NCBI GenBank assembly: GCA_027491165.1
Contig: JAIXWS010000037.1
Coordinates: forward strand, 1-41,969
Source: Sphingobacteriales bacterium
Lineage (GTDB): Bacteria > Bacteroidota > Bacteroidia > Chitinophagales > Chitinophagaceae
Direction: 5' to 3'
DNA: 41,969 bases
Shown here: piece by piece, positions 1 to 41,969 of the stretch
Layout: the number at the start of each line of letters is the position of its first letter
Position numbering within the stretch: the stretch's first letter is position 1
The notes under the pieces: model-generated
The model's input: only the letters and a program-made list of their open reading frames with translations
Database searches by the model: none
What the model was told of the DNA's origin: nothing
Made by a program: the position numbers and the translations under genes

Positions 1-1
1 G

Positions 2-76
2 ATTAGTCGTCGCAATATAGGTCTTGGTATTTACATTGTTAAAAGGATACAGTGGAGCGTTTTCAGTGGAAAGTTA
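2..76 (+). pseudogene. possible 3' remnant of a sensor histidine kinase
   Basis: In the frame starting at base 2 the first codons translate to a stretch containing NIGLGIYIVKRI, which resembles the G2 ATP-binding box near the C-terminus of HATPase_c sensor kinases. The usual continuation (a glycine-rich turn and a final beta-strand) is missing. Instead the frame runs into the GTGGAAAGTT repeat sequence and stays open without kinase-like content to a stop near base 226. This may be a kinase gene truncated by the repeat/four-helix unit, or the tail of a gene whose real end is not seen. The match is short, so confidence is low. Confidence 0.25.
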
Positions 77-528
77 ATGTTGAGGATACTTTGCAGCCTA
101 ATAGCTTTGAAGATTTGCTGGCTTGGCAAAAGGCAAAGGTTTTGTGTGTGGCCGTGTATAAAGCCTTTGAGCCAAGCAGCGATTTCGGATTTAAAGATGA
201 AATCCAAAAGGCTGCACTATCCCTAATGAATAACATCTCTGAAGGTTTTGAACGCAAGAGTCCAAATGAATTTATTGGTTTTTTGCATGTCGCTAAGGGT
301 TCTTGTGGGGAGCTTCGTTCAATGTTATTGCTTTCCAAAGAACTGCATAAGCTTCCGCTGCACACGATAACAATGATGAACAAGCTGGTAGAAGAAATTT
401 CAAAATTGATTGATGCTATGATGCTATCTATTCAACAGAGCAATTGTGTATGGGCAGAAGTCAAAAGTTTAAAATGGGAAGTAGAAAGTTTAAAGATTAA
501 AGTTCATACCGGGGATTGGGTTAAGTAG
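52..528 (+). CDS. four-helix-bundle protein (23S rRNA-intervening-sequence / Avd-like family)
   Basis: The protein has 158 residues. Its core, about residues 18-125, matches the S23/IVP four-helix-bundle family: FEDLLAWQKAK near the start, then the characteristic ISEGFER and a helix with FLHVAKGSCGELRSML. The family occurs as free genes in many Bacteroidota and includes the Avd accessory protein of diversity-generating retroelements. Avd binds nucleic acid, but most members have no known role. The only in-frame start before the core is GTG at 52, behind AAAAGGATAC, a plausible ribosome binding site. The last 20 or so residues (KSLKWEVESLKIKV) are simply the translation of the flanking GTTTAAAGTGGAAA repeat, so the gene has read through into repeat DNA. 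No reverse transcriptase or rRNA lies nearby. Confidence 0.8.
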   Translation: MERFQWKVNVEDTLQPNSFEDLLAWQKAKVLCVAVYKAFEPSSDFGFKDEIQKAALSLMNNISEGFERKSPNEFIGFLHVAKGSCGELRSMLLLSKELHKLPLHTITMMNKLVEEISKLIDAMMLSIQQSNCVWAEVKSLKWEVESLKIKVHTGDWVK

Positions 529-570
529 GAAGTTTAAAGTGGAAAGTTCAAAGTTTTAAAGTTAAAATGT
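464..570 (+). repeat. degenerate GTTTAAAGTGGAAA-type repeat cluster
   Basis: The bases alternate imperfect units such as AAAGTTTAAA, AGTGGAAAGTT and AAAGTTCAAAG. The first units code the end of the four-helix protein and the rest fill the gap to the next gene. A shorter copy with GTGGAAAGTTAATG lies at 51-76, before the same gene, so the gene is bracketed. An inverted copy lies at 684-745. Similar low-complexity repeats are scattered in other Bacteroidota genomes. Confidence 0.6.
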
Positions 571-577
571 AAGTATT

Positions 578-2131
578 ATGATCGTAATGAATAAGGCGAA
601 AGGTTTCATAACTCTTGTGGGCCATCATCTCCTTTTATTGCTGCAGCTTAGTTCTGCACGAATACTTTTATGGTTCAACTTGATGCTTTCAACTTTCCAC
701 CTTTCCTTTATCAGGTTCCATCTTTCGGCTTTCCGCTTATCATATTGCTCTATTGCCTATCGCCTTGCCTCCTCTCTATGTTTAGGGATGTTTTTTTCTG
801 TTGCCTCTAGTGCCCAAGACAGTATAGTCATAAAAGGTACGTTTATCAACAATACTAAATATGCCAAAGTATTGATGCAAAAGTTTGCTGTCGGCCATTT
901 GCCCATTGGGGCGGCCTCTATTCGTCAAGATAGTTTTGCACTCTCTATACCGGCAGATATAGAACCTGGTGTGTATCGTTTCCAGTATGCCATGGCAGAG
1001 GCAGCGCAATATCTAGATATCATCATCAATGGAAAAGACAAACTCATATCCTTTAAACTAAAAGCAAATGAAGCATCGGCCCTGCCTGAATTTCTACACT
1101 CAGAGGAGAATCATTTATGGTATAGCTATATAGCGCAAAACCAAAAGCAATTAGATCGCATCAATCTGCTCAATCAGTTTATAAATAGTTATCCCAATGC
1201 AAAGGCTAAGGTGTTAAAAGCGGCGCAAAAAGAATGGGAGGAAGAGCAGGTGCTTTATTGGAAAACGTTTAACAGCTTCAAAAAAGAGATGCAAGGAACA
1301 TGGGCATACCATATGGTTGTCAATAGGCCTTACTATTTCTCTAATCCTAACCAAGATGCCCGATTGCAAGATTTTGAAAAGAAGGAGCATTTTTGGGATG
1401 GCTTTGATGCCTCTAATCCTAAGCTCATCAATACACCATTGTATTCAGAGCATATTTTAAATTATCTCCGTTATTGGATGAATCCTAATATGGATTTTTC
1501 GGCAGAAGAAAGGACTGCTGGTTTTAAGAGGAGTGTAGATTTTGTCATCAGAAAATTTGGTGCAAACCAGGAGACTCATGATTTTGCCTATAAATATTTA
1601 AGCCTAGGATTTAAAGAAATTGGCGAAGAAGAGGTATTGCAATATTTGGATGAACATTATAAACACTTGGCCAATCGCTGTTTTGATGATCTAGAAAAAA
1701 CTGAGTTTGAAAAGCGGATGACTAGTTATATCGCCTTACAGAAAGGTAAGCCAGCAACAAATTTTAGTTTGAAGGGTAAAAATTGTAGCGAACAAGACTT
1801 GTATTCAATAAAAGAAGAACAAGTACTGCTTGTTTTTTGGAGCAATAGTTGCCCGCATTGTATGGAGGAAATACCCCAAATTAATGAATGGGCCGCTACT
1901 CAAAAAGGAATAAAAATATTAGCAGTCAGTTTGAATCCGGATGCCTCATCAGATAGTACTAATGTCCAGAATTTTCCCCATCTGATGCATACATGCGATT
2001 ATAAAGGTTGGGAATCGGATGCTGCAAAATCTTATTTTATAGCTGCTACCCCTACCTATATTTTGTTAGATAAAGACAAGAAGATAGAAGCCAAGTTTAG
2101 CAGTTTTGAACAATTCAAAAAAACAAAATAA
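578..2131 (+). CDS. TlpA/ResA-like thiol-disulfide oxidoreductase with DUF4369-like N-terminus
   Basis: The 517-residue protein looks exported. Residues about 82-170 are beta-rich and resemble the DUF4369-type domain often placed before TlpA domains in Bacteroidota. Residues about 170-390 are helical and unassigned. Residues about 395-517 form a thioredoxin fold with a CPHC active site (C425-C428) after LLVFWSNS, and a cis-proline in ATPTYILLD (P492). Such proteins reduce or shuffle disulfides in the periplasm. The start is uncertain: ATG at 578, 587 and 683 are all in frame. The stretch LSTFHLSFIRFHLSAFRLS (residues 38-56) is the translation of an inverted copy of the neighbouring repeat, followed by a normal signal-peptide end (LCLGMFFSVASSAQ). 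The repeat seems to have lodged inside the signal-peptide coding region. Confidence 0.75.
   Translation: MIVMNKAKGFITLVGHHLLLLLQLSSARILLWFNLMLSTFHLSFIRFHLSAFRLSYCSIAYRLASSLCLGMFFSVASSAQDSIVIKGTFINNTKYAKVLMQKFAVGHLPIGAASIRQDSFALSIPADIEPGVYRFQYAMAEAAQYLDIIINGKDKLISFKLKANEASALPEFLHSEENHLWYSYIAQNQKQLDRINLLNQFINSYPNAKAKVLKAAQKEWEEEQVLYWKTFNSFKKEMQGTWAYHMVVNRPYYFSNPNQDARLQDFEKKEHFWDGFDASNPKLINTPLYSEHILNYLRYWMNPNMDFSAEERTAGFKRSVDFVIRKFGANQETHDFAYKYLSLGFKEIGEEEVLQYLDEHYKHLANRCFDDLEKTEFEKRMTSYIALQKGKPATNFSLKGKNCSEQDLYSIKEEQVLLVFWSNSCPHCMEEIPQINEWAATQKGIKILAVSLNPDASSDSTNVQNFPHLMHTCDYKGWESDAAKSYFIAATPTYILLDKDKKIEAKFSSFEQFKKTK
684..745 (-). repeat. inverted copy of the GTGGAAAG repeat inside a signal-peptide region
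   Basis: On the minus strand this stretch reads GCGGAAAGCCGAAAGATGG... and ends GGAAAGGTGGAAAGTTG. These are the same units seen in direct orientation at 464-570. It lies within the 5' coding part of the TlpA-like gene and keeps its frame open. Confidence 0.5.
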
Positions 2132-2258
2132 GCATAAGAAAATCTGGGCTGCACTTATAGCCTGCTATAGACAAAATACCCCTCAATAAGTTGCAGATTA
2201 ATTATCCTTATTTCATACTGATATGATCATTTTAAATCATTCTAAATAAAATAAAAAA

Positions 2259-3935
2259 ATGAAAAAATTGTTATCCTATTCTATGAATTCCCCAAAATTA
2301 AAGTTTGTTTTGTTCTTACTGCTTTGGGGAACAAGTATGGAGCTCAAAGCCCAATCATCTGCAACCTACAGTAGTTATTATGTGGGTGCTGGTGGTGCAT
2401 CAGAAGCTACCGACTCTCTTTACCTGGGTCCAGGTTTGTTTGAACTGGATGGTGATTGGGAAATTTATTGCGAGTATATTTTGATTGATCCCAATGCTGT
2501 ATTTAGTGGTACGGGCAAGTTGATGGTGATGAATCCCGCTTTGTGGACGGGCACTTCTGCTTCTACCAAATTGGATGCCAATTCCAACATTAATCCTATT
2601 CAAGTTGATATTGACTTACAAAACAATGCAACAACACGATTAACCAATTTAAATTTCCCTGCAGATTTTATTAGCTCTTCTGGCTGGACAGAATTAGCCA
2701 CTTCTAGTTTGTCTGTTGGTTCTACTTTAAATTTTGGAATCGACAATGGGCATTTGCTATTGAATTCTGTGGCGCAAGGAGATTTGCGCTTAGGGGACAC
2801 CGCTACCTTGACAGGTTTTAGGCCCAATCGCCATGTGGTAACCAACAATAGTATAGTCAGTCATATGATTAAGGAAGGTTTTACTTCGGCCTTTACCTTT
2901 CCTGTAGGGATTACATCCAATAATTATACCCCTGCTCAAATTAGCAATGCTACCAGTAACACCATATATGTGAGTGTACAAGATTATACCTCCTCAGCCT
3001 CTCCTGAGGCATTGATTGATGGTACTGTAAATTTAGCAGATGGCATTAACCGAACCTGGCATATTTATGCGGACAATGCAGGAATTAGCAGCAATATAAA
3101 TTTGCAACACAATACCAGTACCCATCAATCTGGATATTCAGATGCAGATTGTTTTGTAACCCAATGGGGTACAAGCACGCCCAATACTACAGGAGATAAC
3201 AGTATTCCTTTTTCTTCCTCTCCTTGGCAGTCTAATACCCAAGCTTCTGGTATATTGGGAACATTGAGTAGCACAGGATCAGTAACGGGTTCTTCTATGC
3301 GTAGTCGCACTTATGCCAGCGGTATGGCTACTTCATCTAGTGCCAATCAGTCCTATTTTACAAAGAGCTCCGATCCCGCTCATCCATTACCTGTAGTGTT
3401 GACAAAATTTGATGGGCAAATTAATAAGTGTGATGTAGTATTAAAATGGGAGATGGGCGACCAATCTCAAGCAACAGTATTTAATTTGATGCACAGTAAA
3501 GACGGCAAACAATACGAACTATTGACCAGCATGAATCCAAATTTGAATTCAAATGCCTACCAATTTGTACACCAAAATGCTGGTTCTGGAAGTCATTTTT
3601 ATCGCTTGAATATAATCGAAAAGACAAACGATATCTTCTATTCGCCTACGATACCCATTCAGTTAGATTGCAAATCCAAAGATGAAGGGAGCCATCTATA
3701 CAATGTTTTAATTTATCCGAATCCAGCCATCAATCTTATCAATATTAGTGGCCTTAACAATGGTGTTGATCGTACGATCCGCATCCTATCACTAGAGGGT
3801 AAGATTGTTTATGAAAGTAAAAGTGATGCATCCAAATTGAGCATTGATATCAGTCAATTTGCTGCAGCATATTATTTCGTTCAAATAATTGAGCATGACA
3901 GGGTTTTGTTGAATACGAAGTTTAGCAAACTCTAA
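2259..3935 (+). CDS. secreted protein with T9SS type A sorting domain
   Basis: The 558-residue protein starts with a signal peptide: basic MKK, a hydrophobic segment at 15-24, and a likely cleavage after LKAQ. ATG codons at 2259 and 2283 are both usable; the first follows an A-rich leader typical of the phylum. Residues 35-370 are rich in S, T, N and G, beta-strand-like, and not assigned to a family. Residues 375-467 form the small fibronectin-like module (LPVVLTKFDGQ... to FYRLNIIEK) that commonly precedes T9SS tails. Residues about 481-558 are the sorting domain, with IYPNPA, a central GKIVYE strand and a final aromatic strand (YYFVQIIE). It is expected to be exported through the outer membrane and anchored or released at the surface. 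No catalytic motif was recognised. Confidence 0.8.
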   Translation: MKKLLSYSMNSPKLKFVLFLLLWGTSMELKAQSSATYSSYYVGAGGASEATDSLYLGPGLFELDGDWEIYCEYILIDPNAVFSGTGKLMVMNPALWTGTSASTKLDANSNINPIQVDIDLQNNATTRLTNLNFPADFISSSGWTELATSSLSVGSTLNFGIDNGHLLLNSVAQGDLRLGDTATLTGFRPNRHVVTNNSIVSHMIKEGFTSAFTFPVGITSNNYTPAQISNATSNTIYVSVQDYTSSASPEALIDGTVNLADGINRTWHIYADNAGISSNINLQHNTSTHQSGYSDADCFVTQWGTSTPNTTGDNSIPFSSSPWQSNTQASGILGTLSSTGSVTGSSMRSRTYASGMATSSSANQSYFTKSSDPAHPLPVVLTKFDGQINKCDVVLKWEMGDQSQATVFNLMHSKDGKQYELLTSMNPNLNSNAYQFVHQNAGSGSHFYRLNIIEKTNDIFYSPTIPIQLDCKSKDEGSHLYNVLIYPNPAINLINISGLNNGVDRTIRILSLEGKIVYESKSDASKLSIDISQFAAAYYFVQIIEHDRVLLNTKFSKL

Positions 3936-4009
3936 TCAGTTTTATAATCTCTTTTAGTGTGAAAAACACTAATCCCTTATTGTCGATAGGCTCCTTAATC
4001 AAAAATCTG

Positions 4010-4036
4010 GCCTATTCAATAGGCTATGGGTTTTAT
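4010..4036 (+). terminator. possible terminator after the T9SS protein gene
   Basis: The hairpin GCCTAT-TCA-ATAGGC (4010-4024) is followed by TATGGGTTTTATT. A second short hairpin, TTAGTGT-GAAAA-ACACTAA at 3954-3972, lies just after the stop codon but has no T-run. The T-run after the first hairpin is short, so this is only a candidate. Confidence 0.35.
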
Positions 4037-4112
4037 TAATCATTGCTAAGCTCCATTTGTTTTTTATTAGATACAATTTGATGTACACAAAAAAATTAAA
4101 ACACATAAAAAA

Positions 4113-4871
4113 ATGAAAAAAACACAAGCATTAATTGTAGGGGGTACAACCGGCATGGGCAAAGCCACTGCACAACTTTTACTACAACAAGGAATAGAAG
4201 TTATTATTGTTGGCCGTGCCGGCAAAAACCTTGACATTGCCCAACAAGAACTTTCAACCTTTGGTAGCCTACAAACGGCTGCTTTAAACCTTTCTGATAG
4301 CGATGCTGTAAAAGCCTTTTCTGAGCATGTGGCTACTAACTTTCCCGATCTGAAGTATTTAGTAAATGCTGCCGGGTATTTTAGTCCAAAATCATTTTTG
4401 GAACATACCGAAGCCGATTATGATATTTACCATCAATTCAACAAAGCCTTCTTCTTTATTACCCAATCGGTTGCCAAAGTCATGGCATTAAATGGTGGTG
4501 GCTCTATTGTAAATATTGGTTCTATGTGGGCAAAACAAGCCATTAAAGCGACGCCATCAAGCGCCTATTCTATGGCCAAGGCAGCATTGCATAGTCTGAC
4601 ACAACATTTAGCTATGGAGTTGGCTGACAGTAATATCCGTGTAAATGCCGTTTCGCCAGCTGTTGTTGTGACGCCCATTTATGGCTCCTTTATTGAAGAA
4701 GGCAAGATTGAAGAGACATTGCAAGGCTTTAATAATTTTCATCCCATTGGTAGGGTAGGAAGACCAGAGGATATCGCCAAGACGATTAGTTTTTTATTAA
4801 ACGATGATAGTTCTTGGGTTACCGGTGCCATTTGGGATATTGATGGTGGTGTGATGTCTGGGAGAAATTAA
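4113..4871 (+). CDS. short-chain dehydrogenase/reductase (SDR) family oxidoreductase
   Basis: The 252-residue protein is a classical SDR. It has the nucleotide-binding glycine motif GGTTGMG (residues 10-16), the NAAG motif (85-88), the catalytic triad S137, Y152 and K156 (YSMAK), and the tail signatures NAVSP, GRVGRPEDIA and VTGAIWDIDGG. The family uses NAD(H) or NADP(H) to interconvert alcohols and ketones. R35 after the second strand (VGR) hints at NADP(H), but this is inference. The substrate cannot be read from sequence or context: the gene stands alone between a T9SS gene and a terminator. The protein is soluble and cytoplasmic. The start follows an A-rich leader (CACATAAAAAA), as usual in this phylum. 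Confidence 0.9.
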   Translation: MKKTQALIVGGTTGMGKATAQLLLQQGIEVIIVGRAGKNLDIAQQELSTFGSLQTAALNLSDSDAVKAFSEHVATNFPDLKYLVNAAGYFSPKSFLEHTEADYDIYHQFNKAFFFITQSVAKVMALNGGGSIVNIGSMWAKQAIKATPSSAYSMAKAALHSLTQHLAMELADSNIRVNAVSPAVVVTPIYGSFIEEGKIEETLQGFNNFHPIGRVGRPEDIAKTISFLLNDDSSWVTGAIWDIDGGVMSGRN

Positions 4872-5036
4872 TTGCTTTAAAAGCTAGGTATCCAAGGATT
4901 TAATCATTATTTCGGCTCAGATAGACATGGCTCAAAGAGAAGAATGCTAATCCTATATTTTACTTTTTGATTACCCAATCATCAGAAAAATGCACTAGCT
5001 AGATGCTGTTGATGAATGCGTACAATATATTTCTAA

Positions 5037-5074
5037 CAAAAAAAATCCTGCTCATTGCTGAGCAGGATTTTTTT
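5037..5074. terminator. bidirectional Rho-independent terminator between the SDR gene and tRNA-Ser
   Basis: AATCCTGCTCA-TTGC-TGAGCAGGATT forms an 11-bp perfect stem (5044-5069 core). It has an A-run of eight on the left and a T-run of seven on the right, so it can stop transcription in both directions. It ends the SDR gene on plus and tRNA-Ser on minus. The 4872-5036 stretch before it shows nothing recognisable. Confidence 0.85.
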
Positions 5075-5104
5075 GTTGATAAGTTTTGGTCAAAACTTTC
5101 TGAG

Positions 5105-5189
5105 CGGAGAGAGAGGGATTCGAACCCCCGGACCTGTTACAGTCAGCGGTTTTCAAGACCGCCGCAATCGACCACTCTGCCATCTCTCC
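5105..5189 (-). tRNA. tRNA-Ser (anticodon TGA)
   Basis: On the minus strand the sequence folds as a class II tRNA of 85 bases. The acceptor is GGAGAGA/TCTCTCC, the anticodon loop is CTTGAAA with TGA, there is a long variable arm, and the T-arm is GGGGG-TTCGAAT-CCCTC. The discriminator is G, the serine identity base, and CCA is not encoded. The gene reads UCN serine codons. A promoter lies directly upstream (5194-5223) and a terminator follows at 5037-5074. Confidence 0.95.
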
Positions 5190-5193
5190 GCTG

Positions 5194-5223
5194 CAAAAGT
5201 AATCATCGAGAACGATTTACAAA
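5194..5223 (-). promoter_or_regulatory. promoter of tRNA-Ser
   Basis: On the minus strand TTTG (5220-5223) and TACTTTTG (5194-5201) are separated by 18 bases and match the Bacteroidota -33/-7 consensus. The last base of the -7 box is only 5 bases from the mature tRNA 5' end, so the transcript probably begins at or next to the tRNA. Confidence 0.7.
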
Positions 5224-5237
5224 ATCTTTTTTTGCTT

Positions 5238-5269
5238 TTTGCTACATATTTTTCGACACAATATTTTTA
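5238..5269 (+). promoter_or_regulatory. candidate promoter of msrA
   Basis: TTTG (5238-5241) and TATTTTTA (5262-5269, one mismatch to TAnnTTTG) are 20 bases apart. Transcription would start near 5275, leaving a leader of about 60 bases. It lies back to back with the tRNA-Ser promoter. Confidence 0.4.
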
Positions 5270-5337
5270 ACACAAGTATTAACGCGCTTTTTGCCATCTT
5301 TGAATCCATTAAACTTTCTGTATCGATATTGATTTTT

Positions 5338-5994
5338 ATGATCAAGCAACTCCTTTTTTCCTCCTTAATTTTACTGCAATTAATGGCCTGTGGTCAAGAT
5401 GCCGCGCTAGAACAATCCAAAACTTTCAAAAAAATGAACGAAACTGTCCCCAACAAAACTGCTATTATGGATACCGCTACTTTTGGTGCAGGTTGCTTTT
5501 GGTGCACAGAAGCCCAGTTTCAACAATTAAAGGGCGTGCAAAAAGTAGAGTCTGGCTATATGGGTGGTAGCGTGCACAATCCAAGCTACAGGGAAGTATG
5601 CACCGGTACTACGGGGCATGCCGAAGTGACTAATGTGTATTATGATGCTTCCGTCATTTCTTTTGACGAATTACTTGCTGCATTTTTTGTGAGCCACGAT
5701 CCCACCCAACTCAATAGGCAAGGAAATGATGAAGGCACACAATACCGTTCGGTGGTTTTTTACCACAATGAGGAGCAAAAAACAAAAGCTATAGGCTATA
5801 TCAAAAAGCTGAACGAAGAAAAAGCCTATCCCAACGATATTGTTACCGAAGTGAGTGCTGCACAAACTTTTTATATCGCTGAAGCCTATCATCAAAATTA
5901 TTACAACCAAAATGGGTCAGAACCCTATTGCCAATTTGTGATACAGCCTAAGATGGAAAAATTCAAAAAAGTTTTTAAAGACAAGCTGAAATAA
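5338..5994 (+). CDS. msrA: peptide-methionine (S)-S-oxide reductase MsrA, lipoprotein form
   Basis: The ATG at 5338 gives 218 residues. It is preferred over an upstream in-frame ATG at 5239 because it begins a lipoprotein signal peptide (MIKQLLFSSLILLQLMAC, lipid-modified cysteine C18) and because the promoter elements lie within the longer frame. The MsrA domain covers about residues 45-215. It has the catalytic GCFWCTE motif, the substrate-site GYMGG, GHAEV, and EGTQYRS. MsrA reduces methionine-S-sulfoxide in proteins, using thiols as reductant. The lipobox indicates anchoring to a membrane on the periplasmic side rather than action in the cytoplasm. No MsrB domain or gene is adjacent. The gene ends in a hairpin terminator at 6021-6045. 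Confidence 0.92.
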   Translation: MIKQLLFSSLILLQLMACGQDAALEQSKTFKKMNETVPNKTAIMDTATFGAGCFWCTEAQFQQLKGVQKVESGYMGGSVHNPSYREVCTGTTGHAEVTNVYYDASVISFDELLAAFFVSHDPTQLNRQGNDEGTQYRSVVFYHNEEQKTKAIGYIKKLNEEKAYPNDIVTEVSAAQTFYIAEAYHQNYYNQNGSEPYCQFVIQPKMEKFKKVFKDKLK

Positions 5995-6020
5995 AATTTA
6001 GCTTATTAAAACCAGTAAGC

Positions 6021-6046
6021 AAGCATCTCTTCGGAGATGTTTTTTG
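6021..6046 (+). terminator. terminator of msrA
   Basis: CATCTC-TTCG-GAGATG (6024-6039) is a hairpin with a stable UUCG loop, followed by six T (6040-6045). The end of the T-run is also the TTTG element of the next promoter. Confidence 0.75.
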
Positions 6047-6073
6047 CTTTTCGGTATAATCGAGTTAAGTTTG
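6043..6073 (+). promoter_or_regulatory. promoter of the GlcNAc-kinase-like gene
   Basis: TTTG (6043-6046), a 19-base spacer and TAAGTTTG (6066-6073) match the Bacteroidota consensus fully. Transcription should begin near 6079, leaving a leader of about 18 bases before the ATG at 6097. Confidence 0.75.
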
Positions 6074-6096
6074 TTACATCAAAAAAATGGAAGCCA

Positions 6097-6930
6097 ATGT
6101 CCACCAAATTAATAGCCGAAAGTGGCTCTACCAAAACCGATTGGGTAATATTGAAAAAAGGAAAGAAAAAGCAATTTTTCAAAACCGATGGCATCAATCC
6201 CTATTTGCAAAGTACCGCTGATATTGTGGCACAACTAGAGGCCCAATGTGGGATCAAAGAAAAAATTGATCAGGTTTATTTTTATGGTGCAGGCATTAAT
6301 TCAAAAAGCAACAAAGAAATCGTAAAGGCTGCTTTGCAACTCTTTTTCGAAACCAAAAATGTAGCGGTAGAAAGTGATATGTTGGCTGCCGCACGCGGCT
6401 TAAGCCAAGATAAAAAAGGAATGATTTGTATCTTAGGTACGGGTTGCAATGCCTGTTACTATGATGGAAAAAAAATTAAAGACCAACTACCTTCATTAGG
6501 CTATATCGCTGGTGATGAGGGTAGCGGTAATCATATGGGCAAACGCATTCTGCAATATTATGCCTATGGTACTTTTGATACTGAATTGCGCATGTATTTT
6601 GAAGAGCATTTTGGTAACGACATGACACAGATTGTCGACCGATTGTACAAGCAGCCATTCCCTAATCGCTATTTGGCCAGTTTTGTGCCCTTATTGGTGG
6701 CTAACCGTGGGCATTTTATGGTTGAAAATATTATCGAGGATTCCTTTATTGAATTCTTTCAACAGCATTTATTTAAATACCGTCAAAGCTGGAAGCATCC
6801 TATTTACTTTACAGGTTCTATTGCCTATTTATTTAGAGATGTTATCGAATCGCTCTGTAATCAATACGAATTTGAATTGGGGCGAATTCTACAAAATCCT
6901 TTAGAAGGACTCATCGAATATCATCGCTAG
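6097..6930 (+). CDS. N-acetylglucosamine kinase-like BadF/BadG/BcrA/BcrD ATPase
   Basis: The 277-residue protein belongs to the ASKHA sugar-kinase/ATPase fold. It has the phosphate-1 loop ESGSTKTDW (residues 8-16), an ILGTGCNACYYDG segment (phosphate-2), GDEGSGNHMGKRIL, and FTGSIAYLF (adenosine region). Bacteroidota homologues of this length are usually called GlcNAc kinase or BadF-type ATPase. Phosphorylation of an amino sugar salvaged from peptidoglycan or chitin is likely but not proven. The start at 6097 is chosen over an upstream ATG at 6037 because the promoter -7 box and the msrA terminator lie in between. It converges with mscS, with only 9 bases between the stops. Confidence 0.8.
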   Translation: MSTKLIAESGSTKTDWVILKKGKKKQFFKTDGINPYLQSTADIVAQLEAQCGIKEKIDQVYFYGAGINSKSNKEIVKAALQLFFETKNVAVESDMLAAARGLSQDKKGMICILGTGCNACYYDGKKIKDQLPSLGYIAGDEGSGNHMGKRILQYYAYGTFDTELRMYFEEHFGNDMTQIVDRLYKQPFPNRYLASFVPLLVANRGHFMVENIIEDSFIEFFQQHLFKYRQSWKHPIYFTGSIAYLFRDVIESLCNQYEFELGRILQNPLEGLIEYHR

Positions 6931-6939
6931 TTATACTGC

Positions 6940-8109
6940 CTATTCACTGATATCCATTTCGTTTTTGGCTTCGGTATTGATGGATACTTGTGCCGGAAAA
7001 CCAAATCCTTGAGCGTATTGATACATGATTTTATACATCTCTAAATTCAATTCCTGTTTAATTTCTTCCATTGTTTTGATGGACGGAACAGGTATAAAAT
7101 AACCCACACTGATTTCGATAGTAGCGCCAAAATTTTCTAGAAAAACGACTACATCGCCCACCGTATTTTCATTGTTTTCGATGATGCTTTTTAGTTCTTG
7201 AATCACTATTTTCAAAGCCGATTCGGATAAGCCATAATGGGCATTGAGCTTGAGCTTGACGCGTGCACGCCCACGTTCTGAGAAGTTTTCGAGGTTGGTG
7301 CCTATGAGGTTTTTGTTGGGTAAAGAAACCAATGTTTGGTCCAAGGTACGGATGCGGGTACTGCGGAAGCCTATCTGTTCTGCACGTCCTTCGACACTGC
7401 CAATTTTAATATGATCGCCAATAGTAAATGGCTTATCGACCATTATCATAAAAGAGGCCAGTAAATTTTCTAAACTTTCTTTGGCAGCAAAGGCAATCGC
7501 TACACCACCAAAGCCAAGCCCAGCAATTAAGGTAGCTACATTGACATGAAAGACTACACCCAAAACGGTAAAAAATCCAATGCTCCAAATCATGACCACC
7601 AACACATCTCGCAATAGGGGAAGCAATTGTTGTCTTTCTCTATCCTTGGCTGCTACAGCACGTTCTACCCATAGGTAAAATAAGAACATCATGATGCGGG
7701 CTAGGAGTAAAATCACATAAAAAATAAGCCCCAAAAAGAACAAATGGTCTATGAGTTCCATTAAAGAAAAGGAACTCGTAAGAACATCCGCAATGTTGGT
7801 ATGGGCAAAAGACTTATGCCTTTCAAACAACATGATTTTTTCGAAATAAAGATGCAATTGGTTGAGGGCAATAAACAGCAAAATGCACAGCAATACTCCC
7901 TGAATGGGTCCTTGGAGTAATTCTTTGAACTTTTGGATCTGAGCTTGATGAGCTATTTTACGAAAGACAACAAAGAATAATTTGGTGACAAGAGCAGCAA
8001 TATAGCGCCGCAAAGCAATCGCTACAATACTGATAATGGCAAAGCGTAAAAGCAATACAATAGGCAGCCCTAAAAATAGGTCTTGTTTAATGTCGTTGAG
8101 CAAATCCAT
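6940..8109 (-). CDS. MscS-family mechanosensitive ion channel
   Basis: The 389-residue inner-membrane protein has hydrophobic segments at about 12-32, 71-84, 123-146 and 167-188. These are followed by the pore helix and signature of MscS (residues 192-228: LIAGLGFGGVAIAFAAKES then FMIMVDKPF). Residues 229-290 form the beta-domain (IGDHIKIG...EQIGFRSTRIRTLD, with P264-N265), and a cytoplasmic alpha-beta domain follows to the end. MscS channels open under membrane tension to release solutes during hypo-osmotic shock. This one is longer than E. coli MscS (286 residues) because of extra N-terminal membrane segments. A perfect 16-base palindrome lies directly in front of its start codon. Confidence 0.9.
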   Translation of the reverse strand: MDLLNDIKQDLFLGLPIVLLLRFAIISIVAIALRRYIAALVTKLFFVVFRKIAHQAQIQKFKELLQGPIQGVLLCILLFIALNQLHLYFEKIMLFERHKSFAHTNIADVLTSSFSLMELIDHLFFLGLIFYVILLLARIMMFLFYLWVERAVAAKDRERQQLLPLLRDVLVVMIWSIGFFTVLGVVFHVNVATLIAGLGFGGVAIAFAAKESLENLLASFMIMVDKPFTIGDHIKIGSVEGRAEQIGFRSTRIRTLDQTLVSLPNKNLIGTNLENFSERGRARVKLKLNAHYGLSESALKIVIQELKSIIENNENTVGDVVVFLENFGATIEISVGYFIPVPSIKTMEEIKQELNLEMYKIMYQYAQGFGFPAQVSINTEAKNEMDISE

Positions 8110-8125
8110 ATTGTAAATTTACAAT
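8110..8125. promoter_or_regulatory. perfect palindrome at the mscS start, possible operator
   Basis: ATTGTAAATTTACAAT is a 16-base perfect inverted repeat that touches the mscS start codon on the minus strand. Its position would let a bound dimer block initiation of transcription or translation. No regulator can be named. Confidence 0.35.
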
Positions 8126-8186
8126 CAAGCAGCCATTCTTGTGCATGTGTGTTGATAAGGTTTTTTTAATCCTGCGTAATTGCTGC

Positions 8187-8194
8187 TATTTTTG
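8187..8194 (+). promoter_or_regulatory. -7 promoter element of the methyltransferase gene
   Basis: TATTTTTG fully matches TAnnTTTG. At the expected -33 distance there is only a T-rich stretch (8161-8167), so the promoter is half supported. Transcription would begin near 8200, 18 bases before the ATG. Confidence 0.45.
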
Positions 8195-8217
8195 TTTTAA
8201 ATCAGCGCAAAATATTC

Positions 8218-9015
8218 ATGAAACCTGAATTGGATTATATCGAAATCAACAAGAAATTATGGAATGAAAAAGTAGCGCATCATGTCCTGTCTGATTTTTA
8301 TGATATGCCCGCTTTTTTATCTGGTAAAACAAGCCTCAAGTCAATAGAGCTTGATATGTTAGGGAATATTCAGGGTAAAAAAGTATTGCATTTACAATGC
8401 CATTTTGGGCAGGATAGTCTTTCGCTTGCCCGAATGGGTGCTTCGGTAACTGGGGTAGATTTTTCGGAGGTAGCCATTGAAAAGGCCATTGAATTGGCTA
8501 AGCATACAGCAGCAGATACTCGCTTTATATGCAGCGACATATATCATTTACCTGATGTGCTGGAGGAACAATTTGATCTTGTGTTTACCAGTTATGGTAC
8601 TATCGGCTGGCTACCCGATATAGATAAATGGGCTGGGGTAGTGGCTCGTTTTTTAAAGCCTGGCGGACGTTTTATCATGGTTGATTTTCATCCGGTGCTG
8701 TGGATCTTTGACAATGAATTTAGTCGAATTCAATATTCCTATTTTAATAAAGAGGCCATTATAGAAACGCTTAACGGTACCTATGCCGATAGGGAGGCAC
8801 CATTGCACCATACCGAAATCGGCTGGAATCATTCCTTTACGGAAATTCTAACTGCCTTGCTGGAAAAGGGTTTGTCTTTGAAGCAATTTGGTGAGTATGA
8901 TTATTCGCCCTACAATTGTTTTAGTAATATGGTAGAATATGAAGCAGGTAAGTTTCGCATCAGCCATCTTGAAGATAAGATACCGATGCTCTATAGTCTA
9001 CTCATGACTACATAA
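8218..9015 (+). CDS. class I SAM-dependent methyltransferase
   Basis: The 265-residue protein has a Rossmann-fold methyltransferase core at about residues 50-160. Motif I is VLHLQCHFGQDSL (56-67) instead of the usual acidic-GxGxG form, a variant seen in one branch of Methyltransf_11/25 proteins. D81 (VTGVDFS) is placed to bind the SAM ribose, with the ICSDIYHL motif and FLKPGGRFIMVD following. Residues 165-265 form a C-terminal part with many aromatic residues that may shape the substrate site. The substrate is unknown; context gives no hint, as the gene is a single transcription unit with its own promoter and terminator. No signal peptide is seen. Confidence 0.85.
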   Translation: MKPELDYIEINKKLWNEKVAHHVLSDFYDMPAFLSGKTSLKSIELDMLGNIQGKKVLHLQCHFGQDSLSLARMGASVTGVDFSEVAIEKAIELAKHTAADTRFICSDIYHLPDVLEEQFDLVFTSYGTIGWLPDIDKWAGVVARFLKPGGRFIMVDFHPVLWIFDNEFSRIQYSYFNKEAIIETLNGTYADREAPLHHTEIGWNHSFTEILTALLEKGLSLKQFGEYDYSPYNCFSNMVEYEAGKFRISHLEDKIPMLYSLLMTT

Positions 9016-9052
9016 TAAAAGGCCCAAAACTTTTTACGTTTTGGGCCTTTAT
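9016..9052. terminator. bidirectional terminator between the methyltransferase and the POT transporter
   Basis: AAAGGCCCAAAAC (9018-9030) pairs with GTTTTGGGCCTTT (9038-9050) around a 7-base loop. A-rich and T-rich ends make it usable from both converging genes. Confidence 0.85.
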
Positions 9053-9074
9053 ATCTTAAGAAAGCTATGAAAAA

Positions 9075-10712
9075 CTAATGCAAACCTTTTTCTTTCATGA
9101 TCTTATTGAGCCAACGCAACATGGCAAAAGCCATTGCAGAGGCACAAAGCAGCAAGGTGAAATTGAGTAAGAAGAAATTCCCTTTATCTTCATAACGATC
9201 CCACATACTTGCCAAAACGCCACTCAATTTATTGCCGATAGAGGTAGCTAAAAACCAGCCTCCCATTAATAGGGCAGTCAATCGAGGAGGACTTAATTTG
9301 GATACGAGACTCAATCCCATTGGGCTCAGGAATAATTCTCCAATTGTGATGACACCATAACTGGCAATCAGCCACCATACACTTACTTTTTCAGCACCAT
9401 TATTGCCTGCTTTTACCGCTGCAAACATCACCAATACCGATAAGGAAGAAATGAATAATCCCCAGGCGATTTTAGAAGCAGTAGAGGGTTCTTTTTGGCG
9501 ACTTTTAAGGAAAGAGAAAAAGGCAACTACCAATGGGGTTAATAAGATTACCCATCCAGGATTAATACTTTGGCTGAGGTTAGAAGACCAAACACTCACT
9601 GTTTCGCCTTCTTGTGGTCGAGCCTCCGCTTTCATATTTCTGAAGTACAAGGGGTAAGCCCATTCTTTGATAACATCTCCTTGTTCATTTTTCATTAGTC
9701 GGAAATGCTCGTCGTATTGACCCACAGAGTCTTTACTGTAGACCATTTCTTTTGATAAATACAATTGGTTGAAAATATCTTTGGTCTTGCCCTTCACTTC
9801 CCGATTGGTATATCTATCGCCCCAAGTATTGAGTGCTGAACCATTTTGTTTGAACACGGCCCAAAACAAAATCACGACTGCAAAAATGGCTAAAAGCGCA
9901 CCAATTGGGCGTTTTTCGTCGGCTTGAGCTTTGAAATATAATTGTGCATAAAAATAGATGACCGGAATGCAAGCAAAAATAAAGGCATCTGTACTGTCAC
10001 TACCAAAGACATTTTCAGGTAAGAGCCATCCCACAATACCAGCTATTACCGAAGGGATTAAAATCAATAAAAGAATTTTGGTGAAGGGCATATCTCCTTC
10101 CTGAGTTCCCTTTTTAATGTCAAAAGCCACATAATGTTTGTTGCCCATCAAGAAGATGATGACCCCTATAAACATACCGATACCTGCTGCCAAGAAGGCG
10201 AATTCCCAGCCCAACATAATTTGCAAAGCAGCGCCAAAAAAATTACAGATAAAGGCACCCACATTGATGCCCATGTAAAAAATATTGTAGCCTACGTCTT
10301 TGAGTGATTTATGCTCTTCGGTAGAATAAACATTGCCCAATAAAGTGGAAATGTTGGGTTTGAAAAAGCCATTACCTAAAATCACTAGGGTCATCGCTAT
10401 ATAGAGCATGGGCAAACTATGAATACCCATCATGCAATAGCCAAGCCCCATGAGTATCCCGCCAAAAATGATGGATTTGCGATAGCCAAAATAGCGATCC
10501 GCCAACAGCCCACCCAAGAAAGGAGTGAGAAAAACTAAGGCAATAAAGGTGCCGTACAGGTCTGCAGACTCTGCCTCGGTCATCGCAAAACCAGCTTTTA
10601 CATCTTTAAGGTAAAGGGTGAAAATGCCAATCATTAAGTAATACCCGAATCGTTCCCACATCTCGGACAAGAATAGATAGCGCAGTGCTGCAGGGTGTTT
10701 GGAAGCGGCCAT
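9075..10712 (-). CDS. POT/PTR-family proton-coupled oligopeptide MFS transporter
   Basis: The 545-residue inner-membrane protein has about 12-14 hydrophobic segments. Near its start is the POT family motif ExxERFxYY as E17-MWERFGYY-25, where the glutamates and arginine take part in proton coupling. GNGFFKPNISTLLGNVY and YNIFYMGINVGAFICNF are the conserved segments of transmembrane helices 4 and 5. The family imports di- and tripeptides with protons. The central loop (about residues 295-370) is unusually long and polar for the bacterial branch and is common in Bacteroidota members. It is transcribed away from the lipid A operon, separated from it by a hairpin terminator. Confidence 0.9.
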   Translation of the reverse strand: MAASKHPAALRYLFLSEMWERFGYYLMIGIFTLYLKDVKAGFAMTEAESADLYGTFIALVFLTPFLGGLLADRYFGYRKSIIFGGILMGLGYCMMGIHSLPMLYIAMTLVILGNGFFKPNISTLLGNVYSTEEHKSLKDVGYNIFYMGINVGAFICNFFGAALQIMLGWEFAFLAAGIGMFIGVIIFLMGNKHYVAFDIKKGTQEGDMPFTKILLLILIPSVIAGIVGWLLPENVFGSDSTDAFIFACIPVIYFYAQLYFKAQADEKRPIGALLAIFAVVILFWAVFKQNGSALNTWGDRYTNREVKGKTKDIFNQLYLSKEMVYSKDSVGQYDEHFRLMKNEQGDVIKEWAYPLYFRNMKAEARPQEGETVSVWSSNLSQSINPGWVILLTPLVVAFFSFLKSRQKEPSTASKIAWGLFISSLSVLVMFAAVKAGNNGAEKVSVWWLIASYGVITIGELFLSPMGLSLVSKLSPPRLTALLMGGWFLATSIGNKLSGVLASMWDRYEDKGNFFLLNFTLLLCASAMAFAMLRWLNKIMKEKGLH

Positions 10713-10744
10713 AATTTTTTTTTGAATGATTTGAACTGCAAGGA

Positions 10745-10777
10745 TACAAAAAAGGTGGCAACATCAGTACCACCTTT
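10745..10777 (-). terminator. terminator of the lipid A operon
   Basis: AAAGGTGG (10751-10758) and CCACCTTT (10770-10777) form an 8-bp stem. On the minus strand it is followed by seven T. The stem overlaps the stop codon of the ABC ATPase gene. Confidence 0.75.
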
Positions 10778-11393
10778 ATTTGTAGGCTTCCATTTTAATG
10801 TATTGCCCACAAAAATCGTATTCTCTTTCTTCGTTCGATGCGATGATGACTAGTCTGTTTGGACTACATTCTTTAAGCCAGTTTCGGTATTGCTCTACAC
10901 CATTTTGGTCTAGGTTGGTGCATGGTTCATCCAACAATAATACAGGGGTATCGGCAAAAATGGATTGGGCTAATTTTACCCTTTGCTTCATTCCGGATGA
11001 AAAATTTCCGATGAAATGATTACTTGAATCTTGTAATCCGATTTTTTCAATGATACCCTTTATCGTATAATTAGGCAGTAGGGGCTTAAATTGGAAGTGA
11101 AATTCGAGCATTTCCTTGAGGGTCATCTCTTCAATTAATTCCATTCCAGGAGCACAAAAGCTAATGTGCTCGAAAATAGTTTCTGCTGGTATTTTTATAC
11201 CGTCTTTACTATAGATGACTAATCCTTTTGTCGGCGATTGCATTCCTGCAATAATGCGCAATAAGGTTGATTTTCCGCTACCATTAGCGCCAAGTAGCGC
11301 ATAGCTTTCTCCCGTTTCAAAACTCAATGAAACATTTCTAAAAATGGTATGCCGGAAAAAACGCTTACTTAATTCCTCAACTGAGATCTTCAT
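10776..11393 (-). CDS. ABC transporter ATP-binding protein, small, with atypical Q- and H-loops
   Basis: The 205-residue soluble ATPase has Walker A GANGSGKST (35-43), signature FSSGMKQR (131-138) and Walker B VLLLDEP (151-157). The Q-loop glutamine expected after ISF is absent (C80-A81-P82), and the switch histidine after the D-loop is replaced by asparagine (ASNEER, N187). The length is close to CcmA heme-exporter ATPases, but no CcmB/C partner is nearby. Its start lies inside the lpxA coding region (17-base overlap), so translation is probably coupled to lpxA and its job may concern the envelope. It is not a clear LptB, which is longer and has intact Q- and H-loops. The partner permease is unknown. 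Confidence 0.8.
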   Translation of the reverse strand: MKISVEELSKRFFRHTIFRNVSLSFETGESYALLGANGSGKSTLLRIIAGMQSPTKGLVIYSKDGIKIPAETIFEHISFCAPGMELIEEMTLKEMLEFHFQFKPLLPNYTIKGIIEKIGLQDSSNHFIGNFSSGMKQRVKLAQSIFADTPVLLLDEPCTNLDQNGVEQYRNWLKECSPNRLVIIASNEEREYDFCGQYIKMEAYK

Positions 11394-12177
11394 TATTGCG
11401 TCTTGTGTAGCCTCTCATAATTCCACGACCTGTTTCGCGTATAAAGTTCACGATTTCATCTCGCTCATCCGAAACAGGTATTTCTGCTTCAATAATATCT
11501 AAAGCCTTACTGACATTATACCCGCGCACAAATAGAATCCGATAGATATCGAGGATATGATTGATTTTTTGGGTGTCATAACCACGACGTTTTAAGCCCA
11601 CCGAGTTTACACCAGCATAGGAAATCGGTTCGCGTGCAGCCTTAATATAGGGTGGTATATCTTTACGTACCAAAGAACCTCCGGTAACAAAGGAGTAAGA
11701 GCCAATGCGTACAAATTGTTGCACCGCTGTTAATCCGCCTAATACCACATTGTCACCTACAGTGATATGACCCGCAAGGGTAGTGTTATTGGCAAAAATG
11801 CAATAATTGCCCACAGTACAATCATGTGCAATATGCGAATAGGCCATTATAAGACAATTGGATCCTATTTCTGTTTTTTTGCGATCTAGAGTACCCCTAT
11901 TAATGGTCACACACTCACGAATGGTGCAATTGTCGCCAATGATGGTTAAGGTGTCTTCTCCACGGTATTTAAGGTCTTGGGGTATTGCAGAAATTACAGC
12001 ACCCGAAAAAATGCTGCAATTTTTACCAATCCTTGCACCTTCCATAATGGTTACATTAGAAGCTATCCAGGTGCCTTCACCAATTTCTACATTTTTATGT
12101 ATCGTAGTAAATGGATCGATGGTAACATTAGCGCCAATCTTGGCTTCGGGGTGGATGTATGTTAGTGGGTGGATCAT
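11377..12177 (-). CDS. lpxA: acyl-ACP--UDP-N-acetylglucosamine O-acyltransferase LpxA
   Basis: The 266-residue protein catalyses the first step of lipid A synthesis, transferring a 3-hydroxyacyl chain from ACP to UDP-GlcNAc. Residues 1-190 are left-handed beta-helix hexapeptide repeats ([LIV]GxxxxI). The conserved AYSHIAHDCTVG region carries the catalytic histidine, H118 here (H125 in E. coli). The VGLKRRGY segment (about 193-200) begins the helical C-terminal domain. Size and order fit the family. It starts within TAATG, overlapping the lpxC-fabZ stop by one base, and its 3' end overlaps the ABC ATPase start, so the three genes are tightly coupled. Confidence 0.95.
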   Translation of the reverse strand: MIHPLTYIHPEAKIGANVTIDPFTTIHKNVEIGEGTWIASNVTIMEGARIGKNCSIFSGAVISAIPQDLKYRGEDTLTIIGDNCTIRECVTINRGTLDRKKTEIGSNCLIMAYSHIAHDCTVGNYCIFANNTTLAGHITVGDNVVLGGLTAVQQFVRIGSYSFVTGGSLVRKDIPPYIKAAREPISYAGVNSVGLKRRGYDTQKINHILDIYRILFVRGYNVSKALDIIEAEIPVSDERDEIVNFIRETGRGIMRGYTRRNNEDLS

Positions 12178-13592
12178 TATTTTTCTTTTCTTACGAGTTG
12201 AGCAACTAATTCTGCTTCGGTTACTAATTTGTTGCCTACATAGGCAGTACCTTTCATTTCAAAAATACCACGTCGAACGGGGCTAGACAATTCCATATTA
12301 ATCACCAATGTATCGCCTGGAATAACTTTTTGCTTGAATTTTACTTTATCCATTTTTAAGAAATAGGTATCGTAATTTTCGGGATCTGTATAACTATTAA
12401 GGGCCAAAATGCCGCCCACTTGTGCCATAGCCTCAATTTGTAAAACGCCAGGCATCACTGGGTTGCCCGGAAAATGTCCTGTGAAAAATTGCTCATTCAT
12501 CGTCACATTTTTAATACCTACAACGTGCTTGTCGGTCATTTCGATAATCTTATCGACCAACAAAAAGGGGTATTTATGGGGTAATATTTTTTCGATTTGG
12601 TTGATGTCGTATACGGGTGGTAATGTTGGGTCGTAATTAGGAACGCCAGCTAAGTGTTTGTTGGCTTTGATATATTGTTTTATTTTTTTTGCAAACTCTA
12701 CATTGGTGGCATGGCCTGGTCTGCTTGCAATAATATGCGCATTGATGGGATATCCTACTAAAGCTAAATCACCAACAACATCTAATAACTTATGTCTTGC
12801 AGGTTCATTGGCAAAATTGAGTTGTAAGTTGTTCAGAATGCCTTCTTGCTTTACTTCCATCGTTTCTTTGTTGAAAACCTTTGCTAGATGATTCAATTCA
12901 TCTTGGCTTACGGGTTTGTCAACCACTACGATGGCATTGCTGAGGTCTCCACCTTTGATAAGATTGTTAGCCAGCAAGTATTCTACCTCATGCAAAAAAC
13001 AGAATGTTCTACAGTTGCCAATTTCTGTTTTAAAATCTGAAATGTGCTTTAAGGAAGCATGCTGTGTGCCCAATATGGGAGAATTAAAATCAATCATTGT
13101 CGTGATTTGATAATTCTGCGAGGGGATGGCCAACATATCTACATTTTTTACGGGGTCGTAAAAGTGAATATTGTTGTCGATGGTATAGACTATTCGTTTT
13201 GCATCTTGTTCTTGAATGCCGACACTATCAATAGCTTCCATAAATTCCCGACTGCTCCCGTCTAGAATGGGTACTTCTGCTCCATTAATTTCTATGAGGG
13301 CATTATCAATGGAGCATCCTACCAATGCGGCTAATAAATGTTCAATGGTACTGATTCTTGCACCGTTTTGTTCTATGGTTGTTCCACGAGAGGTGTCTAC
13401 AACCAAGTCGCAGTCTGCTTTTACAATGGGTTGTTCGGGTAAATCTATTCTTTGGAATTTGAAACCATAACCAGCGTTTGCGGGTTTAATAGTAACCGTC
13501 ACGTTGGCTCCCGTATGTAAGCCTACTCCCGATAGGGTTACAGGTTCTTTAATAGTATGTTGATTGGCCGAGATAGGATAATTGTTTTGCAC
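12177..13592 (-). CDS. lpxC-fabZ: bifunctional UDP-3-O-acyl-GlcNAc deacetylase / 3-hydroxyacyl-ACP dehydratase (LpxC-FabZ fusion)
   Basis: The 471-residue protein joins two enzymes. Residues about 10-310 are LpxC, the zinc deacetylase that commits to lipid A. Its ligands are H85 (STIEHLLAAL), H267 and D271 (HKLLDVVGD), with H294 (RPGH) as the acid/base residue. Residues about 325-471 are FabZ, the dehydratase of fatty-acid elongation, with H373 (TGHFPGNPVMPG) and E387 (LQIEAMAQ) as the catalytic pair. The fusion is typical of Bacteroidota and links the competing lipid A and phospholipid branches in one polypeptide. No key residue is missing. The gene sits 66 bases after lpxD and overlaps lpxA by one base. 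Confidence 0.97.
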   Translation of the reverse strand: MQNNYPISANQHTIKEPVTLSGVGLHTGANVTVTIKPANAGYGFKFQRIDLPEQPIVKADCDLVVDTSRGTTIEQNGARISTIEHLLAALVGCSIDNALIEINGAEVPILDGSSREFMEAIDSVGIQEQDAKRIVYTIDNNIHFYDPVKNVDMLAIPSQNYQITTMIDFNSPILGTQHASLKHISDFKTEIGNCRTFCFLHEVEYLLANNLIKGGDLSNAIVVVDKPVSQDELNHLAKVFNKETMEVKQEGILNNLQLNFANEPARHKLLDVVGDLALVGYPINAHIIASRPGHATNVEFAKKIKQYIKANKHLAGVPNYDPTLPPVYDINQIEKILPHKYPFLLVDKIIEMTDKHVVGIKNVTMNEQFFTGHFPGNPVMPGVLQIEAMAQVGGILALNSYTDPENYDTYFLKMDKVKFKQKVIPGDTLVINMELSSPVRRGIFEMKGTAYVGNKLVTEAELVAQLVRKEK

Positions 13593-13658
13593 AATAATTC
13601 GTTTTTATTCTTCAAATAAAGTTATGTATGATGCTCATTCGATTTGTTTTCAAAAATA

Positions 13659-14723
13659 TTAATCTTGTTTTTGTACAAGATTAAGGTCATTTAAATGGGC
13701 AACCATTTTTTCAAGTTCTGCAATTCTTTGTTGTAATTCTGGCAAATGTCTGAAAATTGCTTGACTTTTTAAGACGCTTTTATAATCAAATGCCGGTGTT
13801 CCATTTAAAACGGTGTTCGGTGTGTCTACATTCTTAGAAACCCCACTTTGAGCATTAACATTGGTGCGATCTGCAAGGTGAATATGACCTACAATACCTA
13901 CTTGTCCACCAATCATACAGTATTTACCAATTTTGCTGCTGCCTGCAATTCCCGACTGGGCTGCGATTACAGTACTTTCTCCCACCTCCACATTATGGGC
14001 AATTTGAATCAAATTGTCTAATTTGACGCCTTTACGAATAATCGTGGTACCCATTGTAGCCCGGTCTATGGCACTATTCGCACCAATTTCTACATCTTCT
14101 TCAATAATGACATTGCCTATTTGGGGTATTTTTTGATAAGATCCATCGGGTTGCGGAGCAAATCCAAATCCATCACTTCCAATAACCGTTCCTGAATGGA
14201 TGATGCTTCTGTCGCCGATGATACAATCATTGTATACTTTTACGCCCGAAAACAATTGTACATTTTTGCCGATTTTAGCACCACGACCAACATAACAATT
14301 GGGATAAATTTGAGCACCATCCTCTATGATTGCACCTTCACTAATGTAGGCAAAGGCTCCGATGTACACATCTTTTCCTAAAACAGCACTTGCAGCCACA
14401 AAGCTTGGTTGCTCAATACCTTTAGGGCTTTGAGCGGCAATCATTTCATTATATTTTTGTAGTAAAATTGCAAAACTAGCATAAGCATCTGGCACCCTAA
14501 TCAATGTGGCACTTGTAGCTTTTTGTAGCTGAAGGTTATTGTTGACAATAATTACCGAGGCAGATGTATTGTAGATATAATCCTCATATTTCGGATTAGA
14601 TATAAAGCACAGCGAACCGATTACGGCCTCTTCAATTTTCGCAACACCTGTTACTTTTGTATCAGGATTGCCTTCTATGGTACCACCTATGAGTGTGGCG
14701 ATTTGTATGGCGTTAAACTGCAT
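13659..14723 (-). CDS. lpxD: UDP-3-O-(3-hydroxyacyl)glucosamine N-acyltransferase LpxD
   Basis: The 354-residue protein adds the second acyl chain in lipid A synthesis. Residues 1-100 form the N-terminal uridine-binding domain. Residues about 105-315 are hexapeptide beta-helix repeats with the catalytic histidine H243 in NLIQIAHNVEVG. GSDGFGFAP (182-190) is a typical LpxD loop, and a C-terminal helix (about 326-350) has coiled-coil character. It is the first gene of the minus-strand lipid A operon. The 208 bases upstream, shared with divergent gldA, hold no confident promoter: a TACCTTTA near-match lacks a well-placed TTTG. Confidence 0.96.
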   Translation of the reverse strand: MQFNAIQIATLIGGTIEGNPDTKVTGVAKIEEAVIGSLCFISNPKYEDYIYNTSASVIIVNNNLQLQKATSATLIRVPDAYASFAILLQKYNEMIAAQSPKGIEQPSFVAASAVLGKDVYIGAFAYISEGAIIEDGAQIYPNCYVGRGAKIGKNVQLFSGVKVYNDCIIGDRSIIHSGTVIGSDGFGFAPQPDGSYQKIPQIGNVIIEEDVEIGANSAIDRATMGTTIIRKGVKLDNLIQIAHNVEVGESTVIAAQSGIAGSSKIGKYCMIGGQVGIVGHIHLADRTNVNAQSGVSKNVDTPNTVLNGTPAFDYKSVLKSQAIFRHLPELQQRIAELEKMVAHLNDLNLVQKQD

Positions 14724-14931
14724 TCAAAAATTTAGATTGTGGTTTAAAACTTAAGTTCCGGATTCTTTAGTTTTTTTCAACCAAAATATCAGAGGCTAAA
14801 GGTAATTAAAATCACTCCACTATTATAGAGTTTAACAATAGAGAAACACTTAATGACAATAGTTGACAAATTAGTATGTGTTAGGTCAAAAAATTGTTCA
14901 AAAAAATCTTCTTTTTATGTAGGTTTGCGCT

Positions 14932-15855
14932 ATGTCTATTAGTGTTCGTTCGCTTACCAAAATATATGGTACCCAAAAAGCGGTTGATAATATTTCTTTC
15001 GAAATTCCCAAAGGTCAAATTGTAGGTTTTCTCGGCCCTAATGGCGCCGGTAAGTCCACCACCATGAAAATGATTACCAGTTATCTGCCTCCCACTCAAG
15101 GTACAGCATTGGTTTGTGGTTTTGATGTACAGACTCATTCTATGGAATTGCGCAAGCACATTGGTTATTTGCCTGAGCAAAATCCTTTGTATTATGAAAT
15201 GTATGTGCGCGAATACCTTGAATTAACGGCTGGCATCCATCAAATCGAAAAAAGTAAGCGTGCCGAAAGAATTGAAGAGATGGTGAAAATGACTGGATTA
15301 GGTAAAGAAGCCCACAAAAAAATAGGCACCCTCAGTAAGGGTTATAAACAGCGTGTCGGTTTGGCTCAAGCCATGATCCATAATCCAGATGTGCTCATTT
15401 TAGACGAACCAACTTCGGGTCTAGACCCCAACCAAATCGTGGAAATTCGTGATTTGATTATCAATATTGGTAAAGAAAAAACGGTCTTATTGTCTACCCA
15501 TATCATGCAAGAGGTCGAGGCTATGTGCAGCCGCATCATTATCATCAACAATGGTACAATAGTAGCGGATGATCATATTCAAAATTTACAAAAAGTAGGC
15601 AACAGCAGTAGCTTGCTCATTACTTTCGAAAAGGTTGTTTCTAAAGAATTATTGCAAAAAATTGCCGGTATTGGCAAGATGGAAGATATGGGTAATATGC
15701 GTTGGAAACTTTACACCACTAAACCTGATGAATTGCGCAAGGCAGTGATGCAATGGGCGCTCAATAATGATGTCAACATCCATTCCCTTCAATCCGAAAC
15801 ACAAAGTATGGAGGATGTTTTCCGAACTGCCACACAAGAAGTGAAAGCAAAATAA
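14932..15855 (+). CDS. gldA: GldA-type ABC transporter ATP-binding protein
   Basis: The 307-residue ATPase has Walker [10 protein letters not shown] (35-43), signature LSKGYKQR (134-141), Walker B VLILDEP (154-160) and switch H190. An extended C-terminal domain covers about residues 220-305. Length and sequence fit GldA, the ATPase of the GldAFG complex first described for gliding motility in Flavobacterium. Homologues are widespread in non-gliding Bacteroidota too, so motility should not be assumed. The gldF and gldG permease genes are not in this window. Only five bases separate a TAGGTTTG element (14920-14927) from the start codon. The carboxylase gene follows after 58 bases and may share the transcript. 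Confidence 0.82.
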
Positions 15856-15881
15856 AAATGATTCTATTCAATTATTAAAAG

Positions 15882-15900
15882 GGGCAATTCCTTATTGCCC
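15882..15900 (+). other. hairpin in front of the carboxylase gene
   Basis: GGGCAAT-TCCTT-ATTGCCC forms a perfect 7-bp stem ending 13 bases before the ATG at 15914. No T-run follows, so it is unlikely to be a terminator. It could be an mRNA-processing or translation-modulating structure. Confidence 0.35.
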
Positions 15901-15913
15901 AATAGCTATACTC

Positions 15914-17452
15914 ATGAATAAATTAGATATTTTAAGCCAAAAGCAATCTGAAGCCATTTTAGGCGGAGGTGAAAAACGTATTGAAAGCCAACATAAAAAG
16001 GGAAAACTTACCGCTCGTGAGCGTATTCAACTCTTAATTGATGAAGGCACTTTTGAGGAAATTGGCATGTTTGTAGCCCATCGCAGCAAAGATTTTGGTA
16101 TGGATAAAGAAATCTATCTCGGTGATGGGGTAGTAACCGGCTATGGTAAAATAAATGGTCGTTTGGTGTATGTTTTCTCACAAGATTTTACCGTTTTTGG
16201 TGGTAGTCTTTCAGAAACCCATGCCGAAAAGATTTGCAAAATCATGGATTTGGCCTTGCAAAATGGAGCTCCGCTTATTGGGCTCAACGATAGTGGTGGC
16301 GCTCGCATCCAAGAGGGTGTGGTCTCGCTCGGCGGCTATGCTGATATTTTTCACCGTAATGTAAAAGCGTCAGGTGTAATCCCGCAATTATCTGCTATTA
16401 TGGGTCCTTGTGCTGGCGGCGCAGTGTATTCGCCAGCCATTACCGACTTTATTTCGATGGTCGAAAATACCTCCTACATGTTTGTAACAGGTCCCAACGT
16501 CGTGAAAACAGTGACCCACGAAACGGTTACGAGCGAAGAATTGGGTGGGGCAAGTACGCATGCCTCAAAATCGGGTGTAACCCATTTTACCAGTAGCAAT
16601 GAGGTAGAATGTATCAACCATTTAAAACAATTGCTCAGTTATATTCCTCAAAATTGCGAGGATGATGCGCCTGTTTATCCCTATGAGGCTGCAGATGAAT
16701 TGCGTAGCAAATTAAATAGCATTATCCCCGAAAACCCCAATCAGCCTTATGATATGAAGGAGGTGATTGAGGAGCTAGTGGATTTGGATTCTTTCCTTGA
16801 AGTGCATAAGCATTATGCCGAAAATATTGTGGTAGGTTTTTCCCGCATTGGTGGTCGCAGCATTGGTATTGTAGCTAATCAACCAGCGAGTATGGCTGGT
16901 GTCTTGGATATCAATTCGAGTAAAAAAGCGGCACGTTTTGTGCGTTTTTGCGATGCCTTCAATATTCCTCTTTTGGTATTGGTAGATGTGCCAGGCTTTC
17001 TTCCGGGTACCGACCAAGAATGGAATGGCATCATTACGAACGGAGCCAAATTATTATATGCATTAAGCGAAGCAACTGTGCCCAAAATTACCGTGATTAC
17101 CCGTAAAGCATATGGTGGTGCTTATGATGTAATGAACTCTAAACATATTGGTGCCGACCTTAATTATGCCTGGCCTACTGCCGAAATTGCGGTAATGGGT
17201 GCCAAAGGGGCTGCCGAAATTATCTTTAAAAATGAGATTGCAGCGGCCGAGGATAAAGAAGCTAAGTGGAAAGAAAAAGAAATGGAGTATACCGAGAAAT
17301 TTGCCAATCCTTATGGCGCTGCGGCGCGTGGTTTTATCGACGAGGTGATTTTGCCCGAAGTTACGCGTGCTAAGCTCATCAATGCGTTTAAGATGTTGGA
17401 AAATAAAGTGGTGCTTACACCCAAACGCAAGCACGGTAATATTCCTTTGTAA
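15914..17452 (+). CDS. acyl-CoA carboxylase beta subunit (propionyl-CoA carboxylase type)
   Basis: The 512-residue carboxyltransferase moves CO2 from carboxybiotin to an acyl-CoA, most likely propionyl-CoA. The crotonase-like N-terminal half has [23 protein letters not shown] and [12 protein letters not shown] (oxyanion hole). The C-terminal half has [30 protein letters not shown], and [12 protein letters not shown] (second oxyanion hole). The length is exactly in the PccB range. The biotin carboxylase/carrier subunit and the epimerase/mutase that normally partner it are not adjacent, so they must be encoded elsewhere. Cytoplasmic. PccB is the best guess, but acyl chain specificity (acetyl, propionyl, methylcrotonyl) cannot be settled by eye. 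Confidence 0.88.
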
Positions 17453-17480
17453 TAGTATTTTGACCTTATTCTTTTTTAGA

Positions 17481-17534
17481 AAAAACATTTTGTTCTACTT
17501 CGCGAAGGTGCAGTACCCAACAAAATGTTTTTTT
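17481..17534 (+). terminator. inverted repeat with structured loop after the carboxylase gene, probable terminator
   Basis: AAAAACATTTTGTT (17481-17494) pairs perfectly with AACAAAATGTTTTT (17519-17532) and is followed by more T. The 24-base loop contains its own palindrome, CTTCGCGAAG (17498-17507). Confidence 0.55.
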
Positions 17535-17560
17535 GTTTTGATGTAAATCGCACGCCAATT

Positions 17561-17911
17561 ATGAACTTGGAACAATTGCAAACTTTGGCTCTTTCATTTA
17601 AGTCTGTTACCGAAGATATCAAATGGGAAGAACATTTGGTGTTCAGCGTTGGTGCCAAAATGTTTTTGCTCACGACACCAGATGAACTGCCTGTGAGGGC
17701 TTGTTTTAAGGTCAGTGAAGAGGATTTTGAAGCACTTTGCGAAAGGGGAGAAGGCTTTGGCCAAGCAGCTCATTTTGCCAAAAGGAAATGGATTGAAGTA
17801 AAAGACATTAATAAGCTTAGTGGTAAAGAATGGAAAGGGTATCTACAGAAATCCTATGATTCTGTTGTCGATAAACTCACCAAAAAATTGCGGGCAGAAC
17901 TCGGTGTTTGA
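17561..17911 (+). CDS. MmcQ/YjbR family protein
   Basis: With the start at ATG 17561 the protein has 116 residues, the usual size for the family. A longer frame from 17525 is rejected because it begins inside the hairpin repeat. The MmcQ/YjbR fold resembles the CyaY-like double-wing DNA-binding domain. Visible family features are the N-terminal helix, DIKWEEHLVFSVGAKMF, RACFKVSEEDFEAL and a basic AKRKWIEVKD strand. DNA binding has been suggested for the family, but function is not established. It is a single gene ended by a strong terminator at 17930-17965. Confidence 0.82.
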   Translation: MNLEQLQTLALSFKSVTEDIKWEEHLVFSVGAKMFLLTTPDELPVRACFKVSEEDFEALCERGEGFGQAAHFAKRKWIEVKDINKLSGKEWKGYLQKSYDSVVDKLTKKLRAELGV

Positions 17912-17929
17912 ACCATCTATTTGAATCAT

Positions 17930-17965
17930 AAAAAAACCGACATTATACAATGTCGGTTTTTTTTT
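17930..17965. terminator. bidirectional terminator between the YjbR gene and tRNA-Leu
   Basis: ACCGACATT-ATAC-AATGTCGGT is a 9-bp stem (17936-17957) with an A-run before it and nine T after it. It serves the plus-strand gene and the minus-strand tRNA unit. Confidence 0.88.
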
Positions 17966-17967
17966 AG

Positions 17968-18053
17968 TGCCCCAGGCCGGACTTGAACCGGCACTTGCAT
18001 TGCTGCAAACAGGATTTTAAGTCCTGCGTGTCTACCAATTTCACCACCAGGGC
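17968..18053 (-). tRNA. tRNA-Leu (anticodon TAA)
   Basis: On the minus strand this 86-base sequence folds as a class II tRNA. The acceptor is GCCCTGG/CTGGGGC (with G-T pairs), the anticodon stem CAGGA/TCCTG encloses TAA, there is a long variable arm, and the T-loop is TTCAAGT. The discriminator is A, the leucine identity base. CCA is not encoded. It lies about 100 bases downstream of tRNA-Gly and probably shares its transcript. Confidence 0.94.
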
Positions 18054-18151
18054 TTGGCTGTTGACTCATTGAAAAGTAAATATACTACTAATCAACTTGT
18101 TTTCGCAAACAAAAAATCCAAACCAATAATAGTGGTCTGGACTTTTGTTTT

Positions 18152-18227
18152 TGGAGCGAAAGACGCGATTCGAACGCGCGACCCCAACCTTGGCAAGGTT
18201 GTGCTCTACCAGCTGAGCTACTTTCGC
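18152..18227 (-). tRNA. tRNA-Gly (anticodon GCC)
   Basis: On the minus strand GCGAAAG pairs with CTTTCGC. The D-arm is AGCTCAGCTGGTAGAGC, the anticodon stem CAACC/GGTTG encloses GCC, and the T-arm has GTTCGAATC. The discriminator is T, usual for bacterial tRNA-Gly. The next three bases happen to be CCA, so CCA is encoded here, unlike in the other two tRNAs of the window. A full promoter lies at 18276-18306. Confidence 0.95.
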
Positions 18228-18275
18228 ATTGTTGTTGTTTTAAAAGAACTAGTTAATTCCCCTTGTTTGGGATGG

Positions 18276-18306
18276 CAAAGGTAAATTAAAATTTCAATCT
18301 TCCAAA
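18276..18306 (-). promoter_or_regulatory. promoter of the tRNA-Gly/tRNA-Leu unit
   Basis: On the minus strand TTTG (18303-18306), a 19-base spacer and TACCTTTG (18276-18283) match the Bacteroidota consensus perfectly. Transcription would begin about 40 bases before tRNA-Gly. Confidence 0.8.
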
Positions 18307-18384
18307 TTTTGTTCTACTTTTTTCAAACATTTTTTTCAATAAAATATTGATACTGTGCTACTGAAACTATTGTTATCGCTTAGG

Positions 18385-18428
18385 TTGAAAAAACAACGCT
18401 TGCTTTGGTATATCAAAGCAAGCGTTGT
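18385..18428 (-). terminator. terminator of the M36 peptidase gene
   Basis: ACAACGCTTGCTTTG (18393-18407) and CAAAGCAAGCGTTGT (18414-18428) form a 15-bp perfect stem around GTATAT. On the minus strand a run of T follows, so it ends the peptidase gene. Confidence 0.85.
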
Positions 18429-18465
18429 GATCGATTTAAAAAAAACCTGTGAAATTTTATGCCAA

Positions 18466-21408
18466 TTAACGACTAATGGTAATGGTACGTGTTTGAATGG
18501 TTTTGTCTATAGAAATGACCATCATATACTGTCCAGGCGTCATTGATTTGGTGTCGATCTGATAATTGTTTTTGCCTTTCTGGGTATTCACTTGGCTCAA
18601 TAATTTTCCAGTGATATCATAAAATTGAATACTTGTTTGTTGTGCATTTGCAGGCAAAATAACATTGATAAAGTCTGAAGCTGGGTTGGGGTAAATTTGA
18701 GCTAATTCTTGTTTCGCAGTAGGAATACCGCTACTGATGCTATTGCTCTCATAAATAACAATGTCATCTATTGCCGCCTCTACCAATCCGTTCTGAGTGC
18801 CACCAACAGGGATGTTTTCTGTTGCAATAAATTTGAGCTGCATTTTGGTTGCACCTGGAAATATATCATTGGGGTTAAATACACGTCTTCTCCATTGATG
18901 GTCTGATTGATTAGTATTGTCTACGTCCTTGTAAAAGAAAGTGCTTCCTGCAGACATTTGTGCACGGAAAATTTCTTTTTTAGGGTTACGACCTCTATCA
19001 TTACTGAACCAACGATAATATTCTACTATTGGATTTGTGTAGCCTGTCAAATCAAAGAATGGGCTAAGCACAGTAGTTGTTCCACTTTTAACGCTTTGTG
19101 TATATGCATTAAATGCGCTTGAGTTACCGGTAACCAAGCATTGACCACTACCACTGGTGTGGTCATTTCCTGTTTGTACCAATAATCCACTATTGTATGT
19201 AGCTATTGGTTTTACTTGAACCCATACGCCAGTACCGGCATTGTCTGTACTGATACCTAATGACCAATCTGGATTTAAGGTAGATTCAAAATCAATAGTT
19301 GTTTTTTTAGAAACACCCACTGCAAATTGGTAGTTAAGGGTTACACGGTTTTCGGCAAGAAGGGCACTTGGGAAATAATTAGCAGGACCAAAAACACCTT
19401 CAACATTGACAATGTCAACTGCAGAAAAATAATAGTCCACAATAGTACCACCAGATTGTGCTGGAATAGTTGCACTGAAATTATATCCACCCGCATCTAC
19501 CATTGGAATGCTAATCCAAGTACCGGTGCGATTGCGATAAACCAAATTGAGCTCTTTAAAAAAAATAGGGTTAGAAACAGTTGCTGAAGCCGTTACTTTA
19601 ATTGCTGTGCCCGATGGTTGGTGGTCTATTTCGTTATGGGTAATTTTCACATCCTGTAAAAGGTATATACCATGCTTCGCAAATGCTTTTACGATTTCTG
19701 GCATATGGGGTGTGCCGTTAGATAAATTAGCATCATTGTCATCATTCACTAAAGCCCCAATCAACATTTCATAATAAACAACACCTTCGGTACCATTAGC
19801 ACCATCTGGTTTTTCGTTTAATAGGGTTTCGGCAAATAATTTAGCCATTGAATCTTTGCTGCCTACATTTTTACCATAATCCCACCATGCGCCAGCAATG
19901 ATTTCTCCATCGGCATGAACTTGGCCCACTAAATCTCTTGGATACACTTTATAGCCCACGTCATATCTACGAATAAAACTACCTGGAGCACCTGTTGAAC
20001 TTCCTCTGGCCAAAATACTATCTCCGGTGATACTCATACTCCAAACATCAGCTTGTCCTTCATTGAGTCCACCATTGGCCATGCCTCCAGGATACATTCT
20101 GCTCACAATAGCATGTCCGTATTCATGATAAACAACATCGCGAATTTCGGCAAAAGATTCGCATCCACCACCAGCTGGGTAAAAGTTAATAGAACTACCA
20201 CTGGCTGATGTAAAGAATGCATTACAAGTACCAGCGACATCCACATTGGTGGCCAATGCATAGTCCATACCCGTAAAGCTTGTGCCGTACATTTTTTTCA
20301 TATGGTCATGCACAGTATTGACATGATAATAAGCATTTAAATGTCGGCGACTAGCAATACCTGTAGATTTGAAAGAATCAGAACCGCCAAGGGCAGTAAT
20401 GGTTTTGGTAAAAGATGGGGTAGCATTTGAATGGGGTGCAGAGCGAATTTTCGACCATGGCCCTTCTAAGGTAATAGTAGCTGTTGAGGGTAAGGGTAGG
20501 GTTGCACTTCTGAAAAAACCTGTATCGTTGGCGAGTAAAGTAGTTGCCGTACCTATTTTGGCAGTTACATAAGGCAAGCCTACTGATTTTGCCGGATTTA
20601 AGTATCCATCTACAAATACACTTCCTACTACTTTTAAGTCAACAGCGTCTTTGGTTTCATTGTCTCTGTACAACAAATCCCCTGTAATGGCATCTACATA
20701 GCCAAATAGGTTTAAGGGAATGCTGCTCGATTGTGCAATTGTTCCTTCAACCGAAAATTTATAAGCAGGGTGTAGGGTATAACCTTTTTCAGAAGGGATA
20801 GGAAACCATACCAAGTTTTTATCAATAGATTTTTGGGTCATAACAGCCTCTTTCATATCAGCAGTGGCGATATCTAAAGCTTTGTCAAGTCCAATACTTG
20901 GCGTTAAGGAAAGATCAGGATTGCCATAACCTGTCATGTTAATACGAGCAATTTTACCTTCTGGGGTAAAACGAAAATGCATTTTGGCGAAAGCAACTTT
21001 TTGTCCAGCAACTTCTTGGTAGAAATACAAATAAGTATATCCTTTGTTGTTGGTCAATTGATGATCTAATTTCCAATCTTCTGCTTTGATACCCACTACA
21101 GACAATTGGTTTTTCATCAAATTGTTTGCTTTTTCCAGTAAAGTGGCACCAGGGACATTTAAAGGATTTCCATTAAGCTCCTTGAATCCACCTGTCCATT
21201 GATCTGTTCCGATCATCCAAGTAGGGAATTGTGCTGAAAGTTTAGCTTGTGTACCGATGTCAGCACGGCTAATGGGTGTTAGTAGATGACTTTTATGGAA
21301 TACAGATACCCCAAATTTATCGCCTGTATGGCTATGTTGTGAATTTTGCTGCGCAAAAGTGCTTACCGAAATTGCTGATAGGCCAAAAAGTAAAAAAAGG
21401 TGCTTCAT
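18466..21408 (-). CDS. secreted M36 (fungalysin-type) metallopeptidase with T9SS sorting domain
   Basis: The 980-residue protein has a signal peptide (cleavage near STFAQ, residue 20). An FTP/PepSY-like propeptide at about 60-250 should keep the enzyme inactive until processed. The peptidase domain at about 260-590 carries the zinc motif HEYGH (428-432), and NEGQAD (449-454) is the probable third-ligand region (E450). Residues about 700-890 form a jelly-roll domain similar to MAM or immune-inhibitor-A modules (FESTLNPDWS... AAIDDIVIYE). The last 75 residues are a T9SS sorting domain (IYPNPASDFINV, GKLLSQV). It should be exported and act on proteins outside the cell. The gene is a single unit closed by a 15-bp hairpin. 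Confidence 0.88.
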   Translation of the reverse strand: MKHLFLLFGLSAISVSTFAQQNSQHSHTGDKFGVSVFHKSHLLTPISRADIGTQAKLSAQFPTWMIGTDQWTGGFKELNGNPLNVPGATLLEKANNLMKNQLSVVGIKAEDWKLDHQLTNNKGYTYLYFYQEVAGQKVAFAKMHFRFTPEGKIARINMTGYGNPDLSLTPSIGLDKALDIATADMKEAVMTQKSIDKNLVWFPIPSEKGYTLHPAYKFSVEGTIAQSSSIPLNLFGYVDAITGDLLYRDNETKDAVDLKVVGSVFVDGYLNPAKSVGLPYVTAKIGTATTLLANDTGFFRSATLPLPSTATITLEGPWSKIRSAPHSNATPSFTKTITALGGSDSFKSTGIASRRHLNAYYHVNTVHDHMKKMYGTSFTGMDYALATNVDVAGTCNAFFTSASGSSINFYPAGGGCESFAEIRDVVYHEYGHAIVSRMYPGGMANGGLNEGQADVWSMSITGDSILARGSSTGAPGSFIRRYDVGYKVYPRDLVGQVHADGEIIAGAWWDYGKNVGSKDSMAKLFAETLLNEKPDGANGTEGVVYYEMLIGALVNDDNDANLSNGTPHMPEIVKAFAKHGIYLLQDVKITHNEIDHQPSGTAIKVTASATVSNPIFFKELNLVYRNRTGTWISIPMVDAGGYNFSATIPAQSGGTIVDYYFSAVDIVNVEGVFGPANYFPSALLAENRVTLNYQFAVGVSKKTTIDFESTLNPDWSLGISTDNAGTGVWVQVKPIATYNSGLLVQTGNDHTSGSGQCLVTGNSSAFNAYTQSVKSGTTTVLSPFFDLTGYTNPIVEYYRWFSNDRGRNPKKEIFRAQMSAGSTFFYKDVDNTNQSDHQWRRRVFNPNDIFPGATKMQLKFIATENIPVGGTQNGLVEAAIDDIVIYESNSISSGIPTAKQELAQIYPNPASDFINVILPANAQQTSIQFYDITGKLLSQVNTQKGKNNYQIDTKSMTPGQYMMVISIDKTIQTRTITISR

Positions 21409-21534
21409 TCCTGGTTTTTATAGAATTAACGTAATTGAAGCAGCAAATTACTAAATATTCCTATTCAAAACGCATCACTATATTTTATAGGGATATATTG
21501 TGGATTAAAGTTTTAGGGCTGTTTTTTCTAAGGA

Positions 21535-23382
21535 TTATAGGATTTTTTTACCCTTCATGGCTTCCGTTAGGGCAGCATCCATAAGTCTTTCGGCGTAGGG
21601 CCTAGTAATTTCGTTTAATTTTTCGGTTTCGGTCTGAATGAGGTTTTTATCTTTCGACTCGAGGGCCTCTTTAAGGATATTCATTTGATTTTGCGTCGTT
21701 TGATTCTCCTCCGCTTGCAATAAAGAGCCATTTTTTTGTAAAAAGCGGTTCACAGTGTCGAGCATTTGTTGTGCCTCTGTACTGGCCTCAACTAAGGCTC
21801 TTGCTTGCATATCTTCCTTAGCATTGCTCAGTGAATCGAGTAGCATGGCTTCCATTTGCTCATCAGTAAGGCCGTATTTAGGACTGATTTCAATACTTTG
21901 TTCTACACCACTGCGCAGTTCTTTTGCGCTAACTTTAAGTATGCCATCGGCATCAATCAAAAAGCTGACTTCAACTTTCGGCAAGCCGGCCGGCATGCCT
22001 GGAATTCCGCTAAGATTTAATGTGGCTAAGGCCCTATTATCTTTTACTAAATCGCGTTCTCCTTGAAAAACAGAAATACGCATACTGCTTTGCCCATCAA
22101 TTTGTGTTGTATACTGTCTACCCGCTTTGTTGGGTATTTTAGAATTTCGAGGAATAAGAACATCCATCAATCCACCCATTGTTTCGATACCAAGACTTAA
22201 TGGGGTTACATCTAATAATAACATTTCAGTGTTATTACCTGCCAATATATCGGCTTGTATGGCTGCTCCTAGTGCTACAACTTCGTCTGGATTAAGATTG
22301 TCGTATAAACGATCTTTTCCAAAGAATTGCTTTACCTTTTCTTTGACCAAATACAAGCGTGTGCTGCCCCCCACCATTACTACCTCATCTATATTATTAA
22401 TTGACAGCTGAGCGTCATTGAGGGCATTGCGGCAACAATCAAGACTACGCTGAATTAAGGGCGAAGCTATTGTCTCCAATTGTGCTCGGCTCAATGATAG
22501 GGTATATTCACTTGTTTTTTCTTCAAAAAAATCGCTTTCTGAAAGTTGTTTTTTGGCTCTTTCTGCAGCAAGTCTAAGTTTAGCTTGAGCATTATTCAAG
22601 GACGGGAAATTTAATTCTTGTATCCAGTGTTTTACGATGGCTTGGTCAAAATCATCTCCTCCTAGGTAGGTGTCTCCATTGGTAGCCAAAACTTCACAAA
22701 TGCCATTATGAATATGCAAAATGGATAAATCAAATGTACCACCACCTAAATCATACACAGCAATAGTTTTTTCTTCATCTGCTTTGAGTCCCATTCCATA
22801 AGCAAGACTCGCTGCCGTAGGTTCGTTTACGATACGTAGGACATCTAAACCAGCAAGTTTCCCTGCATCTCTGGTAGCCTGGCGTTGTGTGTCATTGAAA
22901 TAGGCCGGTACTGTAATTACAGCTTTATTAACGGGTGTTTTGAGAATGTGCTCGGCACGAGCTTTCAATTCTTTTAAAATGAGTGATGACAAATCTATAG
23001 GTGAATAAAACCGCTCACCAACTTGAATTTTCACTAATGAATCACTGTTATCATCGATGACTTTGTAGGAGAATTGATTGGTTTCACTAGCGACATCTTT
23101 ATAGCTTTTACCCATTAATCTTTTGACAGAGTAAATGGTGTTTTGGGGGTCGCTAATCATTTTTTCTGCTGCAGAAACGCCCACACTAGGATTGCCAAAA
23201 TGATCAAAATGCACTACAGACGGAACCAATGTAAGGCCGTCAATTTCGCGCAATGCTATAGCTTTTTTAGTGTCATGACGCACTATGGCAATAAGGCTAT
23301 TGGTTGTGCCAAGGTCTATTCCTACAATGGTTTCACTTTGTTGAATGCTTCCCGTTGCTATGTTAATGGCTATTTTGCCCAT
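21535..23382 (-). CDS. hscA: Hsp70-type Fe-S assembly chaperone HscA
   Basis: The 615-residue protein has the Hsp70 nucleotide-binding domain at about 18-385. Its motifs are GIDLGTTNS (21-29), the connecting [25 protein letters not shown], and [11 protein letters not shown]. The linker [11 protein letters not shown] leads to a substrate-binding domain. HscA is preferred to DnaK because of the N-terminal leader ([10 protein letters not shown]), the shorter length, and the C-terminus lacking the acidic glycine-rich DnaK tail. HscA helps transfer clusters from IscU to target proteins. The hscB, iscS and iscU genes are not adjacent. The gene follows the DUF3050 gene at a distance of 162 bases, so co-transcription is uncertain. 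Confidence 0.82.
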
Positions 23383-23544
23383 GATGGTATATTTGAAGGT
23401 ACGAAGTTAGGCTATCGCTCAGAAAAGAAATTTATGGTGTCATTTGATTATAGAATACTCCAAAACAAAAAAATGATTTTTAAAAGATGTCATTTTTGTT
23501 GGGCATTCATCAACATCAAAAGAATGTTACAATTAGGAGTCCTA

Positions 23545-24333
23545 TTAATTTTGGCTGGCTTTGTTGAGCAAAATTTGTTGTAATGCTCCATCCCAAAGAC
23601 CTAATCTCTTTTGTAAAGAATTTATAGTGGTTTCTTCCACTTCCTTCCATTTACTTTCGTCGTTTGCACATAGGTTCTCTGTCATTTGTAAGGCTAAATG
23701 ACTATGATGGTCCCCATCTACTTCAATATGTCTGTCTAAATAGTATTTGAATGTTGCTATTTTTTCAGGAAATTCTTGGTGCATTTTACCAACAATGGAT
23801 AAAAACATTCCGGGGATTAAATCCTCTCTGCCAAAGGTAAAAATAGCAGCTTGTAAATAATCTTTATTGCTATTGATAACATCAAAGGTGAAACGTACAA
23901 ATTCTTCGCAAGCCTTTTTTGTAGAAGCCTTTTTAAATGCCATATCTAGATTATGGCTAACCGATAGCTCTTGTATGAAATTTTGTATTTCATTTAGGTC
24001 AGCACTACATTGTTTCATAGCGTTTAGATAGAGTTCAAAATGGCTCATTCTGATTCCATTTTCATCCACATCAGATTCTTCACCCACCACTATTTCATTA
24101 ATTAGAAATCGACTTTCGGCAGAACCTTTTGGAAACCAGGGTACGCTTGTGCAGGTAAGGTTATTCTGTAAACTCTTCAGTAAAGACATAAAATCCCAAA
24201 CTGCATATACATGATGTTGCATAAAGATTCTTAAATCCTCGATTGTATTTATTTGCGCATAGACAGGATGGTTGATAATTTGTTGTCTATACGGTTCAAT
24301 TTTATTTTGTAACTGTTCAGTAAATTTGTTCAT
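23545..24333 (-). CDS. DUF3050 / heme-oxygenase-like fold protein
   Basis: The 262-residue, all-helical protein matches DUF3050, which has the heme-oxygenase-like (TenA/PqqC-type) fold. Near the N-terminus lies FMQHHVYAVWDFM. Possible metal ligands of a di-iron centre are E80 (LINEIVVGEE), H98 (RMSHFELYL), E170 (FGREDLIP), H202, D208 and H209/H210 (DRHIEVDGDHHSHLA). Related proteins of this fold use two iron atoms to oxidise small molecules. That this member does so is inference, and its substrate is unknown. It is preceded by the atpG terminator and may have its own promoter. hscA follows on the same strand. Confidence 0.75.
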   Translation of the reverse strand: MNKFTEQLQNKIEPYRQQIINHPVYAQINTIEDLRIFMQHHVYAVWDFMSLLKSLQNNLTCTSVPWFPKGSAESRFLINEIVVGEESDVDENGIRMSHFELYLNAMKQCSADLNEIQNFIQELSVSHNLDMAFKKASTKKACEEFVRFTFDVINSNKDYLQAAIFTFGREDLIPGMFLSIVGKMHQEFPEKIATFKYYLDRHIEVDGDHHSHLALQMTENLCANDESKWKEVEETTINSLQKRLGLWDGALQQILLNKASQN

Positions 24334-24360
24334 TGCTTAATGTTTAAAAAATATGTACAA

Positions 24361-24399
24361 AAAAATGCCACAATGAAAAAATCACTTGTGGCTTTTTTT
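24361..24399 (-). terminator. terminator of atpG
   Basis: GCCACAA (24367-24373) pairs with TTGTGGC (24386-24392); TGA/TCA extends the stem around a bulged C. A run of A on the plus strand gives the T-run for the minus-strand atpG transcript. Confidence 0.7.
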
Positions 24400-24425
24400 A
24401 TAATCAAGATGAGCTCATGTTTTTT

Positions 24426-25295
24426 TTAACCTTGTAATGCAGCAGCACCACTTACAATCTCGGTGAGTTCTGTAGTAATAGCCGCTTGTCTCGCACGGTT
24501 ATAGCTAATTTTTAAGCTACGTAATAATTCATTTGCATTCTCGCTGGCTTTATCCATCGCGGTCATACGTGCTCCATGTTCGGATGCATTAGCGTCTAGA
24601 ATGGCTTTAAATATTTGGGTATTTAATATTTTAGGCATTAATTCTTCTACCAAAACTTCTTTTGAAGGCTCGAAAATAAAGTCTGCATTTTTTGCCCCTT
24701 CTGCCTTTACTACTTTGGGTATGGGTAAATAGGGTTCGCTTACAAAGTTTTGTACTGCAGCATTTCTAAATTGGCTGTAAACAATTTCTACACGGTCGTA
24801 TTTTTTGTCTAAAAAGGCTTGTTGGGCATAAATGGCTGCTTCACGAACATTTTCAAAGGATAGATTTTGGAATACGGTCCAGTAGCTATCAATAACGGTA
24901 AAGCCATTTTTTGTAAAGAAGTCGAAGCCTTTTTTGCCAAGGGGTAAAATGGTTATTTCGGCCTGTGGATATTTTTCTTCAATGGTTGTGCGGGCAAGTT
25001 TGATAACATTGGCATTATAAGCGCCGCATAATCCTCTGTCGCTGGTAATGGGAATTAATAATACTTTTTCAGCAGTACGTTCTGCTGCTAGGGGTAATTC
25101 CATATCGCTAGAGGCACTACTAACAATATTACTCAGCATTTCTTGTAGTTTGCGCGAATAGGGGGCCATTTGAGTAATGGCATCTTGCGCACGACGAAGT
25201 TTTGCTGCGCTCACCATTTTCATTGCTTTGGTAATTTGTTGGGTAGAAGTAACGGATTTAATACGATTACGAACCTCTTTAAGTTGTCCCGACAT
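24426..25295 (-). CDS. atpG: F1F0 ATP synthase gamma subunit
   Basis: The 289-residue protein is the rotor stalk of F1. The N-terminal helix has VRNRIKSVTSTQQITKAMKMVSAAKLRRAQ and the C-terminal helix has YNRARQAAITTELTEIVSGAAAL. These two ends form the coiled coil that turns inside the alpha3-beta3 ring. The central Rossmann-like part includes ITSDRGLCGAYN. Length is normal. In most bacteria atpG directly follows atpA. Here the next gene upstream is a DksA-like gene ended by its own terminator, so atpG is a monocistronic unit with its own promoter element at 25330-25337. Confidence 0.96.
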   Translation of the reverse strand: MSGQLKEVRNRIKSVTSTQQITKAMKMVSAAKLRRAQDAITQMAPYSRKLQEMLSNIVSSASSDMELPLAAERTAEKVLLIPITSDRGLCGAYNANVIKLARTTIEEKYPQAEITILPLGKKGFDFFTKNGFTVIDSYWTVFQNLSFENVREAAIYAQQAFLDKKYDRVEIVYSQFRNAAVQNFVSEPYLPIPKVVKAEGAKNADFIFEPSKEVLVEELMPKILNTQIFKAILDANASEHGARMTAMDKASENANELLRSLKISYNRARQAAITTELTEIVSGAAALQG

Positions 25296-25329
25296 ATAGT
25301 AAGATTATGTTGTGTATTTAATTTGGCTG

Positions 25330-25337
25330 CAAAGGTA
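25330..25337 (-). promoter_or_regulatory. -7 promoter element of atpG
   Basis: On the minus strand TACCTTTG, followed by CAGC, matches the Bacteroidota -7 box exactly and lies 35 bases before the atpG start. No good TTTG is seen at the -33 position. Confidence 0.55.
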
Positions 25338-25420
25338 TGTTTTTTAGACCTTATAAAGCATTAATTTTTCACAATAAAATGCAAGTTTTTTTAAAAGCGG
25401 CTCGATCTTGTCCTTAATGC

Positions 25421-25456
25421 AAAAAGCGAACAAGTGGATTGACTTGTTCGCTTTTT
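25421..25456 (-). terminator. terminator of the ileS/DksA-fusion operon
   Basis: AAAAAGCGAACAAGT (25421-25435) and ACTTGTTCGCTTTTT (25442-25456) form a 15-bp perfect stem around GGATTG, with A and T tracts inside the stem ends. Confidence 0.85.
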
Positions 25457-25482
25457 GATTTGTAAAAAATCTATGCAATAAT

Positions 25483-26841
25483 CTATTTTTTCATGGTTGT
25501 TTTTGCCTCGATACTAAGTGTAGCGTGTGGTACAGCGCGCAAACGAGCTTTATCAATAAGCTTACCTGTAACACGGCAGATTCCATAAGTTTTATTTTCA
25601 ATGCGCACCAATGCTTTTTCTAAATTGGTAATAAATTGAATTTGGCGACTAGCTAATTGCGAAACAGTTTCACGCTCCATAGCTCCACTTCCATCTTCTG
25701 CATTGAAACGATTTTCTGAATCTTCTGTGCCAGCTCCATCTTTACGCATAATTAAGCCTTGTAGATAGGCTAATTCTTTACGAGCATTTTCTAATCGAGT
25801 GTTAATGATTTCACGGAATTCAACCAATTCATCATCACTATATCTTTTTCCCACAGTAGATTCTTGTACAGGAGCTTCGTCTAATAAAGAACGATTGAAC
25901 TCGTTAAAATTTGCTTTTGTCTCCGGTTTTTTCGTCTCACTTTGTAATCTACGGTGCGCAACAATAACCTGTGGTTTTTTATCATCACGTAAAGAACGAC
26001 CTACTGGTGCTGGTGTTGGCTTGCTAGGGTGTACGGGTGTTCCACTACTATTGTTTACAATTGATTTTAAAATCTTGTTCACCGTGGTAACAGATGGCCC
26101 TTTTTTTACAACAACTTTAGGAGCCTTTTCTTTTTTTACTTTTGGTTCCTTTACTGGTTTTTCTTTTTTTATTTTTTCAGGTTTGCTTGCTACCACTTTT
26201 TTTAGGGGTGCCGCTACCTTTTTAGCAGGAGCTACTTTTTTTGCTGGTACAACTACTTTTTTGGCAGCTGTAGCTTTTTTGGCTGGCGCTACAATTTTTT
26301 TAGCAGGAGCCGCTTTCTTGGCAGGTACTACTTTTTTAGCAGGTACTGCCTTTTTAGCGGGTGCTGCTTTTTTAGCGGGTACTGCTTTTTTAGCGGGTGC
26401 TGCTTTTTTAGCAGGTACTGCTTTTTTAGCGGGTACTGCTTTTTTAGCAGGAGCTACTTTTTTAGCGGGTACTGCTTTTTTAGCAGGTGCTACTTTTTTA
26501 GCAGGTACTGCTTTTTTAGCAGGAGCTACTTTTTTAGCGGGTACTGCTTTTTTTGCAGGTGCCGTTTTTTTAACAGGAGCTACTACTTTTTTGGCAGGGC
26601 TAGCTTTTTTGGTTGGAGCGGCTTTTTTAGCGGGCACTACTACTTTTTTAGCAGGTGCAGCTTTTTTGGCTGGAGCGGCTTTTTTCGCAGGTACAACTAC
26701 TTTTTTGGCAGGCGCAGTTTTTTTGGCTGGCGCTACAACTTTCTTAGCAGGTGCAGCTTTTTTTGCTGGCGCAGCTTTCTTAGCAGGTGCAGCTTTTTTT
26801 GCTGGAGCTGGTTTAGAAGCAGTTTTATTTTTGGTTGCCAT
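25483..26841 (-). CDS. histone H1-like lysine/alanine repeat protein fused to a DksA/TraR domain
   Basis: The 452-residue protein has two parts. Residues 12-217 contain 33 xKK units, 29 of them PAKK, forming a strongly basic disordered tail like histone H1 or Hc2 proteins. Residues 218-330 are a charged linker. Residues 333-452 match the DksA/TraR family: a helical hairpin from YSDDELVEFREIINTRL to FITNLEKALVRIE, then YGICRVTGKLI and RAVPHATLSIEA. The usual CxxC...CxxC zinc finger keeps only C422; T425, S443 and A446 replace the others. DksA binds the RNA polymerase secondary channel; the tail probably adds DNA or RNA binding. It starts 4 bases after the ileS stop, so it is co-transcribed. 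Repeat copy number may vary between strains. Confidence 0.85.
   Translation of the reverse strand: MATKNKTASKPAPAKKAAPAKKAAPAKKAAPAKKVVAPAKKTAPAKKVVVPAKKAAPAKKAAPAKKVVVPAKKAAPTKKASPAKKVVAPVKKTAPAKKAVPAKKVAPAKKAVPAKKVAPAKKAVPAKKVAPAKKAVPAKKAVPAKKAAPAKKAVPAKKAAPAKKAVPAKKVVPAKKAAPAKKIVAPAKKATAAKKVVVPAKKVAPAKKVAAPLKKVVASKPEKIKKEKPVKEPKVKKEKAPKVVVKKGPSVTTVNKILKSIVNNSSGTPVHPSKPTPAPVGRSLRDDKKPQVIVAHRRLQSETKKPETKANFNEFNRSLLDEAPVQESTVGKRYSDDELVEFREIINTRLENARKELAYLQGLIMRKDGAGTEDSENRFNAEDGSGAMERETVSQLASRQIQFITNLEKALVRIENKTYGICRVTGKLIDKARLRAVPHATLSIEAKTTMKK
26191..26808 (-). repeat. about 33 imperfect 15-18-base tandem repeats coding xPAKK
   Basis: Each unit codes PAKKA, PAKKV or a near variant, with mixed synonymous codons (GCA, GCT, GCC, GCG) for alanine. 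In the centre (about 26330-26560) the AVPAKK and VAPAKK units alternate almost regularly. This suggests recent expansion, in contrast with more diverged ends. Confidence 0.85.
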
Positions 26842-26845
26842 AGCT

Positions 26846-29800
26846 CTATTGTCTGTTTTTTAAAACTTGAATTTTTATAGGTGTTTCGTTTACCTCTATT
26901 TCAACTCCATCAGATACATTATCAATTATATCCATTTTATCTGCTAGAATTTCGGCGCAAATGTAGGTATAAAATTTAATAATACTGTCATTTAATTGCT
27001 CATTTTTTTCTATGAGTACCGTAATTCTATCAGTTAATTCATAATCAGCATCTTTACGTATCTTCTGTATACGATTGACTATTTCACGTGCATTTCCTTC
27101 GTGTTGTAGCTCTTCAGATATAGAAATATCTAAAGCAACTGTTAGGCTATCTTTGTGGGCAACAGACCATCCTGGTATATCTTCGGCGATGATGTCCATA
27201 TCTTCCGGTGTGAGGATGATTTGTTCTCCTTCCACCATTAAATTCAATGATTGCTCACGCTCCATTGTAGCTATTTGCTGTTGGTCCAAATTGTTGATGA
27301 GGGTAGCGGCTGCCTTCATTTTTCCCCCAAGCTTTGCTCCTAATGTTTTAAAATTCGCTTTCGCTTTTTTCTGAATGACCCCTTCCGTTTCGGTTATATA
27401 TTCAATTTCTTTTACGTTTACTTCATTTTTGATAAGGTCCTCTACTAGACGCAGGCGCGATTCAATTTTGGGGTCTAAGACCGGTATCATCAGTTTTTGT
27501 AGCGGTTGACGCACCTTGATGTTTACCTTTTTTCGAATAGACAGCACTAAGGAAGAGCTGAGTTGGGCCAATTCCATACGGGCTTCTAATTCGGTATCTA
27601 TATAGGAATCATTTGCAATAGGATATTTTGATAAATGAACTGATTCTGAATTTATCCTGTTGGTTATCTTATTTAAATTGTTAAACATCCAATCGGCAAA
27701 GAAGGGCGAAATAGGTGCCATCATTAAGCTTAATTGTTCCAGACATTCATACAAGGTTTGGTAAGCACAAATCTTGTCAAACTCGTACTCGCCCTTCCAA
27801 AAACGGCGGCGGCAAAGGCGAACATACCAATTGCTTAATTGCTCGTCTAAGAAGTTTTCCATTGCCCGACCAGCTTGCGTTGGTTCGTAATCGTCGAGCG
27901 AACTATTTACATTTTTAATTAATGTTTGAAGGCTTGATAATATCCAGCGGTCTATTTCAGGTCTGTCGGCAATGGGTATATAGGCTTCTTTGAAAGTGAA
28001 ATTATCCACATTGGCATATAGTGCAAAGAACTGATAGGTATTATATAGTGTTCCAAAATACTTCCGTTGGATCTCCTTAATGCCTTCTAAATCAAATTTT
28101 AAGCTATCCCATGGTGATGCGTTGGTGATCAGATACCAACGGGTGGCATCAGCACTGAGTTGTTCAATAGTTTCGAAGGGATCAACGACATTGCCCACTC
28201 TTTTACTCATTTTATTTCCATTCTTGTCGAGTACCAAGCCATTGGCAACAACCGTTTTGTAAGCTACGCTGTCAAACAACATCACGCCCAATGCATGTAG
28301 CGTGTAAAACCAACCACGTGTTTGATCCACGCCCTCAGCAATAAAGTCTGCAGGGAAGGCCTTATTTTGGTCGATATTGGCTTGATTTTCGAAAGGGTAG
28401 TGCCCTTGGGCATAGGGCATAGCACCGCTGTCAAACCAAACGTCAATGAGATCTGGCTCTCTTTTCATGGGGCGACCTTGGCTGTCAGCCAAGGTGATTC
28501 CATCAACAAAAGGTTTATGTAAATCAAGGTTTTTTTCGTTTACAACTTGTTGTAAATTAAGTTTTTCATTAGCATACTTAATTTCATTGTTTAATTCTTC
28601 TACTGAGCCAATACATTTCATTTCGCTGCCCTCTTCATTCATCCAAACGGGTAATGGTGTACCCCAATAACGACTACGACTCAAATTCCAATCCACCATA
28701 TTTTCCAACCAATTACCAAAACGACCTTCGCCGGTAGCTTTAGGTTTCCAATTGATGGTTTTATTTAATTCGATCATTCTATCCTTTACAGCTGTGGTGC
28801 GGATAAACCAAGCGTCAAGTGGGTAGTAAAGGATGGGCTTATCAGTACGCCAGCAATGTGGATAAGTATGCGCGTATTTCTCCACTTTAAATGCTTGTCC
28901 TTTGGTTTTTAGTGATATAGCTATGTCTACATCAACTTCTTTATAATCAATTTCGTCTTTGTAATTTTTGACATATCTGCCCGACAATTCGCCTAAGCCA
29001 TCAACAAATTTTCCTTCTTTGTCTACCATTACTAAGAATCCTATATTGTTGGCCTTACCCACTTTGTAGTCATCCGCACCAAAGGCTGGGGCAGTGTGCA
29101 CAATACCCGTACCATCTTCGGTAGTGACAAAATCACCGCAGATAACGCGGAAAGGATCGCCACCAGAAATCGAAGCAGCATTACCATCATAAGATAATAA
29201 TTGTTGATATCGGCATCCTTCTAATTGACTGCCTTTAAAAGTACCCATTATTTTATAGGGTATATTTTTACCATCTTTGGCATAAGCCTCAAAGTCGGCA
29301 TTTTCATGCTCCGATTTAAAATATTTAGCCAAAAGCTTGCTGGCCAGTACCACATTACAAATAGTATGTGTGTAGGGATTAAAGGTATGTACCAACACAT
29401 AATCGATATTGGGTCCAACAGTCAAACCTAAATTGCTAGGCAGCGTCCAAGGAGTAGTGGTCCATGCCATAAAATGGATGGATTCTTCCTTGTTTTGGAG
29501 TAAATCAAACAAAAATTGACTTTTTTCGTCCTTTTTAGCTTCAAACATGGCCACAATCGTGGTGTCTTTAACCTCCTTGTAAGTGCCCGGTTGGTTAACT
29601 TCGTGGCTACTGAGTCCAGTACCCGCTGCAGGCGAATAGGGCTGGATACTCACACTTTTGTACAAATAATCTTTTTTGTGCAATTCTTTTAGTGCCCACC
29701 AAAGTGTTTCAATGTATTTATTATCGAAGGTGATGTACGGATCTTTCAAATCTACCCAATAACCCATTTTTTCGGTTATCTCATCCCATTTGTCCTTATA

Positions 29801-30178
29801 CCGCATGACCGCTTCGCGGCATTTTTGGTTGTATTCTTCAACCGTTATTTTGATGCCAATATCTTCTTTGGTAATGCCTAATTCCTTCTCCACACCCAAT
29901 TCTACTGGCAAACCGTGCGTATCCCAGCCAGCTTTGCGCTTTACCTGAAAACCTTGCATGGTTTTGTATCGGCACACCAAATCTTTGAGTGTACGCGATA
30001 TAACGTGGTGAATACCCGGCATTCCATTTGCGCTGGGTGGCCCTTCGTAAAACACAAAAGGTGTAGAACCTTCGCGCTCGCTTACACTGCGTTCAAAATA
30101 ATTATTTTCTTTCCATATTTGCTGCATTTCCGCTTCTATTGCGGGCATATTCAGCTGTTTGTATTCGGGATATTTCAT
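26846..30178 (-). CDS. ileS: isoleucyl-tRNA synthetase, long form
   Basis: With the start at ATG 30178 the enzyme has 1110 residues. An upstream in-frame ATG (30232) would add 18 residues, but a -7 promoter-like box (30208-30215) lies within that extension and the family begins near MKYPEYKQLN. Motifs: the HIGH-type site GPPSANGMPGIHHVISR, the editing domain around TTPWTLPSNLGLTVG, VDQTRGWFYTLHALGVMLF, and KMSKR (NKMSKRVGN). The C-terminus lacks the CxxC zinc finger of E. coli-type IleS. This and the length point to the eukaryote-like class found in Bacteroidota. It charges tRNA-Ile in the cytoplasm and is followed, 4 bases on, by the DksA fusion gene. Confidence 0.96.
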   Translation of the reverse strand: MKYPEYKQLNMPAIEAEMQQIWKENNYFERSVSEREGSTPFVFYEGPPSANGMPGIHHVISRTLKDLVCRYKTMQGFQVKRKAGWDTHGLPVELGVEKELGITKEDIGIKITVEEYNQKCREAVMRYKDKWDEITEKMGYWVDLKDPYITFDNKYIETLWWALKELHKKDYLYKSVSIQPYSPAAGTGLSSHEVNQPGTYKEVKDTTIVAMFEAKKDEKSQFLFDLLQNKEESIHFMAWTTTPWTLPSNLGLTVGPNIDYVLVHTFNPYTHTICNVVLASKLLAKYFKSEHENADFEAYAKDGKNIPYKIMGTFKGSQLEGCRYQQLLSYDGNAASISGGDPFRVICGDFVTTEDGTGIVHTAPAFGADDYKVGKANNIGFLVMVDKEGKFVDGLGELSGRYVKNYKDEIDYKEVDVDIAISLKTKGQAFKVEKYAHTYPHCWRTDKPILYYPLDAWFIRTTAVKDRMIELNKTINWKPKATGEGRFGNWLENMVDWNLSRSRYWGTPLPVWMNEEGSEMKCIGSVEELNNEIKYANEKLNLQQVVNEKNLDLHKPFVDGITLADSQGRPMKREPDLIDVWFDSGAMPYAQGHYPFENQANIDQNKAFPADFIAEGVDQTRGWFYTLHALGVMLFDSVAYKTVVANGLVLDKNGNKMSKRVGNVVDPFETIEQLSADATRWYLITNASPWDSLKFDLEGIKEIQRKYFGTLYNTYQFFALYANVDNFTFKEAYIPIADRPEIDRWILSSLQTLIKNVNSSLDDYEPTQAGRAMENFLDEQLSNWYVRLCRRRFWKGEYEFDKICAYQTLYECLEQLSLMMAPISPFFADWMFNNLNKITNRINSESVHLSKYPIANDSYIDTELEARMELAQLSSSLVLSIRKKVNIKVRQPLQKLMIPVLDPKIESRLRLVEDLIKNEVNVKEIEYITETEGVIQKKAKANFKTLGAKLGGKMKAAATLINNLDQQQIATMEREQSLNLMVEGEQIILTPEDMDIIAEDIPGWSVAHKDSLTVALDISISEELQHEGNAREIVNRIQKIRKDADYELTDRITVLIEKNEQLNDSIIKFYTYICAEILADKMDIIDNVSDGVEIEVNETPIKIQVLKNRQ

Positions 30179-30207
30179 GGACTCTTCCAACTTTAGTATT
30201 CGAGCCG

Positions 30208-30215
30208 CGAAGGTA
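30208..30215 (-). promoter_or_regulatory. possible -7 element of ileS
   Basis: On the minus strand TACCTTCG differs from TAnnTTTG by one base and lies 30 bases before the chosen ileS start. A weak ATTG is found 22 bases upstream. Confidence 0.35.
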
Positions 30216-30221
30216 AATTTA

Positions 30222-30343
30222 TAATTTGACAATTCGGCAATTGGGCAATTTGAAGATTTGAAAATTTGAAGATGGGGCGGGTTTGGCTTAGTTGGCCATT
30301 ACTTTGATTTGAAAATTGGGTAATTGGAAGTTTTGAAAATTTG
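30222..30343 (+). repeat. ATTTGAAAATTTGAAGATG-type low-complexity repeat patch
   Basis: Two clusters (30222-30273 and 30307-30343) are built of units such as AATTTGAAG, ATTTGAAAATT and GGCAATTTG, separated by a GC-richer stretch. They lie in the 357-base gap between ileS and the DUF4262 gene. This is the second family of dispersed repeat in the window, with a different unit from the one near base 500. The rest of the gap (30344-30535) is AT-rich and shows no gene, tRNA or clear terminator. Confidence 0.55.
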
Positions 30344-30535
30344 CTCATTCGATAAATGGAGATGAGCAGTTTGGTATTCGTTGTGGGCTTAGCCGAAAAT
30401 CTCGATGAGCTACTTTGTTATTTTTTAAAATATTTAAAAAATTAATTTAACTGTCTCCCTTCAAAGCTGTTTTCAAATTATAAGTGGTGACATTCCAAAG
30501 TGTGCACATTGCAGAACCAAAAATGAACATTTCCT

Positions 30536-31234
30536 CTACATCCAACTTCTAATCCATTTCTCCTCAATAGTTTTCCGTTCAGCAACTTGGCCATAGTCTA
30601 GGTCAAATAAAGAATTAAGAGAGGGGTCCTGCAACACCAATTCTGCCAAAGTGCTTTCTATCAAATCGCCTTCAGAGGTATCTGTATAAAAAGACCATTG
30701 GCCATCGGCATCGTGCGTCACTTTGCTCATGGGTTTGTTTTTATTTTTCGAACTGCGCACGATGAGGTGTTTTTCTTCCAAAAATTTAAAATCGGCATTA
30801 AGGTGGAGTAGGGCTTGCTTGAAAGTAAACTCTGCCTCAAAACCCTCATCCCAAGGAAATTTATAGTTGCGATCGGTCCAGACCAGTTGTATTGCGCTAA
30901 AGGTGGTCTTTTGATAATAGTCTATGGCGTAGCCAAAATAATCACCCAGGTTGCGCTCGTCCACTGTTACAAAAGTGGCTAAACCATTTTCGAAAAACTG
31001 ATCATAGCTTTTACCTGTCTCTATACGCTCACCACCTTTTATGATAGATCCTATTTCATTGAGGATACCCTGCATCATGGTGACAGGCAATCCAAAAATA
31101 ATAATTTCAGGATGCTGGTATTGCTCGCCAAGACCTATGCTGTGGGCATAAGAAGGTAAATAATCTGTGGCTTCGAGTGCTACAACAGATAGGCCGAATT
31201 GGTTTATTTCTTTGTTTATTTTACTGAAGTCCAT
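30536..31234 (-). CDS. DUF4262 domain-containing protein
   Basis: The 232-residue soluble protein matches DUF4262 over about residues 8-150. Visible features are LPSYAHSIGLGEQYQHPEIIIFGLP at 27-51 (by parts YAHSIGL and PEIIIFGL) and LVWTDRNYKFPWDEGF near 118-133. The remaining 80 residues (DADGQWSFYTDTSEGD onward) are an unassigned C-terminal extension, possibly a second small domain. DUF4262 proteins often occur near toxin or immunity genes, but nothing of that kind is next to it here and no function is known. No signal peptide or membrane segment is present. It is transcribed away from the hxlR operon. Confidence 0.7.
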   Translation of the reverse strand: MDFSKINKEINQFGLSVVALEATDYLPSYAHSIGLGEQYQHPEIIIFGLPVTMMQGILNEIGSIIKGGERIETGKSYDQFFENGLATFVTVDERNLGDYFGYAIDYYQKTTFSAIQLVWTDRNYKFPWDEGFEAEFTFKQALLHLNADFKFLEEKHLIVRSSKNKNKPMSKVTHDADGQWSFYTDTSEGDLIESTLAELVLQDPSLNSLFDLDYGQVAERKTIEEKWIRSWM

Positions 31235-31337
31235 TGGTATAGTTGGCTATAATGCGGTAAAGATAAATCTAAAAATTGGCGAAATAGGGCAAACAAATTA
31301 TTGCACATAGACAAAAGCAAAATTGTCGGTTTTCTAT

Positions 31338-31368
31338 TTTGCCAGAATAGTAATTTGTAGTATTTTTA
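31338..31368 (+). promoter_or_regulatory. promoter of the hxlR - PNGase-like - lipoprotein operon
   Basis: TTTG (31338-31341), a 19-base spacer and TATTTTTA (31361-31368, one mismatch) fit the Bacteroidota promoter. Transcription would begin near 31374, about 20 bases before the hxlR start. Confidence 0.5.
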
Positions 31369-31395
31369 AACCCTTATAACAATTGCAGCTATTTG

Positions 31396-31752
31396 ATGAA
31401 AGAATTCAGTAAAGAACAATGCACCAAGTCATTACTGCCTATTCGAGATGCTTTGGATGTGATTAATGGCAAGTGGAAATTACCTATTATTGGTGCGCTA
31501 TTGCATGGTAGTAAAAGATTTAAAGACTTTCAAAAAGATATAGAGGGCATTACGCCCAAGATGTTATCACAAGAATTGAAAAGTTTAGAAATGAACGAAC
31601 TTGTGAAACGCACCGTTTATGACAGCTCGCCGGTAGTAGTAGAGTATAGCCTTACCGAATATGGCCTGACACTCAAAAAAGTGATGGAAGAATTAAATCA
31701 ATGGGGTACAGAGCATCGAAATAGAATTATGGGAAATAATAAAAACAAATAA
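31396..31752 (+). CDS. HxlR-family winged-helix transcriptional regulator
   Basis: The start is taken at ATG 31396, giving 118 residues; a TTG directly before it is in frame but unnecessary. It is a typical HxlR protein: a conserved cysteine near the N-terminus (EQC), DVINGKWKLPIIGALLHGSKRFKDFQ by parts (NGKWKL, RFKDFQ), then the recognition helix ITPKMLSQELKSLE and the wing with VVEYSLTEYG. Many HxlR proteins sense reactive electrophiles or quinones through the N-terminal cysteine (C10 here). It precedes the PNGase-like gene by 27 bases and may regulate that operon, although HxlR regulators more often control redox genes. Confidence 0.9.
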   Translation: MKEFSKEQCTKSLLPIRDALDVINGKWKLPIIGALLHGSKRFKDFQKDIEGITPKMLSQELKSLEMNELVKRTVYDSSPVVVEYSLTEYGLTLKKVMEELNQWGTEHRNRIMGNNKNK

Positions 31753-31779
31753 TAAGTAGAAATAATAAAAAAACTAGAA

Positions 31780-33726
31780 ATGAAAAAAAACACGACACAA
31801 ATTTTGTTGCTTTTGGCATTAACCCTAAGTTCTTTTATGAATGTCAAAGCTGCTCCTGGCGATACGACTTGGGTGCAAGCTCATGATGGTAAATGGTTAG
31901 ATTATTTTAATAATTTCGATACCACAGTGAATTTTCCTAATGGGACAACCAAATACCGTAAAATCATTATGGTATTCACGCTGGGTAAATATATCTGTCC
32001 AGGTGCCCCCAGGTATTGCTCTGATTGGGACTACACGGTACAAACCTATGCAATGAATAAATTGGGCGATACGGTAGAACTTGGTCGTTTAATTACGCCT
32101 TATGCCAATAGCGCAAGAATGCCCGCCTCTTGGAGCCAACCCTATTATTTTGATGTGACCGACTTTGCAACGGTATTGCGTGATTCGAATAAAATTAGAG
32201 TTCATTATTCGGGCTACAGTGGTGGTTTTACAGCCAATATTAAATTTGCCATGATAGAAGGAACACCTGAGCGTGATGTTTTGGGTGTAACAAAATTGTG
32301 GGCCGGTAGTTGGGCATTTGGTAATGCATCCAATCCAATTGACAATAAAGTGAGTGCCAAAACCCTTACAGCACCTGTTGGAACCAAAGAGGCTGTTTAT
32401 CGGCTTAACATCACGGGCCATGGTAGTGACGCTAACGGATGCTCTGAATTTTGTGAAAAATATTATCAAGTATTGAAAAATGGCACTTTATTAAAGCAAA
32501 AAAGTATTTGGAGAGATAATTGTGGATTTAATAATTTTTATCCTCAAAATGGTACTTGGATTTATAATAGAGGTAATTGGTGTCCTGGAGATCTTGTGCA
32601 TACCAATTTTCATCCTATTCCTTCGGTAAGCTCAGGCAGCAGTTTTGATTTGTCTATGGCCTTTGAGCCTTACATTTCTGATGGCAGTGGATCTTATACC
32701 ATTTTTGGTAATGTGGTTTTTTATGGTCCGATGAACAAAACAATAGATGCCTCACTCGATGAGATCATAGCGCCTACATTAAATGAAAATTATTTTAGGG
32801 AAAATGGACGTATCGGTTATACAACCGTGAAAATCAGAAATTCAGGTACTGATGTCATCAATAACATTGAATTCGAATATGGCGTTAGCGGTGAAACTTT
32901 GACCAAGGCAACTTGGACAGGCACATTAGCTTCATTAAGCGATACCGTAATTGATCTTCCTTTTTCAGAATCTTTATTAAAAGCTACGGGTTCCAATCTT
33001 CCCTATCAAGTTTCCATTCTAAAAGTAAATGGGGCTGCAGATGTTGATGTTACTAATAATAAATTAACATCCACCTTTACCCCAGTAATTGCTTTGCCTA
33101 GCAATGCATTCATCAATTTTTATACAAATAAATCCTTAAATGGAATGGGCATGAGCGAATCGTCATGGCGTATTATTGATGAAAAATCGGGACTTGTAGT
33201 AAAAAGTAGAATCAATAATACCCCAGAAACAGTTTATAGAGATACGCTCAACCTTCCTACTGGCGTTTATAAATTAGTAGTTTCGGATGAAGGTTGTGAC
33301 GGACTCAGTTGGTGGGCTAATCCTTCTGCGGGTGCTGGTTATATTCAAGTTAAACCTACTCCATTTACAAGTTATAATCTAAGAGGATATTTTGGTGGCG
33401 ATTTCGGTTGTGGTTTTACACAATATTTTAAAGTGGGTACACCAACTAACATTAAAAATGTAGCTGCCGCGGAAGATTTTGCTGTACAAGCCTATCCTAA
33501 CCCAGCAAATACTTTAGTCAATATTGTTATCGAAGGCAAACAAATCAATGCAGGCCAGTTATTAGTTATAGACAATATTGGAAGGGTAGTAATGGTTCAA
33601 GATATGCATGCGAACACTAGTGCTGTAAATACTAGTTCGCTTGCCAATGGAGTTTATACCATGAAGATTTTCCCTAATAAAAATGAATCTCAAAACATCC
33701 CCTACAAATTAGTGATTGTCAAATAA
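31780..33726 (+). CDS. PNGase F-like glycoamidase, secreted, with T9SS sorting domain
   Basis: The 648-residue protein has a signal peptide (cleavage after NVKA, about residue 24). Two domains then align by eye with peptide-N-glycosidase F of Elizabethkingia. CSDWDYTVQTY (80-90) and LGRLITPY match its N-terminal domain, and GCSEFCEKYY (220-229), FNNFYPQNGTW and NRGNWCPG match the C-terminal one. The catalytic D60 and E206 of PNGase F correspond to D84 and E223. The helper E118 appears replaced (S144). Residues about 320-440 form an Ig-like or adhesin-type module, and the last 80 are a T9SS tail (AYPNPANTLVNI). It may cleave N-glycans from glycoproteins outside the cell; activity is inferred. 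It is followed after 7 bases by a lipoprotein gene. Confidence 0.82.
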   Translation: MKKNTTQILLLLALTLSSFMNVKAAPGDTTWVQAHDGKWLDYFNNFDTTVNFPNGTTKYRKIIMVFTLGKYICPGAPRYCSDWDYTVQTYAMNKLGDTVELGRLITPYANSARMPASWSQPYYFDVTDFATVLRDSNKIRVHYSGYSGGFTANIKFAMIEGTPERDVLGVTKLWAGSWAFGNASNPIDNKVSAKTLTAPVGTKEAVYRLNITGHGSDANGCSEFCEKYYQVLKNGTLLKQKSIWRDNCGFNNFYPQNGTWIYNRGNWCPGDLVHTNFHPIPSVSSGSSFDLSMAFEPYISDGSGSYTIFGNVVFYGPMNKTIDASLDEIIAPTLNENYFRENGRIGYTTVKIRNSGTDVINNIEFEYGVSGETLTKATWTGTLASLSDTVIDLPFSESLLKATGSNLPYQVSILKVNGAADVDVTNNKLTSTFTPVIALPSNAFINFYTNKSLNGMGMSESSWRIIDEKSGLVVKSRINNTPETVYRDTLNLPTGVYKLVVSDEGCDGLSWWANPSAGAGYIQVKPTPFTSYNLRGYFGGDFGCGFTQYFKVGTPTNIKNVAAAEDFAVQAYPNPANTLVNIVIEGKQINAGQLLVIDNIGRVVMVQDMHANTSAVNTSSLANGVYTMKIFPNKNESQNIPYKLVIVK

Positions 33727-33733
33727 GTAATTT

Positions 33734-34435
33734 ATGAAAGCCCTATTTAAAATCACGACCATCATGTTCCTTACACATCTTCTTTTGGGATGCAAAAAGA
33801 AGGATGTTGAAAAAGTAATTGACAATTCAAATCGCCAGGAGATGGATGCTTTTTCTACAAAAAAGGGAAGTTGGACCTTATTAAGTTCAGATGATGGAAG
33901 TGTTTTTTATCGCTATGCCACTAGTGAAACTAGGGATATCAAGGGCTTAAAGATGGAGTATTTTTATAGAATCGATACCACATCTGTGATGAAGGAGAAA
34001 ATCCCCGAATATTATGGAAAATTTGATGGCAAATACTTATCGATGATTGACCTCGATGGCGCTTCCAAAGACTATATCAATTTTGTATTTTTCAAGGAAG
34101 GTTTTACTACAGGTATGTCTTGGTACAATGAAGAAAAGGAAGTTATTCAGGGCTGGAATTTAGTAATGGGTATTGATAGTAAAATTTTGAATGATAATGA
34201 AACTCTAATGGTGAATGGCAAAGTTTATGACAGTGTTGTTCACGTATTTAATAATCTTAAAGCTAGGTTAGCCATTATGCCTACTATGGTCGATTGTGGT
34301 GATTTAGAAATATGGTATAAAAAAGGTATTGGGATTATTAAAAACAAGGGGAATATAAAAGTTGCCCCTGCTGGAGTGCTATTGGTAGAGAAAGTATATA
34401 GCGACCAAATTCTAGATTATCACCTAGAGCCTTAA
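33734..34435 (+). CDS. lipoprotein of unknown function
   Basis: The 233-residue protein starts with a lipoprotein signal peptide (lipobox LLLGC, C20) followed by KKKD. Positively charged residues after the cysteine give no surface-export signal of the K-(D/E)2 type, so a periplasm-facing location is likely. The rest is beta-rich with many aromatic and charged residues (WTLLSSDDGSVFYRY; MEYFYRIDTT; WYKKGIGIIKNKG). The last motif resembles the end of barrel-like proteins where 'wYakGvGlVk' precedes the final strands. No family was recognised with confidence. It lies 7 bases after the PNGase-like gene, so the two probably act together or are at least co-expressed. A strong terminator follows. 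Confidence 0.7.
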   Translation: MKALFKITTIMFLTHLLLGCKKKDVEKVIDNSNRQEMDAFSTKKGSWTLLSSDDGSVFYRYATSETRDIKGLKMEYFYRIDTTSVMKEKIPEYYGKFDGKYLSMIDLDGASKDYINFVFFKEGFTTGMSWYNEEKEVIQGWNLVMGIDSKILNDNETLMVNGKVYDSVVHVFNNLKARLAIMPTMVDCGDLEIWYKKGIGIIKNKGNIKVAPAGVLLVEKVYSDQILDYHLEP

Positions 34436-34471
34436 TGCCTTCGACAATAACATTGGGACTAATTTACACGT

Positions 34472-34506
34472 AAAGGTGCTGCTCCATTAGAGCAGCACCT
34501 TTTTTT
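34472..34506 (+). terminator. terminator of the PNGase-like operon
   Basis: AGGTGCTGCTC (34474-34484) pairs with GAGCAGCACCT (34490-34500) around CATTA and is followed by six T. Confidence 0.88.
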
Positions 34507-34735
34507 AGTTGTCGTTGCAGGATTGATCAGCTAGCCCATTGCCGAATCAGGTAGCGTATTACAATCAAACACTGGTAATCAAACAGGAGGTCCTATAGTC
34601 CAAGCAACAGGGTATTTGTTAGGCTGGGTCAGCAACAGGAAAGATTAGGATTTATCTCCAAAAAGTGTCGAAATAGACTGTTCAAAAGGTATAGCTATAT
34701 TGTTTTACAGCATATCTACAATAATTAAAAATATT
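34507..34735. other. gap between operons, possible decayed coding sequence
   Basis: This stretch holds no gene with a start. An open stretch at 34538-34648 codes 36 residues ending in GYLLGWVSNRKD, bounded by in-frame stops. It looks protein-like (SNTGNQTGGPI) but has no start codon or match I can name. No RNA gene was recognised. Confidence 0.25.
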
Positions 34736-34738
34736 TTT

Positions 34739-34770
34739 TTTGGTAATTAAGATATCAGCCTTTACTTTTG
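34739..34770 (+). promoter_or_regulatory. promoter of the rplKAJL operon
   Basis: TTTG (34739-34742), a 20-base spacer and TACTTTTG (34763-34770) fit the Bacteroidota consensus fully, as expected for a strong ribosomal promoter. Transcription would begin near 34776, leaving a leader of about 84 bases. Confidence 0.8.
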
Positions 34771-34859
34771 CAATCCAATTCTCAAGATTGCTCTTATATT
34801 AAGTTTGCATTTGGAAGACTTGTTTCATACAATTCGTTAACACCAAAAAAATTAAACAC

Positions 34860-35306
34860 ATGGCAAAAGAAATCACAGGCTATGTAAAGCTGCAATGTAA
34901 AGGCGGCCAAGCAAATCCAGCACCTCCAATCGGGCCAGCACTTGGTTCTAAAGGGGTAAACATTATGGAGTTCTGTAAGCAATTCAATGCAAGAACCCAA
35001 GACAAACCAGGTAAAGTACTTCCTGTTTTAATCACCGTTTATGCCGACAAATCATTTGATTTTGTTATCAAAACACCTCCAGCAGCAGTTCAATTAATGG
35101 AACTTTCTAAAGTTGCTAAAGGTTCAAAAGAGCCAAACCGCTTGAAAGTGGGTAAAGTTACATGGGCTCAAGTAGAAGAAATAGCCAAAGACAAAATGGC
35201 GGATCTTAACTGCTTCACAATGGAAAGCGCTATGAAAATGGTAGCGGGTACAGCACGTAGCATGGGTCTAACTGTTGAAGGCAACGCACCTTGGATGAAT
35301 AACTAA
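34860..35306 (+). CDS. rplK: 50S ribosomal protein L11
   Basis: The 148-residue protein has the N-terminal L11 signature ([28 protein letters not shown] by parts: [19 protein letters not shown]) and the C-terminal rRNA-binding domain with [19 protein letters not shown] and [13 protein letters not shown]11 forms the stalk base of the large subunit and takes part in RelA activation. Start and length are standard. It opens the rplK-rplA-rplJ-rplL operon under a full promoter. nusG and secE, which usually precede it in Bacteroidota, are not upstream here. Confidence 0.98.
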
Positions 35307-35345
35307 TCCATCGGCATTTCATTTTATTTCAAAAACATTGTAACA

Positions 35346-36035
35346 ATGGCAATCACTAAAAAAAGAAAAGCCGTAGAGGCTAAAGTAGATAGTAAAAAAT
35401 TCTACTCACTTACTGAAGCTAGTGCTTTAGTAAAAGAATTAAACTGCACCAAATTTGATAGCTCTGTAGACGTGCATATCCGCCTTGGTGTAGATCCTAA
35501 AAAAGCAGACCAAGCATTGCGTGGCACAGTATCTTTACCACATGGTACCGGTAAAACAAAACGCGTTTTGGTATTGTGTACACCCGATAAAGAAGCGGAA
35601 GCAAAAGCTGCAGGTGCTGATTTCGTTGGTTTGGACGAATTTGTTCAAAAAATCGAAAGCGGTTGGACAGATATTGATGTTATTATCGCTACACCGTCGG
35701 TAATGCCTAAAATCGGTAAATTAGGTAAAGTATTAGGTCCTCGTAACTTGATGCCTAACCCTAAGACGGGTACCGTAACCAACGATGTTGCTAATGCAGT
35801 AACAGAAGTTAAAGGTGGTAAAATTGCATTTAAAGTTGATAAAGCAGGTATCATCCACGCATCTGTGGGTCGTGTATCTTTTGACGCAGCTAAACTTGCA
35901 GAAAACATTCAGGAATTAGTGAATACATTGATCAAAATGAAGCCTTCTACCGCTAAAGGTACTTACCTTAAAGGTGTGAGTATGGCCACTTCAATGAGTC
36001 CTGGTGTGATGGTAGATACTAAAACAGTAGCCTAA
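35346..36035 (+). CDS. rplA: 50S ribosomal protein L1
   Basis: The 229-residue protein matches L1 throughout, with the signature region [22 protein letters not shown] (in parts, GKVLGPR and LMPNPKTG) and the C-terminal [18 protein letters not shown]1 forms the mobile L1 stalk that guides deacylated tRNA out of the E site, and in many bacteria it represses its own rplKA mRNA. No L1-binding stem-loop was recognised in the rplK leader. It follows rplK after 39 bases. Confidence 0.98.
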
Positions 36036-36080
36036 GCCAGCGATTAAAATTTTCCTAAATCATTTAAAAAAATTCAAGCA

Positions 36081-36596
36081 ATGAATACTGCTCAAAAATC
36101 TGAAGCAATAGAACTGTTGAAAGAAAAATTTTCTCAATACAGTAACTTCTATATCACCAACACCGAATCACTTTCGGTAGCCCAAATAGGCAAGCTACGC
36201 AGCGTTTGTTTCGAAAAAAATGTCGAAATGAAAGTAGCAAAGAATACCCTTATCAAAAAGGCGCTACAAAGCCTTAATGATGAGAAATATGCTGGCATCT
36301 ACGAATCTTTACACGGCGTTACAGCCTTGATGTTCTCTGATTCTCCCAAAGAACCAGCAGTAATCATCAGCGCTTTCCGCAGCGAAGAGAAAAATGAAAA
36401 ACCAGTATTGAAGGCAGCCTTTATTGGCGAAGATATTTTCTTGGGCGATGACAAATTGGTTGCGCTTAAAAATATCAAAACCAAAAACGAGCTTATCGGC
36501 GAAGTTATTGGCTTACTTCAATCTCCTGCACGTCGCGTAATTTCTGCTTTGTTGCAGCACGCTGAAGGCAAAGGAGAAACAGCATCTGCAGAATAA
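36081..36596 (+). CDS. rplJ: 50S ribosomal protein L10
   Basis: The 171-residue protein has the L10 N-terminal domain (YITNTESLSVAQIGKLR; MKVAKNTLIKKAL) and a C-terminal helix that carries L7/L12 dimers. It anchors the stalk to 23S rRNA. The gene follows rplA after 45 bases, and rplL follows after 115 bases of AT-rich sequence. No structured L10-binding leader is obvious in either gap. Confidence 0.97.
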   Translation: MNTAQKSEAIELLKEKFSQYSNFYITNTESLSVAQIGKLRSVCFEKNVEMKVAKNTLIKKALQSLNDEKYAGIYESLHGVTALMFSDSPKEPAVIISAFRSEEKNEKPVLKAAFIGEDIFLGDDKLVALKNIKTKNELIGEVIGLLQSPARRVISALLQHAEGKGETASAE

Positions 36597-36711
36597 TTAA
36601 ACCCTGTAGCTGCGCCAGTAAGCAATTATTGGCACTAACAAATTTGGCTTCCAAGCTCGCATAATATTTACAATAACAATTTTTACAAACAACATTTTAA
36701 AAAACATAACA

Positions 36712-37083
36712 ATGGCAGACATTAAATCATTAGCAGAACAATTAGTAAACTTAACGGTAAAAGACGTTCAAGAATTAGCTGACGTTTTGAAAGCAGATTA
36801 CGGTATCGAACCAGCAGCAGCAGCAGTAGTTGTAGCAGCAGGTGGTGGTGGTGCAGCAGCAGCTGAAGAGAAATCATCTTTTGATGTTATCTTGAAAAAT
36901 GCAGGTGCTTCTAAACTAAACGTAGTAAAAGTAGTTAAAGATCTTACTGGTCTTGGACTTAAAGAAGCTAAAGAATTAGTTGATGGTGCACCAAAAGCAA
37001 TCAAAGAAGGTGTAAGCAAAGCTGAAGCTGAAGATATCAAAGCTAAATTGATCGAAGCTGGTGCTGAAGTAGAAGTTGCTTAA
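36712..37083 (+). CDS. rplL: 50S ribosomal protein L7/L12
   Basis: The 123-residue protein has the N-terminal dimerisation domain ([26 protein letters not shown]), an alanine/glycine hinge (residues about 41-53) and the factor-binding C-terminal domain ([44 protein letters not shown]). It recruits translation GTPases to the ribosome. In most Bacteroidota rpoB follows directly. Here the operon ends in a strong hairpin terminator and a convergent thioredoxin gene. Confidence 0.98.
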
Positions 37084-37108
37084 TTGCATCTCCACTTTTT
37101 AAGTATTA

Positions 37109-37143
37109 TAAAAAAGTCACGCAACAGCGTGACTTTTTTGTTT
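37109..37143. terminator. terminator of the rplKAJL operon (bidirectional)
   Basis: AAAAAGTCACGC-AACA-GCGTGACTTTTT (37111-37138) is a 12-bp perfect stem with flanking A and T tracts. It can also stop the convergent thioredoxin gene. Confidence 0.9.
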
Positions 37144-37163
37144 TTTTTAGTTCATTTTTATTA

Positions 37164-37565
37164 CTACTTCAAGTAATTCACAATCTCATCCTTTTCTACA
37201 TAGCCCACATTTTGCCACATCATAATGCCCTTTTTATACACAAATAGGGTAGGTAAAGCATCAACCGATAGCTCTTTGCAGATGCCAGGATTTTGGTCGG
37301 CATCAATGCGGACAACCACTACTTTATCTTTCATCTCTTCGGCTATCTCCTCTATCGAAGGTTTCATTTTTTTACAAGGACCACACCAGTCGGCATAAAA
37401 ATCTACCAAAACAATCTTATTTGTTTTTAATAAAGCATCATATTTAGCTTTCGTTAGGCCGCTCAATACAGCCGTGTTTGCAGTCTTGTTTTGTCCATTA
37501 GCACAGCTTTGAATAGCCAAGAGCAGAACTAAAACGGGTAGCAGCATTATTTTTTTTATCATCAT
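37164..37565 (-). CDS. thioredoxin-domain lipoprotein
   Basis: The start at ATG 37565 (or the next codon, also ATG) gives 133 residues and a clean lipoprotein signal: MMIKKIMLLPVLVLLLAIQSC, with the lipid cysteine in IQSC. An upstream ATG at 37622 would add a polar segment and spoil the signal. The thioredoxin domain (residues about 35-133) has the WCGPC active site after VLVDFYAD and the cis-proline in VDALPTLFVYKKG. It would reduce disulfides on the periplasmic side of a membrane. It is transcribed away from marR with a 190-base shared upstream region. Confidence 0.88.
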   Translation of the reverse strand: MMIKKIMLLPVLVLLLAIQSCANGQNKTANTAVLSGLTKAKYDALLKTNKIVLVDFYADWCGPCKKMKPSIEEIAEEMKDKVVVVRIDADQNPGICKELSVDALPTLFVYKKGIMMWQNVGYVEKDEIVNYLK

Positions 37566-37705
37566 TAGCTTAGTTATTTCTGTTCGATTTTTATCTATGC
37601 AATGATAAGCCGAACACTTCATTATCCCTTGTTTAGGGAGATTTTATTTAAAAGTCTTTTTTGTTTGGAGCACAATAGGCTTGTCCATTGTTCTAATTAG
37701 TTCGT

Positions 37706-37738
37706 ATTGCTAACTGTTAGTATTTTTAACTACTTTTG
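37706..37738 (+). promoter_or_regulatory. marR operon promoter with embedded operator-like palindrome
   Basis: TACTTTTG (37731-37738) is an exact -7 box, 18 bases before the marR start. ATTG (37706-37709) is a fair -33 element, 21 bases upstream. Between them lies the perfect palindrome CTAAC-T-GTTAG (37710-37720), a likely site for MarR to block its own promoter. Confidence 0.6.
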
Positions 37739-37755
37739 AAGGATAGAATTGTCCT

Positions 37756-38241
37756 ATGGCCGAAAATATTTGTTCTTTTTTACCCTTTGGTCGTTCCTTG
37801 GCCATCCTTACCAAAAGCTATTTTGGTGCATTAGCCAAGCGGCTAGAGCATTTAGAGATAGAACGGTACTATTCAATTTTAATCATCATTCACAAAAGCG
37901 ATATCGTTTGCACCCAACATTATATTGGCGAACAACTGAAAATTGACAAGGTGTCGATGGTGCGGATGATTGATTATTTAATCAAAAAGGGATTTGTGAA
38001 AAAGATTCAAAACCCTAACGACCGCCGCGAGTATTTTATTGAACTCACAGCAAAAGCTACACAGCTCATGCCCGAATTGTATGCGGCTATTGATGAGGTC
38101 AATAAAGCCGCATTAAAGGGTTTGACCAAAGAACAACAGAAAATGCTCTATGAAAATATTGCTTCCATTCAATCCAATTTAGACAGCCTGCCTTCCGAAA
38201 AAATCTTTATCAATTACAAAACATCGAACAAAAAAATATGA
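37756..38241 (+). CDS. MarR-family transcriptional regulator
   Basis: The 161-residue protein is a MarR-type winged helix. Helices around residues 20-60 form part of the dimer core (LEHLEIERYYSILIII). The DNA-binding part (about 50-110) has IGEQLKIDKVSMVRMIDYLIKKGFV as helix-turn-helix and QNPNDRREYFIELT as wing, with the conserved DRR. MarR proteins usually repress adjacent efflux genes and let go on binding a drug or phenolic. The stop overlaps the adaptor start (ATGA), so the regulator is the first gene of the efflux operon and probably controls itself. The ATG at 37756 follows the promoter by 18 bases. Confidence 0.9.
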   Translation: MAENICSFLPFGRSLAILTKSYFGALAKRLEHLEIERYYSILIIIHKSDIVCTQHYIGEQLKIDKVSMVRMIDYLIKKGFVKKIQNPNDRREYFIELTAKATQLMPELYAAIDEVNKAALKGLTKEQQKMLYENIASIQSNLDSLPSEKIFINYKTSNKKI

Positions 38242-39299
38242 AGCCCAAAAGTATTATCATCATCATAAGCATCATTGCTGCACTTGCCCTCATCAAGATT
38301 TTCTTTTTTAAAAATGAAAATACAGAGGGGCAAAAAGGGGGTATAAAAAACAATCAACCCATTAATGTAACCGGCTATGTTGTAAGCTCGCGCTTGTTAG
38401 AAAACAAATTGTTTTCTTCAGGTACGGTTACCGCCAACGAAGAGGTTGAATTAAGACCCGAAGTTTCGGGAAAGCTAATCGCCATCTATTTTAAAGAAGG
38501 AAGCACGGTGCGCCAAGGCTCATTGCTAGCCAAAATCAATGATGCCGATTTGCAAGCACAGTTGCGCAAATTGCAATTGCAATATAAACTAGCCAAAGAA
38601 CGAGAAGCAAGACTGAAAGGGCTTTTGGATATTAATGGGGTGAGCCAAGAAGAATATGATGCTATCGTTAACCAATCGCAAACCATCAATGCCGATATGG
38701 ATTTTACCCGTGCGCAAATTGCCAAAACAGAAATTCGTGCCCCCTTTGATGGCAAAATAGGTTTGAAGCAAAAAAGTGTTGGTAGCTATGTGAGCGGTTT
38801 GGATGTGATCGCTAAAATCCAACAAGTGAATTTGTTGAAAGTTGATTTTACAGTTCCCGAGCGCTACTCATCAGTGGTTTCGGTGGGCGATATCATTCAT
38901 TTTTCGGTAGATAATAAAGCAGAGCAGCACGAAGCAAAGGTTTTTGCTATAGAGCCGCGAATTGACGAACAAACCCGAAACATCAATATTCGTGCGGTTT
39001 TTAATAATGTAGGCTCGGTCATTTTTCCGGGAGCCTTTGCCAAAATAGAATTGATGGCTAGCAAAAAAGAAGCCTCCATAATGATACCTACCGAAGCCGT
39101 TATTCCAGAATTGAAAGGCAAAAAAGTATTTGTGAGTAAAGGCGGAAAAGCCACGCCTTTAAAGGTGCAAACGGGTACCCGAGAGGATGCTACTATTGAA
39201 ATTATCAGCGGACTAAGTGTAGGCGATACGGTTATTACTACAGGAATGATGTCGCTTAAACCTGATGCTGAAGTAAAAATAATGAGTTTCAAAAAATAA
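38238..39299 (+). CDS. RND efflux periplasmic adaptor (HlyD/AcrA family)
   Basis: The 353-residue protein has an N-terminal membrane anchor (IIIIISIIAALALIKIFFF, about 5-23). A lipoyl/barrel-sandwich half follows (VELRPEVSGKLIAIYFKEGSTVRQGSLLAKI, in parts), then a helical hairpin (about 105-150), the second lipoyl half (IRAPFDGKIGLKQKSVGSYV, in parts) and a beta-barrel with membrane-proximal domain to the end (LSVGDTVITTGMMSLKPDAEV). It links the inner-membrane RND pump to an outer-membrane channel. It is translationally coupled to marR by a 4-base overlap and precedes the pump gene by 13 bases. No TolC-like gene is visible before the window ends. Confidence 0.93.
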   Translation: MKPKSIIIIISIIAALALIKIFFFKNENTEGQKGGIKNNQPINVTGYVVSSRLLENKLFSSGTVTANEEVELRPEVSGKLIAIYFKEGSTVRQGSLLAKINDADLQAQLRKLQLQYKLAKEREARLKGLLDINGVSQEEYDAIVNQSQTINADMDFTRAQIAKTEIRAPFDGKIGLKQKSVGSYVSGLDVIAKIQQVNLLKVDFTVPERYSSVVSVGDIIHFSVDNKAEQHEAKVFAIEPRIDEQTRNINIRAVFNNVGSVIFPGAFAKIELMASKKEASIMIPTEAVIPELKGKKVFVSKGGKATPLKVQTGTREDATIEIISGLSVGDTVITTGMMSLKPDAEVKIMSFKK

Positions 39300-39312
39300 G
39301 ACTTTAAGACGA

Positions 39313-41969
39313 ATGAATTTATCATCAACAAGTATCAATAGGCCTGTGCTGGCTATAGTGATGAATATTGTCATTATACTCTTTGGCGCTATTGGCTACA
39401 CTTTTTTGGGGGTTCGCGAATTTCCCTCTATCGACCCACCCATCATTACGGTGCGCACCAACTATGCTGGCGCCAATGCCGATGTGGTAGAGTCGCAGAT
39501 TACCGAACCGCTTGAAAAGGCTATCAATGGCATTGATGGTGTGCGCACCATTTCCTCGGCGAGCAACCAAGGCTCTAGTGTCATTACAGTAGAATTTAAT
39601 TTGAGCGCAAACCTCGAAGCTGCTGCCAATGATGTACGGGATAAAGTATCACAAGCAGTACGCCAATTGCCCCAAGACATTGATGGATTGCCTACGGTTA
39701 CCAAGTCGGATGCCAACTCCGATGCGATTTTATCGCTCACCTTGGAATCGGACACCCGCACACAATTAGAGGTGAGTGACTTTGCTGAAAATGTGTTAGC
39801 AGAGCGTTTACAAACCATTCCGGGTGTCAGTAATATTCAAATTTGGGGACAGAAAAAATATGCGATGAGGCTTTGGCTGGACCCCGTTCGGCTTTCTTCT
39901 TATGGGCTTACCCCACAAGACATAAGAGCGGCATTGGACAAGGAGAATGTAGAATTGCCTTCTGGTAAAATTGCTGGAAATACGACAGAGCTGGCATTAA
40001 ATACTGTTGGTCGATTAAAAACGGAAGATGATTTCAATAATTTAATTCTTAAAAATGAAGGGGATAAAGTCATCCGTTTCAAAGATATTGGCACGGCAGC
40101 TTTAGGGCCTGAAAATGAAGAAACCATTTTGCGCCAATCGGGAACACCTATGATAGGATTGGCTTTGGTGCCGCAGCCGGGTGCGAATTATCTCGAGATT
40201 TCAGAAGAGTTTTATAAAAGATTAGAACAAATCAAAAAGGATTTGCCTAAAGATTTTAAAGTAGATATTGCCCTTGATAATACCCTTTTCATCAAAAAGT
40301 CGATTACAGAGGTCATGGAAACCTTGGCCATTGCCATTGTGCTCGTAATCATCATTATCTATTTGTTTTTCCGCGATTGGTTGATTGCCTTTCGTCCCTT
40401 AATTGATATTCCTGTCTCCCTGATTGGTGCCTTTTTTATCATGTACATCATGGGCTATTCCGTTAATGTATTGACCCTTTTGGCCATCGTTTTGGCAACA
40501 GGATTAGTCGTCGATGATGGGATTGTCGTTACCGAAAATATTTATAAAAAAATAGAGGAGGGTATGAGCCCTATGGAGGCTGCACATAAAGGTTCCAAGG
40601 AAATTTACTTTGCTGTCATTTCTACTTCTATCACTTTGGCAGCGGTGTTTATGCCCGTTATTTTTCTCGAAGGTTTTGTAGGTCGTTTGTTTCGAGAGTT
40701 TGGGGTAATTATTGCAGGTGCTGTTTTGATTTCGGCATTTGTATCGCTCACGCTGACACCCATGCTCAATGCGCGAATGGTCAAAAAGAATCCAAAGAAG
40801 AGCAAATTCTATGAAGCTACGGAGCCTTTCTTTGTTAATATGACGAATGCTTATAGCGATACGTTGAAGTCTTTTCTGAAAAAACGTTGGATGGCTATTG
40901 CTATTTTATGTGGCGCCATTGTATTGATAATAGGATTGGGCAGTACGCTCAAAAATGAACTCTCACCACTCGAAGACCGCAATTGGATGCGCGTTCAAGT
41001 AACTGCCCCAGAGGGTTCGTCTTATGAGTATACGGATGATTTTATTCAATCATTTACCCAATTTGTAGAAGATTCCATCCCCGAAAAGAGGGTATTGCTC
41101 ACTGTTACAGCGCCGGGATTTGCCGGTTCTGGTGCCGTAAATACCGGTTTTATCCGCTTAGCATTGACCGATGCTAGCCAACGTACACGAAGCCAACAGC
41201 AGATTGCTAATTATGTGGCCAAAAATTCGAGCAATTTCCCACAGGGTAAATTATTCGTGATACAAGAACAAACGATTTCTGCTGGTGGTCGCGGTGGTTT
41301 ACCCGTACAGTTTGTTTTGCAAACACCCAATTTTGAAAAACTAAAGGAGAAGCTTCCTTTGTTTTTGGAAGAGGCCAATAAGAATCCAGTTTTCCAAGGT
41401 GTGGATGTCAATTTGAAGTTTAATAAACCTGAATTGAACATTTCCATCGACCGCGATAAAGCGAAAAACTTAGGTATTTCGGTTGCCGATATTGCCCAGA
41501 CATTGCAGTTGGCCTTGAGCGGGCAACGCTTTAATTATTTTACGATGAATGGCAAGCAATACCAGGTTATTGGCCAATTTGATAGAAGTAATAGAGATGA
41601 AGTTTTAGACATTCAATCGCTTTACTTGCGCAACGCTGCGGGCGAATTAATACAGTTAGACAATATCGTTAGTTTTAATGAGGCTAGTTCTCCGCCCCAA
41701 TTGTATCATTATAATCGCTATCAATCGGCAACGATTTCAGCAGGTCTAGCACCCGGCAAAACAGTGGGTGATGGTATTAAGGAAATGGAGCAAATTGCCG
41801 ACAAGATTTTGGATGATAGTTTTACCACCGCCCTTACCGGTGCGTCGCGCGATTTTGCTGAAAGTTCTTCTAATATCTTGTTTGCCTTTTTGCTAGCCTT
41901 GCTCTTGATTTATCTAGTATTGTCTGCCCAATTCGAAAGTTTTATTGATCCTTTTATCATTATGCTTAC
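39313..41969 (+). CDS. RND multidrug efflux permease (AcrB/MexB-like), 3' end beyond the window
   Basis: The frame from ATG 39313 stays open to the last base and codes 885 residues of an expected 1,020-1,050. It begins with MNLSSTSINRPVLAIVMNIVIILFG, as RND pumps do (INRPV, first transmembrane helix). The porter domain has FPSIDPPIITVRTNYAGA and EFNLSANLEAAANDVRDKV. Transmembrane helix 4 carries the proton-relay aspartates D401 and D402 (GLVVDDGIVVTENIY). A second porter repeat follows, and the window stops in the second membrane half (SAQFESFIDPF). It exports hydrophobic compounds with proton antiport together with the adaptor. The sequence resembles multidrug RNDs rather than metal CusA types. 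The lack of the C-terminus is only due to the window edge. Confidence 0.93.
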   Translation, partial: MNLSSTSINRPVLAIVMNIVIILFGAIGYTFLGVREFPSIDPPIITVRTNYAGANADVVESQITEPLEKAINGIDGVRTISSASNQGSSVITVEFNLSANLEAAANDVRDKVSQAVRQLPQDIDGLPTVTKSDANSDAILSLTLESDTRTQLEVSDFAENVLAERLQTIPGVSNIQIWGQKKYAMRLWLDPVRLSSYGLTPQDIRAALDKENVELPSGKIAGNTTELALNTVGRLKTEDDFNNLILKNEGDKVIRFKDIGTAALGPENEETILRQSGTPMIGLALVPQPGANYLEISEEFYKRLEQIKKDLPKDFKVDIALDNTLFIKKSITEVMETLAIAIVLVIIIIYLFFRDWLIAFRPLIDIPVSLIGAFFIMYIMGYSVNVLTLLAIVLATGLVVDDGIVVTENIYKKIEEGMSPMEAAHKGSKEIYFAVISTSITLAAVFMPVIFLEGFVGRLFREFGVIIAGAVLISAFVSLTLTPMLNARMVKKNPKKSKFYEATEPFFVNMTNAYSDTLKSFLKKRWMAIAILCGAIVLIIGLGSTLKNELSPLEDRNWMRVQVTAPEGSSYEYTDDFIQSFTQFVEDSIPEKRVLLTVTAPGFAGSGAVNTGFIRLALTDASQRTRSQQQIANYVAKNSSNFPQGKLFVIQEQTISAGGRGGLPVQFVLQTPNFEKLKEKLPLFLEEANKNPVFQGVDVNLKFNKPELNISIDRDKAKNLGISVADIAQTLQLALSGQRFNYFTMNGKQYQVIGQFDRSNRDEVLDIQSLYLRNAAGELIQLDNIVSFNEASSPPQLYHYNRYQSATISAGLAPGKTVGDGIKEMEQIADKILDDSFTTALTGASRDFAESSSNILFAFLLALLLIYLVLSAQFESFIDPFIIML

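What the first reader, a model, noticed from the sequence alone, without database searches (positions are those of the whole stretch)
31396..34435. PNGase F-like T9SS enzyme in an operon with an HxlR regulator and an unknown lipoprotein
Residues aligned with PNGase F catalytic D60 and E206 are present (D84, E223) but the E118 position is S144, and the enzyme carries an extra module and a T9SS tail. The lipoprotein 7 bases downstream has no recognised family and could be its partner. This suggests an inducible secreted deglycosylation unit, possibly with a different substrate from PNGase F.
Basis: partly seen in the sequence, partly recalled or inferred. Interest (0 to 1): 0.52.

Follow-up and report, generated by a model that had tools for sequence, protein, structure and literature searches.

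The report
Secreted PNGase F-type enzyme, genus-specific operon
Three neighbouring genes in a Chitinophagaceae bacterium encode a regulator, a secreted enzyme of the known sugar-removing PNGase F family, and a small lipoprotein; the enzyme is of a known kind and the three-gene grouping was seen only within this bacterium's genus.

Summary
The enzyme belongs to the PNGase F family (PDB 1pnf E 7e-19, with the family profile 1e-36; PF09113 above cut-off) and carries a T9SS type A tail in a genome that has SprA. Seven active-site residues, including D84 and E223, are invariant in 33 of 33 homologues examined. S144 at the E118 position is the family norm (24 of 33), not an oddity. Published work ties that position to tolerance of core alpha-1,3-fucose, so activity on plant- or invertebrate-type N-glycans is a fair guess, untested.

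Linkage: within the genus, HxlR lies upstream in 5 of 6 genomes and the lipoprotein downstream in 5 of 5, although the outer flanks differ. Outside the genus, 0 of 30 loci have either, and 18 of those 30 sit beside der and/or a TPR gene and tilS. The lipoprotein belongs to a widespread unnamed family.

"Inducible" is weakened: a likely HxlR operator, defined from three relatives, is found upstream of this genome's distant yceI gene but not upstream of hxlR here.

Both structure predictions failed for the parts that matter, so the common cleft rests on homology.

The parts
31396..31752 (+). HxlR-family winged-helix regulator, the only one found in this genome at E <= 1e-3; N-terminal Cys9 present in all five genus copies read
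31780..33726 (+). PNGase F-family enzyme, 648 aa, signal peptide (by eye), catalytic domain about residues 47-313, Ig-like module, further beta module, T9SS tail
32029..32031 (+). codon of D84 (PNGase F D60), invariant in 33 of 33
32209..32211 (+). codon of S144 (PNGase F E118), Ser in 24 of 33
32446..32448 (+). codon of E223 (PNGase F E206), invariant in 33 of 33
32353..32637 (+). Pfam N-glycanase_C match (residues 192-286)
32743..33087 (+). Ig-like accessory module (about residues 322-436)
33493..33690 (+). T9SS type A C-terminal sorting domain match (residues 572-637)
33734..34435 (+). lipoprotein of an unnamed family widespread in Chitinophagaceae
34472..34502 (+). terminator-like hairpin after the lipoprotein gene (13 pairs, then T run)
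   Evidence: 2 such sites found in the region against 2.9 expected, so not significant by itself

Best explanation
This is a secreted peptide:N-glycosidase of the PNGase F family in a three-gene unit (regulator, enzyme, lipoprotein) specific to this Chitinophagaceae genus. Inferred working: the enzyme is exported by Sec and then by T9SS, which removes the C-terminal domain. The catalytic domain uses D84 and E223, with W83, Y85, H214, R264 and W267 around the first GlcNAc, to hydrolyse the Asn-GlcNAc amide bond of N-glycoproteins outside the cell. Ser instead of Glu at position 144 should leave room at C3 of the core GlcNAc, so core alpha-1,3-fucosylated N-glycans are probably accepted. With no GH92, GH20 or SusD-like_3 found in the genome, the gain is more likely better access to the protein than use of the sugar. 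HxlR probably began as partner of a divergent yceI gene, and the enzyme and lipoprotein genes sit behind it. Shown here: family, residue conservation, T9SS tail with SprA, genus-level linkage. Inferred: activity, glycan preference, physiological role, regulation. The lipoprotein's part is unknown; a surface or periplasmic accessory is a guess.
For: PDB sequence matches to PNGase F (E 7e-19; profile, 1e-36), zebrafish Ngly2 8.7e-22, PNGF-II 1.4e-13. W83, D84, Y85, H214, E223, R264 and W267 are each invariant in 33 of 33 aligned homologues. In Ngly2, Ala substitutions at the residues matching D60 and E206 abolish activity (PMC12753239, passages). T9SS tail and SprA at 2435 bits. GH92, GH20 and SusD-like_3 searches each empty. 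Genus linkage. Operator matrix.
Against: No activity data. The catalytic domain was not modelled with confidence (pLDDT under 50), so the common cleft rests on homology. The N-terminal PNGase F Pfam model did not report. No N-glycoprotein substrate is known for this organism. Only three glycan-use families were searched in the genome.
Confidence: 0.8

Rival explanations
1. Same fold and active site, but the natural substrate is not a eukaryotic N-glycoprotein: the enzyme trims a glycan-amide or glycosylamine on bacterial surface or matrix material, a household role in the family.
For: Present in 37 of 117 family genomes; in 18 of 30 loci outside the genus it lies beside der and/or a TPR gene and tilS, not in a glycan-use locus; the genome lacks GH92, GH20 and SusD-like_3.
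Against: The residues reported to contact the N-glycan core chitobiose in PNGase F and relatives are kept (PMC12381499, section 17). No bacterial substrate is known.
Confidence: 0.15
2. The lipoprotein is a dedicated partner of the enzyme, for example a surface anchor or a glycopeptide-binding accessory, and the two act as one unit.
For: Directly downstream in 5 of 5 genus genomes where the contig reaches, although outer flanks differ; the six close homologues (E <= 1e-20) are all in genomes with the enzyme (4 genera, P 0.008 by genus, cut-off chosen after the fact).
Against: 0 of 30 loci outside the genus have it beside the enzyme; all homologues together co-occur as chance would give (8 against 8.2); it diverges faster than the enzyme (35-73% against 60-69% identity to the window copy); one copy has an in-frame stop.
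Confidence: 0.3
3. HxlR is a passenger: it regulates yceI, and the enzyme and lipoprotein genes merely lie downstream of it, expressed from their own or a read-through promoter, so that the unit is not an inducible deglycosylation system.
For: A dyad between yceI and hxlR in three genus relatives; the own yceI has the best match of 153,032 positions scanned, the hxlR upstream region here has none; gaps of about 70-120 bases between hxlR and the enzyme in three relatives; hxlR absent beside the enzyme in G120.
Against: HxlR stays with the enzyme in 5 of 6 genus genomes even where yceI has gone (G000, G056), and the gap here is only 27 bases.
Confidence: 0.45

Closest known systems
PNGase F / EMTypeI (Elizabethkingia meningoseptica; 1pnf)
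   Same: catalytic domain by sequence; D60, E206, W59, R248, W251 kept
   Different: E118 is Ser, R61 is Tyr, W191 is His; Ig-like module and T9SS tail added
Zebrafish Ngly2 acid PNGase (9lwg)
   Same: second-best match; GHGSD-N-C-EFC motif shared; no Glu at the E118 position (Ala in the alignment)
   Different: thioredoxin-like and protease-associated domains, lysosomal; His at R61
PNGF-II (4r4x/4r4z) and Phocaeicola massiliensis group 2 PNGase (7zgn)
   Same: distant homologues without Glu at the E118 position
   Different: Gly there with a fucose pocket, N-terminal bowl-like domain; window enzyme has Ser and no such domain
PNGaseL and five others (PMC12381499)
   Same: His and Glu on the same loop, open site near C3 described there
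   Different: not aligned here; sequences not in hand

Membership tests
PNGase F family | sequence homology over the catalytic domain | tested here: met
PNGase F family | catalytic Asp and Glu (D60, E206) | tested here: met
   D84 and E223, 33 of 33 homologues
PNGase F family | two eight-stranded jelly-roll subdomains with a common cleft | tested here: inconclusive
   model pLDDT under 50 in that region
PNGase F family | release of N-glycans | not testable with these tools
   needs an assay
type I PNGase (PNGase F itself) | acidic residue at the E118 position | tested here: not met
   S144
type II PNGase (pocket for core alpha-1,3-fucose) | Gly at the E118 position | tested here: not met
   Ser, not Gly
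type II PNGase (pocket for core alpha-1,3-fucose) | N-terminal bowl-like domain | tested here: not met
   the PNGase F match starts at residue 47 of 648, soon after the signal peptide, so there is no room for it
T9SS cargo, type A | C-terminal sorting domain above cut-off, T9SS in genome | tested here: met
HxlR regulators | PF01638 domain | tested here: met
   96.2 bits, cut-off 20.8
polysaccharide utilisation locus | SusC/SusD pair and glycosidases beside the gene | tested here: not met
   no neighbour of that kind among the adjacent genes read; SusD-like_3 absent from the genome; SusC not searched

The most novel reading that the evidence does not exclude
A genus-specific, HxlR-linked unit in which a T9SS-secreted PNGase works with a dedicated lipoprotein of an unnamed family, wired to a redox- or electrophile-type regulator that also controls a yceI gene: deglycosylation of outside proteins tied to a stress regulon instead of a sugar-use locus.
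Probability: 0.15. Interest if true: 0.5.

Novelty: new member of a known kind. Interest (0 to 1): 0.27.

Why it matters
PNGases are working tools of glycobiology, and variants that take core alpha-1,3-fucosylated glycans are wanted. The Chitinophagaceae branch (37 of 117 genomes), with Ser at the specificity position, is a source of candidates. The der/tilS placement and the lack of three glycan-use families here raise the question of why such bacteria keep a secreted PNGase.

Tried and rejected
Structure prediction: the enzyme with 4 aligned sequences gave mean pLDDT 44.5; the lipoprotein with 2 gave 32.8. Neither is usable for superposition, and both jobs are spent. Fold searches with the enzyme model show only common Ig-like matches for residues 322-436; PNGase F is not listed, which says nothing given the poor model of that region.

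Lipoprotein family: Pfam on 15 members gave only chance-level single hits (best E 0.016; DUF3108-like E 0.13 in one). A PDB search with the profile found nothing (best 0.093); a single-sequence PDB search gave only chance-level hits, all to haemagglutinin chains (best 0.11).

First alignment of the homologues: 15 loci were read on the wrong strand, so those counts are discarded; one search replaces them.

A strict reading of S144 as a special change was rejected. 'No linkage in relatives', the first result from 33 loci (HxlR beside the enzyme in 2, lipoprotein in 3), was rejected as too coarse after the genus search.

Papers: no paper in the library holds both HxlR and YceI, both HxlR and PNGase, peptide-N-glycosidase with Chitinophagaceae and secretion system, or PNGase F with Chitinophaga and T9SS. 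This covers only that library.

Full report
What is there. Window 31396-34435 holds three + strand genes: an HxlR regulator, a 648-aa PNGase F-type protein and a 233-aa lipoprotein, with gaps of 27 and 7 bases. A terminator-like hairpin follows at 34472-34502 (the scan as a whole is not above chance), and rplK starts at 34860. Upstream, divergent, is a DUF4262 gene. The genome is a 2.12 Mb assembly in 145 contigs; close relatives in named records are Chitinophagaceae MAGs.

The enzyme. phmmer finds PNGase F (1pnf) over residues 47-309 at 7.3e-19, Ngly2 (9lwg) at 7.5e-10 and the Bacteroides fragilis enzyme 3ks7 at 1.5e-5. A profile of 29 homologues finds 3pms 4.3e-37, 1pnf 1.1e-36, Ngly2 8.7e-22, 3ks7 1.1e-20, PNGF-II 1.4e-13 and 7zgn 9.1e-12. 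I aligned 33 homologues (30 of the 43 places, plus 3; own copy included). W83, D84, Y85, H214, E223, R264 and W267 are each the same in 33 of 33. The E118 position is Ser 24, Thr 3, Ala 3, His 1, Gly 1, Glu 1. In the four genus relatives with the full gene these residues, S144 included, are also the same.

Meaning of S144. PMC9522356 (passages): E118 of PNGase F blocks the place of a core alpha-1,3-fucose; type II enzymes have Gly, Bacteroides group 1 Asp. [quoted passage not shown] most enzymes compared there have His where PNGase F has a Trp, as here (H214 at the W191 position). PMC12753239 (abstract and passages): Ngly2 keeps the Asp and Glu, and mutating either to Ala kills activity. In the alignment Ngly2 has Ala at the E118 position.

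Other parts of the enzyme. Residues about 322-436 are modelled with fair confidence as an Ig-like sandwich with many unrelated matches (best Z 9.4). The tail is a T9SS type A sorting domain, and SprA is in the genome at 2435 bits.

Linkage. Of the 33 loci, HxlR is beside the enzyme in 2 (window, L007) and the lipoprotein in 3 (also L064). The genus search changes the picture. In 6 of 6 genomes the enzyme gene is found (G119 only its start, at a contig end). HxlR is directly upstream in 5 of 6 (missing in G120, whose contig matches L064 in length and coordinates). The lipoprotein is directly downstream in 5 of 5 where the contig reaches. Flanks differ: rplK downstream in G000, G056 and G120, no rplK within the flank in G117 and G118; yceI upstream in G117, G118 and G119. 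So the set is held together within the genus. Outside it, 0 of 30 loci have either neighbour within the flank held (up to 1.5 kb for genome-search loci; some are cut by contig ends), and 18 of 30 lie beside der and/or a TPR gene and tilS. In the tree the three rplK-linked rows form one group (100/100).

The lipoprotein. No Pfam, NCBIfam or PDB relative. Homologues at E <= 0.001 occur in 26 of 117 family genomes. Eight genomes have both it and the enzyme, 8.2 expected. The six close homologues (E <= 1e-20) are all in genomes with the enzyme (4 genera; P 0.008 by genus, cut-off chosen after the fact), but outside the genus they are not adjacent to it. One copy (L064/G120) has an in-frame TGA after residue 199, which may be a sequencing error or decay.

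Regulation. Between yceI and hxlR in G117 and G118 lies TATACT-N10-AGTATA without mismatch, in G119 with one. The own genome has one HxlR and a yceI orthologue on another contig (C128) with a perfect 12-base inverted repeat upstream (1 of 300 mononucleotide shuffles reached it). A matrix from the three relatives puts that place first of 153,032 positions in the own sequences scanned (window and ten loci, not the whole genome), at 21.3 against 12.9 for the next. The region upstream of hxlR here has nothing like it (best -1.2), and L007 has a weaker site (11.0). So HxlR probably governs yceI, and whether it still governs this operon in this genome is open. That HxlR regulators with an N-terminal Cys are often redox sensors is recalled; RrpB was the nearest NCBIfam model, far below its cut-off.

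Verdict. An ordinary member of a known enzyme family in a real but genus-limited operon. The linkage and the specificity guess are testable; the lipoprotein's role is the only really open part.

Noticed in passing
L077 (G000 contig C128), upstream of the yceI ORF: Perfect 12-base inverted repeat resembling the yceI-hxlR intergenic site of three genus relatives: probable HxlR operator in trans.
   Followed up: yes
L008-L012, L014-L017, L019-L021, L024, L025, L027, L029, L030, L065: In the family the PNGase gene usually lies beside der and/or a TPR gene and tilS, a stable household place for a secreted enzyme.
   Followed up: partly
L041, 231-674 and 1435-2118: In G031 a lipoprotein homologue lies about 0.8 kb from rplK (divergent, one gene between), without the PNGase gene there; perhaps the lipoprotein was near rplK before the enzyme gene came.
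   Followed up: no
L064, 3419-4117: Lipoprotein gene with one in-frame TGA after residue 199, the frame then reading on to the usual C-terminus.
   Followed up: no
one search places in G032, G082, G101, G001, G088, G031: Open frames of about 1140-1180 aa match the enzyme at 30-32% from about residue 87-100 on: a second, larger PNGase-like type in the family, not read.
   Followed up: no
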